From assembly GCA_902810735.1 (NCBI GenBank), contig CADDYX010000001.1:1-53976 (forward strand): a stretch of DNA of 53,976 bases. The letters run 5' to 3'. Positions 1 through 53,976 of this stretch are shown in pieces (positions within the stretch are counted from its first letter, which is position 1; the number at the start of each line of letters is the position of its first letter). Made by a program: the position numbers and the translations under genes. The stretch comes from Verrucomicrobiota bacterium (GTDB lineage Bacteria > Verrucomicrobiota > Verrucomicrobiia > Chthoniobacterales > UBA10450). The notes beneath the pieces are model-generated. The model saw only the letters and a list, made by a program, of their open reading frames with translations. It did not search any database and had not been told where the DNA came from.

Positions 1-1
1 T

Positions 2-343
2 GGCACGGTTGTGCGCCAAAAGAAAGCGTATCCGGTTTACGACGACGACTACTCGCGCCACGTGGCGATGGTGCGCGATGAGCTCGAGTCGAACTATCCG
101 AACCTGCACCTCGTCGGCCGCAACGGCATGCACAAGTACAACAACCAGGACCACGCGATGATGACGGCGATGCTCTGCGTGGAGAACATCCTCGCCGACA
201 CGAAGCTGTACGATCTGTGGCAGGTGAACGGCGACGCCGAATATCACGAAGCCGGCGAAGCCGCGGCGGAGGAAACGACGCGCAGCAGCGGGCGCCTCGT
301 TCCGCAGCGGGTCTCGACCGCGGAACTCGCTACCGAGAGCTGA
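2..343 (+). CDS. FAD-dependent oxidoreductase, C-terminal part (5' end outside window)
   Basis: The reading frame is open from the first bases, so this is the last ~113 residues of a longer gene; the GTG at 11 is internal. The segment VGRNGMHKYNNQDHAM and the following region resemble the C-terminus of NAD(P)/FAD-dependent oxidoreductases of the UDP-galactopyranose mutase/amine-oxidase-like group, where a late glycine-rich motif contacts FAD. The substrate cannot be told from the fragment. The tail after about residue 85 is Ala/Glu/Ser-rich and looks disordered. It ends with TGA at 341-343, immediately before a REP-like inverted pair, and converges on gcvP. The family assignment is by recognition of the motif only; a UDP-sugar mutase, which would fit the polysaccharide locus, is possible but unproven. 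Confidence 0.7.
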   Translation, partial: GTVVRQKKAYPVYDDDYSRHVAMVRDELESNYPNLHLVGRNGMHKYNNQDHAMMTAMLCVENILADTKLYDLWQVNGDAEYHEAGEAAAEETTRSSGRLVPQRVSTAELATES

Positions 344-347
344 TCCT

Positions 348-395
348 GTAGGGCGTTTCTGTGAAACGCCGCGGCGTTTGACACAGACGCGCTAC
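348..395. repeat. REP-like inverted pair (GTAG...CTAC) between convergent genes
   Basis: The element begins with GTAG (348-351) and ends with CTAC (392-395). Next to GTAG is a perfect hairpin with arms GGCGTTTC / GAAACGCC (352-359 and 363-370) and loop TGT. Next to CTAC is a second hairpin, GCGTTTG / CAGACGC (374-380 and 384-390), with one G-T mismatch and loop ACA. A GTAG foot plus a short palindrome is the layout of REP sequences recognised by RAYT (TnpA-REP) transposases in other bacteria. The TAG stop of gcvP (394-392 on the minus strand) is part of the right-hand GTAG. Between convergent genes it may act as a bidirectional terminator. No RAYT gene is present in the window. Confidence 0.7.
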
Positions 396-3241
396 AAGTT
401 TTCCATCGGCACACACGAGCAGAAGAGATTCCGATCGCCGTAGACGTTGTCGATCCGCGCGACGGCCGGCCAGAATTTTTGCTCGCGCGTCCATGGAGCG
501 GGAAAAGCAGCCTGCTCTCGCGAGTACGGCCGGTCCCATGATTCAGCGGTGACCTGCTGCGCGGTGTGCGGTGCATTTTTCAGCACGTTGTTCTGCCGAT
601 CGGCCCTGCCATCGACGATCTCTTGAATTTCCGCATGGATCGCGATCATCGCTTCGCAAAACCGGTCCAGCTCCGCTTTTGATTCACTCTCCGTCGGCTC
701 GACCATCATCGTACCGGCGACGGGCCATGACACGGTCGGCGCATGGAACCCGTAATCCATCAGGCGTTTTGCGACATCCTCGACTTCCACGCCGGCCGCT
801 TTCCACTGACGCAAATCGAGAATGCATTCATGCGCGACGAGGCCGCGTTTGCCGCGGAAGAGCACTGGAAAATACGGGTCGAGCCGCTTCGCGATATAAT
901 TCGCATTCAGGATCGCAATCTTCGTCGCCTGCGTCAGCCCTTCCGCACCCATCATGCGGATGTACATCCATGAGATGGTAAGAATGCTGGCGCTGCCGTA
1001 CGGCGCCGCGGTGACTGCGCCGACGCGTTTTCCTGGCAGGAAATCAACCAAATGTGGCGCGACGCCAATTGGCCCGACACCAGGCCCACCGCCGCCGTGC
1101 GGAATGCAAAAAGTTTTGTGCAGATTGAGATGGCAAACGTCGGGCCCGAAATCGCCCGGCCGGCAAAGCCCGACCTGCGCGTTCATGTTCGCGCCATCCA
1201 TGTAAACCTGCCCGCCGTGCGCGTGGACGATTTCGCAGATCTCGCGGATCGTCGGTTCGAACACTCCGTGGGTCGACGGATACGTCACCATCAGCGCGGC
1301 GAGATCGTCCCGATGTTGGTCGGCTTTGGCGCGCAGATCGGCGAGATCGATATCGCCATCTTTCAATGTCGCGATCGGCACGACCTTGAACCCCGCCATC
1401 ACCGCGCTCGCCGGGTTCGTGCCATGCGCAGAAGTCGGGATCAGGCAGACGTTTCGATGCGCTTCGCGGCGTGACGCATGATATTCGCGAATCGCGAGCA
1501 GCCCTGCGTACTCGCCCTGCGAGCCGGCGTTCGGCTGGAGTGAAACCGCCGCGAATCCGGTGATCTCCGCAAGCCATTGCTCGAGCTGATCGCACATTTC
1601 GCGGTAACCGATCGACTGATCCGCGGGCGCGAACGGATGCACCTTCGCAAACTCCGGCCACGACACCGGAAACATCTCAGCCGTCGCGTTGAGCTTCATC
1701 GTGCACGAGCCGAGCGGAATCATCGATGTAGTTAAGGAAAGGTCGCGCGACTCGAGCCGCCGCAGATAACGCAACATCTCCGTTTCGGTGTGATGCGTGT
1801 TGAACACCGGATGCGTCAGGTAGCGCGAGGTGCGCGACGACCATTGCGGAATCGGAAAATCGGAGCTGTCGATCTGATCATCGGCAAAGTCGCGCACGTG
1901 CGTGCCGCGAAAAATCGACATCAGCGTCTCGACGTCGGTGTCGGTTGTCGTTTCGTCGATCGAAATGCCGATCGCGTGCGGACCGAGCGCGCGAAGATCA
2001 CAGCCGGCATGCTCTGCCCGGCGCACGATTTCCGCCGAAGCCGCGTCGCCGAGATCGACGCGAATGGTGTCGAAGAAATGCTCGTGCTCGATTTTGAATC
2101 CGAGCTGGCGGAGACCAGTCGCGAGTTTTGCCGCGGTGGCGTGCACACGTTGCGCGATGTGGCGCAAACCGCGCGGGCCGTGGTAGACGGCATACATCGA
2201 AGCCATGACCGCGAGTAGCACCTGCGCCGTGCAGATATTGCTGGTCGCTTTGTCGCGTCGGATGTGCTGCTCGCGGGTTTGCAGCGCCAAACGATAACCG
2301 GGTCGCCCATCAGCGTCATGCGACACGCCGACGAGGCGGCCAGGGAGATGTCGTTTATGCTGATCACGGGTGGCCATGTAGGCGGCGTGCGGACCGCCGA
2401 ACCCGAGTGGAACGCCGAAGCGCTGCGTGCTGCCAATCGCTACATCCGCGCCGAATTCTCCCGGCGGTTTTAGCAACGTCAGCGCGAGAATGTCTGCCGC
2501 CACGACGAGCAAAGCGCCGGCTTCGTGCGCTGATTCCGCAAACGCTTCGTAGTTCTCGATCGCACCGTCAGTCGCGGGGTATTGGACCAGCGCGCCGAAG
2601 ACAGAATCGTCGAAGGCAAACGTGGAGAATCCGGCGACGCGAATCTCGATCCCGAGCGGCTTTGCCCGTGTCCGCAAGACTTCGATCGTTTGCGGATGGC
2701 AGTTGTCGGCCACGAAAAACGCCGACCGGCCTCGCACGACCGCGTGGCAGAGCGCCATCGCCTCCGCGGCCGCGGTTGCTTCGTCGAGCAGCGATGCGTT
2801 GGCGATGTCCAGCGCGGTCAGATCGGTGATCATCGTTTGGAAATTCACCAGCGCCTCAAGCCGGCCCTGCGCGATCTCCGCCTGATACGGCGTGTAGGCG
2901 GTGTACCAGCCGGGATTCTCGAAGATGTTCCGCTGAATCACCGGCGGGGTAACCGTGCCGTAGTAGCCGGCGCCGATAAACGAGCGCACGAGACGATTGC
3001 GCGATGCGATTGTGCGCAGCTCATCGAGCGCTTCGCGCTCCGACTTTGCCTCCGGCAAATTCAACGGCCGATTCAGCCGGATGTTCGCCGGCACGGTGGC
3101 GTCGATCAGCGCGTCGAGCGAATCGTAGCCGACCGCGGCGAGCATCTCCTCAACGCTGTTCGAATTCGGGCCGATGTGGCGGCGCGCGAATGATCCGCTT
3201 GCGGCGCGATTTGCCGAGGAATCAGTCGCTGCGCGATGCAT
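392..3241 (-). CDS. gcvP: glycine dehydrogenase (decarboxylating), P-protein of the glycine cleavage system
   Basis: A 949-residue protein matching the full-length single-chain P-protein. It decarboxylates glycine using pyridoxal phosphate and passes the aminomethyl group to lipoyl H-protein in the cytoplasm. The N-terminal RRHIGPN motif is typical, and the PLP-binding lysine is Lys709 in [16 protein letters not shown], the standard C-terminal catalytic half. The ATG at 3241 lies 29 bases after the ilvA stop and has a weak AGGG about eight bases upstream, so the two genes are probably co-transcribed. No gcvT or gcvH is visible here; in many genomes those genes adjoin gcvP. The TAG stop is contributed by a REP-like element, which may have replaced the original C-terminus by a residue or two. 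Identity is secure. Confidence 0.97.
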
Positions 3242-3270
3242 GCGTGACCCTACGGAAAGCGATTAGTGCT

Positions 3271-4482
3271 TCAACTCGCGTCGGACGTTTCGATGCCATG
3301 GCCGCGGAGACGCTCGCGAACTTCGGCGAGGTGTTGATGGTTGCGCGTCTCAATCGTGCAGAGGACCTCAACGGCGGAAACATCGGAGCCTGCGAACGCG
3401 CGGTCGTGCACCACTTGCTTGATGCTGGCGCCGGCGGCCGCGATTTGCCGCGTCAGATAGGCCAGACCGCCGGGCCGGTCGCTGATCATGGCGCGGAAGC
3501 GGGCGAGTCGGCCGTCAGCTACGAGCCCGCGCTCGATGACGCGGCTGAGAATATTCGGATCGATATTTCCGCCGGAGAAAAGCAGGACGACGCGCTTGCC
3601 TGCGAGCTCCTCGAGCTGACCGGATAGACAACCCGCGAGCGGCGCCGCGCCGCCTCCTTCGACGACAGTTTTCTCGAGCTCAACGATGCGCAGAATGGCG
3701 ACCGCGATGAGCTCTTCCGAAACGACGATCGTTTTGTCGACGAGCGACGCTGCGGTCGAAAACGCATTGCCGCCGACCTGCGGAATCGCAAGGCCGTCGG
3801 CGAGTGTCGGCTGTGTTTCAATCTTCAACGGACGACCAGCTTTCATTGCTGCAGAGAAACTGGCGACGTTGTCGGCTTCGACGGCGACGATTTTCACCTT
3901 CGGCCGCAGCGTTTTCACCGCCAGAGCGACACCGGCGAGCAAGCCGCCGCCGCCGACCGGGACGACGACCGCGTCGAGATCTGGCACTTGTTCGATAATT
4001 TCGAGACCGAGTGTTCCCTGGCCGGTGATGATCGCCGGATCGTCGTAACCGTCAACGTAGGCGAGGCCGCGCTCGTCCGCGATTTGGTGCGCGTGTGCTT
4101 TCGCTTCGCCAAAATCGTTGCCGTGCAAAACGACAGTGGCGCCGAGCTTCTGGCAATTGCTCACTTTGATCAGAGGCGCAAATCGCGGCATCACGACCGT
4201 GGCCGGGACGCCGACCAATCGCCCCTGGTAAGCGAGCGCCTGCGCGTGATTGCCAGCGGACGCCGCGATCACACCGCGCGTCTGTTGCTCAGGCGAGAGC
4301 TGCGCGAGCGCGTTGCGTGCGCCGCGTTCTTTGAAGCTTCCAGTGCGCTGCAGATTCTCGAGCTTCGAGTAGATCTGCATCCCGGTGATCTCGCTCAGCG
4401 CGATCGAATGCCGGCACGGTGTGCAATCTACGGCGCCGCGAATGCGCTCGCGCGCGGCTTCGATCTCGGTGAATGAAACCAC
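3271..4482 (-). CDS. ilvA: threonine ammonia-lyase (threonine dehydratase) with C-terminal ACT domain
   Basis: This 403-residue PLP enzyme converts threonine to 2-oxobutanoate and ammonia, feeding isoleucine synthesis or threonine catabolism. The PLP lysine is Lys51 in TGSFKERGA; SAGNHAQ (about 75-81) and the phosphate-binding VGGGGLLAG loop are intact. The last ~75 residues form a single ACT-like regulatory domain, the 'medium form' of about 400 residues rather than the ~510-residue biosynthetic IlvA. The start is GTG at 4482. A good sigma-70 promoter ends five bases before it, so the transcript may be leaderless. gcvP follows after 29 bases, so threonine and glycine breakdown could be co-regulated. 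Confidence 0.95.
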   Translation of the reverse strand: MVSFTEIEAARERIRGAVDCTPCRHSIALSEITGMQIYSKLENLQRTGSFKERGARNALAQLSPEQQTRGVIAASAGNHAQALAYQGRLVGVPATVVMPRFAPLIKVSNCQKLGATVVLHGNDFGEAKAHAHQIADERGLAYVDGYDDPAIITGQGTLGLEIIEQVPDLDAVVVPVGGGGLLAGVALAVKTLRPKVKIVAVEADNVASFSAAMKAGRPLKIETQPTLADGLAIPQVGGNAFSTAASLVDKTIVVSEELIAVAILRIVELEKTVVEGGGAAPLAGCLSGQLEELAGKRVVLLFSGGNIDPNILSRVIERGLVADGRLARFRAMISDRPGGLAYLTRQIAAAGASIKQVVHDRAFAGSDVSAVEVLCTIETRNHQHLAEVRERLRGHGIETSDAS

Positions 4483-4487
4483 GCGCG

Positions 4488-4516
4488 TTCATATACTGTA
4501 GAGGCAGTTGTGCCAA
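4488..4516 (-). promoter_or_regulatory. predicted sigma-70 promoter of ilvA-gcvP
   Basis: On the minus strand, TTGGCA (4516-4511) and TATGAA (4493-4488) are separated by 17 bases, close to the sigma-70 consensus. Only five bases lie between the -10 box and the GTG start, so transcription should begin at or next to the start codon. That implies a leaderless mRNA, or a true start further inside the gene. This is a prediction from sequence only. Confidence 0.55.
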
Positions 4517-4565
4517 CCGCCGGCAGTCGAAGCTCGCGTCGGCTTCTCCGAGCGCGACCCGCCGA

Positions 4566-6230
4566 TTAGGCGTCGAGCGCCTGGCGGACCTTGGTCGCGA
4601 GCTGCTCCGGATCGAATGGCTTGGGCAGAAAATAAATTTCCTGGTCGCAACCTTGGACGAACTGGAGCGCCTGATCGAGATAGCCTGAGATGAAGATCAC
4701 CTTGGTGTTCGGGCTGGTCCTGGCAAGCCATTTGGCGAAATCGCGACCACTCATCTCCGGCATCATGATGTCGGTCAGCAGAAGATCGACAGGTTTGTCG
4801 CCGCGTTCGCTGATCAGCCGCTGCGCGTCATCCCCTTTTGCGGCCTCGATGACATCGTAGCCGAGCGAACGAAGGACCCGGACGGAGACGTGGCGGACGC
4901 TGACGTCATCTTCGAGGACGAGAATGCTTTCAGTACCGCCGTGGAGGTTTTTCGCCGATGCACGCTTGTACGCTGGCGGCGGCGGCGGCGCGACTTTCGG
5001 CAGGTAAATCGTGACCGTCGTGCCGTGCGTGGCATCGCTGTTCACGTAAAGATCGCCGCCGCTTTGCCGCACAATACCGAAACTTGTTGCGAGGCCGAGA
5101 CCGCTCGCCACCTGCTCGTGCTTCGTCGTGAAGAACGGCTCGAACAAGTGTTCCTTGGCTTCCTCGCTCATGCCGATACCCGTGTCGCCGACGCTGATCG
5201 CGACGTATTCACCGCACGGCAACGGCTCGTACCCCATGCCCGGCATTGTCTCACTCGAGATCTGCGCGACAGACGTCCGCAACGTCAGCTGACCGCCGCG
5301 AGGCATCGCGTCGCGAGCATTTACGGCAAGGTTCAATATCACCTGCCCGAGGTCGTTCGGATCGACCTGGATGTGCGCGCCGTGTCGATGCTGATGCAAT
5401 TCGCACACGATCCGGATGTTTTCGCCAAGCAGACGCAAGAGCGAGCGCTCCAGGTTGGTCACGACCGAGTTAACTTCGACCACGCGTGGCGCAGCCGGAT
5501 GCCTCCGGCTGAATGCGAGCAGCTGGCTGGTCAGGGCCGACGCGCGCCCCGCAGCGTTGCGGATTTCGCTGACGTGATCGGCGACCGCGCCCCTGAGCTT
5601 CAGCTCGTTCAGGAGCAGATCGCTGTAACCAAGGATTGTCGTTAAAAAATTGTTGAAATCATGCGCCATTCCGCCGGCGAGCTGGCCGAATGCCTCCATC
5701 TTTTGCGCGCGCGACATCTGATCGTGCAGATGCTTGCGCGCAGTGATGTCCATGAGCGACGCGACGAATTGCTCTGCCGCGCCAGTTTGGTCGCGGGTGA
5801 TGGCGGCGCGCTCGAGAATATCGGCGCATGAGCCATCGCTTCGGCGGACGCGGTACTCGCCACTCCAGAGCGCCGCGTCGCCGCTAAGCGCTTCGTGGAT
5901 GCTGCGCGCGACGCGCGACCGATCGTCGGGATGGATCTGCTGCTGCCAGAAGCGGACCGTTGCCGTCGCCGCGTCCGGTTTGTAACCGAGCAATTCTTCC
6001 AGACCCTGTGGCCAGGAAACCTCGCCCGTTTTTACATTCCAAATCCGAATTGCATCATTCGTAGCCCGCGCAAGCAGCGTAGAATATTCTTCGCTTTGAG
6101 CCGGGCGACGCGATGCTGGATGATCTTTGCTTTCATGATTGTGGGGCAGTGGCTTGGTTGAGTTCTCTTTCTCGAGGTGAGGACCGGCGGGTCTTTCGTC
6201 GGTTGCCTGAAAATCGAGTTTTGCGCGCAT
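4566..6230 (-). CDS. PAS-domain hybrid sensor histidine kinase with C-terminal receiver
   Basis: Cytoplasmic-looking hybrid kinase of 554 residues from the ATG at 6230. Order: short variable N-terminus, a PAS domain with PAC motif (about 48-165), a HisKA box with phospho-acceptor His190 in GGMAHDFNNFL, a HATPase domain with N box (NLAVNARDAM), DTGIGM and GLGLATS, a proline-rich linker, then a receiver with phospho-acceptor Asp in LLLTDIMMPEMSG and conserved Lys in LPKPFDP. No membrane segment is seen, so the signal is probably internal. The frame stays open to an ATG at 6359 (597 aa), but those extra residues look non-conserved and would overlap the start of the divergent dehydrogenase, so I prefer 6230. 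Output target unknown. Confidence 0.88.
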   Translation of the reverse strand: MRAKLDFQATDERPAGPHLEKENSTKPLPHNHESKDHPASRRPAQSEEYSTLLARATNDAIRIWNVKTGEVSWPQGLEELLGYKPDAATATVRFWQQQIHPDDRSRVARSIHEALSGDAALWSGEYRVRRSDGSCADILERAAITRDQTGAAEQFVASLMDITARKHLHDQMSRAQKMEAFGQLAGGMAHDFNNFLTTILGYSDLLLNELKLRGAVADHVSEIRNAAGRASALTSQLLAFSRRHPAAPRVVEVNSVVTNLERSLLRLLGENIRIVCELHQHRHGAHIQVDPNDLGQVILNLAVNARDAMPRGGQLTLRTSVAQISSETMPGMGYEPLPCGEYVAISVGDTGIGMSEEAKEHLFEPFFTTKHEQVASGLGLATSFGIVRQSGGDLYVNSDATHGTTVTIYLPKVAPPPPPAYKRASAKNLHGGTESILVLEDDVSVRHVSVRVLRSLGYDVIEAAKGDDAQRLISERGDKPVDLLLTDIMMPEMSGRDFAKWLARTSPNTKVIFISGYLDQALQFVQGCDQEIYFLPKPFDPEQLATKVRQALDA

Positions 6231-6348
6231 CCTCAGGAAGCCGGTTCCCGGCAGGTCCAAGTAGCTAGTTCTATGCCTCTGCTGCCGCGCGCCCTCTGCG
6301 GAATCGGCTTGCCTTTTGCCGCACGCGAAACCAATCGTGCACTCGCTC

Positions 6349-7176
6349 ATGAGCAGCATCGATCGGATTGATCCCGCAAAGCCGCTGAAGAATCAGAAGG
6401 CGCTCGTCACCGGCGCAAACTCGGGAATCGGCGAAGGTTGCGCGATCGCACTCGGTGCGGCGGGTGCCGCTGTCGTAGTCAACTACCGGTCGAATCCGGA
6501 AGAGGCCGAGCGCGTTGTCGGACTGATCAAAGATGCCGGTGGTGAGGCGATCGCGATTCGCGCCGACGTCAGCGATGAAGGCGAAGTCCAGGCGATGTTC
6601 TCGAAGGCGATCGCGACGTTTGGGACTGTCGACATTCTCGTGAACAATGCCGGCCTCCAGCAGGACGCGCCTTTTCAGGAGATGACGCTCAAACAGTGGA
6701 ACACCGTCATCGGCGTCAATCTGACCGGGCAGTTCCTCTGCGCGCGCGAGGCGGTGCGCGAATTTCTGCGTCGCGGCGTTGTCCCGGAAGTGTCGCGCGC
6801 AGCGGGCAAGATCATCTGCATGAGCTCAGTTCACGAAGTGATCCCGTGGGGCGGGCATGTGAATTACGCCGCGTCGAAAGGCGGGATCATGCAGTTGATG
6901 AAGAGCATGGCCCAGGAGCTGGCGCCGCAGAAAATCCGCGTCAACAGCATCGGCCCGGGCGCCATCAAGACGCCGATCAATCGCGCGGCGTGGGAAACGC
7001 CGGAAGCACTCGCTTCGTTGCTGACGCTGATTCCTGACGGTCGTGTCGGCGAGCCGGAGGACATCGCGCGCGCGGCTGTTTGGCTCGCATCGGACGCCTC
7101 AGATTATGTGACGGGGCAGACGCTGTTCGTCGATGGCGGGATGACGCTGTATCCCGGCTTCGCGACCGGCGGGTAG
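6349..7176 (+). CDS. short-chain dehydrogenase/reductase, glucose 1-dehydrogenase-like
   Basis: A 275-residue classical SDR. The Rossmann nucleotide motif TGANSGIG is at 21-28, NNAG marks the core, and the catalytic residues are Ser160, Tyr173 and Lys177 in YAASK. The C-terminal SDYVTGQTLFVDGGM is the usual substrate-loop/dimer region. The overall pattern is closest to the 'glucose 1-dehydrogenase' type, but SDR substrates cannot be deduced from sequence. The ATG at 6349 is preferred over 6316 because the family normally begins shortly before the Rossmann strand. It is divergent from the histidine kinase and about 280 bases upstream of the polysaccharide locus, to which it may or may not belong. 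Confidence 0.9.
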   Translation: MSSIDRIDPAKPLKNQKALVTGANSGIGEGCAIALGAAGAAVVVNYRSNPEEAERVVGLIKDAGGEAIAIRADVSDEGEVQAMFSKAIATFGTVDILVNNAGLQQDAPFQEMTLKQWNTVIGVNLTGQFLCAREAVREFLRRGVVPEVSRAAGKIICMSSVHEVIPWGGHVNYAASKGGIMQLMKSMAQELAPQKIRVNSIGPGAIKTPINRAAWETPEALASLLTLIPDGRVGEPEDIARAAVWLASDASDYVTGQTLFVDGGMTLYPGFATGG

Positions 7177-7457
7177 TAGAGGAACGATTTCGCGCGCGGC
7201 TGAACTGCGCAGAGTCACCGCGGAACTCTCCACGAGGCAAAACGCTGCGGTCGCAGGGCATTTCGGAGGCGATTTCGCTTGCTGCATCCGCCAAGTGTCG
7301 GTAAAAAAGACGCCCAAATCTCTCGTGCTCAACTTTAAACCAACGGATCCGAACAGCGGATGGGGCCGGCTGCGCAGCAGTCGTGTCCTCGCGCCGTCGC
7401 CCGTTCGAGCATTTTTCTGGTACCACATCTGCTAACGATCAACACGGACTGACCTCT
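7177..7457. other. 281-base intergenic region upstream of the polysaccharide locus
   Basis: No credible gene is visible on either strand. Two small inverted repeats are present: ATCCG-aacag-CGGAT (7347-7361) and CTGCG-gt-CGCAG (7245-7256). A run of six A residues lies near 7303. This is the obvious place for the promoter and any regulatory leader of the exopolysaccharide operon, but I could not identify a convincing -35/-10 pair or a known riboswitch fold. Confidence 0.5.
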
Positions 7458-8825
7458 ATGCGCAGTAACTCAACCCTTCACTGCTACGCTGTCTCTGCCC
7501 GGAGGCTTGGCCTCGCTTTGACGCTTTCACTCTGTTGCGCCGCCACGGCGGTGCGCGCGCAGGATGCAGTCCGTCCGTCTCTGGCGGGCGAAGCCGCCTC
7601 CGAAGCGCGACGGCAATCAATCGACCATATCCCGTACAACCTGATGGTTGGCCCGGTTCGGTTGCGCGTCAGCGCGACCGCCGGTTTCGAGTACAACGAC
7701 AACGTCAATCTCGCTTCGGACGAGACGGAGACGTTTCTCACCCCGGGTGGACTCGTCACCCTGAGCACGGACCAGCAGAGCGATTTCATTTTTCGTCCGC
7801 AGGCGAATCTCGACCTGATCTGGCCCATCACGCAGTTGAACACGCTGCGGCTCGATCTCGGTGTCGGCTACGCAGTCTACTTCGATCACCCGGAGTACAA
7901 CACGAACGGCGTCCTCGTTTCGCCGAACTCAGCGCTCTCGTTTGATGTTTTCGTCGGCGACTTCCGGATCAACTTCCACGATCGCTTCTCGCTCGAGCAG
8001 GACCCGGTCGCTGAAATCGGCCTCAGCAACGTGGCTGACTACGGGCGCTTCCAGAACACCGCCGGCGTCTCTGCACTGTGGGATTTGAACCAGGCCGTCG
8101 TCACGCTCGGTTACGACCATTACACCTTCATCTCGACGACCGATGCGTTCGATTACCTGGACCGCAACGCGGAGGAGCTCGCTGCGACCATCTCATTCAC
8201 CCTCACCAACACGACCGGCGTCGGGCTCGAGAGCGCGTTCGTGCACACCTATTACGACGACGATATCCTGAACGACAACGACACCTACAGCATCGGCGCG
8301 TTTTTCGAGACGCAGGTTACGAACTATCTGAAGGTGCGCGTCGCCGGCGGTTACCAGACGATCCAATTCGACAACACCGGGATTGTTAACGACCCGCACG
8401 ACCTCAATGACTACTACGCGAATGCGCTGATCTCCCACCGGATCAACGCGCAGATCACGCAGACGCTCTCAGCCGGTCACGAGAGCCAGCTCGGCGTCAA
8501 CTCGAATTACGTGACGCTGAATTATATTCGTCACACCGCGACCTGGAATATCTTCCTGCACACGCTGCTTTCGACGGAGCTCTTCTATGAAGACGCCGAC
8601 GATTCCGGTGGATTCGGCCAGATTCCGGGAACCACGATCAACTTCTTCAATCCGTTCGTCGCGGAGCACATTCACCGCTACGGCGGCGCATTCACGGTCG
8701 GTTATCAGCTGACGAAGCACGTCACGCTCGGCGTCCGCTATCAGTACACGCAGAAAGATTCCGATCAGCCGCTGCGCGATTATCGGCAGAACCGGATCGG
8801 CATCGACGGCACCTACAGTTTCTAA
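7458..8825 (+). CDS. outer-membrane beta-barrel protein of the polysaccharide locus (putative beta-barrel porin 2 type)
   Basis: A 455-residue protein with an N-terminal signal peptide (hydrophobic LGLALTLSLCCAATAVRA, probable cleavage after ARA/VRA-Q). The rest consists of alternating amphipathic strands rich in Tyr, Asn, Asp and Thr, ending in Phe (GTYSF), the usual recognition signal for beta-barrel assembly. It resembles the BBP2-like barrels found at the head of exopolysaccharide clusters. The ATG at 7458 is chosen because it puts the signal peptide at the N-terminus; the frame extends back to 7383 without coding features. It lies 30 bases upstream of the short Wza-like export protein, so it may supply the outer-membrane pore. 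Family is fairly sure; transport role is inferred from position. Confidence 0.8.
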   Translation: MRSNSTLHCYAVSARRLGLALTLSLCCAATAVRAQDAVRPSLAGEAASEARRQSIDHIPYNLMVGPVRLRVSATAGFEYNDNVNLASDETETFLTPGGLVTLSTDQQSDFIFRPQANLDLIWPITQLNTLRLDLGVGYAVYFDHPEYNTNGVLVSPNSALSFDVFVGDFRINFHDRFSLEQDPVAEIGLSNVADYGRFQNTAGVSALWDLNQAVVTLGYDHYTFISTTDAFDYLDRNAEELAATISFTLTNTTGVGLESAFVHTYYDDDILNDNDTYSIGAFFETQVTNYLKVRVAGGYQTIQFDNTGIVNDPHDLNDYYANALISHRINAQITQTLSAGHESQLGVNSNYVTLNYIRHTATWNIFLHTLLSTELFYEDADDSGGFGQIPGTTINFFNPFVAEHIHRYGGAFTVGYQLTKHVTLGVRYQYTQKDSDQPLRDYRQNRIGIDGTYSF

Positions 8826-8855
8826 ATCGCAAACAGGGATAAACGGGTAATTCAC

Positions 8856-9536
8856 ATGAGACGTTGGTGGTATACAGGCATCGCAATTTTCGCCCTCGGA
8901 ACGAGCATCTCCGGTCGAGCGCAGGATAACGCTTCACCGATGCCATCGATCCCGAAGGCGGCGCCGACCGACCTCCCGACCACGAGCACGGTGATGCTGA
9001 CGAATTCGATGTCGGTGCTCGACGACAAGAAGCGACTCGGCCCGAACGATTACGTCAGCTTCCGCGTGGTTGAGGATCGCGATAATGAATCGCAGCACCT
9101 GCGCGTGAACGACAATGGCGAGCTTGAAGTGCCATATGCCGGGCTTGTTCCCGCGGCCGGCCGCACCTGCAAGGAAGTCGCTTACGCGGTCAAAGCGGCC
9201 CTCGAGCGCGAGTATTACTACCATGCAACTGTCATCATGGCCGTGGATCGCATCAGCGAAAAATCGCGCGGCAAGGTTTACGTGACGGGCAGCGTAAAAG
9301 GACAGGGGCCTCAGGAGATTCCAGCTGACGAGACATACACAGTCAGTAAAGCCATCATCCGCGCCGGCGGCTTTGGCGATTTTGCGGACAAGAAAAAAGT
9401 GAAGCTTACCCGCAAGGACGGGACGAGCTACATCATTGATTTGCGGCGCGTGATCGAGCAGGGACGCACGGAGGAAGACGTTGTGCTCCAGCCGGATGAC
9501 CAGATCAATGTGCCGCAACGGCTGATTAACTGGTAA
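8856..9536 (+). CDS. polysaccharide export protein, short Wza/OPX type
   Basis: 226 residues with a Sec signal peptide (WYTGIAIFALGTSISGRAQ). A polysaccharide-export domain (about 58-135, beginning LGPNDYVSFRV) is followed by a single SLBB-like domain (about 140-215, VYVTGSVKGQGPQEIP). There is no lipobox cysteine and no C-terminal amphipathic helix of the kind that forms the outer-membrane pore in E. coli Wza. The protein is therefore a short, periplasmic OPX form. It sits between the beta-barrel and the Wzc-like co-polymerase, five bases before the latter, which fits a three-part envelope-spanning exporter. Assignment of domain is firm; the exact architecture is inference. Confidence 0.88.
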   Translation: MRRWWYTGIAIFALGTSISGRAQDNASPMPSIPKAAPTDLPTTSTVMLTNSMSVLDDKKRLGPNDYVSFRVVEDRDNESQHLRVNDNGELEVPYAGLVPAAGRTCKEVAYAVKAALEREYYYHATVIMAVDRISEKSRGKVYVTGSVKGQGPQEIPADETYTVSKAIIRAGGFGDFADKKKVKLTRKDGTSYIIDLRRVIEQGRTEEDVVLQPDDQINVPQRLINW

Positions 9537-9541
9537 TTCTC

Positions 9542-11704
9542 ATGCACGCCGCTTCTCCCTCAGATCATCCCGTCTCCGCACCCTGGAGTACGACGTTTGT
9601 CACCCGTCTTCATCGCTACAAGTCGCTGCTCATGCGGCGCTGGTGGATTCCGCTGCTGACAATCTGCCTCGGACTTTTTGTTCAGGCGTGGCTGATTTAT
9701 CAGACGCCTCCGTCGTTCCTCTCGATGAGCAAGATGATGCTCGCGGGCAAGCTCAACATCGGCCAGAACGCAGTCTACAGCGAAGACACGGTCAACTTTT
9801 ACGGCACGCAGATTCAGCTCATGCAGAGCGACGAAGTGCGCCGGAGCGCTGAGGCGCTCGTCCGCGCGACCCATCCCGAAATGCAGCCGGTCAAGGTCGA
9901 CATCTTCGTGGTCCAGAAACCACGCACATCAATTTTCGATCTCTCCGCCATCGGCAGTACGCCTGAGTACACGCAGGCGTATCTGAATGCCGTGATGCAG
10001 AAGTACCTCGATTTCAAAAAGGGGATGCGACAGGAGCAGGGCAGTAACGTCACCACCGCGATCACCGACCAGCTGATCCAGACTGAAAAAGATCTGCGCG
10101 CCGGCGAGGACGAGATGATCGAGTTCCAGAAGCAGAACAACATCGCTTCGATCCAGGAAGAGGGGAACAGCGCGGCGCAGTACCTCGCCAAGCTCAATCG
10201 CGATTACGCCGGGCTCAAAACCGAGTACGAGCTGCTCGACACACTTGATCTCGACCAGAACCTCGACCGCGGCGCGAACCTCTCCGGCGACGCGTCGCCA
10301 GCGGAGAAGGACTCGGCGGCCAACGATCAGCAGGGAATGCCATTCACCGGCGTCGGGCCGGAAGCCGAGTATCTGAAGGCCAAGCAACAGGTGCAGTTGC
10401 TAAAAGCCGAGCGTGAAACGCTCTCGAAAGATCTCCGCCCGAAACACCCGAAAATCATCAAGCTCAACGACGAAATCGTTAAGCAGGAAAAGCTGATCGA
10501 GCTATTCCGCGCTGACGCGATCGAGAAGCTCGAGACGCGCAAGAAATCGATCGGCAAGCAGATGGAAAACCTGAAGGCGAACATCGCCGAATGGGAAAAG
10601 AAAGCGCTGGCCATGAGCGAGCGGCTCGCGCAGTTCAACCGCATCAAAGGCAAGGTCGATCGGCTGAAAACGCTCTACGATCGCCTCACCAACAGCCTCA
10701 AGGATGTGAACGTTTCACAGAGTGTCGACAACGGCGACCAGATCGCGATCATGGAAGCGGCCTCGGCGCCCGTCTCCGTCCGCCCAGGATTGATCAAGAG
10801 CCTCTTGATCGGGCTCGGCTGCGGCGCGCTAGCCGGTATCGCCATCCTCCTGCTACTCGACCGGATCGACGATCGGATGGCGTCGTTCAGCGAATTCCAG
10901 GGCCACTTTACGGAGAACGTGCTTGGCCAGATTCCGAAGGAGAAGACGAAGGGCAAAGTCACGTTGCTGCAGGCGGACGATGCGCGTCACGTTTTCGCCG
11001 AATCATACCGGAACATCCGCTCATCGATCTTCTTCATGCCGTATGACGGACCGCGTCCGAAGACGTTGCTCATTACCAGCTCCGTGCCGAATGAAGGCAA
11101 ATCGACGATCTCGTCGAATCTCGCGATTACGATGGCGCTCTCGGGCGCGCGGACCTTGTTGATCGATGGCGATCTGCGCCGTGGCGCTTTGCGTGAAGCG
11201 TTCGGTGTTTCCTCACGTGTCGGCTTTTCCGAAGTGCTCAAGCAGGAGGTGAACTGGCGGGAAGTGGTCGTGCCAACGCACTATTCAAATCTTTCGCTGC
11301 TTCCGCGCGGCAAAACGCTCGGCCAGCCAAGCGAGCATCTGCTCCGCGACTCGACCGACGCGATCCTGCGCGAGATGTACGCGAACTACGACTACATCCT
11401 GATCGACAGCTCGCCGGTGCTGGCGGCTGACGACACCACAAGCCTCGCGCCGAAAATCGATGCGACTCTGTTCGTCGTTCGGCTTTCCTACACCTCAGCC
11501 CGTCTGACCAGGAAGTCGCTTGAGCTGCTCTACAATCGCCAGGTGAACGTGCCGGGTGTCATTCTGAACTACGTCGACACGTCGTTGCCTGAATACTACT
11601 ACTACCAGTATTCAGAGTACTACAACACGCCGGCGCAGATGGAGCACGACGAGTCATTCGTCGCACCGCACCAGAACCAGCCGAAGCAGGTCAGGTCGTC
11701 GTAG
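9542..11704 (+). CDS. polysaccharide co-polymerase/bacterial tyrosine kinase (Wzc/GumC-like)
   Basis: A 720-residue inner-membrane protein controlling chain length and export. It has a Wzz domain with a first membrane segment at about 35-53, long coiled-coil helices in the periplasmic part (about 170-400), a second membrane segment at about 418-440, and a cytoplasmic BY-kinase. Kinase motifs are Walker A SSVPNEGKST (513-522), Walker A' LLIDGDLRR (around 540-548) and Walker B ILIDSSP (around 620). A C-terminal tyrosine cluster carries seven Tyr at 685-688, 690, 693 and 694, the usual autophosphorylation site governing oligomer cycling. Kinase and co-polymerase are on one chain, as in Proteobacteria rather than split as in Firmicutes. 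Confidence 0.94.
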   Translation: MHAASPSDHPVSAPWSTTFVTRLHRYKSLLMRRWWIPLLTICLGLFVQAWLIYQTPPSFLSMSKMMLAGKLNIGQNAVYSEDTVNFYGTQIQLMQSDEVRRSAEALVRATHPEMQPVKVDIFVVQKPRTSIFDLSAIGSTPEYTQAYLNAVMQKYLDFKKGMRQEQGSNVTTAITDQLIQTEKDLRAGEDEMIEFQKQNNIASIQEEGNSAAQYLAKLNRDYAGLKTEYELLDTLDLDQNLDRGANLSGDASPAEKDSAANDQQGMPFTGVGPEAEYLKAKQQVQLLKAERETLSKDLRPKHPKIIKLNDEIVKQEKLIELFRADAIEKLETRKKSIGKQMENLKANIAEWEKKALAMSERLAQFNRIKGKVDRLKTLYDRLTNSLKDVNVSQSVDNGDQIAIMEAASAPVSVRPGLIKSLLIGLGCGALAGIAILLLLDRIDDRMASFSEFQGHFTENVLGQIPKEKTKGKVTLLQADDARHVFAESYRNIRSSIFFMPYDGPRPKTLLITSSVPNEGKSTISSNLAITMALSGARTLLIDGDLRRGALREAFGVSSRVGFSEVLKQEVNWREVVVPTHYSNLSLLPRGKTLGQPSEHLLRDSTDAILREMYANYDYILIDSSPVLAADDTTSLAPKIDATLFVVRLSYTSARLTRKSLELLYNRQVNVPGVILNYVDTSLPEYYYYQYSEYYNTPAQMEHDESFVAPHQNQPKQVRSS

Positions 11705-11729
11705 TCGGCGACTCGCCCTCAGCTGCGTG

Positions 11730-11747
11730 GTGGTGTTTCAACGCCAC
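11730..11747 (+). other. stem-loop in the gap between the co-polymerase and flippase genes
   Basis: GTGGTGT (11730-11736) pairs with ACGCCAC (11741-11747) across a TTCA loop, with one G-T pair. It sits in the 76-base gap, which is the largest gap within the early locus. No strong T-run follows, so it is more likely an RNA-processing or attenuation structure than a full terminator, and it may also be chance. Confidence 0.25.
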
Positions 11748-11780
11748 AAGACTTTCGTGCGCGCCATGTGTGGCTGACGA

Positions 11781-13100
11781 ATGGGATTTTTCGGCCCGAT
11801 CTCGCCTCCTCTGCTCGATGAAACGACCGCGCCGCTCGTTCGCCGCGCGCTCCAACGCGCGCGCGTCGTTGGCAGCTTCGCCTCGGTTCAGGCGGCCGTG
11901 CAGATTATCAGTTTCGCCAGCGGAATTCTGCTGATTCGCTACCTCGATCAGCGCGAATACGCCTACTTCACGATCGCAAACACGATGCAGGGCACGATCA
12001 ACGTGCTCGCCGACATCGGCATCAGCATCGGGCTAATCTCGATCGGCGGCCGCGTTTGGCAGAACCGGCGCCGCTTCGGCGAGCTGGTGAATACCGCGCT
12101 CGCGATGCGCCGCAGACTCGGTGCCGCCGCCATCGTTCTCGTCACGCCTGTGCTGTACTTTTTGCTCGCGAAGAACGGCGCGTCCGCTGCGTACGCAGGC
12201 GCATTGGTCGGGCTGATTCTTGCCGCGCTCCTTGTGCAGTTCTCAATCGGCGTGCTCGGCGTCGTCCCGCGATTGCGTTCCGATCTTGCCAAGATCCAGC
12301 AGATCGATCTGATCGGCGCGATCGCGCGGCTCGCGGTGCTCGGGGTCTTGATTGTCATTTTCCTGAATGCGAGCGTCGCCGTCGCGGTGGGCTCGCTGAC
12401 CTTGCTGCTGCAATACGTGCTGCTGCGGCGCTACGTGGCTGCGGTTATCGATACGAGCGCGCCCGAAAATGCGGAGGACCGCTCGGCGATGCGGGGCTTC
12501 ATTCGCAACCAGGCGCCGAACGCAATTTTCTTCTGCATTCAGGGGCAGATCACGATCTTCCTGATCAGTTTTTTCGGGCGGCACGTCAGCTCGGTTGCGG
12601 AAGTCGGAGCGCTCGGTCGCCTCGCGATGATCTTTGCTGTCCTGACGAACCTGCTGACAAACGTCTTCGCGCCCGCCTTTGCGCGTTGCCAAAGCCCGCG
12701 GCGCTTGCGTTGGCAGTACGCTGCGATCGTCGGCGGCGTCGCCGCGTTCAGCGCGGTCGTGCTCATATCCGCGGCATTGTTTCCCCGCGAATTCCTGTTC
12801 GTGCTCGGCAACAAGTATGCGCACCTCGAGCGGGAGCTTGTGCTGATGGTCGCCGGCTCGGTACTGGGAGCGCTCGCCAGTGCATTGTGGGCGCTGAACG
12901 CGTCGAAAGCGTGGATCGCCGGATCGTGGTTGTACATTCCACTCACCCTTGCGACGCAGGCGGCGATGATTCCGTTCATCGACTTCTCGACCGTCCGCGG
13001 TGTGCTGATCTTCAACCTCGTGTCAGCGCTGCCGAACCTGCTTCTGAATCTTGCTCTCAGCTACCGCGGATTCCGCCAATTCGGCCGCGCGGCAGCGTAG
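11781..13100 (+). CDS. polysaccharide flippase (Wzx-like, MATE/PST superfamily)
   Basis: A 439-residue, strongly hydrophobic protein with about 12 predicted membrane segments distributed over its whole length, and an N-terminal stretch (AAVQIISFASGILLIRYLD) typical of the first helix of PST-type flippases. Such proteins move undecaprenyl-diphosphate-linked repeat units across the inner membrane. The ATG at 11781 has no strong ribosome-binding site. It stops two bases before the next gene. The position after the Wza/Wzc pair supports the role. Specificity for the lipid-linked oligosaccharide cannot be told from sequence. Confidence 0.85.
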   Translation: MGFFGPISPPLLDETTAPLVRRALQRARVVGSFASVQAAVQIISFASGILLIRYLDQREYAYFTIANTMQGTINVLADIGISIGLISIGGRVWQNRRRFGELVNTALAMRRRLGAAAIVLVTPVLYFLLAKNGASAAYAGALVGLILAALLVQFSIGVLGVVPRLRSDLAKIQQIDLIGAIARLAVLGVLIVIFLNASVAVAVGSLTLLLQYVLLRRYVAAVIDTSAPENAEDRSAMRGFIRNQAPNAIFFCIQGQITIFLISFFGRHVSSVAEVGALGRLAMIFAVLTNLLTNVFAPAFARCQSPRRLRWQYAAIVGGVAAFSAVVLISAALFPREFLFVLGNKYAHLERELVLMVAGSVLGALASALWALNASKAWIAGSWLYIPLTLATQAAMIPFIDFSTVRGVLIFNLVSALPNLLLNLALSYRGFRQFGRAAA

Positions 13101-13102
13101 GT

Positions 13103-13945
13103 ATGCCAAACTACGGTTACCATCTCGCTCGCGCGCAAGGGCGGGCTGTGCGCTCGATTTATCGCACCTTTGCCGATGCCGTTGTTCGCGCGCCTGTGAA
13201 AATCACGCGGGACTTTCCGCTCGAGGTGTACGCTTACTCGGGCGAAGCGGCGTTGCCGGAGCAGATTGCTTCGATCCGGTCGTTCCTGCGGTTTGCCGGA
13301 CGGCCGCCGCGCTTCACTGTCGTGTCCGATGGCAGCTATTCGCAGGCGAGTATCGCCACATTGAAGCGGATCAACGAATGCGTTGCAGTTGACGAAATTG
13401 ACGCCTGGATACCGGACGCAATTCCCGCCGCGATCGAGCCGTATCTTCGCGCGCATCCCACCGGCCGGCAGCTCGCGCTCATCATGTCGTTGTCCCGCAC
13501 CCGACAAGCGTTGTACACCGATTCGGATGTGCTCTTCTTTGCTGATGCTGGGAATCTCGCGGAGGTGATCGCATCGGCGAGCGCTCCCGCGATGTATCTG
13601 CGCGACTGCCGCTTCTCGGGCGACGAGCGACTCCTGCGGGCTGGCGAAATCGAAGCGCCAGCCGTGAACACCGGATTTCTATTGTTGTTTCAGCAGCTCG
13701 ACTGGTCCGGCGCCATCGCTCGATTCATCGACTTGGAAGGCGAGCCGACGTTCTTCACGAACCAAACGATGGCGCATCTCGCGATGCACGCGAATGGCGC
13801 GGTGCCGCTCGATCCGGCGAAGTACGTGCTGCAACTCGACGATCAATTCATCTACGCCGACCGCTATGCGGGCGAGACGATCGCGATGCGCCATTATGTC
13901 AATCCGGTGCGGCACAAATTCTGGTCGACCCTTGCTTCGATATGA
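13103..13945 (+). CDS. GT-A-type glycosyltransferase-like protein
   Basis: 280 residues from ATG 13103, two bases after the flippase stop. The segment ALYTDSDVLFF contains a DSD (DxD-type) metal/nucleotide-sugar motif, and FTVVSDGSY earlier resembles a nucleotide-diphospho-sugar transferase core. A C-terminal stretch (VNPVRHKFW) is compatible with the late motif of GT8-like retaining transferases. The frame is open far upstream over the flippase gene, but that part is a shadow. Acceptor and donor sugars are unknown. It shares four bases (ATGA) with the next gene. Confidence 0.7.
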   Translation: MPNYGYHLARAQGRAVRSIYRTFADAVVRAPVKITRDFPLEVYAYSGEAALPEQIASIRSFLRFAGRPPRFTVVSDGSYSQASIATLKRINECVAVDEIDAWIPDAIPAAIEPYLRAHPTGRQLALIMSLSRTRQALYTDSDVLFFADAGNLAEVIASASAPAMYLRDCRFSGDERLLRAGEIEAPAVNTGFLLLFQQLDWSGAIARFIDLEGEPTFFTNQTMAHLAMHANGAVPLDPAKYVLQLDDQFIYADRYAGETIAMRHYVNPVRHKFWSTLASI

Positions 13946-15132
13946 TCAGCGCCGCTGAAACGCGACCGTTGCGGATTCTCTCGGTCGTGAACGTGCCGTG
14001 GGATTCGCGCCTCGGCGCCGCGCGGGTTTGGATGGAGCTCGGCGCTGAATGGCAGCGCGCCGGACATCGCGTGGAGAAGTTTTGCCTCTCCGATGCATTC
14101 CCCGGCGACCCGAAATCTCCACCGCTGGCCGCGCTTCGCTTGCTCAAATTCCCATCTCGTGCCGCCGCGTATCTGCGTGCCCATGCGTCGGAATTCGACG
14201 TCGTCGATGCGCTGGTTGGCACACTTCCATTCACAAAGCAGTCGCTTCGTTTTCGCGGCTTACTCGTCGCGCGCTCCGTCGGCCTTTACCATTCGTACGA
14301 CAAATTTGAGCGCGAGATGCGGCAACGCTGGCCGGCAACCAACGCCGGGACGCCCGCCGGGCGAGTGTTCTACCGGTTTGTGCAGGCGCGAAATCGCGTC
14401 GCCTCGCGACGATCGCTCGAATGCGCCGATCTTCTGAACGTGCCGAACGAGGCGGAAGCCTCCGTCGTTCGCGACGAGCTGCGAATTGCGACGCGCACTG
14501 TGGTCGAGCCCTATGGCTTGCCGCCGGCGCAAGCGGAGGCACTCGCGCGCCACGCCCAACCACCCGAGCAGCGACTCCGAAATCGTGAAGTTTGCTTTCT
14601 CGGAATGTGGAGCCCGCGCAAAGGCTCGCGCGACTGGCAACAGATCATCGCACTGATTCGCGAACGCGTGCCCGACGCGCGCTTTCTGTTTCTCGGCACA
14701 ATGATCGAAGACGAAGCGGTCCTGCGCGACATCGGCAGCGGCGACGGTGTCAAAATCGTCGCGGATTATCAGCCTGAGGACCTGCCGCGCCTCCTGTCGA
14801 CTGCGACCGTTGGAGCGTTCCCGAGCTATATCGAAGGATTCGGTATCGCGGTGATCGAGCAGCTCGCGGCCGGCATCCCGGTCGTGGCCTACGATTGTGC
14901 AGGTCCGCACGATATTCTCGCGAGCCGGCTCACTGCGTTGCTGTCGCCAACCGGCGCGCCGGTGCAGTTTGCGCAGAAAATCGCCGACCTTCTCCTGGGC
15001 GGTATTGATCGCTATCGCGCCCTCGCTGGCGAGAGTCGCGCGACCGCGGCGGAGTATTCATGGCCGCAAATCGCCGCACGAACTTCGTCTGAATATGAGC
15101 GGTCGTTGCAGCACCTGCGCGCGGGCCAATGA
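13942..15132 (+). CDS. glycosyltransferase family 4 protein
   Basis: 396 residues with a GT-B two-domain layout. The C-terminal half carries the donor-binding signature PSYIEGFGIAVIEQLAAG, with the two glutamates spaced as E-x7-E, as in retaining GT4 enzymes. The N-terminal acceptor domain begins ILSVVNVPWDSRLGAARVW. It starts at an ATGA overlap with the previous gene and ends in another with the following gene, indicating translational coupling. It probably adds one sugar of the repeat unit at the cytoplasmic face. Linkage unknown. Confidence 0.85.
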   Translation: MISAAETRPLRILSVVNVPWDSRLGAARVWMELGAEWQRAGHRVEKFCLSDAFPGDPKSPPLAALRLLKFPSRAAAYLRAHASEFDVVDALVGTLPFTKQSLRFRGLLVARSVGLYHSYDKFEREMRQRWPATNAGTPAGRVFYRFVQARNRVASRRSLECADLLNVPNEAEASVVRDELRIATRTVVEPYGLPPAQAEALARHAQPPEQRLRNREVCFLGMWSPRKGSRDWQQIIALIRERVPDARFLFLGTMIEDEAVLRDIGSGDGVKIVADYQPEDLPRLLSTATVGAFPSYIEGFGIAVIEQLAAGIPVVAYDCAGPHDILASRLTALLSPTGAPVQFAQKIADLLLGGIDRYRALAGESRATAAEYSWPQIAARTSSEYERSLQHLRAGQ

Positions 15133-16229
15133 CGCGAACTCAAAACCGCGTTCTTCAGATTGTTCCGCAGGCGCCTGGTACGCGCGACGGCGTTGGGGAT
15201 TACGCGCTCAACCTCGCGCGTGCGCTTCGTCGCAATCACAACATCGAGAGTACGTTTTTGGTCGCCAACGAAACCGACGTGCGGACGATCGAAGGCTTCG
15301 ACGTGTTGACGCCACTTGACGCTGCTGATCCGGTCGTCACGACCTCGCGCGCTGTCGTTTTACACTACGTTAACTACGCGTTTCAGCGGCGCGGTGTTCC
15401 ATTCACGTTGCGCGACTTTGCTCAAAGGCTGCGACGGCAGATTCCCGGCCGCTGGATCACGATGTTTCACGAGATGTATGCATCCGGCGCGCCGTGGAAG
15501 AGCGCATTTTGGCTGCGTCCGTGGCAGGTTCGTATCGCGCGGCAGCTAATCCGACTCTCAGACGTGTGTTTCGTGAGCAACGACGTGATCGCGCGCGAGA
15601 TCAGAAAGCACGCGCCGCAAAGTAGAGTCCGACTGGTGCCGATCATGTCGAACTTCGGCGAGCCGCAGCTGCAAAGTTTTGAGCGGACGGCAACGCGCTG
15701 GGCGGTTTGCGGCGGTAACGCATTGATCGCGCGATCGCTGAATTCGCTGGCAACCATCAGCGATCAACTGCCGGAGTGGTGTCGGCCTAATCACGTGGAT
15801 GTGATTGGCGGAACCGATGATGATGCGGTGACCGCCGCGGCGAATCGTCTCTGCCGTGCGATCGCCTCACTGGCCGTTGACCGCCATCCGCAAATCACCG
15901 CGGAGCACGCGTCGCGCATTCTGCAGCAGTGCGCTTTTGGTTGGCTCGACTATTTCGGAAGTGGAAAGGTGTGGCCTGGGATGATCTTTAAATCGGGATC
16001 ATTCGCGGCGTGTTGCGCAAATGGCGCGGTGCCCGTGCTTCACCACCGAGAGGACCGGCTCGGAGTCTCAGGGGATGCGTTCCCCGGGCCATTTTTCGTC
16101 ACGAACGCCGGGAGTCGTGTTCCGGCGAACAACGGAGTGAGCACGGCGCGCGAGCAGACGTATCGGTGGTACCATCGCCACGCTTCAGCGGACGCGACCG
16201 CTCGCGCCTATGCCGCGGAATTACAATGA
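15129..16229 (+). CDS. divergent GT-B-like glycosyltransferase
   Basis: 366 residues. The N-terminal LQIVPQAPGTRDGVGDYALNLARAL (split here for reading as GVGDYA... ) motif is the typical start of GT-B glycosyltransferases, with the Gly-rich acceptor loop DGVGDYA. VLHYVNYAF and FHEMYASG are like the N-domain of sugar transferases. However, the C-terminal half lacks the usual E-x7-E signature; the equivalent place reads FKSGSFAACCANGAVPVL. It could be a diverged or non-processive enzyme, or a catalytically altered partner. It overlaps both neighbours by four bases. Confidence 0.6.
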   Translation: MTRTQNRVLQIVPQAPGTRDGVGDYALNLARALRRNHNIESTFLVANETDVRTIEGFDVLTPLDAADPVVTTSRAVVLHYVNYAFQRRGVPFTLRDFAQRLRRQIPGRWITMFHEMYASGAPWKSAFWLRPWQVRIARQLIRLSDVCFVSNDVIAREIRKHAPQSRVRLVPIMSNFGEPQLQSFERTATRWAVCGGNALIARSLNSLATISDQLPEWCRPNHVDVIGGTDDDAVTAAANRLCRAIASLAVDRHPQITAEHASRILQQCAFGWLDYFGSGKVWPGMIFKSGSFAACCANGAVPVLHHREDRLGVSGDAFPGPFFVTNAGSRVPANNGVSTAREQTYRWYHRHASADATARAYAAELQ

Positions 16230-17131
16230 GCGACTTCGAGGATCTGACGCTCGCGACTACGGTGCATAACAACGCCGAGATGTCGGCGGCGATGTTGCGT
16301 TCGTTTGCGGAGCATGTCGGCTCCGTCGCCGAGATCGTGATCGTTGACGACGCTTCCGCCGCGCCCGTTGAATCGCCAGCGTTCGCAAACAGCCGCGTCA
16401 GAATTTTGCGCAATGAAACGGCGCAGGGCTTTTGCAAGGCTTCGGACCGTGCGTTGCGCGAGGCCCGCACTGATTTCGCGCTGCTGGTGGACGCTGACGT
16501 CCTCTTTCAACCCGGCGATTTCCGCGGCGGCTACTCTGAATTCCGGCGCGATAATTGGGCGTGGGTTAATTTTCGTCAGGTCAGTTTCGCGGGAGTTCCG
16601 CAGAACGCCTTCGAACAGCCGCTGATGCCGCCGTTGATTTTTGCCGCCGGCAATCAGGTCTTCTCGCTCTGGGAAAAATTTCATCCACCGCTGTTGCAGC
16701 GGCGCAACGGCGAACGCATCGCAGAGGTCGAAGCAGCGCATTCGAGTTGCACGCTGGTGAACATGCACGCGTTCCGCGCGATCGGCGGTTTTGACCCGTG
16801 GTATGCGCAGTGCCAGTCGGATATCGAGATCAGCCTCAGATTCCGCGACCGCGGCTATCGCGTCGGCGTTGATACGGGTTACGAAGTCCGACACGAGGGC
16901 GCGGGCGGCCGCACCGGTAATCTGTCTCGCGTGCTCGACCTCTACCGCGCGCGCGTCCATTTGTATGAGCAGACGAATCGTTCGTGTCGGATTTATCTGC
17001 GGCCGCTGCTTTTTGCCCGTCACACCTTGGAGCTGGCCTGGTTTGCAGCGACCGCGCCATTCAGCCGTGATCGGTCGAAACTGCGCTCGCGTGTGCAGAT
17101 GTGGAAAGGAGCGCTGAGCGGTTATCGCTGA
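16226..17131 (+). CDS. glycosyltransferase family 2 protein
   Basis: 301 residues from ATG 16226, which overlaps the previous stop as ATGA. The GT-A core is clear: TTVHNNAEM, then EIVIVDDASAAP, then FALLVDADVLF with the metal-binding DxD-type motif. NMHAFRAIGGFDPWYAQCQ and SDIEISLRFRDRGYRV form the acceptor-side ED-like region characteristic of inverting GT2 enzymes such as rhamnosyl- and galactosyltransferases. No membrane segments. The reading frame extends upstream to 16010, but that is antisense-like shadow over the previous gene. A 31-base gap follows. Confidence 0.85.
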   Translation: MSDFEDLTLATTVHNNAEMSAAMLRSFAEHVGSVAEIVIVDDASAAPVESPAFANSRVRILRNETAQGFCKASDRALREARTDFALLVDADVLFQPGDFRGGYSEFRRDNWAWVNFRQVSFAGVPQNAFEQPLMPPLIFAAGNQVFSLWEKFHPPLLQRRNGERIAEVEAAHSSCTLVNMHAFRAIGGFDPWYAQCQSDIEISLRFRDRGYRVGVDTGYEVRHEGAGGRTGNLSRVLDLYRARVHLYEQTNRSCRIYLRPLLFARHTLELAWFAATAPFSRDRSKLRSRVQMWKGALSGYR

Positions 17132-17162
17132 TTTTGCCAGTGACGAAATCGCATCTCGCCAG

Positions 17163-17825
17163 ATGCGACTCGATGCGCTGATTGCCGGATTCGCGCGCGA
17201 AACGACCAATGAACCGGTTCCCGAGTGGATTCTGCCGCCGCGCAGCTGCGAATTCCTTCGTCGGCTCGCCGAATTGTTTCCGGCCGGGAGCTTCGCGTTT
17301 GAATTTGGCTCCGGCGGTTCGACCCATCTTCTTCGCCGCGCATTCGGCGGTGTTACCACAGTCGAAGATTCCGCGGACTGGCTCAGACAAACCGAGCACC
17401 TGCCTGCCGCAGTGCAGCCGCGTGCCTCAGATTGTGCGCGCGTTCTGCCGCTCCGCCGCTGCTGGAACCGCCTGCGGCCAATTCAATCGTTCGACGTCGA
17501 AGCAGACCCGCAGCTGTTGCGGCGGTTATCTGAAGCGTCGCTCGTGCTGGTCGACAGCCCTCCGAATCCGGCAAAACGTGAGCACGCGTTGTACACCGCG
17601 CTCCGTTATGCGTCGGCCGGAGCGATCATTGTTGCTGACGATCTGGAGGTCGGCGCAACCCGCCGCTTCACGGAACGGCTGGCGCGACAAAACGTGAGCG
17701 CGCTCAGCTACCGGCTGCTCGATATCGACCACCAGCTCGGAATCGTATTGAAGAAAAACGCGACGCAGAAGATCCGGTCGCGTCCAACGCTGCGTGAGTT
17801 CATTGGGACGTGGTTGCGCGCGTGA
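17163..17825 (+). CDS. class I SAM-dependent methyltransferase-like protein
   Basis: 220 residues. FAFEFGSGGSTHLL (around residues 44-57) resembles the SAM-binding motif I, TTVEDSADW a motif II acidic residue, and ASLVLVDSPPN / AIIVADD later strands of a Rossmann-like methyltransferase. Related small proteins occur in polysaccharide clusters. It may methylate a sugar hydroxyl or carboxyl group of the repeat unit, but the fold assignment rests on weak motifs. The ATG at 17163 follows a 31-base gap, the first break in the overlapping run. The stop overlaps the next start as GTGA. Confidence 0.55.
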   Translation: MRLDALIAGFARETTNEPVPEWILPPRSCEFLRRLAELFPAGSFAFEFGSGGSTHLLRRAFGGVTTVEDSADWLRQTEHLPAAVQPRASDCARVLPLRRCWNRLRPIQSFDVEADPQLLRRLSEASLVLVDSPPNPAKREHALYTALRYASAGAIIVADDLEVGATRRFTERLARQNVSALSYRLLDIDHQLGIVLKKNATQKIRSRPTLREFIGTWLRA

Positions 17826-18826
17826 AAATCCTGCTCGGCTCACATCATTTTTATCCGAGCACCGGCGGGATCGAAATCGTTAGCGACCTCCTTGCGCGCG
17901 AGTTCGTTCGCCGCGGTCACGACGTGCGCGTGGTCACGCAAACTCCCGGCAACAGCACGTTCCCGTTCCCTGTGATTCGGCGGCCCGGCGCGCTGCAGCT
18001 GATTCGGCTGGTGCGCTGGTGCGACGTTTTTCTCCAGAACAACATCTCTCTTCGGACGGTTTGGCCGCTCGCGTTCATTAGACGTCCACTTTTCGTGACG
18101 CAGCAAACATGGATCTCAGCACCGGGTGCACCCAGCAGCTGGCGCGACGCGCTGAAACGAGCCGTTCTCCGACGCGCGACCTGCTTCGCCATCAGCGGCG
18201 CGATTGCGCGCGACGCAGCGGTTCCTTGCCTGCCGGTCGGCAACCCATATAACGATCAGGTCTTCCGCCGCGACCCAACTGCAGAGCGGCGGCTCGAGTT
18301 GATATTTGTCGGGCGCCTCGTGTCCGACAAAGGCGTTGATGTGTTGTTGGAAGCGCTTCGCCTGCTCCAGGAACGGGGCGTGCGGCCGAAGCTCACGATT
18401 GTCGGGGATGGGCCCGAGGCGCAGATGCTGCAGCAGCAGGCCGAGCGCCTGAACCTGGCCGAGCAAGTGACGTTCCTCGGCGCAAAGAGGAGCGAGCAGA
18501 TCGCCACACTGCTGAATCAGCATGAGATTGCCATCGTCCCGTCGCGATTGGCGGAGCCGTTCGGGATCGTCGCCGTGGAGGCGATCGCCTGCGGATGCGT
18601 CGTGATCGGCTCCGCCGCCGGCGGTCTGGTTGAGGCGATCGGCCCATGTGGCCTCACCTTTCCGAATGGCGACGCAGCGATGTTGGCTGAACGCATTGCC
18701 GAGCTGCTGACCAGTCCGCAGCGGCGGTCAGAGCTTCGTGCCGCATCCGGCCCGCACCTTGCTCAGTTTACGGTCGCGCGTGTGGCGGACATTTACCTGG
18801 AGAGAATGGCCGCGGCGCTGCGATGA
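17822..18826 (+). CDS. glycosyltransferase family 4 protein
   Basis: 334 residues using the GTG at 17822, chosen because it overlaps the previous stop as GTGA; a GTG at 17810 would add four residues. N-terminal GSHHFYPSTGGIEIVSDLL is the classic GT4 opening with the Gly-Gly loop. The donor domain has LIFVGRLVSDKGVDVLLEA and the E-x7-E signature in PSRLAEPFGIVAVEAIACG. It would act in the cytoplasm on lipid-linked intermediates. It overlaps the following gene by four bases. Sugar specificity not predictable. Confidence 0.88.
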   Translation: MKILLGSHHFYPSTGGIEIVSDLLAREFVRRGHDVRVVTQTPGNSTFPFPVIRRPGALQLIRLVRWCDVFLQNNISLRTVWPLAFIRRPLFVTQQTWISAPGAPSSWRDALKRAVLRRATCFAISGAIARDAAVPCLPVGNPYNDQVFRRDPTAERRLELIFVGRLVSDKGVDVLLEALRLLQERGVRPKLTIVGDGPEAQMLQQQAERLNLAEQVTFLGAKRSEQIATLLNQHEIAIVPSRLAEPFGIVAVEAIACGCVVIGSAAGGLVEAIGPCGLTFPNGDAAMLAERIAELLTSPQRRSELRAASGPHLAQFTVARVADIYLERMAAALR

Positions 18827-20028
18827 TCCTGATGAGCCATCCGACGGGTAACGCGAACGTGCGTGCGGTAGCCGATGCGCTGCTGCGCCATGGCATGCTT
18901 CTTCGGTTCGCGACATGCATCGGCATCTCGCCGCAGTCGCCGCTGGCGCAAAGATTCCCCCAAAGAATCTTTAATCTTCCGCCAGACAAAATGTGGACGC
19001 ATCCGCAGCGCGAAATTGTGCGACACCTCGCATCGCGATTTGGCGTCCGCGGAATTATCGAGCACGAGCGAGGCTGGGCGTCGATGGACCAGGTTGGGCG
19101 TGACCTGGATCGTTACGTGGCCAAAAAGCTGGAGCAAACGGACGAGAGCAGCCTCACCGGCGTGTATTGTTACGAGGATTTTGCGCTCGCCACGTTTGAG
19201 GCAGCGAAGCGGCGGCAGCTCCGGCGGGTTTACGATTTGCCGATTGCATATTGGGAGGTCTCGCAGCGGCTGTTGCGCGAGCAGGCAGAACGCTGGCCGG
19301 CGTGGGAACCGACGCTTGGCGGGACGCGCGATTCGGCTGAGAAGCTCGAGCGCAAACGGCAGGAACTCGAGCTCAGCGACGTGGTAATAACGCCGAGCAA
19401 GTTCGTTTTCGACACGCTTCCCGCTGCGGTTCGCGAGCGGAAGAAGGTCGTTGTCGCTGAATTCGGCTCACCTGAAGTGAGTTCGTTAACGAGTGTTACG
19501 CGTGCGCCGAGCAGCCGACCGCTGCGGGTACTGTTTGCGGGCGCGATGACGCAGCGCAAAGGTCTCGCCGATGTCTTCGCAGCAATGAAGCTGGTGGATT
19601 CGAAGGCGGTCGAGCTGGTTGTGATAGGATCACCCGTCTCGCCGATCTCGTTTTATCGCGGCGAGCTGGCCGATTTTCGATACGAAGCGCCGCGCGAACA
19701 CCGAGCGATGCTCGAGCTGATGCAGAGCTGCGACGTCCTCGTTTTGCCATCGATCGTGGAAGGCCGCGCACTGGTGCAACAGGAAGCGCTTGCCTGCGGA
19801 CTTCCGCTGATCGTTACCCGCAACGCCGGTGGTGAAGATTTGATCGATGAAGGTGAAACAGGATTCCTTGTTCCGCCAAATTCACCTGAGTCGATTGCAC
19901 AGAAGATCACCTGGTTTGTCGCGCATCGAGGCGAGCTTCCTCGGATGTCTGCGGCCGCGCGCGCGAAGGCGGCCGAGCGAACGTGGCGTGACTACGGTGA
20001 GAAAGTTGTCCATGCAATCGCAGCGTAA
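18823..20028 (+). CDS. glycosyltransferase family 4 protein
   Basis: 401 residues starting at an ATGA overlap with the preceding gene. The N-domain is unusual for GT4: it opens MILMSHPTGNANVRAVADAL. The donor domain is standard, with LFAGAMTQRKGLADVFAAM and the signature PSIVEGRALVQQEALACG, in which the glutamates are correctly spaced (E-x7-E). A GGEDLIDEGETGFLVP segment near the end is also typical. It overlaps the Wzy-like gene by 17 bases. Closest relatives by style are surface-polysaccharide mannosyl/glucosyl-type transferases, but specificity is not deducible. Confidence 0.85.
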   Translation: MILMSHPTGNANVRAVADALLRHGMLLRFATCIGISPQSPLAQRFPQRIFNLPPDKMWTHPQREIVRHLASRFGVRGIIEHERGWASMDQVGRDLDRYVAKKLEQTDESSLTGVYCYEDFALATFEAAKRRQLRRVYDLPIAYWEVSQRLLREQAERWPAWEPTLGGTRDSAEKLERKRQELELSDVVITPSKFVFDTLPAAVRERKKVVVAEFGSPEVSSLTSVTRAPSSRPLRVLFAGAMTQRKGLADVFAAMKLVDSKAVELVVIGSPVSPISFYRGELADFRYEAPREHRAMLELMQSCDVLVLPSIVEGRALVQQEALACGLPLIVTRNAGGEDLIDEGETGFLVPPNSPESIAQKITWFVAHRGELPRMSAAARAKAAERTWRDYGEKVVHAIAA

Positions 20029-21451
20029 CGACAAGGTCATCCGGAACATCAGGCGACTGATCTGGGTGTATTTTTGGCTGCTGATCTTCGAAGGCGCGCT
20101 GCGCAAATGGGTGGTGCCGCGGCTCTCCGATCCGCTCCTCATCATCCGCGACCCGGTGGTGGTCGCGATTTACGTGCTCGCGATCAAGGCGCACATCTGG
20201 CCGAAAAACCGCTTCATCTATGCGCTCGGCGTCATCGCCGGCCTGTCGTGGTTCGTCTCGGTTCTCGTCCTGCAGCAATACTTCCCGATCAAGCCGCTGC
20301 TCTTCGTCACCGCCTATGGGTTCCGATCAAACTTCCTTCATCTGCCGTTAATTTTCGTTATCGCGAAGGTATTCGATCGCGAAGAAGTGAAGCGAATGGG
20401 GTGGTGGTTCCTGCTCGTGCTGATTCCACTCGCCGCGCTCGTCACCGTTCAGTTCAGTGCCTCGCCTGATGCGTTTGTTAATCGGACGGCCGGAACTGGT
20501 GAAGGGCTGCAGATCACCGCCGGTGGCGGAAAGATCCGGCCACCGGGCACTTTCTCGTTCGTCTCCGGAATGATCTTCTACGCCGCAGCATGCGCGGCAT
20601 TTCTGCTTCATGCCGGACTCGTCCGCGGGATTTATCGCAACTGGCTTCTCTACGCTGGCGGCTTTGCCCTTGTGGTGGCGACCGCGGTGTCGGGTAGCCG
20701 TTCGGTGCTGCTGTCAGAGCTTGTCGTCATCTCGATGCTCGTTGTGATCTTTTTCACCCGGCCATCTGCGCTGGGCTCCTTCGGGCGCAATGTTCTGATT
20801 GCCGTCGTCCTGCTGCTGCTCGCCAGCCGCCTGCCTTTCTTCAAGCAGGGCGTTGACATCTTGAGCGATCGTTTCACCGAATCGGCCGAAGCCACGCAGA
20901 CAACTGTCGCGACCAACCTGATTGACCGTGTGATCGAAGGATTCACCGAAGGACTGTCGCACCTGGACCGGATTCCCTGGGCCGGTTACGGACTCGGTCT
21001 CGGAACAAACGCGGCAGCGAAGGTTCTCGTCGGTCGGACGATCTTTCTGCTTTCGGAAGGCGAATGGCCGCGGGTGCTGCTCGAGAGTGGGCCGGTCCTC
21101 GGTCTCGCATTCATCGGGTGGCGCGTCGCGTTTACTGTCTGGCTTGGCTCGGTCTGTTATCGCTCGCTGCGCGGCGGCGAGATTCTTCCCATCATTCTCT
21201 ACGGCTCCTGTTTTCTCACGCTCCTGAACGGCCAGTTCGGTCAGCCGACAAATCTTGGATTTGCTGTCTTGCTCGGTGGTTTGTGCCTTGCCTCGACCGA
21301 GCGGGAATACTACCGCAAACGTCCTGTCGCAGCCGAGGCGCCGCCGCCCCCCGAGCAGTCGCGACGATTGCCGCGGCGTTCGGCTTACGCTGAACGCCTG
21401 CACGACCGGACCTCGGCGAGCGGAGGAGCGAATGGTTCTGTTGATCGGTAA
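20012..21451 (+). CDS. O-antigen/exopolysaccharide polymerase-like membrane protein (Wzy candidate)
   Basis: 479 residues from ATG 20012, which overlaps the previous gene by 17 bases. About 10-12 membrane segments are apparent. A large non-membrane loop around residues 280-350 contains RIPWAGYGLGLGTNA and GEWPRVLLESGPVLGLAF, the pattern seen in Wzy/WaaL-type polymerases, where conserved Arg and Gly residues of a periplasmic loop are functional. It would join repeat units on the periplasmic side. The C-terminal ~50 residues are Pro/Arg/Ser-rich and cytoplasmic-looking. A second O-antigen-ligase-like gene at the end of the locus makes the division of labour uncertain. Confidence 0.75.
   Translation: MQSQRNDKVIRNIRRLIWVYFWLLIFEGALRKWVVPRLSDPLLIIRDPVVVAIYVLAIKAHIWPKNRFIYALGVIAGLSWFVSVLVLQQYFPIKPLLFVTAYGFRSNFLHLPLIFVIAKVFDREEVKRMGWWFLLVLIPLAALVTVQFSASPDAFVNRTAGTGEGLQITAGGGKIRPPGTFSFVSGMIFYAAACAAFLLHAGLVRGIYRNWLLYAGGFALVVATAVSGSRSVLLSELVVISMLVVIFFTRPSALGSFGRNVLIAVVLLLLASRLPFFKQGVDILSDRFTESAEATQTTVATNLIDRVIEGFTEGLSHLDRIPWAGYGLGLGTNAAAKVLVGRTIFLLSEGEWPRVLLESGPVLGLAFIGWRVAFTVWLGSVCYRSLRGGEILPIILYGSCFLTLLNGQFGQPTNLGFAVLLGGLCLASTEREYYRKRPVAAEAPPPPEQSRRLPRRSAYAERLHDRTSASGGANGSVDR
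21422..21428 (+). promoter_or_regulatory. strong Shine-Dalgarno site of the glycosyltransferase at 21432
   Basis: GGAGGAG ends three bases before the ATG at 21432 and fixes that start, although the frame is open back to 21255. Most starts in this locus rely on stop/start overlaps instead and lack such a site. Confidence 0.6.
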
Positions 21452-22559
21452 TTACCCGCCCGACCAGCAGCAAAGCATGGATAGATTTGCCGCGATGATG
21501 CTCGACGGCTTGCAGGCGGCCGGTGTTCCGGCGGCTGTCGTTAGGCCAACGCCGCTGTTCGGACGTTTCGCGCCAGCAAACACCGCCGTCGGGAAATGGC
21601 TCGGCTACATTGACAAGTTTGTACTCTTCCCGTTCGCGCTGCGCCGGCACGTCAGGCGCAAGCCTGCCGTCGTTCACGTGTGCGACCATTCAAACGCGAT
21701 GTATTCGCGGCAGATCGACAGCGCTCCAGTCGTAGTCACCTGCCACGATTTGCTCGCGGTGCGCGGCGCGCTCGGAGAACAGACCGATTGCCCTGCTTCG
21801 CCGACCGGGAAAATTCTGCAACGCTGGATTCTGTCCGGATTGCGTCGCGCCGCTGCGGTCGGCTGCAGTTCACGCGCAACTCTCGCCGATGCCGAGCGGC
21901 TGATCGGTCGCTCCGCTGGCGCGCCAATCTTGAAGCTGGTAGAGCTTGGTCTCGCGTTTCCCTATCGGCCGCTGCCGCAGGAGGTGGCTCGCGCGAGGGT
22001 TGCCGAGTTGATGCCGCGACTCAACAACGCGCCGTACGTGTTGCACGTCGGCTCCAATCTGCGGCGAAAAAATCGCGAAGGCGCGCTCCGGATCTTCGCA
22101 AAAACGGAGGCGCAATGGAACGGGAACATTGTCTTCGCAGGCGATCCGCTTTCGACCGAGTTGCGCTCACTGGCCGAGGACCTCGGGATTTCGGCGCGTG
22201 CGGTTGATGTGCCACGACCATCGAATGAGCAGCTGGAGGCGCTTTACAATTGCGCGACCGCGCTGCTTTACCCGTCGCGCTTTGAAGGATTCGGCTGGCC
22301 GATCGCCGAAGCGCAGGCATGCGGCTGCCCGGTGATTTGCAGCAACGCGCCGCCGATGAGCGACGTGGCTGGAGACGCCGGGTTGCTGCGCAACGCGGAC
22401 GACGAGGAAGGCTTCGCGGCGGATTTGCTTCGGCTACGCGATTCCAGGGAACGGGAGCTGTGGAGCCGGAGATCGCTTGAAAATGCCAAACGCTTTTCCG
22501 CTGCGCGAATGGTCGACAACTACCGCGAACTTTACCGCTCGGTTTCGGCCGCATGTTGA
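21432..22559 (+). CDS. glycosyltransferase family 4 protein
   Basis: 375 residues. The start at 21432 is set by a near-perfect GGAGGAG site and by homology-like beginning VLLIGNYPPDQQQSMDRFA. The donor domain has VLHVGSNLRRKNREGALRIF and the E-x7-E signature PSRFEGFGWPIAEAQACG, with GDAGLLRNADD after it, the WbaZ/mannosyltransferase-like style of GT4. It overlaps the polymerase gene by 20 bases and the acyltransferase by seven. Likely adds a sugar to the repeat unit in the cytoplasm; specificity unknown. Confidence 0.87.
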   Translation: MVLLIGNYPPDQQQSMDRFAAMMLDGLQAAGVPAAVVRPTPLFGRFAPANTAVGKWLGYIDKFVLFPFALRRHVRRKPAVVHVCDHSNAMYSRQIDSAPVVVTCHDLLAVRGALGEQTDCPASPTGKILQRWILSGLRRAAAVGCSSRATLADAERLIGRSAGAPILKLVELGLAFPYRPLPQEVARARVAELMPRLNNAPYVLHVGSNLRRKNREGALRIFAKTEAQWNGNIVFAGDPLSTELRSLAEDLGISARAVDVPRPSNEQLEALYNCATALLYPSRFEGFGWPIAEAQACGCPVICSNAPPMSDVAGDAGLLRNADDEEGFAADLLRLRDSRERELWSRRSLENAKRFSAARMVDNYRELYRSVSAAC

Positions 22560-23221
22560 ACAACCTGCTCATGCTCGTCTCGCTGCTGTTGCCGTGGGGT
22601 GCACGCCGCCGGCTCCTGGAACAACAGTTCGGTTATTCGATTCATCCTTCCAGTCGCATCGGGTTCGCGTGGGTTGCGCCGCGTCGACTCGTGATGGAGG
22701 AAAATTCGCGCATCGGGCATCTGACGATATGCAAAGGCGTGGAGCTTCTGCACGTCGGCGCGAATGCTGTAATCGGTCAGCTGAACTGGATCACCGGTTT
22801 TCCGCTCGGCAATAGTCGCCATTTCGCGCATCAGACCGATCGCGCGCCGGAACTGATCCTCGAGCCACACAGCGGGATCAGCAGCCGCCATTTTATTGAC
22901 TGCACGGCGCGAGTGCGGATCGGCGGGTTCGCGACGCTCGCCGGTTTCCGATCGCAAATCGTCACGCACAGCATCGACCTCGAGGCAGGTCACCAGGCGG
23001 CGCGGCCGGTGGAAATCGGCGAGTACTGCTTCGTCGGGACAAACTCGGTGCTCCTTGGCGGGAGCCGCCTGCCGCATCACTCGGTGCTCGGCGCGAAGTC
23101 GCTATTAAACAAACCGCTGACCGAACCGTATCGACTCTACGCCGGCGTTCCGGCGCGTGAGGTAAAAGAGCTGCCGCGCGATCTGCGTTACTTCACCCGC
23201 AGCGAAGGCTTCGTCTGGTAA
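22553..23221 (+). CDS. left-handed beta-helix (hexapeptide) acyltransferase-like protein
   Basis: 222 residues with a hydrophobic N-terminus (LLMLVSLLLPWGAR), then repeated hexapeptide-like turns such as IGQLNW, VRIGGF, VEIGEYCFVGTNSVLLGGS and HSVLGAKSLL. The C-terminal PYRLYAGVPAREVKEL is typical of the acetyltransferases that modify polysaccharides (WcaB/WcaF, NodL/LacA style). It probably O-acetylates a sugar. The central beta-helix region is less regular than in classic LacA. It overlaps the previous gene by seven bases and is followed by a 16-base gap. Confidence 0.75.
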   Translation: MLNNLLMLVSLLLPWGARRRLLEQQFGYSIHPSSRIGFAWVAPRRLVMEENSRIGHLTICKGVELLHVGANAVIGQLNWITGFPLGNSRHFAHQTDRAPELILEPHSGISSRHFIDCTARVRIGGFATLAGFRSQIVTHSIDLEAGHQAARPVEIGEYCFVGTNSVLLGGSRLPHHSVLGAKSLLNKPLTEPYRLYAGVPAREVKELPRDLRYFTRSEGFVW

Positions 23222-23237
23222 ACTCAGCAAAGCGCGC

Positions 23238-24443
23238 GTGAAGATTCTCCGCTCGATCCATTCGCTCAATCCAGAGATCGGTGGACCGATCGAATCGGTC
23301 CGGCAATCGTCGCTCGCGATGACGCAGCGTGGTCATGAGGTGGAGATTGCCACGCTCGACGCGCCGGACGCAGATTGGCTGGGCAGTGTCGCGGTGAAAG
23401 TGCATGCCTTCGGCCCGGCACGCGGCAGCTATGGCTACACGCCGCGCTTTGTCCCGTGGTTGCGAAAAAGGCGCGCCGCCTATGACGCGGTGATTGTGCA
23501 TGGCATCTGGCAATACAGCAGCTTCGCGGTCTGGCGCGCGCTGCGCGCAACGACAACTCCATACTTCGTCTTTCCGCATGGGATGCTCGATCCATGGTTC
23601 AACCGTACCTATCCGCTCAAACACCTGAAGAAACTGCTTTACTGGAGATGGGGCGAATACCGCGTCTTGCGCGATGCCGCTGCCGTGTTCTTCACATCAG
23701 AAGAGGAACGCCGGCTCGCTGCCACCTCGTTCTCGCCATATCGATGCAACGGCGTGGTGGTCGATTATGGCACGGCGGCTCCGGCCGTAGACCTGGATCT
23801 TGCGCGTGAGAAATTTCTCGACCGCGTTCCGCAAGTGCGCGGCAAACGTCTGATGCTGTTTTTGGGGCGCCTGCATGAGAAAAAAGGATGCGATCTGCTC
23901 ATTCACGCTTTTCGCGACGTATGGCAGGCGCGCCGCGACTCTGATTTGCATCTCGTGATTGCCGGGCCGGCTGCGACCGACGAGTACCTTCGGGAGCTGA
24001 AAGCGAGCGCGAGCGACCCGCCGGAACTGCCAATCACTTTCGCCGGCATGTTGAGCGGCGATCTAAAATGGGGTGCCTTGGCTTGCGCAGAGGCTTTCGT
24101 GCTTCCATCGCACCAGGAGAATTTCGGGATCGCTGTAGCGGAAGCGCTGGCCTGCGGAACGCCAGTGTTGATTTCGAACCAGGTCAACATTTGGCGGGAA
24201 ATCGTCGCCTCGGAGGCCGGATTCGCAGACGAGGACACGCGCGAAGGGACCGCGCGTCTGCTCAACCGCTGGCTTGCTCTCGACGCAGACGCACAGCAGC
24301 GAATGCGCGGCGCCGCGCGTGGATGTTTCGCCGCGCATTTCGAGCTCGGTCGCGCAACGGAGAATCTGCTCGACGTGATCGCCTCTTTTGCCGCCCGCGA
24401 GACACGTCCGGCGACAACGCTCACCCTGAGCCGTACGCGTTGA
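23238..24443 (+). CDS. glycosyltransferase family 4 protein
   Basis: 401 residues from the GTG at 23238. N-terminal ILRSIHSLNPEIGGPIESV is the usual GT4 start with Gly-Gly-Pro loop; FFPHG-like FVFPHGMLDPW follows. The donor domain shows LFLGRLHEKKGCDLLIHAF and the signature PSHQENFGIAVAEALACG, in which the glutamates are spaced E-x7-E. It belongs to the group often named WcaL/RfaG-like in exopolysaccharide clusters. The stop overlaps the next gene's TTG start (TTGA). Sugar specificity unknown. Confidence 0.88.
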   Translation: MKILRSIHSLNPEIGGPIESVRQSSLAMTQRGHEVEIATLDAPDADWLGSVAVKVHAFGPARGSYGYTPRFVPWLRKRRAAYDAVIVHGIWQYSSFAVWRALRATTTPYFVFPHGMLDPWFNRTYPLKHLKKLLYWRWGEYRVLRDAAAVFFTSEEERRLAATSFSPYRCNGVVVDYGTAAPAVDLDLAREKFLDRVPQVRGKRLMLFLGRLHEKKGCDLLIHAFRDVWQARRDSDLHLVIAGPAATDEYLRELKASASDPPELPITFAGMLSGDLKWGALACAEAFVLPSHQENFGIAVAEALACGTPVLISNQVNIWREIVASEAGFADEDTREGTARLLNRWLALDADAQQRMRGAARGCFAAHFELGRATENLLDVIASFAARETRPATTLTLSRTR

Positions 24444-25552
24444 GAATTACGATTGTCCAGGGCGCATTTTTTCCGGTGCCGCCGATCATGGGTGGAGCAG
24501 TCGAGAAGGTGTGGTTTGCGCTTGGCAAAGAGTTCGCGCGTCGTGGTCACGACGTGACCCACATCTCGCGCAAGATGGAGGGATTGCCGGACGCGGAGGT
24601 AATCGACGGCGTGCGTCACCAGCGCGTTCGCGGATTCGATCAGCCGAAGCAACTGGTCTGGCTGAAACTGCTCGATCTGATTTATTCGTTACGCGTCCGG
24701 CGGATCCTTCCGGTCGCGGACATTCTGGTTACAAATACTTTCTGGCTGCCATTACTGATTCGGCACATTCGCTTCGGCTTGTTGCACGTCCAGGTTCAGC
24801 GCGCACCGAGGGGACAGATGCGCTGGTACCGGCACGCGGCGCGACTGCTCGCAGTGTCGCGCGCCATTGCCGACGCCATTATTTGCGAAGCGCCGGATCT
24901 CGCCGCGAAAGTGCGTGTGATCCCGAACGCGCTTCCCTTCGCGGTGCGTGATCGACACACGGTCAGCGCAGCTGCGCCAATCGTGCTCTACGTTGGACGC
25001 ATTCATCCCGAAAAAGGACTTGAGTCATTGCTCCAAGCCGCGACCGAACTGCCGACGCAACTCGCCGGATGGAAGCTGCGACTCGTCGGTTCCCACGAAT
25101 TCCGTCACGGTGGCGGCGGTGACGATTTTGTGTGTCGGCTAAAGCGTCTTGCGGAACGCAGCGTGCTGGAAGTGCAATGGATGGGCCCGGTATTCGACGA
25201 GTCGGAACTGATCCGCCATTACCAATCGGCGGCTCTGTTCGTCTATCCCAGCGCCGCCGATGCGGGCGAAGCCCTGCCGGTCGCGCCGCTCGAAGCGATG
25301 GCAAACGGATGTCCGTCGCTCGTCTCCGATCTCGCCTGCTTTGACGATTACATCGAGGATGGCGTCACCGGATTTGTCTTTCGGCAGAAACAACTCGTCG
25401 ATCGTTTGAGCGCCGTAATGCAAATGCCGGCGGACGATCTGCACGCCGTTGGCCGAGCGGCACAAGAACGCGTGAAGGAGTTCGGAGCCGATCGCATTGC
25501 CGAACGCTACCTGCAGGATTTTGAAACTCTGCTGCACCCTGCGCATGGCTGA
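24440..25552 (+). CDS. glycosyltransferase family 4 protein with TTG start
   Basis: 370 residues. The frame is open to 24068 but the homologous part begins at TTG 24440 (RITIVQGAFFPVPPIMGGA), overlapping the previous stop as TTGA. The rare start codon is supported by the overlap pattern seen throughout the locus. The donor domain has VLYVGRIHPEKGLESLLQA and the signature GEALPVAPLEAMANG, with the glutamates spaced E-x7-E. It overlaps the acetyltransferase gene by eight bases. A low-efficiency start may tune its level; specificity unknown. Confidence 0.85.
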   Translation: MRITIVQGAFFPVPPIMGGAVEKVWFALGKEFARRGHDVTHISRKMEGLPDAEVIDGVRHQRVRGFDQPKQLVWLKLLDLIYSLRVRRILPVADILVTNTFWLPLLIRHIRFGLLHVQVQRAPRGQMRWYRHAARLLAVSRAIADAIICEAPDLAAKVRVIPNALPFAVRDRHTVSAAAPIVLYVGRIHPEKGLESLLQAATELPTQLAGWKLRLVGSHEFRHGGGGDDFVCRLKRLAERSVLEVQWMGPVFDESELIRHYQSAALFVYPSAADAGEALPVAPLEAMANGCPSLVSDLACFDDYIEDGVTGFVFRQKQLVDRLSAVMQMPADDLHAVGRAAQERVKEFGADRIAERYLQDFETLLHPAHG

Positions 25553-26105
25553 CCCTCTTCAAACCGTGCGACCGTCACAAGAGTCGCAGTTCGCCTCGCC
25601 CTGGTCGGTCAGCGATCGCCTTCTTTTCGTCCTGTGGGAATTCTGCTGGTTCGCCTTTTGCATCTGGACGCCGAAGCCGTTGAACCCATGGCGCCTGTTC
25701 TGGCTGCGCGTGTTTGGCACAAAAATCGACGGCACTCCTTTCGTCCACCAGCGCGCGCGCATTGCGATTCCTGCCAACCTGATCCTGCACGACCGGGCCT
25801 GTCTCGGTGACCGAACGAACGCCTACTCGTTAGGCCAGATTGAAATCGGCGCTCGTGCGACGGTGGCACAGGAAGTCTATCTCAGCACCGGAACGCATGA
25901 TTTCGCGGACCCAGCGATGCCGCTTGCGACCGCGAAGATCGTAATCGGCGATGATGCGTTTATCGGCGCGCGCGCATTTGTTTTGCCTGGCGTCACGGTC
26001 GGTGATCGCAGTGTCGTTGGCGCGTGCTCGGTCGTGACGAAAGATGTGCCGGCTGACGTGTTTGCTGCCGGAAACCCGTGCCGCGTCCTGCGGCCACGCG
26101 TATGA
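25545..26105 (+). CDS. WcaF-like hexapeptide acetyltransferase
   Basis: 186 residues from ATG 25545 (frame open to 25497). The N-terminal part WTPKPLNPWRLFWLRVFG is characteristic of WcaF-family putative colanic acid acetyltransferases. Beta-helix turns IEIGARATVAQEVYLSTGTHD, IVIGDDAFIGARAFVLPGV and SVVGACSVVTKDVP follow, ending AGNPCRV. The His in STGTHD is the expected catalytic residue. It would transfer acetyl groups from acetyl-CoA to a sugar of the repeat unit. It overlaps both neighbours by a few bases. Confidence 0.88.
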   Translation: MADPLQTVRPSQESQFASPWSVSDRLLFVLWEFCWFAFCIWTPKPLNPWRLFWLRVFGTKIDGTPFVHQRARIAIPANLILHDRACLGDRTNAYSLGQIEIGARATVAQEVYLSTGTHDFADPAMPLATAKIVIGDDAFIGARAFVLPGVTVGDRSVVGACSVVTKDVPADVFAAGNPCRVLRPRV

Positions 26106-26887
26106 GTTTCGCCCGATACGTTGCGTGGAAGACGTTCAGCCGATTTCCCGCGCTGCGCACGTCTCTCACCCGTCTGCTCGTCAGCGACGATGACGTCGAT
26201 GTCGAGCTATTCGGTTCCAGATTGCGGGTCAACAAACGCGCGGAAATCGGGCTCTGGCGTGCAGCGCGCGCGGCCGAGAACAACATCATTTTCCGCGATG
26301 AAGTCGCCTCGCTGCTGAACCTCGCGCTCCTGCTTCAGCCCGGCGATGTGTTCGTCGACGTCGGCGCGAACGTCGGTCTTTACAGCGCCACACTCGGACG
26401 CGTTTCCCAGCTCCTGCCCGACAATCGAGTTGTCGCCATCGAGGCAAACCCGGATACCGCGAATCGCCTCCGTGAGACATTGAGAGATGCGAATGCGGAG
26501 ATTATCAACGTAGCGCTTTCCGAGCGCGACGCAGAGCTCGAGTTCGTCACCGGAGTCACGTCTGGCGTGTTTAGCGCCTCGGCTGGTGACGATAACGGCA
26601 CCACGGTGCGTGTGCCGTGTCGCACGTTTGATTCGTTAGCGCTTCCGGCGGGCGATCTCGTCGTCAAAATCGACGTGGAAGGTCACGAGCTGCAGGTGCT
26701 CCGCGGCGCGGAGCAAACGCTTTCGGCCGGACGCATGAAGGTCCTCTATGTGGATGGCTACTCTTCGTCCGACGTTCCACAGTTGCTGCGAGACCGCGGC
26801 TTTCGGTTTTATGATGGCCGCACGTTACAGCCGTTCGGCGACACAGCGCCGCCTTATTCGCTGCTGGCAATTCACTCCAGCCGATGA
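26102..26887 (+). CDS. FkbM-family methyltransferase
   Basis: 261 residues from ATG 26102 (ATGA overlap with the acetyltransferase). The SAM-binding motif is VFVDVGANVGLYSATLG, the acidic motif is VVAIEANPDTANRL, and the family hallmark is VVKIDVEGHELQVLRGAE. FkbM proteins O-methylate sugars or other small acceptors, so it probably methylates a residue of the polysaccharide. The last 40 residues are a regular beta-hairpin region. It overlaps the next gene by four bases. Confidence 0.9.
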   Translation: MSFARYVAWKTFSRFPALRTSLTRLLVSDDDVDVELFGSRLRVNKRAEIGLWRAARAAENNIIFRDEVASLLNLALLLQPGDVFVDVGANVGLYSATLGRVSQLLPDNRVVAIEANPDTANRLRETLRDANAEIINVALSERDAELEFVTGVTSGVFSASAGDDNGTTVRVPCRTFDSLALPAGDLVVKIDVEGHELQVLRGAEQTLSAGRMKVLYVDGYSSSDVPQLLRDRGFRFYDGRTLQPFGDTAPPYSLLAIHSSR

Positions 26888-27735
26888 GCGTCGCTGTATC
26901 GGTTATCGTCCCGATCAAGAACGAGGCGGAAAATCTGCCGCGTTGCCTCGGGTCTGTGAAATGGGCTGACGAGATATTCGTGGTCGACTCGCAGAGTACC
27001 GATGATTCCGCTGCCGTCGCGCAGCAGTTCGGGGCGCGCGTCGTGCAATTCGATTTCAACGGCACCTGGCCGAAGAAAAAAAACTGGGCGCTCGAAAGCC
27101 TGCCGTTCCGCAATGAGTGGGTGTTCATTGTCGACGCGGACGAAGCATTGCCGCCGGAAGCGGAGCAGGAATTTGCCCGCGCCATTGCCGACGCGGGCGA
27201 GATTGCCGGCTACTGGATCAACCGCCGCTTCATGTTCATGGGCAAATGGCTGCGCCATTCCTATTATCCGAACTGGAACCTGCGCCTGTTCCGCCACTCG
27301 TTAGGCCGATACGAAAAACTGACCGACGCCGCAACCAACAGCGGCGATAACGAAGTGCACGAACATGTGATCGTGCGCGGACCGACTGGCCGGCTACAGA
27401 CGGAGATGGATCATTATGCGTTCCCGTCGGTCGAAGTGTTCGTCGAAAAACACAATCGCTACTCGAACTGGGAGGCGCGGGTTGCGATCGATCGCCACCT
27501 CGGCACGAGCGCAGCCAGCCTGAGCAGCGGCGCGGTGGAACGGCGTCGCAAATTAAAACTGCTCTCGCAGCATCTTCCGTTTCGGCCGCTGCTTCGGTTT
27601 CTTTACGTCTACCTCTGGCAGAAAGGTTTTCTCGACGGTTGGGAAGGCTACTATTTCGCCCGTTTGCACGGGATGTACGAGCTTCTTTCCGTCGCGAAAA
27701 CCTTTGAGCTGAAGAAGAAACTCGGGCGGAACTGA
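26884..27735 (+). CDS. glycosyltransferase family 2 protein (WaaE/KdtX-like)
   Basis: 283 residues from an ATGA overlap. The GT-A core reads VSVIVPIKNEAENLPRCL, EIFVVDSQSTDDS and VFIVDADEALPPE, with the metal-binding DAD-type motif; NWNLRLFRH and NEVHEHVIV complete the acceptor region. This is the pattern of LPS-core beta-glucosyltransferases (WaaE/KdtX) and related GT2 proteins with a short C-terminal hydrophobic/amphipathic tail (FLYVYLWQKGFLDGWEGYY). It ends three bases before the next gene. Specificity is unproven. Confidence 0.87.
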   Translation: MSVAVSVIVPIKNEAENLPRCLGSVKWADEIFVVDSQSTDDSAAVAQQFGARVVQFDFNGTWPKKKNWALESLPFRNEWVFIVDADEALPPEAEQEFARAIADAGEIAGYWINRRFMFMGKWLRHSYYPNWNLRLFRHSLGRYEKLTDAATNSGDNEVHEHVIVRGPTGRLQTEMDHYAFPSVEVFVEKHNRYSNWEARVAIDRHLGTSAASLSSGAVERRRKLKLLSQHLPFRPLLRFLYVYLWQKGFLDGWEGYYFARLHGMYELLSVAKTFELKKKLGRN

Positions 27736-27738
27736 CCG

Positions 27739-28962
27739 ATGCGGGTTGTCGTGTGGGGCATCAATTACGCGCCGGAGTTTACCGGGATCGCGCCGCACAC
27801 CGTCGCCTTGTGCGAATTTTTGCGGGCGCGCGGCGACCACGTCGAGATGGTGACGTCGTTTGCCTATTATCCGACGTGGCAAAAACGCGCTGAGGATCGC
27901 GGGCAGCTCTATCGGCGCGACGAGATAAACGGCGTCCGCGTCCATCGCTGCTGGCATTACGTGCCGGCACGCGTCTCAGCGATCAAGCGCATTCTGCACG
28001 AAGGCAGTTTCGTCACGACGTCATTGCTGCGCGTGCTCTCGTTGACGCGACCTGACGTGTTTGTCGTCGTCTCGCCGCCGCTGCTGCTCGGCGCCGCTGC
28101 GTGGCTGGCGGGTATGATCAAACGCGCACGGTACGTTTTCCACGTGCAGGACATGCAGCCGGACGCGGCCGTCGGCCTCGGCATGCTGCGGGCCGGCTGG
28201 TTCACTCGTGCGCTCTATGCGCTCGAAGCCTTGGCATATCGTCACGCGGCACGCGTGTCGGGAATTACGCGCGGGATGCTGGAGACGTTTCGCAACAAAG
28301 GCGTGCCTGAGTCGAAGCTGATCTACTTCCCGAATGCGATCGCACTGCAAGACGAAACGCAACGGCCGCGTGGCCGATTTCGTGAGAAACACGGCTTCGC
28401 GGGGGATGACTTTCTTGCCGTCTACGCGGGCAATCTCGGCGTTAAACAAGGGCTCGATATTTTGCTCGATGCGGCGCGGCTCTTAACGAATCCGCGGATC
28501 CGCATCGTCATCTGTGGCGATGGCGCGCAGCGCGATGCGCTCGCGCAACGGATCGGCGAGCTGCAGTTGCCGAACGTGCGGATGCTTCCGCTCCAAGCGG
28601 GCGAAAACTATTCAGCGCTGCTCGTGGATGCGGACCTCTGCTTCATCACGCAACAGGCAGGCTCGGGGACTTTATTCTTCCCGAGCAAGCTGCTGGGGCT
28701 GCTGGCGTTTTCGAAACCGGTCGTGACCGTCGCGTCGGCGCAAGGCGAGCTCGCGTTGTCCGTCAGCGAAGGAGGATTCGGCGTAAACGTGGAGCCAGGG
28801 CACCCGGCGGAGCTCGCGAAATTGTTGGACGACCTCGCTGCCGACCCGGAGCGGCTGCGGCGCTTCGGCACGGCTGGGCGCGCTTACGTTCAGCAGTTCG
28901 AGAAGTCGAACGTCTTCAGCGCGTTCGCCCGCGAGCTCGACGCAGTCGTAGCGCCGGGCTAG
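27739..28962 (+). CDS. WcaI-like glycosyltransferase (GT4 family)
   Basis: 407 residues. The start VVVWGINYAPEFTGIAPHT and the segment FVVVSPPLLLGAAAWLAG are hallmarks of WcaI-type colanic acid glycosyltransferases, with VYAGNLGVKQGLDILLDAA in the donor domain. The usual E-x7-E signature is replaced by TLFFPSKLLGLLAFSKP, as is common in this subfamily. It is the last gene of the plus-strand run. Its TAG stop shares CTAG with the stop of the convergent sugar transferase. Probably adds fucose or glucose-like sugar early in assembly, by analogy only. Confidence 0.88.
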   Translation: MRVVVWGINYAPEFTGIAPHTVALCEFLRARGDHVEMVTSFAYYPTWQKRAEDRGQLYRRDEINGVRVHRCWHYVPARVSAIKRILHEGSFVTTSLLRVLSLTRPDVFVVVSPPLLLGAAAWLAGMIKRARYVFHVQDMQPDAAVGLGMLRAGWFTRALYALEALAYRHAARVSGITRGMLETFRNKGVPESKLIYFPNAIALQDETQRPRGRFREKHGFAGDDFLAVYAGNLGVKQGLDILLDAARLLTNPRIRIVICGDGAQRDALAQRIGELQLPNVRMLPLQAGENYSALLVDADLCFITQQAGSGTLFFPSKLLGLLAFSKPVVTVASAQGELALSVSEGGFGVNVEPGHPAELAKLLDDLAADPERLRRFGTAGRAYVQQFEKSNVFSAFARELDAVVAPG

Positions 28963-30362
28963 TACGCCGTTCGCGGCGGCATCAGCAGGTGAAAGAAGGT
29001 GCGGATAATGATGCCGCACTCGAGCGACAGGTTCCAGTTCTCGAGATATTCGATATCGCACTCGACGCGGTGCGCGATGTCAGATTGCGATCGCGCTTCG
29101 CCTCGAAATCCGCGCACCTGCGCGAGCCCGGTAATGCCCGGTTTCACAAATGCGCGGACGTGGTAGTTCTCCATCACCGCGGAAAACTGCTGGTTATGCT
29201 CGATCAGGTGCGGGCGCGGACCGACGATGCTCATGTCGCCGAGCAGCACGTTCCAGAACTGCGGCACTTCATCGATGCTCAGCTTCCGGAACCACTTGCC
29301 GAGTGGGTAGACGCGATCATCTCCTTCGCGCGCTTGTCGCGTGAGCTCGCCGTTCACGTGCATCGTTCGAAATTTGTAGATCTTGAACTGCCGGTTCTGC
29401 ATGCCCGCTCGGGTCTGGATGTGAAACAACGGGCCGCGCGATTGAAAGCGTTGTGCGATCCACACGATGACCGTCAGCACCGGGAACACGACTAACATCA
29501 CCGGCAGTGCGAGCACGAGATCGATGACCCGCTTGCAGCAGCGGTTAAACGGATTCTCGAGCGGCTCTTCGCGCAGACCGATAAAGCGGAAACCGTCGTC
29601 CTCGAAGTGCGTGACGGGATGGCGAAGACGCTCCTCAAGATCGCTGAGAATCAACAGGCGCACCCCGAGGCGGTCGCAAACGCTGATGACGTGGCGGTTC
29701 CGCTCGTTGAAGAGCGGAAATTCCAGCAGAATGATCTGCGTAATGCCGCGCTCGCGGATGACTTTCTCGACGTCCTCAGGCGTTCCGAGCACCGGAATGC
29801 CGTCTTCGGTTTGTTGGATCGGTTCGTCGCAAATCAAGCCGGTGGTGTGCAGGCCCATTTCGGATTTCCGGCGCAACCAGCTGCGCAGCGCGGCGGCTTT
29901 TTCCGTTGTGCCGACGAGCAACGTCTTCTGTTTGTGAACGCCGGTGAACATGCCGCGCGCGAGAAACGACGGCAGGTAGTGGTGCGAAAACAGCAGCGCC
30001 ACATAGAGCCACGGCACGAAGTTGAAGAAGAAAACACGCGAGATGAAGGAGTCCTTCATCGCGATCAGGTAAAACACGAGCGCGCCGACACTGGCCAGTG
30101 TCTGCCGCAAGGCTAGCCGGTGTTGCCGCAACAACTCGTTCTGGAGGAAGTAATTTTTTGAACCATCGCGACTCAGCGATTCCAGCGTCATGCCGAGCAC
30201 GAGCAGCCCGCAATAAATCGCGTACTTGCGCCAGGTGAGCACCGCGCCCGGCGAATAGAATGTGACCATCACCCAGACACCGAGCCAGAAGAGCAGCGCC
30301 ACCATCACGATCTGGCAGAGCAGGAACAGGCGGTAGAGCCCTTCCGTCCGTTGTGTCACCAT
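28959..30362 (-). CDS. polyprenyl-phosphate sugar-phosphate transferase (WcaJ/undecaprenyl-phosphate glucose phosphotransferase-like)
   Basis: 467 residues. The N-terminal half has four membrane segments and a nucleotide-binding-like domain (around 125-250, LLVGTTEKAAALRSWL) of the CoA_binding_3 type. A fifth hydrophobic segment (KRVIDLVLALPVMLVVFPVL) precedes the bacterial sugar-transferase domain: FHIQTRAGMQNRQFKIYKFRTM, then KWFRKLSIDEVPQFWNVLLGDMSIVGPRP. These are the catalytic and phosphate-binding motifs of polyisoprenyl-phosphate hexose-1-phosphate transferases. It would transfer the first sugar phosphate to undecaprenyl phosphate, priming assembly. It is convergent with the WcaI-like gene and divergent from the following ligase-like gene. 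Confidence 0.93.
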   Translation of the reverse strand: MVTQRTEGLYRLFLLCQIVMVALLFWLGVWVMVTFYSPGAVLTWRKYAIYCGLLVLGMTLESLSRDGSKNYFLQNELLRQHRLALRQTLASVGALVFYLIAMKDSFISRVFFFNFVPWLYVALLFSHHYLPSFLARGMFTGVHKQKTLLVGTTEKAAALRSWLRRKSEMGLHTTGLICDEPIQQTEDGIPVLGTPEDVEKVIRERGITQIILLEFPLFNERNRHVISVCDRLGVRLLILSDLEERLRHPVTHFEDDGFRFIGLREEPLENPFNRCCKRVIDLVLALPVMLVVFPVLTVIVWIAQRFQSRGPLFHIQTRAGMQNRQFKIYKFRTMHVNGELTRQAREGDDRVYPLGKWFRKLSIDEVPQFWNVLLGDMSIVGPRPHLIEHNQQFSAVMENYHVRAFVKPGITGLAQVRGFRGEARSQSDIAHRVECDIEYLENWNLSLECGIIIRTFFHLLMPPRTAY

Positions 30363-30510
30363 ATTAAGTCCGGCGCGCGGAGATCAGAGTACGCGATGGA
30401 TGCGCAGCTTCAACTGATGCTAAGATCGCGCTCGACATGCAGCTCCCGTTCGCGCACCTGCGCCCCGTTCTGAGTAGCTTATCTCATACCAGCGCAAGCC
30501 GCTTCTGCTG

Positions 30511-32877
30511 ATGGAAAAACCGGCCACTCGACCGACTCGGGAGCGCAGAAATGGTGCTCCGTCCAAACGCTGGAGCAACACTGTTGCGGCGGCTTTGCCG
30601 GTCATCGCCTGCGTCTTGGGCGGCGCCACCGAGAAATGGGCGGAAGGCATCGTGCTCGTCTTGCTCGGGTTGCTCGTTCTTGCCGATCCGCCACGCTTCT
30701 CGCCCGGCCGGGTCATCAACGGAGCGGCGATCGGGCTGCTCGTTTGCGCCGGATTGGCGTTCCTGCCATCGAATTGGTTTTTCCAGCCAGAATGGCGCTC
30801 AGTGCTGGCGGACGATTTCGGTCTGGCGTTGCCCAACACCGTCTCCGCTCAACCGTGGGCGACGCTGCAATGCACGATCAGCCTCGTCGCGGGCCTGACG
30901 TGGTTCTATTACGTCTGCTGCCGCGACGCCGAACCGCGCGAGATGCGATACGGCATTCGCCTGTATGCGGCGGGGATCGTTCTGCTCGCCGCGCTGTGTC
31001 TGGCGCTGCACTTCGCGCATGCGATGCCGCCGTTCTGGCACAACGAGCGGAGGTTCGGACCGTTTCCAAATCGCAACCAGACGGCTGATCTCTTCGCGCT
31101 GGCGGCGGTGGTGGTGCTCGCGTGCGGCGCCGATGACCTGCGCAATCGCAATTATCGCTGGATCGCGTGGGCGGTCTCGTTCGTTGTGCTCGTCGGTGCG
31201 CTTGCGCTCGGATTCTCCCGCGCCGGAATCCTGCTGCTGATCCTCGGTGTCGCGGTCTGGATCGCGGTTGTGACATTGCGAAAAGGTTCGGCCGCGCGGC
31301 TTGCGTTCGGCATTTCGATCCTGCTCGTCCTGCTGGCTGCGCTCCTGTTGTTCGGCGGCCAGACGCTCGAGCGCTTTCACCTCCGCGGGGACGGCGCGGG
31401 AATGTCGAGCGACTTTCGGTGGCTGATCTTTCGCGATGCCTTGCAGCTGATTCGCGCCTCGCCCTGGAGCGGCGTGGGGCTGGGAAACTTCGAACCCATA
31501 TTCGCGATCTTCCGCAGCGCATCGCGCGTCGACACGCGATCGCATCATCCGGAGAGCGATTGGATTTGGCTCTGGAGCGAACTCGGCTGGATCGCTTTAA
31601 CGCTGACGATTGTCGCCGCTTTGTTGCTGTTGTGGAGAGCGTTTCCGCGTGATGAAAGCCGTAACTATCGGCTGCGACTCGGCGGTTTCGTCGCGGCGGC
31701 GCTCTTCGCGATTCATGGCTTGTTCGATGTGTCTGGGCATCGCGTCGGAACGGCGATGGGAGCTGTTTTCCTGCTCGGTGCGGCGCTGCCGCGGGATGCT
31801 GAGGCTCGCACCAAATGGCTGCCGTTCCTCTTTCGATTTGTGGCCGTTGCCTTGATCGTATGCGGCGCCGCGTGGACAGCGTCGGTCCGTTGGCAGCGTC
31901 CGTTACCCGGCTCGCTCGGCGCGGAAATGCTCCGCGATTCGGCAGCGAGTGCGAATCGCAGCCGCAATTACGCCGAAGCGACGACACAGGCGACAACGGC
32001 GCTGGCGTGGACGCCGCTGGATTGGCAGCTCTACTTTGTGCGCGCTCTGGCGGAAGCGAATCAGCGCGACAGGCGCCACGCGCTGGATGATTTCCGCCGC
32101 GCGCGCTTTCTGGAGCCGAACGCGTACGAAGTTCCGCTCGAGGAGGGGATCGTCTGGTCGACAATTGATGCGCGACTTGCGCTGCCAGCCTGGCGAGAAG
32201 CGCTGGAGCGTGCCGGCTCAGAGCGCGCCGAGGCTTATGCTCGAATGCTGCGGCAAGCAGACCAGTTCAATCCGCGCCTGCTTCCCCGCCTGCACGAACT
32301 AAGCATGGCGCACTCAGACCTCGTGCTGACGTATCTCTCGCGGTTGCATGGCGATCCCTTCAACGCCGCCATCGCCGAGCTGCTCGCAAAGGATCCCGAG
32401 CTGGCAAAGCTGAGCGACACACAACGCGCGCAGCTTCTCGAGATGTGGTCCGAACGCGGCGATCTGGCGCAGCTTGCGCAACTCATCCAGCGGCACCCTG
32501 ACTGGCTCCCTGCCGCATCCAGCGGCGTTGAGAAGTTTCGTGCCGAGCAGCGGGATTTTCGCGGCGCGGTCGAGCTCGCGTTGCGCTTCGGCGTGCGGCC
32601 TGCGCTGCCGCAAATCACGACCGATCGCCCGCCCACCGAGCTTCAGCAGACGCTTGCAATTGATCCCGCAAACTATGCCGTCGGATTTGCACTCTATCGT
32701 CAGCAACGGCAACACGGTCAGCTGGACGATGCGCTGCTGACGGTGCGGCATTTCACCGAATCGAAGCGCGCGCCGGCCTACTTCTACTACCTCGAAGCCG
32801 ACTGCTGGGCTGCGAAAGGCGAATGGGAGCGGGCGTGGGCGGCGTATCAGAAGTTCGCGGCTGCGACTCGCAAGTAG
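30511..32877 (+). CDS. O-antigen ligase/polymerase-like membrane protein with C-terminal TPR-like domain
   Basis: 788 residues. The first ~460 hold about 12 membrane segments and a Wzy_C/WaaL domain: FRWLIFRDALQLIRASPWSG, VGLGNFEPIFAIF and SHHPESDWIWLWSELGW, with the conserved His of the periplasmic loop. The last ~320 residues are soluble and helical with TPR-like periodicity (YAEATTQATTALAWTP, ALDDFRRARFLEPNAYEVP, and later repeats), presumably periplasmic. Such ligase-TPR fusions occur in several phyla. It may act as the polymerase or ligase of this locus, or glycosylate proteins. It is divergent from the priming transferase and ends four bases before the ppdK stop region. Confidence 0.82.
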   Translation: MEKPATRPTRERRNGAPSKRWSNTVAAALPVIACVLGGATEKWAEGIVLVLLGLLVLADPPRFSPGRVINGAAIGLLVCAGLAFLPSNWFFQPEWRSVLADDFGLALPNTVSAQPWATLQCTISLVAGLTWFYYVCCRDAEPREMRYGIRLYAAGIVLLAALCLALHFAHAMPPFWHNERRFGPFPNRNQTADLFALAAVVVLACGADDLRNRNYRWIAWAVSFVVLVGALALGFSRAGILLLILGVAVWIAVVTLRKGSAARLAFGISILLVLLAALLLFGGQTLERFHLRGDGAGMSSDFRWLIFRDALQLIRASPWSGVGLGNFEPIFAIFRSASRVDTRSHHPESDWIWLWSELGWIALTLTIVAALLLLWRAFPRDESRNYRLRLGGFVAAALFAIHGLFDVSGHRVGTAMGAVFLLGAALPRDAEARTKWLPFLFRFVAVALIVCGAAWTASVRWQRPLPGSLGAEMLRDSAASANRSRNYAEATTQATTALAWTPLDWQLYFVRALAEANQRDRRHALDDFRRARFLEPNAYEVPLEEGIVWSTIDARLALPAWREALERAGSERAEAYARMLRQADQFNPRLLPRLHELSMAHSDLVLTYLSRLHGDPFNAAIAELLAKDPELAKLSDTQRAQLLEMWSERGDLAQLAQLIQRHPDWLPAASSGVEKFRAEQRDFRGAVELALRFGVRPALPQITTDRPPTELQQTLAIDPANYAVGFALYRQQRQHGQLDDALLTVRHFTESKRAPAYFYYLEADCWAAKGEWERAWAAYQKFAAATRK

Positions 32878-32881
32878 ACGC

Positions 32882-35686
32882 TCAACTGGCGACCGCTGCC
32901 TGCGCCGCTGCGAGCCTCGCGACCGGCACACGAAACGGACTGCAGCTCACGTAATCCAGACCGAGACGGTGACAGAATTTCACCGAATCGGGATCGCCGC
33001 CGTGTTCGCCGCAGATGCCGAGCTTGATCTTGTTGCGCGTGCTCCTGCCTTTGTCGACCGCGATCCGCATCAGCTCGCCGACGCCGTTCTGGTCGATCGT
33101 GGCGAACGGATTGCGCTTCACGATTTCGAGCTCTGCGTAGTGCGGCAGAAATGATCCGCTATCGTCGCGGCTCATCCCGAGCGCCGTCTGGGTGAGATCG
33201 TTGGTACCGAAGCTGAAGAACTCGGCCGTCTTCGCGATTTCGTCCGCCGTTAACGCTCCGCGCGGCACCTCGATCATCGTGCCGACGAGATAATTCAGCT
33301 TCACCTTGTTCTCGGCCTGCACGAGCTCGGCGACGCGTCGCACGATCTCGACCTGGTTCTCGAGTTCCTTCTCGAAACCGACGAGCGGAATCATCACTTC
33401 GGGATGCACCTTGATGCCGCTCTTCTGCACCTCCGCCGCTGCTTCGAAAATCGCGCGCGCCTGCATTTCGGTCACTTCCGGGAACGAAATTCCGAGGCGG
33501 CAACCGCGATGGCCGAGCATCGGATTCTGCTCGTGTAATTCGTGCACGCGGCGCGCAATTTCATCGGCGCTGACTCCCATCTTGTCGGCGAGTGCGCTCT
33601 GCGCGCCGTGATCCTGCGGGAGAAACTCGTGCAGCGGCGGATCGAGCAGCCGAATCGTGGCCGGCCGACCTTTGAGCGCCCTGAAGATGCCGACGAAATC
33701 CTTCTTTTGGTAAGGCAGCAGCTTGGCCAGGGCCTTCTGCCGATCGTCCACTTTCCGCGCGAGGATCATCTCGCGCATCGCGTCGATCCGATCGCCTTCG
33801 AAAAACATGTGCTCGGTCCGGCACAACCCGATACCGCTCGCACCGAACGCAATTGCGTTTTCAACCTGCTCGGGGGTGTCCGCATTCGTGCGCACGCTCA
33901 TGCGCGTCATCTTCGCGCACCAATCCATCAGCTGGGTGAAGTTGCGATACGTTTCGGTTTTCTGGGCCGCGTTATCGCCGCGCAGCAACCCGCCGATAAT
34001 CTCCGATTCGGCCGTTGGCAGCTGGCCGGCGTAAACGGTGCCGCTCGTGCCGTCGATCGAGAGATAGTCTTCGCCTTCGCGGAAAACCTGATTGTCCACC
34101 CGCATCGTTTTCGCGCGGTAATCGATGTTCAGTGCTGCTGCGCCGCAGACGCACACTTTGCCCATTTGCCGTGCAACGAGCGCCGCGTGCGACGAGACGC
34201 CACCTTTCGCGGTCAGGATTCCCTCCGCCGCGATCATGCCGCGCAAGTCTTCCGGCGACGTTTCGTTGCGGACGAGCAATACCTTCTCGCCTTTCGCCGC
34301 GGCGGTCGCTGCGCGATCGGCGTTGAAGTAAACTCTGCCCGTCGCCGCGCCCGGGCCGGCCGGCAAACCAGTTGCGATCGCTTTCGCGCTCTTCAACGCC
34401 GCGCGATCGAATACCGGCGCGAGCACCTGATCGAGCTGATCAGCGGGCACGCGACTGATCGCGGTTTTCCAGTCGATCAATTTCTCGCGCACCATGTCGC
34501 AGGCGAATTTCACCGCCGCGACGCCGGTCCGTTTGCCGTTGCGCGTCTGGAGCATGTAAACTTTGCCGTCCTGGATCGTGAACTCGAAGTCCTGCACGTC
34601 CTTGAAGTGTGACTCGAGGGTTTTGCGAATGCGTTCCAGCTCAGTCAGCGCCTTCGGCAGATGTTTTTTCAGATCGGCAACCGGCTCCGGCGTGCGCACG
34701 CCAGCCACGACATCTTCGCCCTGCGCGTTCATCAGGAACTCGCCGTAAAATATTTTCTCGCCCGTTGCTGGATCGCGCGTGAAAGCGACGCCGGAACCGG
34801 AATTTCCGCCGGTGTTACCAAACACCATTGCCTGCACGTTGACCGCTGTGCCCCATTCCTGCGGGATGTTGTATTTCCGGCGGTAAACGATCGCGCGATC
34901 GTTCATCCATGAGCCGAAGACGGCGCCAATCGATCCTTCGAGCTGCTTCCACGGATCGTTCGGGAACTGCTTCCCGGTGCGCTCCTTCACGAGCGCCTTG
35001 AATCGCTTTACGAGTTCCTTGAGGTCCTCAACCGTCAGCTTCGTGTCCTCGATATCGCGGTGGTAGCGCTCGTGCTTCAGCTCGTGGATCACCGTCTCGA
35101 ACGGCTCGTGATCTTCGTCGGGCCGCTTCTGCACGCCCATGACGACGTCGCCATACATTTGGATAAACCGGCGGTAGCAATCCCACGCGAAGCGCGCGTT
35201 CGCCGTTGCCTTGGCGACCGCGAGCACGGTCTCGTCGTTCAGCCCGAGGTTGAGAATCGTGTCCATCATGCCAGGCATCGAATCGCGCGCACCGGAGCGC
35301 ACCGATACGAGCAACGGCATCGCATTCGTATCGCCGAACTTCGTGCCCATCGTGCGCTCCATCCGGCGCACGCCTTCCTCCACCTGCGCCTGCATCGCTG
35401 GCGGATACGTGCGCTTGTTCGCGTAAAAATAAGTGCAGACTTCCGTCGTGATCGTGAATCCCGGCGGCACCGGCAAACCGATCCGCGTCATCTCGTGCAG
35501 GTTCGCGCCCTTGCCGCCGAGCAACGCCTTCATCTTCCCGTCGCCGTCCGCTTTGCCGTCGCCGAAGTAGTAGACGTACTTCGTTGCGCTGGCCGTGCGC
35601 CGTGCCGGGCGCGACTGTCGTTGACCGTTTAATTGCGACGAATTCGAGCGGCGTGAACGGGTCGTGGAACGGTTATTTTTTGCCAT
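32882..35686 (-). CDS. ppdK: pyruvate, phosphate dikinase
   Basis: 934 residues interconverting pyruvate, ATP and phosphate with phosphoenolpyruvate, AMP and diphosphate. The N-terminal ATP-grasp part starts [20 protein letters not shown] and has [18 protein letters not shown]. The phospho-transfer His is His500 in [21 protein letters not shown]; the C-terminal TIM barrel has the acid/base Cys915 in SCSPFRVP. The first ~30 residues are Ser/Arg/Gln-rich, longer than in most homologues, so a later start is possible, although no better ATG is close by. It supports gluconeogenesis or a PPi-based glycolysis. It is the third gene of a minus-strand group with RNase R and a PUR-type protein. Confidence 0.96.
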
Positions 35687-35782
35687 ACTCCGAGTGCTGA
35701 GGCGACTGCCGCGCCAAGCTAATGACGCGCAGTGGAGAGGTCAACGAGCCGTGTCGCGGGCTCGCGAAATGGCTACCGCCGG

Positions 35783-35995
35783 TCAGGCCGGCTGCACCCC
35801 TTCGACCTGCGCGAGCACTTCGCCAATGGCGGAAGTGAATTCGTCGACGCCGGTGCTCGGGACGATGATCGTGTTGCGGCGGCCATGCGCTTCCTCGGTG
35901 ATGCGCAGGAACTTCCCACGGTCGTTCTCGCGGAACTCGACGTGGAAATGCTTGCGCTCGATCTGGAGCTGCTTGGCCTCGATAATGTTGTCCAT
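35783..35995 (-). CDS. PUR family nucleic-acid-binding protein (DUF3276)
   Basis: A 70-residue protein from ATG 35995 with the single PUR repeat core: KQLQIERKHFHVEFREN, then RGKFLRITEEAHGRRNTIIV and an amphipathic C-terminal helix (GVDEFTSAIGEVLAQV). This matches the bacterial DUF3276/PUR-alpha-like family, whose members bind single-stranded nucleic acid. A TTG at 36067 would add 24 residues and bring it to nine bases after the RNase R stop; a GTG at 36010 is a third option. I cannot decide from the sequence. Lying just downstream of RNase R, it may be co-expressed and take part in RNA or ssDNA handling, which is inference. Confidence 0.78.
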   Translation of the reverse strand: MDNIIEAKQLQIERKHFHVEFRENDRGKFLRITEEAHGRRNTIIVPSTGVDEFTSAIGEVLAQVEGVQPA

Positions 35996-36076
35996 GCGAA
36001 CGGCCGGCACTTTAGCGAGCCGCGCAGGGAGATGTGAAGCAAAATCTGCGCTCGCCTTTTCACGCAAGCCGCTGAA

Positions 36077-38293
36077 TCAACGACGCTTGCGTGGCCGGCT
36101 CGGCTTCTCCCCGTCGGCAAGGGCGAAGTCGATCTGCCGCTTGAACAGATCCACGCGCGCGACGAACACCCGCAGCTCGTCGCCAACCGAAAAGCGGCGC
36201 CGCGATTGACGGCCGGTTAGCCGACGCTGCGCCGGCTCCAGCGTATAAAAATCGTCCGTCAGCGAGGAGATGTGCACCAATCCGGAGACAACTGCGTCCG
36301 GCAGCTCAACAACCAGCCCATAGTTTCGCACGTCGATAATGACGGCCCGAAACACCTGCGGATCGCGCGCGTCGAGCTGAAGCTGGAAGAACTCCATCTT
36401 CTTCATTTTCACTGCGTCCGCCTCGGCGTCGGCTGCGACTCGTTCGGTGGTGGAAATGTGTTCTGCGATCGATGCGACGCGCGTCGAGTCGATGCCCGCC
36501 ATGCGCGGCGAATCGCGGCCGGCCAGCGCACGATGCACCACCAGATCGGCGTAACGGCGGATCGGGCTCGTGAAGTGCGTGTAGTTGTTTTTCGCGAGTC
36601 CGTAGTGACCGAGCGGCTGCGGCGCGTAGCGAGCGCGCTTGAGACTTTTCAGCAGGCCGATCTTCAGCGCCTGTTCCTCAGGTTTGCCGCGAAACAGTGC
36701 GAGCAGACGCTGGAGCTCGCGTCGGTGCGTGAGATCGCCAGCCTGGTATCCGTAACTCAGGATCAGCTCGCGATAATCCGCCAGCTTGTCGGGATCGGGA
36801 TTCTCGTGCACGCGGTAAACGGTCGGAATGAGCCGGTTTTTCAGCTCGCGCGCGACGGCTTCGTTTGCGGCCAACATGAATTCTTCAACGAGTTGATGCG
36901 ATTCGTCGTTCTCGATCCGCTCGAGTCGAATCGGCTTGCCTTCGGCGTTGAGCCGCACCTTCACTTCCGGAAAATCGAGATCGAGCGAGCCGTGCTGAAA
37001 ACGCCGGCGCCGCAGCAGTGACGCCAGCTCCCACGCGACGTGTAATCGCTGACCGAGTTCGTCCCGCGGCGGCTGCTGCAGAATTGCGTAGGCCTGACGG
37101 TAAGTGAGCCGTTGCGCGCTGCGGATCACGCTTCGCGCGAAGCGGACGTTCTTTGTGCGTCCGTCGGCGGTGAATTGAATAAACGCCGAATGCGTCAGCC
37201 GATCGACATTTGGGTTGAGGCTGCAGACGCCGTTGCTCAAGCGTTCCGGCAGCATTGGTATCACGCGATCGGGTAAATAGACGCTGTTGCCGCGCTTGAC
37301 CGCCTCGCGATCCAGCGCGCTGCCCGGTCGCACGTAGGCGGCGACATCCGCGATGTGAACACCAAGCCGCCAGCCGCCGCCATTAACTCGCTCGACATGG
37401 ATCGCGTCGTCGAAGTCGCGCGCATCGTCGGGATCAATCGTGACGATGAATTGGCCGCGCAGATCTTCGCGGCCGCGCAGCATCTCGGGCCCGACCGTTT
37501 CCGGAATCCGTTCCGCTTCCGCCAGCACCGCCGGCGGAAACTGCGTCGGCAAATGGTACTTCCGGATGATCGACAGCATGTCGACACCGGGATCGGTCGC
37601 GCGCCCGAGGACTTCGATGATTTCGCCCTCCGGATTAACGTGACGCGACTCCCACGCGAGCAAACGCGCCACCACCTTGTCGCCGACTTTTGCTGTAGCC
37701 GCGGTCGCTGGCCGCGAATCGCTTCGCATCTTGTGGCCGAGACCAGCGACCTCGGCTACAGGCGTCACCTGCACGTACACGTTATGCACGAGCCGCGGAT
37801 CGTCCGGCACGACGTAGAAGAAGTTTCGCGTCTGCTGGAGAGTGCCGACGATCGTGTCGTGCGCGCGCTCGAGGATGCGGATCACTCGTCCTTCCGCGCG
37901 CGCTGAACGAGCACGCGCTCGCGCGTAATCCTGGTCGCGCGTGATCCGCGCTACCACGCGATCGCCATTCATCGCCGTGCCGGTGTTTTCCGCCGCAATG
38001 AAAATGTCGGCCTGGCCTTCTTTTTCGCTCGCCACAAAACCGTAGCCGGCCTGCTGGATTTGAATCCGCCCAGTCACGAGATCGGCCTGCGACGGAAGGA
38101 CGTAACGATTTTTGCGGATGCGCGCGATCTCGCCGGCGCGCTCGAGCTCCTGCAGGATTTTGTTCACGGCGACGCGACCCCCGCCGGTCCGCGCGAGTGT
38201 TTTGCCGATTTCTACTTTGTCGAGTGGCCGGTATTTCGGGCTGCGCAGCAGATCGAGAATGCTCGCGCGCAGCTGCTGGTCGTTAGCTTTCAT
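36077..38293 (-). CDS. rnr: ribonuclease R
   Basis: 738-residue 3'-to-5' exoribonuclease of the RNB family. Order: N-terminal winged-helix-like region (about 1-65), two cold-shock domains (about 70-235), RNB catalytic domain with Asp287, Asp293, Asp295 and Asp296 in TIDPDDARDFDDAI, equivalent to the E. coli D272/D278/D280 set, then an S1 domain (about 630-715) and a basic tail KPSRPRKRR. Residues 179-200 have no counterpart that I recognise in the family and are encoded exactly by a REP-like inverted pair; the flanking VQVTP and AKVGDKVVARLLAWESRHV read as normal family sequence. It is divergent from folP (42-base gap) and followed by the PUR-type gene. Confidence 0.96.
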   Translation of the reverse strand: MKANDQQLRASILDLLRSPKYRPLDKVEIGKTLARTGGGRVAVNKILQELERAGEIARIRKNRYVLPSQADLVTGRIQIQQAGYGFVASEKEGQADIFIAAENTGTAMNGDRVVARITRDQDYARARARSARAEGRVIRILERAHDTIVGTLQQTRNFFYVVPDDPRLVHNVYVQVTPVAEVAGLGHKMRSDSRPATAATAKVGDKVVARLLAWESRHVNPEGEIIEVLGRATDPGVDMLSIIRKYHLPTQFPPAVLAEAERIPETVGPEMLRGREDLRGQFIVTIDPDDARDFDDAIHVERVNGGGWRLGVHIADVAAYVRPGSALDREAVKRGNSVYLPDRVIPMLPERLSNGVCSLNPNVDRLTHSAFIQFTADGRTKNVRFARSVIRSAQRLTYRQAYAILQQPPRDELGQRLHVAWELASLLRRRRFQHGSLDLDFPEVKVRLNAEGKPIRLERIENDESHQLVEEFMLAANEAVARELKNRLIPTVYRVHENPDPDKLADYRELILSYGYQAGDLTHRRELQRLLALFRGKPEEQALKIGLLKSLKRARYAPQPLGHYGLAKNNYTHFTSPIRRYADLVVHRALAGRDSPRMAGIDSTRVASIAEHISTTERVAADAEADAVKMKKMEFFQLQLDARDPQVFRAVIIDVRNYGLVVELPDAVVSGLVHISSLTDDFYTLEPAQRRLTGRQSRRRFSVGDELRVFVARVDLFKRQIDFALADGEKPSRPRKRR
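37695..37759. repeat. REP-like inverted pair inside the RNase R coding sequence
   Basis: GTAG (37695-37698) and CTAC (37756-37759) bound a 65-base element. The left hairpin is CGCGGTC-gct-GGCCGCG (37700-37716), seven pairs with one G-T. The right one, read on the minus strand, is CCGAGGTC-gct-GGTCTCGG, eight pairs with two G-T, also directly after GTAG. The two share the layout GTAGCC-purine-rich arm-GGTCGCTGG core, in opposite orientation. It is translated as codons 179-200 of rnr without breaking the frame; 65 bases is not a multiple of three, so at least one flanking base also came or went. Confidence 0.75.
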
Positions 38294-38335
38294 CAGTCGT
38301 CGAATAAACCGCCTGGTGTATTAGTCTCACGAAGA

Positions 38336-39187
38336 ATGAGTGCGACGCTCTGGAAAATTGACGGCCGCACCGTCGACGTCTCGCGCCGACCGATGATCAT
38401 GGGCGTCCTCAACGTGACACCCGATTCATTTTCCGACGGCGGCGAGTTCTTCGAAACGGAGCGCGCAATTGACCATGCGGTGCGAATGGCGCAGGAGGGG
38501 GCACAGATCATCGACATCGGTGGGGAATCGACGCGGCCGCGTGCCGAGAGCATTACAGCGGAGGAGGAAATCGCGCGCGTCCTTCCGGTCATTCAAGGTT
38601 TGCGCGATCGAGTCACGGCGCGCATCTCGATCGACACTTCAAAGGTAGAGGTCGCGCGAGCTGCGCTCGATGCCGGTGCGGTGATCATCAACGACGTGAC
38701 CGCCGGGCGTGGTGACGAGAAGATGCTGGCGTTCGCCGCGGAACGCAAAGCCGCGATCGTGTTAATGCACATGCAAGGTACGCCGCAGACGATGCAAGTT
38801 GCGCCGCATTACGACGATGTCGTCGCCGAAGTGGCTGATTTTTTTAGACAACAATATTGGCGCGCCATAAGCTCTGGCATCGATCCCATGGCGATTGCGT
38901 TTGATCCGGGAATCGGGTTCGGCAAAACGCTTGAGCATAATCTCGAGCTGCTCAGAAACCTGCCGAAGCTGCGATGCGAAAATCGGCCGCTCGTCGTCGG
39001 CGTGTCGCGTAAATCTTTCATCGGCAAGCTGATCGGCTCTTCCGAAATGACAGACCGCAAGGCGCCGACGATCGCGTTGACGGCACTGCTGCCCGAGCGT
39101 GGTGCCAACGTACTGCGCGTCCACGATGTCGCGGATAACGCCGTCGCCCTGCACACGGCGCAAACGATCTTTCGAGCAACTGCATGA
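38336..39187 (+). CDS. folP: dihydropteroate synthase
   Basis: 283 residues from ATG 38336 (GAAGA just upstream); the frame is open to 38060 over the rnr start, which is a shadow. It condenses 6-hydroxymethyl-dihydropterin diphosphate with p-aminobenzoate in folate synthesis. Motifs: MGVLNVTPDSFSDGGEF (pterin/PABA loop 1), IDIGGESTRP, INDVTAG, and the C-terminal VGVSRKSFIGKL with the Ser-Arg-Lys phosphate/pterin site, then LRVHDV. All are intact. The stop overlaps the cdaA start as ATGA, a common folP-cdaA arrangement in several phyla. The target of sulfonamides by family. Confidence 0.97.
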   Translation: MSATLWKIDGRTVDVSRRPMIMGVLNVTPDSFSDGGEFFETERAIDHAVRMAQEGAQIIDIGGESTRPRAESITAEEEIARVLPVIQGLRDRVTARISIDTSKVEVARAALDAGAVIINDVTAGRGDEKMLAFAAERKAAIVLMHMQGTPQTMQVAPHYDDVVAEVADFFRQQYWRAISSGIDPMAIAFDPGIGFGKTLEHNLELLRNLPKLRCENRPLVVGVSRKSFIGKLIGSSEMTDRKAPTIALTALLPERGANVLRVHDVADNAVALHTAQTIFRATA

Positions 39188-40059
39188 AATTCGAGCTGAT
39201 CAAGATGTGGCTCGGCAACTGGCGTAGTGCCATCGAGATCGTCTTGCTCAGCGTCGGGATCTACTACGGGTATCTCTATTTTCGCGGCACGCGCGGCGCG
39301 AAGGTGCTGACCGGCCTCGCGATCGTGTTCCTCACGCTGACGCTGATTTCGCAGCTGCTGAACCTGGTCGTGATCGGCTGGATCGTCCGCAGTTTTTCCG
39401 TGTTCCTCGCCGTTGCGCTCGTCGTTATTTTTCAGCCCGAGCTGCGTCGCGGCCTGGCTGAGCTCGGCGGCCATCCAATATTTTCTCTGACCAGCGAAAA
39501 GCGCGAGACGGTCCACGATGTGGTCGAAGCGGTGACGCAGCTCGCGCACAAACAGTTCGGGGCGCTGATCGCAATCGAACGCGATACATCGATTCGTGTT
39601 TACGAGGAGACGGGTGTCGTTCTCGACGCGGAGCTTTCGATCGAACTCATGCTCACGATATTTCATCCGAAGGCCGCGCTGCACGATGGCGGCGTGATCG
39701 TGCGAAACGGCCGGATCGCGGCGGCGGCATGCATCTTTCCGGTGAGCCAGCGTGAGACGCTCGACCGCAGTCTCGGTCTGCGGCATCGGGCCGGTCTCGG
39801 GATTACGGAAGAGTCGGACGCCGTCGCAGTAGTGATTTCCGAAGAAACAGGTGCGATTTCGATTTGCCACCGCCGGCGTATCGAACGCAACTTCACACCA
39901 GAAACATTCCGCAAGAGAATCAGCGAAATCCTGCTGCAGGGACCTTATGAAGAAGAGACTTCTGAACAATTGGCGCGCGAAGTTGATCTCCCTGCTACTC
40001 GCGACCACCCTTTGGTACCTGATCAAGAAAAACGTCGCGACGACGCCGTCGTCGTTTGA
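39184..40059 (+). CDS. cdaA: diadenylate cyclase CdaA (c-di-AMP synthase)
   Basis: 291 residues with three N-terminal membrane helices (about 15-80, including LSVGIYYGYLYF, TGLAIVFLTLTLISQLL and FSVFLAVALVVIF), then a DAC domain. It makes c-di-AMP from two ATP. The usual DGA motif is DGG here (Asp168-Gly170, in LHDGGVIVRNGRIAAAAC), and the RHR motif is Arg200-Arg202 in LRHRAGLGI. The rest, SDAVAVVISEETGAIS, is standard. It begins at ATGA with folP. The last ~38 codons overlap a membrane microprotein in another frame; the C-terminal tail is charged and not conserved-looking. Confidence 0.95.
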   Translation: MKFELIKMWLGNWRSAIEIVLLSVGIYYGYLYFRGTRGAKVLTGLAIVFLTLTLISQLLNLVVIGWIVRSFSVFLAVALVVIFQPELRRGLAELGGHPIFSLTSEKRETVHDVVEAVTQLAHKQFGALIAIERDTSIRVYEETGVVLDAELSIELMLTIFHPKAALHDGGVIVRNGRIAAAACIFPVSQRETLDRSLGLRHRAGLGITEESDAVAVVISEETGAISICHRRRIERNFTPETFRKRISEILLQGPYEEETSEQLAREVDLPATRDHPLVPDQEKRRDDAVVV

Positions 40060-40096
40060 CGGAAGGTTCGTCTCGCCCGCCGCGCAGCAACCGTAG
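39947..40096 (+). CDS. 49-residue membrane microprotein, CdaR/YbbR N-terminus-like
   Basis: ATG at 39947 begins a basic N-terminus (KKRLLNNWRAK), one transmembrane helix (LISLLLATTLWYLI) and a short tail ending AAQQP. This is the opening of CdaR/YbbR-type proteins, the usual cdaA partner, in which similar 'NW..KLISLLLA..LW' helices precede YbbR domains. Here no YbbR domain follows; the TAG stop is formed by the GTAG of a REP-like element at 40093. It overlaps cdaA by 113 bases in a different frame, with a weak AGGGA upstream. Either it is a short regulator of CdaA or a CdaR truncated by the element. It is too short to be sure. Confidence 0.55.
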   Translation: MKKRLLNNWRAKLISLLLATTLWYLIKKNVATTPSSFDGRFVSPAAQQP

Positions 40097-40139
40097 CTCC
40101 AGTTCGTGCAGCGGCTAAGCTGCAGCGGCCATCAGCTAC
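40093..40139. repeat. inverted-repeat element (GTAG...CTAC) between convergent genes
   Basis: GTAGCT (40093-40098) at the left end is the reverse complement of AGCTAC (40134-40139) at the right. Inside is a perfect stem TGCAGC / GCTGCA (40107-40112 and 40119-40124). The layout (GTAG and CTAC ends, internal palindrome) resembles the other REP-like pairs of the window, although the palindrome is not directly next to GTAG. It supplies the stop of the cdaA-linked microprotein and overlaps the last codons of the tricorn-like gene. It may be a terminator for both convergent genes. Confidence 0.5.
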
Positions 40140-43100
40140 CACTCGCCGGGTTGCGATTCGGAAACGGAGGCACCGGCGGTAAGTCATAGCGCTTTGTTTT
40201 CAGCTCTTCCTCGATTTCCTGAATGGCGCGATCCAGCTGCTGATCTTCGCCGTGGAACTCCTTTGCCGGGTCGTTGTCCACCACGATGTCGGGATCGACC
40301 CCATGCCCTTCGATGACCCACTCCTTGCCTTCTTTCGAATAGGGAGCGAACTCCGGCTTGAAGAACTGTCCGCCGTCCGCCAGCGGCAGCGGATTTCGAA
40401 TTCCGATCACGCCGCCCCACGTCCGTTTGCCGATTAGTTTGCCGAGCCCCATCGACTTGAAGCGGTAGGGGAAAATGTCGCCATCGGAGGCAGAGAACTC
40501 ATCGCACATCGCGACCATTGGCCCGAGGAACGTCTGCGGCGGGTTGGGTTGCGGCGTGCCATTCCGCGCGATTTCGACCATCACCAGCGCGCGGCGCAGC
40601 CGCTCAATCACCAGTGGCGAGACAAAGCCGCCCCCGTTGCCGCGCACGTCAACGATAAGCCCTTTTTTGCGAATCTGCGGGAAGTAGAGCTTTGTAAATT
40701 GATTCAGACCGGGGCGGCCCATATCCGGAATGTGCAGGTAGCCGACTTCGCCGTTCGTTTTCTTGCTGACGTCGTCAATGTTCTTCTGAACCCACGCGAG
40801 GTAATACAGCGGCGCCTCATCAGCCGTCGGAACAACCGTCACGTCCCGCGCGCCATTGTCGGTTGGCTTGGAGTTGACGCGCAGCACGACCTGCTTGTCT
40901 GCGGTATCGATCAACGCGTCGTTAATGTTCGCCAGCTTCGAAACGGGAATGCCGTTGACCGCGAGGATGTAATCTCCCGGCTTCACGTTCACGCCCACTT
41001 CCGTAAGTGGTGAACGAGCATGCTTGTCCCAGTTTTCGCCCGGCAAAATGCGATCGATTCGGTAGGCGCGGGTCGCCGGGTCGCGCGAGAACTCGGCGCC
41101 CAGCAACCCAAGCTTGATGCGCGGCGTCTCCGGCCGCTCGCCGCCACCGACATAGGTATGACCGTTGTTCAGCTCGCCGATCAACTCACCAAGTAAGTAG
41201 GTTAAGTCGTTCCGGTGGTTCACGAATGGAACAAGCGCGGCATATTTGTCGCGCATCGCTTTCCAGTCGACGCCGTTCATGTTCGGCGCATAGAAAAAGT
41301 CGCGCATCTGTCGCCAGCATTCGTTGTAGATCTGCGTCCACTCAGCATGGCGATCGAGCCATACATCCAAAGCGGCCAGCTTCAGCTCGTGGTCCTTGGT
41401 TTCGATCTTGTCCTTTGGAAGATCGATGATCGCGTAATCTTTTTTGATCCGGACGAGCATCTTCTTGCCATCCTGGCTGATCTGATAGCCGTTGATGTCG
41501 CCAATCACCGTCTCCTTGCGATCTTCCCAGCTGAACGAGCAAAGGTGCGACTTTGGCGGCTGGCCGGGACCAGCCTCGTCATCGTCGTCGCCGCTGTCAT
41601 CGCCGACAGTTCGGCGACTATAGAATACCCGATCCTCGAGCGATCTGATGTCGCTGTAGTTACCCGGCTGAACAGGCAAGGCGACAATCCGGTCGCGAAT
41701 GCCGTCGACGTCGACTTTGACCACGACCGGCTTTTTCTGAGCCGCCTCTTTGTCGGCAGACCTTTTATTATCCGGAGATGGCGAAGTCTTGTCTTTGTCG
41801 CCGTGCTTTTCGCGTTTCTTCTCGGCGTCACCCACTTCGTCGCTCTTGGGCGCAAGCGGCGATGGAGTGTCTTTCGACAATGTGACGAGGTAGACGCGCT
41901 CCATATCCCGATAGACGTTCTCGAATTCCTCTTCGCCAAAAAGCGGCTTGAAGTCGCGTGCGGAACTAAAGAGCAGGTATTTACCATCGTCACTGAAACT
42001 CACATTTCCCGAGCCATACCAGCCGTCAGTCACCGCCGCCTGCTTCTTGTCCGCGGTCGAGAAGAGGTGAACTGTCGGCAAGCCGTTTTCCTCCGGGCGC
42101 GACCACGCGACCCACAGACTGTCAGGCGACCAATCATAGGAGCCGATCTCGCCTGTCGGATCCTGGTCAACCTGCGTGACAACCTTGTTGGTTACGTCGA
42201 CATACCTCAGCCGCTGGAGGCGGTCGGCCCAGAGCAGTTTCTTACTATCAGGGGACCAGATGGCCTGGTAATAATAAGTGTCTGCGCCATTCGTTACCTG
42301 GGTGGCAGGTCCTTTGCCGTCCTGCGGTTGAATGTATAACTCATTCTCGCCCGTCGCGTCGGAGTTGTAAGCAATCCATTTACCGTCCGGCGACCAGACG
42401 GCGTCTCGTTCATGCGCGTTCGATGTCCGAGTCAGATTGCGAGCGGCGCCGTCCTTTGCCGGGACTGAAAACACATCCCCGCGTGCGACGCTGATAACGC
42501 GTTCGCCATCTGGCGCAAGGTTGACTGACTCAATGTGCTTCGAGGCATCGACCAGCGTCGAGCGTCCAGCGGCAAAGTCTTCCTTGATGTCGATCGGGAC
42601 CGCCGCAGCCTGCCCGTTCGCGAGATCAAGGCGCCAGATGTAACCCGCCTGTTCGAACACCACCGAGCCGCTGCCAATCGACGGAAACTTCACGTCGTAA
42701 TCTTTGAAGGACGTGAGCTGCTTCGTCTCCTTGCTCGTCAGATCGGTGGAGAACAGATTCATGCGGCCATCGCGATCGGACGCGTAGTAGATTCGATTGT
42801 CGGGACCCCACATCGGGCAAATGTCCTGGGCGGGGTTGTTGGTCAGATTTTCCGTCTGCCCTGTCTTGAAATCGTGGATCCAGACATCGTCCGCCATGCC
42901 ACCGCGGTAATGCTTCCAGGTGCGGAATTCCCGGAAGACGCGGTTGTAGGCGATCTTCGAATCGTCAGGCGAAAACGAGACGAAGCCGCCGCGCGGCAGA
43001 GGCAGTTGCTGTGGCAGCTCGGCGTCGAGCCCAACGGTGAACAGCTGACCGATAAAATCGTTGAACGACTTCATCCGCGAGCGGAAGACGACGAGCGGCT

Positions 43101-43515
43101 TCGTATTCTCCCACGCCATCACGATGTTGTTCGGACCCATGCGATCCGAGATGTCGTCACGTCCGAGCGTAGCCGACGTGGTCAGCCGTTTCGGTTCGCC
43201 GCCGTCTGCCGGCATCACGTAGACCTCGGTGTTCCCGTCATATTGCGAGGTGAACGCGATCTGCGCGCCGTCAGGCGAAAACCGCGGGAATGACGTGTAA
43301 CCGGGCCCGCTCGTCAGTCTGCGCGCGATACCGCCGTCCATGCCGACGGTGTAAAGCTGCCCTGCATAGCAGAAGACGATCTGGTGACCGTTTGTTGTCG
43401 GGAATCGCAGCAGCCGAGTCGTCTTCGGCAAACCTTGCGCGGACGCGGGAGCCATCGCGAAGAGAAGCGACGTCGAGAAAACAACGAGCGATAGAAGCAA
43501 ACGGTTGCGGTGCAT
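40132..43515 (-). CDS. secreted tricorn-like S41 peptidase
   Basis: 1127 residues, Sec signal peptide (LLLSLVVFSTSLLFAMAPASA) so probably periplasmic or outer-surface. The first ~550 residues form WD40-like/PD40 propeller repeats (SPDGAQIAF, SPDDSKIAY, SPDGKWIAY, SPDSKKLLW, SPDSLWVAW). Next is a Glu/Lys/Asp-rich linker (about 570-640), the tricorn core, a PDZ domain (about 810-880) and the S41 catalytic domain. The catalytic His is His786 (NNGHTYV) and the nucleophile Ser1010 followed by Asp1011 (SASDGDIF). It would degrade peptides fed through the propellers. It faces the Asp-box protein gene divergently, which may share regulation. Confidence 0.93.
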   Translation of the reverse strand: MHRNRLLLSLVVFSTSLLFAMAPASAQGLPKTTRLLRFPTTNGHQIVFCYAGQLYTVGMDGGIARRLTSGPGYTSFPRFSPDGAQIAFTSQYDGNTEVYVMPADGGEPKRLTTSATLGRDDISDRMGPNNIVMAWENTKPLVVFRSRMKSFNDFIGQLFTVGLDAELPQQLPLPRGGFVSFSPDDSKIAYNRVFREFRTWKHYRGGMADDVWIHDFKTGQTENLTNNPAQDICPMWGPDNRIYYASDRDGRMNLFSTDLTSKETKQLTSFKDYDVKFPSIGSGSVVFEQAGYIWRLDLANGQAAAVPIDIKEDFAAGRSTLVDASKHIESVNLAPDGERVISVARGDVFSVPAKDGAARNLTRTSNAHERDAVWSPDGKWIAYNSDATGENELYIQPQDGKGPATQVTNGADTYYYQAIWSPDSKKLLWADRLQRLRYVDVTNKVVTQVDQDPTGEIGSYDWSPDSLWVAWSRPEENGLPTVHLFSTADKKQAAVTDGWYGSGNVSFSDDGKYLLFSSARDFKPLFGEEEFENVYRDMERVYLVTLSKDTPSPLAPKSDEVGDAEKKREKHGDKDKTSPSPDNKRSADKEAAQKKPVVVKVDVDGIRDRIVALPVQPGNYSDIRSLEDRVFYSRRTVGDDSGDDDDEAGPGQPPKSHLCSFSWEDRKETVIGDINGYQISQDGKKMLVRIKKDYAIIDLPKDKIETKDHELKLAALDVWLDRHAEWTQIYNECWRQMRDFFYAPNMNGVDWKAMRDKYAALVPFVNHRNDLTYLLGELIGELNNGHTYVGGGERPETPRIKLGLLGAEFSRDPATRAYRIDRILPGENWDKHARSPLTEVGVNVKPGDYILAVNGIPVSKLANINDALIDTADKQVVLRVNSKPTDNGARDVTVVPTADEAPLYYLAWVQKNIDDVSKKTNGEVGYLHIPDMGRPGLNQFTKLYFPQIRKKGLIVDVRGNGGGFVSPLVIERLRRALVMVEIARNGTPQPNPPQTFLGPMVAMCDEFSASDGDIFPYRFKSMGLGKLIGKRTWGGVIGIRNPLPLADGGQFFKPEFAPYSKEGKEWVIEGHGVDPDIVVDNDPAKEFHGEDQQLDRAIQEIEEELKTKRYDLPPVPPFPNRNPASGS

Positions 43516-43633
43516 GGTGATGTAGACGGTCTATTTGGCACGTCGCCGTCGCAACCGATGTTTTACGACTGAAGCTCGAGCTCACGCACCAGCCTGCTTT
43601 ACACACGCTGCGCGCGCGGGACAGTGCGTTGTC

Positions 43634-46471
43634 ATGAGCATTGCTTCTCGCGCACTCGCCATCGCCTCGATTGCCCTGTTGTCAATCAACTCCGCTCCCG
43701 CGCAGCAACCGCCCGCCGCGCAAACCGCCTCGAGCAATCCGCCGCAGCAAACCGTCGAGAATCCGCCGCACCCGGTGCCCGTGCTGCCGCCGCTCAGCGA
43801 TATTCAATTCAAGAACCTAAAGGCGCGCAGCATCGGACCGGCGACCCCGGGTGGTCGCGTTTCCGAGATCGCGATCGATCCGCGCAATCCGGCAGTGTTT
43901 TTCGTCGGCTTCAGCACCGGCGGTTTGTTCAAGACCGGCGATAACGGCGTCACGTTCGAGCCGGTATTCGACCGCGAGGCAGTGCAATCGATTGGTGCCG
44001 TAGCCGTGGCGCCGTCGAATTCCGATGTGGTGTGGGTCGGCACGGGTGAAGCGAGCGATCGCAACACGGCAGAGTGGGGCAATGGCGTTTATCGCTCAAC
44101 CGACGGGGGCGGAACGTGGCAGCACGTCGGCCTGAATAACAGCCGCACGATCGGTCGAATCGTCGTCCATCCGACCAATCCGGACATCGCGTATGTCGCC
44201 GCCGGAGGAAATCTCTGGGCAGACGGCGGTGAGCGCGGTGTGTTTAAAACGACTGACGGCGGCAGAACGTGGAAGCCGGTCTTACAGGCGCCGCAACCGG
44301 CCAACGCGGTCGTCGGCTGCAGTGACATTGTAATGGATTCGGCGAACCCGGAGGTGCTGTACGCGGCACTGTATGCGCGGCGGCGGACGCCGTGGAGCTT
44401 CACTTTCGGACCAGCGCTCACTGGCGGTCAGGACCTCGGCGGCATTTTCAAGACGACGAACGGTGGCGCGACCTGGAAAAAGGTCACCGCCGGTCTGCCT
44501 GGCGCAACCGGCCGGATCGGCCTCGCTGTCTGCGCGGCAAATCCGAAGATCGTGATCGCGGTCGTGCAGAGCAATGAAGGCGGCGCCGGCGATTTCACGG
44601 ACATCCACAGCAAAGCCGGCGGCGTGTTTCGCTCCGAAGATGGCGGTGAAAAATGGGCGCGCGTGAGTGATTACGATCCGCGGCCGTTTTACTTCAGCCA
44701 AATCCGAATTGATCCGGCGAATGACCAGCGCGTCTACTTGTTAGGCTTCGCGCTTCTCGTCTCCGACGACGGCGGCCACAGCTTCCGCGAAGATTTTTCC
44801 GAAAAACTGCACCCCGACCAGCACGCGCTCGCGATCCAGCCGGGCAGCGCGCCCGCGCCGAAGCCGCCGAAACCTGAGGACAAAAACTCCGGCAAGGGCG
44901 GACAAAAACCTGGAGTTTGCGAGCGGGTAATTATCGGCAACGACGGCGGTGTTTACCAGACCTACAGCGCCGGCAAAACGTGGGAGCATCTCGCGCGGAT
45001 TGCGGCGGGCGAGTTTTACCGGATCGCGATGGACGACACGCGTCCCTATTACCGCGTGGCCGGCGGTTTACAGGACAACTGCAACTGGATCGGACCGAGC
45101 GGCGTCGCGAGCAAGGAAGGCATTCGCAATTCCGATTGGACGCCTTTCACCGGCGCGGATGGGTTTTACGTGCAGTTCGATCCGCAGGACCGCGACACGT
45201 TCTACGGCGTCAACCAGGGCGGCAACATCGCGCGGTTCAACATGCGGACGGGGGAGCTGCGAGGCATCCGGCCGGAAGCGGCGGAAGGTCAGCCGCGTTA
45301 CCGTTTTCATTGGAACTCGCCGCTCATCGTGAGCAAGCACAAACCGGGCGTGCTGTATCTCGGCGGTAACCACGTCTTTCGCCTCTGGGATCGCGCGGAG
45401 CGATACGCGGAGATCAGCCCCGACCTAACCCACAACCTAGCCGACCGCGGCAATGCAGTCGGGAGCGGCGCAGAGAACTTTGGTGTCGTCTACTCACTCG
45501 CCGAATCGCCGATGCGCGCAGGGCTGCTTTGGGCCGGAACCGACGACGGCCGATTGTGGGTGACGGACAACGACGGCGGCCGCTGGACCGAGATGACGGA
45601 CAATCTGCCCGAGCCGGTTCGCGGACAGTGGATCGTTCGGATTGAACCCGGAGCGCAGGATCCGAACGTCGCCTACGTCGCAGCCAACGGGTACCGCGTC
45701 GGTGACGATCGGCCGATTATCGCGCGCACGGCTGATGGCGGCAAAACGTGGACGAACATTGTGGGGGAAGGTCTGCCGCCGAACGCGCCGGTGGAAGTCC
45801 TCCGTGAAGATCCGGGCAACCCGCGGCTGCTTTATTGCGGCACGCATTTTGGTTTGTTCGCGTCGTTCGATCGGGGCGCACACTGGGTGAAGGTCGGCGG
45901 GCTGCCGGCAGTTCGAGTCGATGACGTCCAGATCCATCCCCGCACGAACGATCTCGTGATTGCAACGCATGGGCGCAGCGTCGCGATTCTCGATGACGTG
46001 CGGCCGTTCCGGGAATTCACGCCCGAGATCGCAGCCGAGCCGGCGCACTTATTCAGCGTGCCTCCGGCGACAGGCGTGTATCAGGCTGCCGGCTGGGCCG
46101 AATGGGCGGGTAAAGGAAATTTCCGCGGCCAGAATCCACCGGAAGGCGCGCTCTTCACCGTCTGGGTGAAGGAATTCACCGGCGACGAGATCAAGATCGC
46201 GATTGCTAGTTCGAGCGGAACGCCGGTTGCAAATCTTAAGGCGCCAGGCGTCGCGGGTTTCTCACGATTGAGCTGGGACATGCGTCCAACCGAGGACGTG
46301 GTCACCAAGTATGGAGGCGAGGATCCGAAGAAGTTGCTGCCGAGCGGCGATTACACGGCCGAGCTGAGCTTTGGGCGAACGAAAATGAAGCAGACGTTCC
46401 ACCTCGACGTCGCACAAGGAATCACCACGCGCGGCGCGGCCTTGCCCGAAGCAACGCCAGCACCACACTGA
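43634..46471 (+). CDS. secreted Asp-box (BNR/VPS10-type) beta-propeller protein
   Basis: 945 residues from ATG 43634; a frame open to 43535 adds no signal. The signal peptide is ALAIASIALLSINSAPAQ, followed by a Pro-rich linker. Eight or more Asp-box motifs are visible, for example STDGGGTW, TTDGGRTW, TTNGGATW, SEDGGEKW, TADGGKTW. They define two sortilin/VPS10-like propellers of the kind annotated as 'glycosyl hydrolase' in many soil bacteria; no catalytic residues are evident, so an enzymatic role is unproven. The last ~130 residues are a beta-sandwich-like domain. It is divergent from the tricorn-like protease, about 118 bases away. Confidence 0.88.
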   Translation: MSIASRALAIASIALLSINSAPAQQPPAAQTASSNPPQQTVENPPHPVPVLPPLSDIQFKNLKARSIGPATPGGRVSEIAIDPRNPAVFFVGFSTGGLFKTGDNGVTFEPVFDREAVQSIGAVAVAPSNSDVVWVGTGEASDRNTAEWGNGVYRSTDGGGTWQHVGLNNSRTIGRIVVHPTNPDIAYVAAGGNLWADGGERGVFKTTDGGRTWKPVLQAPQPANAVVGCSDIVMDSANPEVLYAALYARRRTPWSFTFGPALTGGQDLGGIFKTTNGGATWKKVTAGLPGATGRIGLAVCAANPKIVIAVVQSNEGGAGDFTDIHSKAGGVFRSEDGGEKWARVSDYDPRPFYFSQIRIDPANDQRVYLLGFALLVSDDGGHSFREDFSEKLHPDQHALAIQPGSAPAPKPPKPEDKNSGKGGQKPGVCERVIIGNDGGVYQTYSAGKTWEHLARIAAGEFYRIAMDDTRPYYRVAGGLQDNCNWIGPSGVASKEGIRNSDWTPFTGADGFYVQFDPQDRDTFYGVNQGGNIARFNMRTGELRGIRPEAAEGQPRYRFHWNSPLIVSKHKPGVLYLGGNHVFRLWDRAERYAEISPDLTHNLADRGNAVGSGAENFGVVYSLAESPMRAGLLWAGTDDGRLWVTDNDGGRWTEMTDNLPEPVRGQWIVRIEPGAQDPNVAYVAANGYRVGDDRPIIARTADGGKTWTNIVGEGLPPNAPVEVLREDPGNPRLLYCGTHFGLFASFDRGAHWVKVGGLPAVRVDDVQIHPRTNDLVIATHGRSVAILDDVRPFREFTPEIAAEPAHLFSVPPATGVYQAAGWAEWAGKGNFRGQNPPEGALFTVWVKEFTGDEIKIAIASSSGTPVANLKAPGVAGFSRLSWDMRPTEDVVTKYGGEDPKKLLPSGDYTAELSFGRTKMKQTFHLDVAQGITTRGAALPEATPAPH

Positions 46472-46483
46472 CGGATGTTTCAC

Positions 46484-46500
46484 GCGGCTCACACAGCCGC
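46484..46500. terminator. stem-loop after the Asp-box gene, usable on both strands
   Basis: GCGGCT-cacac-AGCCGC is a perfect six-pair stem 12 bases after the stop at 46471. It is followed by CTTTG rather than a long T-run, so an intrinsic terminator is only moderately likely. On the minus strand it lies just after the small open frame ending at 46509. Confidence 0.4.
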
Positions 46501-46508
46501 CTTTGCGA

Positions 46509-46703
46509 TTACGCGGCGAGCAGCTCGAAATCGTCGAGCGCAGCGATTAATTCGCAGCCCGCGATGAGTTTCGCGAGATCGTCGCAATCAGCGAGCGCTT
46601 CGTCATTGATAATGCGCTGCCAGAATGGAGGCGGTGTGGCACGGAATTCAGAGTCGCCGAAGAAGTCGATTTGGGGCATGAACAGTTCTTTAGCAACGCG
46701 CAT
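46509..46703 (-). CDS. small hypothetical protein (64 residues)
   Basis: Open frame from ATG 46703 to TAA at 46509, giving MRVAKELFMPQIDFF and an acidic, Asp/Leu/Ala-rich C-terminal half (NDEALADCDDLAKLIAGCEL). The frame is open further back to an ATG at 46826, but that lies inside the tRNA gene and is not a credible start. No ribosome-binding site is seen. I do not recognise a family. It could be a degraded remnant or a chance frame; its position just downstream of tRNA-His and before a terminator-like stem is the only support. Confidence 0.3.
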   Translation of the reverse strand: MRVAKELFMPQIDFFGDSEFRATPPPFWQRIINDEALADCDDLAKLIAGCELIAALDDFELLAA

Positions 46704-46768
46704 GCCACCGACTTCAGCGACGGCCCGCCGCACGCGGAAATCGGCAGTCGGAATCGAACTGTGATCCG

Positions 46769-46841
46769 GGTGGCCGACGGGACTCGAACCCGCAACAGCC
46801 AGAACCACAATCTGGAGCTCTACCATTGAGCTACGGCCACC
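46769..46841 (-). tRNA. tRNA-His (anticodon GTG)
   Basis: Read on the minus strand, the gene folds into a full cloverleaf. The acceptor stem GTGGCCG pairs with CGGCCAC, and an extra encoded G at position -1 faces C73, the identity element of bacterial tRNA-His. The D arm is TAGCTCAATGGTAGAGCT-like, the anticodon loop is ATTGTGGT with anticodon GTG, and the T arm is GCGGGTTCGAGTCCCGT. CCA is not encoded. It reads CAC/CAT codons. Confidence 0.97.
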
Positions 46842-46851
46842 GTGTGGGCTG

Positions 46852-46879
46852 ATTTTACCGCGAATCGCTCGAATGCAAA
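46852..46879 (-). promoter_or_regulatory. predicted promoter of tRNA-His
   Basis: On the minus strand TAAAAT (46857-46852) is a good -10 box, ten bases upstream of the tRNA 5' end. A TTTGCA-like -35 lies 16 bases further up (46879-46874). No UP element or stringent-control discriminator is obvious beyond the GC-rich CAGCCCACAC between -10 and the tRNA. Confidence 0.5.
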
Positions 46880-46914
46880 ACGCGCCGACCGCGCGTTTGG
46901 CATGGCGGTCGCTC

Positions 46915-46920
46915 TATAGA
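46915..46920 (+). promoter_or_regulatory. candidate -10 box of the TPR-protein gene
   Basis: TATAGA ends seven bases before the ATG at 46928. The -35 position is poor (GC-rich). If used, transcription would start at or next to the start codon, giving a leaderless or near-leaderless message. Confidence 0.35.
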
Positions 46921-46927
46921 CAGCGTG

Positions 46928-49210
46928 ATGGCTGGAACCATTGCAACCCCGACCCATTTTGTTAGCGTCGTTGCCGTGCGACGCACGAAGATCTGTCTGC
47001 TGCTCCTTGGCATCGTCGCGCTGATCGCGATGCCGCCCTCGATCCGGGCGCAATCCGACGACCCGAGCGAGATTTTTCTCAAGGCCTACATGAGCTCGCA
47101 ACAGGGCGAAAAACTCGAGCACGACAATCAGTTCGACCCCGCGCTCGCGAAGTTCCGGTTCGCCGGCAGCCTGCTGGAACAACTCAAGAAAACGCACGCC
47201 GATTGGCAGCCGGCGATCGTTGAATATCGCAGCCGCAAAATCGGCGAAAGCATCCTGCGGTTGCAGGATAAAATGGCGGCGCAAAAGGACCTGGTCAGCG
47301 CAAGCGATCCCGGCCCGGTGAACCCGCCGGTTCTTCCCGGCAATGGCGGCCCTCCCGTCCAAGCGCAGGCGGAGTCGCCGGCTGAGAATACTGCGCCGGT
47401 GCTACCGGAACACGCCGGCGCGCCAGATCCAAACGTGCAGCTTGTTAAACCGCCGAGCGCCCCCGCCCGGAAAGATGACATCGCGGCGCCAATCGTGACC
47501 GACGCAACGATCAGCGAAACGACCAAGCAATTGCGCGCCCGGGTCGACCAGCTCCAGACCGAGCTGCAAAAATCAAAGAAAGACTACGCCGCCGTCCAAA
47601 AACAGAAGGATGACCTCAACGGTCGCCTGCAGGAAACGAACTCGCGTTTGCAGAAAGCGCAGCACGAGATCGAGACCGCGCAAGCCGCGGAGAAACAGGT
47701 CCGCGGCCAGCTCGCCGCCGCACAGGAATCGCTTGAAAAGCTGAAATCCACCTCCGATGCCAAAGGGCAGGAAGCGCTCCGGGCGGAGATCGCCGATTTA
47801 AAGAAAGCACTCGCTACGGCCGAGCAGGGCAGGGTGAGCGCGGAGAAGCAGAAGGAGGAATCGACGGCGAAGTTGAATGACGCGAACACACGCGTCGCCA
47901 GCGTTACGAAAGAGCGCGATCAGCTCATCGCGCAGCTGCAGGCTGGCAAACAGGCGCAGGACCGCGTGCAGGCGCTGATCGCCGAAAATTCCGATCTCCA
48001 GCAGAAACTCGCGAATGCGGAAAAGGCGGTTCGCGGGATCAACAGCGATCGTCCGGAGAAACAACAGCAGGTCGCGGAGGTTCAACAGCAGGTCGACCAG
48101 CTCCGGCAGCAGCTCGCCGCGAAGGACAAACAGAACAAGGAATTCGAAGCGACCATCGCGGATCTGCGGTCGCAGCTTGACGATAGCGCGGCCGAGCTGA
48201 GCAAAGCGAAGCTGACCGGCGCAAACCCGGAAGAGACCGCGCGGCTGACGAAAGAGAACGAAATCCTTCGCAATATCGTGGTGCGCGAACGGCAGGAAGA
48301 AGCGCGTCGCGAACAAGCCAAGAAGCTGATGCTGGCTGAATTCAACAAGCTGCAGATCAAATCCGACACGTTGAACGAGCAGATCGCGTTACTCGCGCAG
48401 CCGGTGACGAAGTTAAGTCCGGAAGAGCTCGCGCTGTTGCGCCAGCCGGTGGTTGCAATTTCAGACAACAATCCCGGGACTATGACGGCGAGCTTCACAT
48501 TGCCGAAGCAGGAGCCTGCGGGTGCTGAGAACGCGCCGAAGCCGAACGGGTCCGGCACACCGGCAGCAGTGGCCGGCGCAAATTCGGCCGGCACCGCGCC
48601 GGAAAAGCGAGCGAATGATTCGTCTTCCGTGCAGACGATGCCGAAACCGGCGGTTCCCGAGGAGCTCGTTCCGACCGCAAGAGAAGCGAAAATGAGCTTC
48701 GACAACGGCAAATATCACGCCGCCGAGAAGGGTTATCAGAAGATCCTGTCGAAGGTGCCGGATAATCTCTATGCGCTGTCGAATCTCGGCGTCGTCTATT
48801 TTCGCACCGGCAAATTGAAAGCGGCCGAGCTGACGTTGAAGAAAGCTACGGTGCTCGATCCGCAGGATGAATTTTCGCACCGCACGCTCGGGATTGTTTA
48901 TTACGGCGAGCGAAAATTCGATGATGCAGTCACCGAGCTCACGCGCGCTCTCGCGATCAATCCGAAGAGCTTCATCGCTCATAACTATCTCGGCATCACC
49001 GCGAGCCAGAAAGGCTGGCAGGAAGCTGCCGAGAAAGAGATGCAGGAGGCGATCGCGGTGAATCCGGATTACGCCGACGCGCATTATAACCTGGCCGTGA
49101 TCTACGCGACCGCGCAGCCGCCGTCGAAAGAACAGGCGAAAGAGCATTACGCAAAGGCGACGCAGCTCGGGGCGGAGGCGGATCCATCACTGGAAAAGCT
49201 GCTGCGCTAA
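46928..49210 (+). CDS. secreted coiled-coil and TPR protein
   Basis: 760 residues from ATG 46928 (a GTG at 46925 is adjacent). The signal peptide is ICLLLLGIVALIAMPPSIRAQ. Then come an alpha-helical region (about 25-120), a Pro/Ala-rich linker (about 120-190), a long coiled coil (about 195-480, repeats of Gln/Lys/Glu/Ala such as LRARVDQLQTELQ and LAAAQESLEKLKS), another linker, and a C-terminal TPR block (about 580-760) with YHAAEKGYQKIL, LKAAELTLKKATVLDPQD, FDDAVTELTRALAINPKS and WQEAAEKEMQEAIAVNPDY. It is probably a periplasmic scaffold. No enzyme domain is seen. Paralogues of this type are common in Verrucomicrobiota; function unknown. Confidence 0.82.
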   Translation: MAGTIATPTHFVSVVAVRRTKICLLLLGIVALIAMPPSIRAQSDDPSEIFLKAYMSSQQGEKLEHDNQFDPALAKFRFAGSLLEQLKKTHADWQPAIVEYRSRKIGESILRLQDKMAAQKDLVSASDPGPVNPPVLPGNGGPPVQAQAESPAENTAPVLPEHAGAPDPNVQLVKPPSAPARKDDIAAPIVTDATISETTKQLRARVDQLQTELQKSKKDYAAVQKQKDDLNGRLQETNSRLQKAQHEIETAQAAEKQVRGQLAAAQESLEKLKSTSDAKGQEALRAEIADLKKALATAEQGRVSAEKQKEESTAKLNDANTRVASVTKERDQLIAQLQAGKQAQDRVQALIAENSDLQQKLANAEKAVRGINSDRPEKQQQVAEVQQQVDQLRQQLAAKDKQNKEFEATIADLRSQLDDSAAELSKAKLTGANPEETARLTKENEILRNIVVRERQEEARREQAKKLMLAEFNKLQIKSDTLNEQIALLAQPVTKLSPEELALLRQPVVAISDNNPGTMTASFTLPKQEPAGAENAPKPNGSGTPAAVAGANSAGTAPEKRANDSSSVQTMPKPAVPEELVPTAREAKMSFDNGKYHAAEKGYQKILSKVPDNLYALSNLGVVYFRTGKLKAAELTLKKATVLDPQDEFSHRTLGIVYYGERKFDDAVTELTRALAINPKSFIAHNYLGITASQKGWQEAAEKEMQEAIAVNPDYADAHYNLAVIYATAQPPSKEQAKEHYAKATQLGAEADPSLEKLLR

Positions 49211-49219
49211 TGCTGCAGC

Positions 49220-49242
49220 GCGGGTTGCTGAGCGCCCGCTAC
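49220..49242 (-). repeat. single REP-like element
   Basis: On the minus strand the element opens GTAGC (49242 downward) and forms GCGGG-cgctcagcaa-CCCGC. It lies between the TPR-protein stop (49210) and the GTG start of the DUF2071 gene (49253). It shares the GTAG foot but has a weaker, more open stem than the pairs elsewhere in this window. Confidence 0.45.
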
Positions 49243-49941
49243 AGGTGATTTCGTGCTGAAGCCGGTCCTGACCGCGAACTGGCAGTACCTCGCGCTGCTC
49301 AACTTTCGGATCGACGCCGACCTGATCGCAGCACACCTGCCCGCCGGCACTGAGGTCGACTTCTACAACGGCGAAACTTATGTCAGCATCGTCGGCTTCC
49401 TGTTCTACCACACGATCGTGATCGGCCTGCCGATCCCGCGGCACCGCAACTTCGAAGACGTAAGCCTCCGCTTCTACGTGCGGAAAAAATCCGGCGATAC
49501 ATGGCGCCGCGGCATTGTTTCAATTCGAGAGCTGGTGCCGAAAATCGCAATCCCGGTCACCGCGCGTGTGTTTCACGGCGAACCGTATCAGGCGCTTCCG
49601 ATGCGCAGCGAAGTGATCGACCGCGACGACCAAGTGAGCGCGCGTTACGAGTGGCGGCGCGGCTCGAGATGGGAACGGCTCGCGATGACCGCGCGCGGAG
49701 AAGCGCAGACCGTCGCAGCGGGTTCACACGAGGAATTCATCACCGGGCATTGCTGGAGCTACACGAAGCGCAGCGAGCGCACGAGCGAGTACCAGGTCGA
49801 ACATCCGCGCTGGAAGATTTGGCCGGCCCAGTCGCACGATTTCGCTGCCGACGTGGCGACACTATACGGCACGCGCTTCGTAGATGTGCTCGCGGCTCCG
49901 CCGGTTTCGGCGTTCATCGCGGACGGATCGTTTGTGACGGT

Positions 49942-52853
<2,912 letters not shown>

Positions 52854-52857
<4 letters not shown>

Positions 52858-53348
52858 TTCAGTTCCCCGAGCCGCGCCTTTACTTTCTCGAAGTTCGGCA
52901 GCGCGCGCGCGTCGTCGTTGCTCTCCGCGTATTGAATCACGCCGTGCCGGTCGATGATGAAAACGGCGCGCTTCGGCACTCCGCCCATCGGCAAGTTCAC
53001 TTGCGGCAGGAACGAATCGTAGGCCACCTGATAAGCGCGGGCGACCTGGTGCTCGTAATCACTCAGCAGCGGGACGGTGATCTTCTCTTTTTGCGCCCAT
53101 GCCTCCTGCGCGAAGGGATTGTCGCCGCTGATCCCGTAAATCGTCGTGCCGAGGCTGCTGTAAGCCGACAGATCCATGCTGATGCCGCACATTTCGGTGG
53201 TGCACGTTCCAGTGAACGCCATCGGAAAAAACAGGAGCAGCGTACAGCCGTTGCCGAAGTTGTCGCTCAGCGTGACGAGCTGCGGCCCGTCGGCGGTTTT
53301 GGTGGGGAGCGTGAAATCGGGCGCTTTGGTTCCAACTGCGAGTGCCAT
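52854..53348 (-). CDS. peroxiredoxin (AhpE/Bcp-like)
   Basis: 164 residues, thioredoxin fold. [12 protein letters not shown] opens it; the peroxidatic Cys49 is in [13 protein letters not shown], matching P-x3-T-x2-C, and a possible second Cys54 lies five residues later. [18 protein letters not shown] is the usual strand near the conserved Arg. It reduces hydrogen peroxide or organic peroxides using a thiol partner. It lies directly upstream of acnA, overlapping by four bases, behind a strong promoter. It is cytoplasmic (no signal peptide). Resolving-Cys mechanism is uncertain. Confidence 0.92.
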
Positions 53349-53360
53349 GGCAAGAGATTC

Positions 53361-53388
53361 ACTATAGAAACGTGGTGAGGCCGGTCAA
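53361..53388 (-). promoter_or_regulatory. predicted sigma-70 promoter of the peroxiredoxin-acnA operon
   Basis: On the minus strand TTGACC (53388-53383) and TATAGT (53366-53361) are separated by 16 bases, near consensus. The expected start of transcription is about six bases before the ATG at 53348, so the leader would be very short. Confidence 0.6.
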
Positions 53389-53408
53389 AACGTTGGCAGA
53401 CTGCGCGG

Positions 53409-53897
53409 GTGGAATTGCTCTGCTGGCTCGGAGTCATCGTGCTTTTCGCCGTCGGCCTGCTCGGCACGGTTGTCCCTGTCCTTCCCGGACCCACAATCAT
53501 CCTCGCCGCAGCAGTCCTTCACCGTGTTCTATTGCCGGCTGAGAAGAGCGTGAGCTGGATCGTGATCGCGCTCCTCGCGGCGCTCACCGCCGCGTCGTAC
53601 GCGGTCGATTTTCTCGCGAGTTACTTTGGTGCCAAGCGGTTTGGCGCAACTCGGTGGGGCAGCTTCGGCGCGATCGTCGGCGCAATTGTGGGTGTCTTTT
53701 TCGGGCTGCCGGGGTTGTTCATTGGTCCGATCGCGGGCGTGATCGTGTTCGAATTCATCCGCCACCGGCGGTTGATCGCGGCGGGCAAGGCAGGCTGGGG
53801 CACGCTGCTCGGAACGATCGCGGGCATGCTGGTAAAGTTGGCTCTCGCGCTTGCGATGATCGTCATTTTCCTGATGAACGCGCCGCCACCGATCTGA
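53409..53897 (+). CDS. DUF456 family membrane protein
   Basis: 162 residues from GTG 53409. About four or five membrane segments: LGVIVLFAVGLLGTVVPVLPG, VSWIVIALLAALTAASYAVD, a Gly-rich GAIVGAIVGVFFGLPGLFIG-like pair, and ALALAMIVIFLMNAPP. The GTVVPVLPGP and GLPGLFIGPIAG motifs are diagnostic of DUF456. Function is unknown in the family. It is divergent from the peroxiredoxin by 60 bases. Confidence 0.88.
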   Translation: MELLCWLGVIVLFAVGLLGTVVPVLPGPTIILAAAVLHRVLLPAEKSVSWIVIALLAALTAASYAVDFLASYFGAKRFGATRWGSFGAIVGAIVGVFFGLPGLFIGPIAGVIVFEFIRHRRLIAAGKAGWGTLLGTIAGMLVKLALALAMIVIFLMNAPPPI

Positions 53898-53930
53898 TGT
53901 CCGGCAAAATACCACTTGCACGCCGAATCA

Positions 53931-53945
53931 CTTTGTAATACAAAG
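53931..53945. promoter_or_regulatory. perfect 15-base palindrome, likely operator
   Basis: CTTTGTAATACAAAG has 7-base arms around a central A. A TTGCAC -35-like box (53916-53921) is 17 bases from TACAAA (53939-53944), so the palindrome would cover the -10 region. It ends five bases before the GTG at 53951. The arrangement resembles a self-regulated repressor gene. Confidence 0.5.
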
Positions 53946-53950
53946 CCAAC

Positions 53951-53976
53951 GTGACGGACGCAGATCGAGCTGAAGA
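53951..53976 (+). CDS. start of a further gene (3' end outside window)
   Basis: GTG at 53951 begins an open frame VTDADRAE running off the end. Only eight codons are visible, so no family can be assigned. Its position just after a perfect palindrome in a promoter suggests a transcription regulator, perhaps PadR-like, but this is speculation from context. Confidence 0.35.

Follow-up and report, generated by a model that had tools for sequence, protein, structure and literature searches.

Three adjacent genes on the + strand of a 53,976-nucleotide stretch of Verrucomicrobiota DNA (the window) very probably encode a split, or composite, exporter for a Wzx/Wzy-type exopolysaccharide. In the open reading frame (ORF) list they occupy positions 7458 to 11704 and encode a beta-barrel (455 aa), an OPX protein (226 aa), and a co-polymerase (720 aa), which most likely cooperate in exporting a sugar polymer from the cell. 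An earlier note, made from the sequence alone, had placed an OPX, barrel, and Wzc-like triad here; its coordinates are right, and all three genes are adjacent on the + strand. The features of the locus are as follows.

7458..8825, + strand: outer-membrane beta-barrel, 455 aa (ORF; PF10082 BBP2_2; weak TIGR03014/TIGR03016 matches; AlphaFold2 [AF2] model; AlgE)
7458..8825, + strand: layout of the barrel protein, with signal peptide, tail at about residues 35 to 61, 18-strand barrel, and C-terminal Phe (ORF and AF2 model)
7560..7640, + strand: barrel tail upstream of strand 1, residues 35 to 61 (conservation, motif in relatives, model)
8856..9536, + strand: short OPX protein (D1+D2 type), 226 aa, lipobox not seen, without C-terminal helix (PF02563, SLBB, SLBB_2, TIGR03027, NF041843)
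9542..11704, + strand: Wzc-like co-polymerase with fused tyrosine autokinase, 720 aa (TIGR01007; Wzc 9i2q; AF2 model; Foldseek)
11781..13100, + strand: candidate Wzx-type flippase, 10 hydrophobic segments (hydropathy only)
19847..21451, + strand: candidate Wzy polymerase (PF04932 Wzy_C below cut-off; 6 hydrophobic segments in a crude scan)
28959..30362, − strand: initiating phosphoglycosyl transferase (PGT; PF02397 Bac_transf, 1.4e-57)

The OPX protein and its C terminus

The Pfam protein scan found Poly_export (PF02563, 7.5e-12; 45.7 bits, over the cut-off of 28), SLBB, and SLBB_2 (1.2e-10) in the OPX protein, and a direct Pfam scan up to an E value of 0.1 returned only Poly_export and SLBB models, with no Wza_C or GfcC. 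In the profile alignment, solved Wza is matched as far as profile position 220 of 225 (chain position 231 of 359), and other solved OPX proteins align up to the same profile position. Because the chain stops about 6 residues past the matched second domain, it has no room for the Wza pore helix, and judged from its sequence the protein is without a C-terminal helix (D4). The same holds widely among relatives, 77 of 78 having only 7 to 9 residues beyond the final domain's last strand motif. The earlier description of a 226-residue protein lacking the Wza pore helix is thus borne out, with Poly_export and one SLBB domain in the chain, and its length lies within the 280-aa limit of the short-OPX class (PMC9601211). 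Read by eye, the N terminus looks like a type I signal peptide and shows no convincing lipobox, in agreement with the earlier view that this is not a lipoprotein. The hydropathy scan was uninformative for the OPX protein, as it showed no segment and left the signal peptide unflagged as well.

The draft genome (96% completeness) has only two OPX genes by PF02563 search. The second is also short, follows a barrel-like sequence, and precedes a co-polymerase, and neither protein shows Wza_C in direct scans. A full-length Wza elsewhere in the genome, which the earlier note had named as evidence against a split exporter, was not found. A whole-genome search for Wza_C (PF18412) gave no match in any of 39 genomes, this one included, with a positive Escherichia coli control; this negative result is weaker than the direct scans, since the same type of search found no PF10082 in this genome although the protein scan detects that domain in the window barrel.

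The barrel protein and its linkage to OPX

The barrel gene starts at an ATG at position 7458 or possibly, with a longer product, at a GTG at 7383. In the Pfam protein scan the product matched PF10082 BBP2_2 (5.3e-06; 26 bits versus a cut-off of 23.7), and it scored under both curated NCBIfam cut-offs for TIGR03016 (22.1 versus 90.85 bits) and TIGR03014 (23.5 versus 275 bits). Matches of the family profile to solved sequences were weak (the best, to BamA, had an E value of 0.0075), so the sequence-profile route was set aside and the evidence for the fold comes from the model. Structure prediction, which the earlier note had suggested as a check, gave a confident barrel of 18 long strands (AF2; mean pLDDT, 88.1), with AlgE and other porins as the best solved matches; the composite translocon class is defined by a barrel of at least 16 strands encoded no more than five genes away (PMC9601211), and here 18 are modeled for the adjacent gene. 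The last residue is Phe, as had been pointed out for this barrel directly upstream of OPX, and Phe also ends 62 of the 70 relatives with a near-complete frame (Tyr in 1 and other residues in 7).

AlgE is among the nearest solved folds (Z, 20.5 to 21.4) and leads porins for which polymer export is not known (BenF-like and the Occ family) by about 1 to 2 Z units; Foldseek places Occ porins first, and the polysaccharide barrel PgaA (4y25) was matched at rank 48 (2.4e-07). Because the lead of AlgE is small and Occ porins come first in Foldseek, the fold does not prove polymer export. The barrel might instead be an accessory outer membrane protein, for example a nutrient porin or a surface lectin resembling Wzi, with OPX making its own pore or using another, and its fold is indeed as near, or almost as near, to general porins as to AlgE; moreover, Wzi is likewise 18-stranded, and Wzi homologues lie close to OPX genes of every class (PMC9603273). 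We nevertheless regard this alternative as improbable, given the few residues left to OPX beyond its second domain, the barrel-like sequence that also precedes the second OPX gene of the genome, and the adjacency of barrel and OPX in almost all loci whose flanks are intact.

That adjacency emerged from a comparison of loci. In the close-OPX loci of relatives, the barrel is adjacent in all 19 and the co-polymerase in 18, the exception being at a contig end. Among 80 loci of named genomes, 76 have a detected barrel near OPX and 77 a detected co-polymerase; the four loci without a barrel all lie at contig ends, as do the co-polymerase misses, and one of the 76 barrels lies 1.9 kb from OPX. These two sets overlap (about 17 contigs are very probably common to both), many loci come from close relatives and are not independent events, and the sampled loci are the best-scoring ones rather than a random draw. 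In 63 of the 69 loci where it was measured, the barrel-to-OPX gap does not exceed 121 nt. Of 288 genomes of the phylum, 17 match the barrel strongly (E below 1e-40), and 16 of these have OPX beside the barrel among the matches listed; the other, G268, has no adjoining OPX among those listed. The best 20 listed relatives among named genomes are all labeled Verrucomicrobia/Verrucomicrobiota, Spartobacteria, or Chthoniobacterales, and they are the basis on which the phylum is assigned here. The triad does not occur everywhere. Among 24 genomes of the same family (drafts of 76 to 96% completeness), 9 are without a close orthologue of OPX, and of 29 additional OPX loci in the phylum, 7 have no nearby match to the profile of the window barrel.

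From the 80 loci we measured 70 barrels (frames of at least 350 aa), 78 OPX proteins (at least 190 aa), and 67 co-polymerases (at least 640 aa), with start codons of relatives picked by script. Alignments A1 and A2 hold 14 and 18 of the 20 available sequences (the window plus 19 loci), and A3, A4, and A5 hold 63 of 71 barrels, 57 of 68 co-polymerases, and 59 of 79 OPX proteins, omitting near-duplicates, incomplete sequences, and those with an uncertain start.

The tail before the first strand is a possible docking or plug element. It carries a short helix, modeled at residues 45 to 56 with low to middling confidence, and a motif around Q-[D/E]-x-x-R-x-S-L-A-G, and over 31 diverse rows its mean conservation is 0.56 for residues 35 to 47 and 0.47 for residues 35 to 61, compared with 0.40 for the whole barrel protein. 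The OPX ring of this clade might have no lipid anchor and instead be held to the outer membrane by the barrel through this tail, which would either dock on the ring or plug the pore until polymer arrives. We consider this idea unlikely, and somewhat more so than at first, because the segment at residues 35 to 47 ranks only 35th of 443 in conservation, because the motif occurs in 58 of 70 barrel relatives and is missing from 12 (Chthoniobacter flavus among them), and because Class 3 OPX proteins often lack lipidation (PMC9603273).

The co-polymerase, the gene cluster, and a model for export

The co-polymerase (9542-11701) exceeds the curated cut-off of TIGR01007 (1.1e-37; 129.6 versus 108.05 bits) and matches solved Wzc (9i2q, 1.6e-31) in sequence and, by Foldseek on an AF2 model (pLDDT, 81.7), in fold. 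It has hydrophobic segments at residues 34 to 52 and 421 to 439, taken as two transmembrane segments in the hydropathy scan, as well as periplasmic helices, Walker-type motifs, and a Tyr-rich tail. NCBIfam and PDB matches identify it as a co-polymerase next to OPX. PMC9601211 looks for a polysaccharide gene from a Pfam list within five genes of OPX; PF02706 and PF01943 are not among the Pfam matches of 9542-11701 or 11781-13097. The flippase candidate has no informative Pfam or NCBIfam match, and three of its relatives likewise lack a useful Pfam name; of 8 larger loci in relatives, 3 have it downstream of the co-polymerase. At 19847, Wzy_C (PF04932; 4.9e-04) scores 20.4 bits, under the cut-off of 31.7, and this match lies more than five genes from OPX. 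Glycosyltransferases, Wzy_C proteins, and the PGT are all found in this cluster.

The best named NCBIfam model for OPX is the XrtA/PEP-CTERM export protein TIGR03027 (9.8e-21), followed by Wza-type NF011658 (4.1e-15), and the Myxococcus-type EpsY model NF041843 ranks lower (1.6e-10); curated cut-offs are missed both for TIGR03027 (74.2 versus 180 bits) and for EpsY (40.6 versus 320 bits). With XrtA/XrtB-associated TIGR03014 and TIGR03016 also among the best named models, the triad could belong to an exosortase/PEP-CTERM surface system in which polymer export is secondary. PEP-CTERM was first met in Verrucomicrobium spinosum (65 instances) and accompanies exopolysaccharide genes (PMC1569441). 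Exosortase (PF09721) occurs in 32 of 39 genomes, this one included, and lies near the triad in 11 of 80 loci, 6 of them with 1.5 to 1.6 kb between exosortase and the downstream barrel and one (L083) with about 0.5 kb. Against this, exosortase was not detected in the window or on its contig, the only matches in this genome being on contigs C5 and C176, and the co-polymerase and glycosyltransferases indicate polymer synthesis. The XrtA/XrtB model scores are so far under their curated cut-offs that we rejected filing the locus as a member of the XrtA system, and we hold a primarily PEP-CTERM role to be highly improbable; the PEP-CTERM and exporter readings are, however, compatible.

For the preferred exporter, we envisage an arrangement built on what is directly observed here, namely, gene order and its conservation, domain content, the missing C-terminal helix sequence, the predicted barrel fold, and the kinase family. 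The tyrosine-kinase co-polymerase would sit in the inner membrane with long helices extending into the periplasm, the short OPX protein would form a two-layer periplasmic ring atop it, and the 18-strand neighboring barrel would dock on this ring. Polymer presumably made by the downstream glycosyltransferase cluster would leave the cell through the docked barrel, because OPX is without a membrane-spanning helix. Overall, with a barrel fold predicted and a full-length Wza not found, the earlier proposal of the same split design as in Myxococcus is supported for Verrucomicrobiota.

Comparison with known systems

Our literature search found no paper joining an OPX protein with "Verrucomicrobi." An Akkermansia transposon mutant in a wza gene is capsule-less (PMC13343947), and "barrel" does not occur in the main text of that paper. 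The homologous OPX protein and kinase co-polymerase are shared with E. coli Wza-Wzc; unlike in that system, the part after the second Wza domain, pore helix included, is missing, and there is a separate barrel instead. With the XrtA/XrtB PEP-CTERM parts the triad shares matches to TIGR03027 (OPX), TIGR03016/TIGR03014 (barrel), TIGR03018 (kinase), and TIGR03007 (chain length), but every score is under its curated cut-off, the kinase and chain-length parts here form a fusion, and exosortase is undetected in the window.

The composite short-OPX/beta-barrel translocon was described in 2022, as EpsY/EpsX (PMC9601211) and as Class 3 OPX/Wzp (PMC9603273). In common with Class 3 OPX proteins, the protein here has Poly_export-SLBB without Wza_C or GfcC and an adjoining barrel gene. 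About 30% of Class 3 proteins have Sec/SPI signals and almost 50% are lipoproteins, so a missing lipid anchor is not rare (PMC9603273). The barrel templates of that survey lacked BBP2_2/TIGR03016-type barrels, the type found here, and "Verrucomicro" is absent from its main text. The PVC group in figure 4C of PMC9601211 may carry the mark for a barrel-coupled short OPX, so that data set may already include an example from Verrucomicrobiota.

With EpsY/EpsX the locus shares a short two-domain OPX protein without a pore helix, an adjacent 18-strand barrel (here from the AF2 model), a Wzx/Wzy-type polysaccharide cluster, and a co-polymerase with long periplasmic helices. It differs in that EpsY is a predicted lipoprotein (PMC9601211) whereas no lipobox was seen here, in a tail ahead of the first strand that is partly conserved, and in a barrel of the BBP2_2/TIGR03016/EpsL neighborhood, set apart from EpsX by family models rather than by direct comparison. 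Co-polymerase and kinase form one polypeptide here.

The locus thus fits the composite short-OPX/beta-barrel translocon, a design already known from Myxococcus, and makes this split exporter a standing triad of closely linked genes in many Verrucomicrobiota. Its barrel family lies outside the templates of one founding survey, and those of the other may or may not reach it. The homologues gathered here provide a set for testing how a short OPX ring attaches to its barrel when a lipid anchor is not apparent.

A predicted three-part exporter

Three adjacent genes on one strand, separated by 30 bases (barrel to OPX) and 5 bases (OPX to co-polymerase), lie where the earlier note had placed them in proposing a split exporter of the Myxococcus design:

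7458-8825, + strand: beta-barrel gene (ORF)
8856-9536, + strand: short OPX gene (ORF)
9542-11704, + strand: co-polymerase gene (ORF)

Reasoning from these genes and the predicted folds of their products to assembly and transport, we consider it highly likely that the triad forms a composite translocon, in which the OPX protein would make a ring, the barrel would supply the pore, and the co-polymerase would sit below the ring.

The Pfam scan found PF02563 (7.5e-12) and one stretch with overlapping SLBB matches (SLBB_2, 1.2e-10; SLBB, 8.3e-09) in the OPX protein, and no further domain up to an E value of 0.1. A profile of 14 family members matched the solved OPX chains 9n9a (3.8e-16), Wza 2j58 (4.7e-16), 7xfd (1.3e-14), and PslD 9v6l (5e-14). 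Because the match to Wza stops at chain position 231 of 359, which is profile position 220 of 225, the later part of Wza, including the pore helix, appears to have no counterpart here, as had been claimed from the sequence. Among 78 OPX proteins (from 80 loci of named genomes, leaving out two incomplete frames), 7 residues follow the last strand motif in 72, 8 in 4, and 9 in 1, and the motif is absent in 1. By eye, the N terminus looks like a type I signal peptide; a loose lipobox pattern matched 5 of the 78 proteins, each time within what we read as the signal peptide's hydrophobic core.

The AlphaFold2 model of the upstream protein (63 rows; mean pLDDT, 88.1; pTM, 0.81) has, past residue 66, 18 strands of at least 8 residues and also a small hairpin (89-104), and together with its porin matches this prediction bears out the barrel fold expected by the earlier note. 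VIA-align placed AlgE on top (twelve entries, Z of 21.4 to 20.5; rmsd, 4.5-4.7 A over 311-326 aligned residues), tied or nearly so with a BenF-like porin (Z of 20.4) and Occ porins (~19 to 20), and in the Foldseek ranking AlgE came 13th and the PgaA barrel (4y25) 48th, with Occ porins and a porin from Campylobacter at the head. Because AlgE is nearly tied with other porins in one comparison and behind Occ porins in the other, the predicted fold is of the porin type without pointing to export specifically; the same type is reported for EpsX, for which PMC9601211 gives AlgE as the closest structural homologue. By sequence, the barrel family is near BBP2_2 (PF10082; 52 of 63 members at 0.01 or better) and TIGR03016/EpsL (56 and 25 of 63, respectively, both at 0.001 or better). 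The window's own barrel falls under the NCBIfam cutoffs and just over that of PF10082 (26 versus 23.7 bits).

Ahead of strand 1, residues 35-61 form a tail that might replace a lipid anchor by docking on the OPX ring. We regard this as unlikely: the tail is conserved above the protein mean, yet other stretches are conserved more, and its motif is absent in 12 of 70 relatives.

The co-polymerase matched Wzc among solved sequences (1.6e-31), the autokinase model TIGR01007 over its cutoff (1.1e-37), and also chain length models (TIGR03007, 8.0e-12). Two hydrophobic segments (34-52 and 421-439), a Tyr-rich tail, and motifs that we take to be Walker type are visible in the sequence, and P516, G519, K520, D542, and D544 are invariant across 57 rows. 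Its model (pLDDT, 81.7; pTM, 0.54) has periplasmic helices at 141-198, 201-234, 273-297, and 303-392, the longest of which (58 and 90 residues) would reach roughly 87 and 135 A as straight helices. PMC9601211 makes the case that the co-polymerases partnering short OPX proteins have an extended reach into the periplasm; since domain packing in the model is uncertain, we take the predicted helices as consistent with this idea and go no further.

Conservation of the triad among relatives

An OPX match was present in 33 of 39 genomes (the window's own and 38 relatives). Close orthologues were found in 19 of 20 fetched loci, the remaining one being the window itself; they come from 15 of 24 same-family genomes and 4 same-order genomes, and the match was weaker or missing in the other 9 same-family genomes. 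All 19 have the barrel next to the OPX gene, and 18 also have the adjacent co-polymerase; the remaining one stops at a contig end. The 80 loci of named genomes (74 with Verrucomicrobial titles; a few genomes contribute two loci) include 76 with a detected barrel and 77 with a detected co-polymerase, and the contig ends at the missing gene in all seven exceptions (L102, L106, L107, and L110 for the barrel; L043, L045, and L111 for the co-polymerase). The 19-locus and 80-locus counts overlap, as 17 of the 19 contigs, equal in length to contigs among the 80, are very probably common to both sets. Of 69 loci in which the barrel-OPX gap was measured, 63 have no more than 121 nt, five have 179-385 nt, and L082 has 1859 nt.

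Across 288 genomes of the phylum, the OPX profile matched 214 and the barrel profile 45; among the matches listed, an OPX match lies beside the barrel in 16 of the 17 genomes that the barrel profile matches strongly, leaving one (G268). Of 29 further OPX loci, 22 have an upstream barrel-profile match and 7 have none, 5 of these from one family (f40). Short OPX genes are therefore widespread in the phylum, and the window's barrel family is just one of the partners they may have.

The five f40 loci (L129, L130, L133, L135, and L136) have neither a barrel- nor a co-polymerase-profile match within about 1.5 kb of the OPX gene. Four MAGs labeled Acidobacteriaceae, Terriglobia, Proteobacteria, and Nitrospiraceae (among loci L058, L069, L074, and L083) carry an OPX 45-77% identical to the window's, with barrel and co-polymerase, reflecting either mislabeled or misbinned contigs or gene transfer. 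One OPX frame (L093:5812-8256) is 815 aa long rather than the usual ~226, perhaps through repeated SLBB domains, and is still downstream of a barrel.

A second OPX gene and the genomic setting

The same genome encodes a second OPX protein (250 aa) on a 3118-base contig (C254; locus L023). It matched EpsE (1.4e-24), EpsY (3.7e-23), and TIGR03027 (1.1e-21), all under cutoff, and scores higher than the window OPX with the EpsE and EpsY models. Upstream are the last 74 residues of a Phe-ending protein with a barrel-profile match (5e-4), and downstream is a Wzc-like co-polymerase. Scanned directly up to an E value of 1, this OPX has no Wza_C, and no full-length Wza was found elsewhere in the genome; a whole-genome search for Wza_C found none in 39 genomes, a weaker negative because the same search mode missed PF10082 in the window barrel. 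Given barrel-like sequence upstream, a co-polymerase downstream, and the lack of Wza_C, both systems appear from their sequences to follow the split design. Among 16 loci of this second type, counting the genome's own, 9 show a match to the barrel profile, 5 more carry an upstream frame that ends, judged by eye, like a strand with a final Phe, and 2 have neither.

Downstream of the triad are a polytopic flippase candidate, glycosyltransferases, an FkbM methyltransferase, a PGT, and weak Wzy_C and hexapeptide matches. Further features are as follows:

4566-6359, - strand: hybrid histidine kinase, upstream of and divergent from the triad
6316-7176, + strand: SDR-like frame, upstream of the triad
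30511: second, stronger Wzy_C protein (9.7e-17), downstream of the triad

With the flippase candidate, glycosyltransferases, PGT, and Wzy_C matches, this gene set fits Wzx/Wzy-type synthesis, and the hybrid histidine kinase may regulate the cluster. Among eight larger relative loci, the SDR occurs in two and the hybrid kinase gene in four (L024, L025, L030, and L031), where it lies nearby. These four also keep the first downstream glycosyltransferase genes, and three of them the flippase candidate as well; the remaining four have the triad and otherwise no more than some matches to glycosyltransferases or Wzy/PGT.

An exosortase is near the triad in 11 of 80 loci; upstream of the barrel, its frame lies at a distance of about 1.5 kb in six (L032, L033, L039, L046, L052, and L064) and about 0.5 kb in L083. 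None was detected within the window. In those loci, such neighbors link the triad to PEP-CTERM-type surface systems.

Comparison with known translocons

PMC9601211 defines the composite translocon and reports barrel-coupled OPX proteins of at most 280 aa in 10 phyla, and PMC9603273 supplies the names Class 3 OPX and Wzp. The string "Verrucomicro" is absent from the main texts of both, although the figure 4 legend of PMC9601211 names the PVC superphylum. Compared with the composite translocon and Class 3 systems, the window triad is a new member with another barrel family, and its OPX protein differs from EpsY in its anchor.
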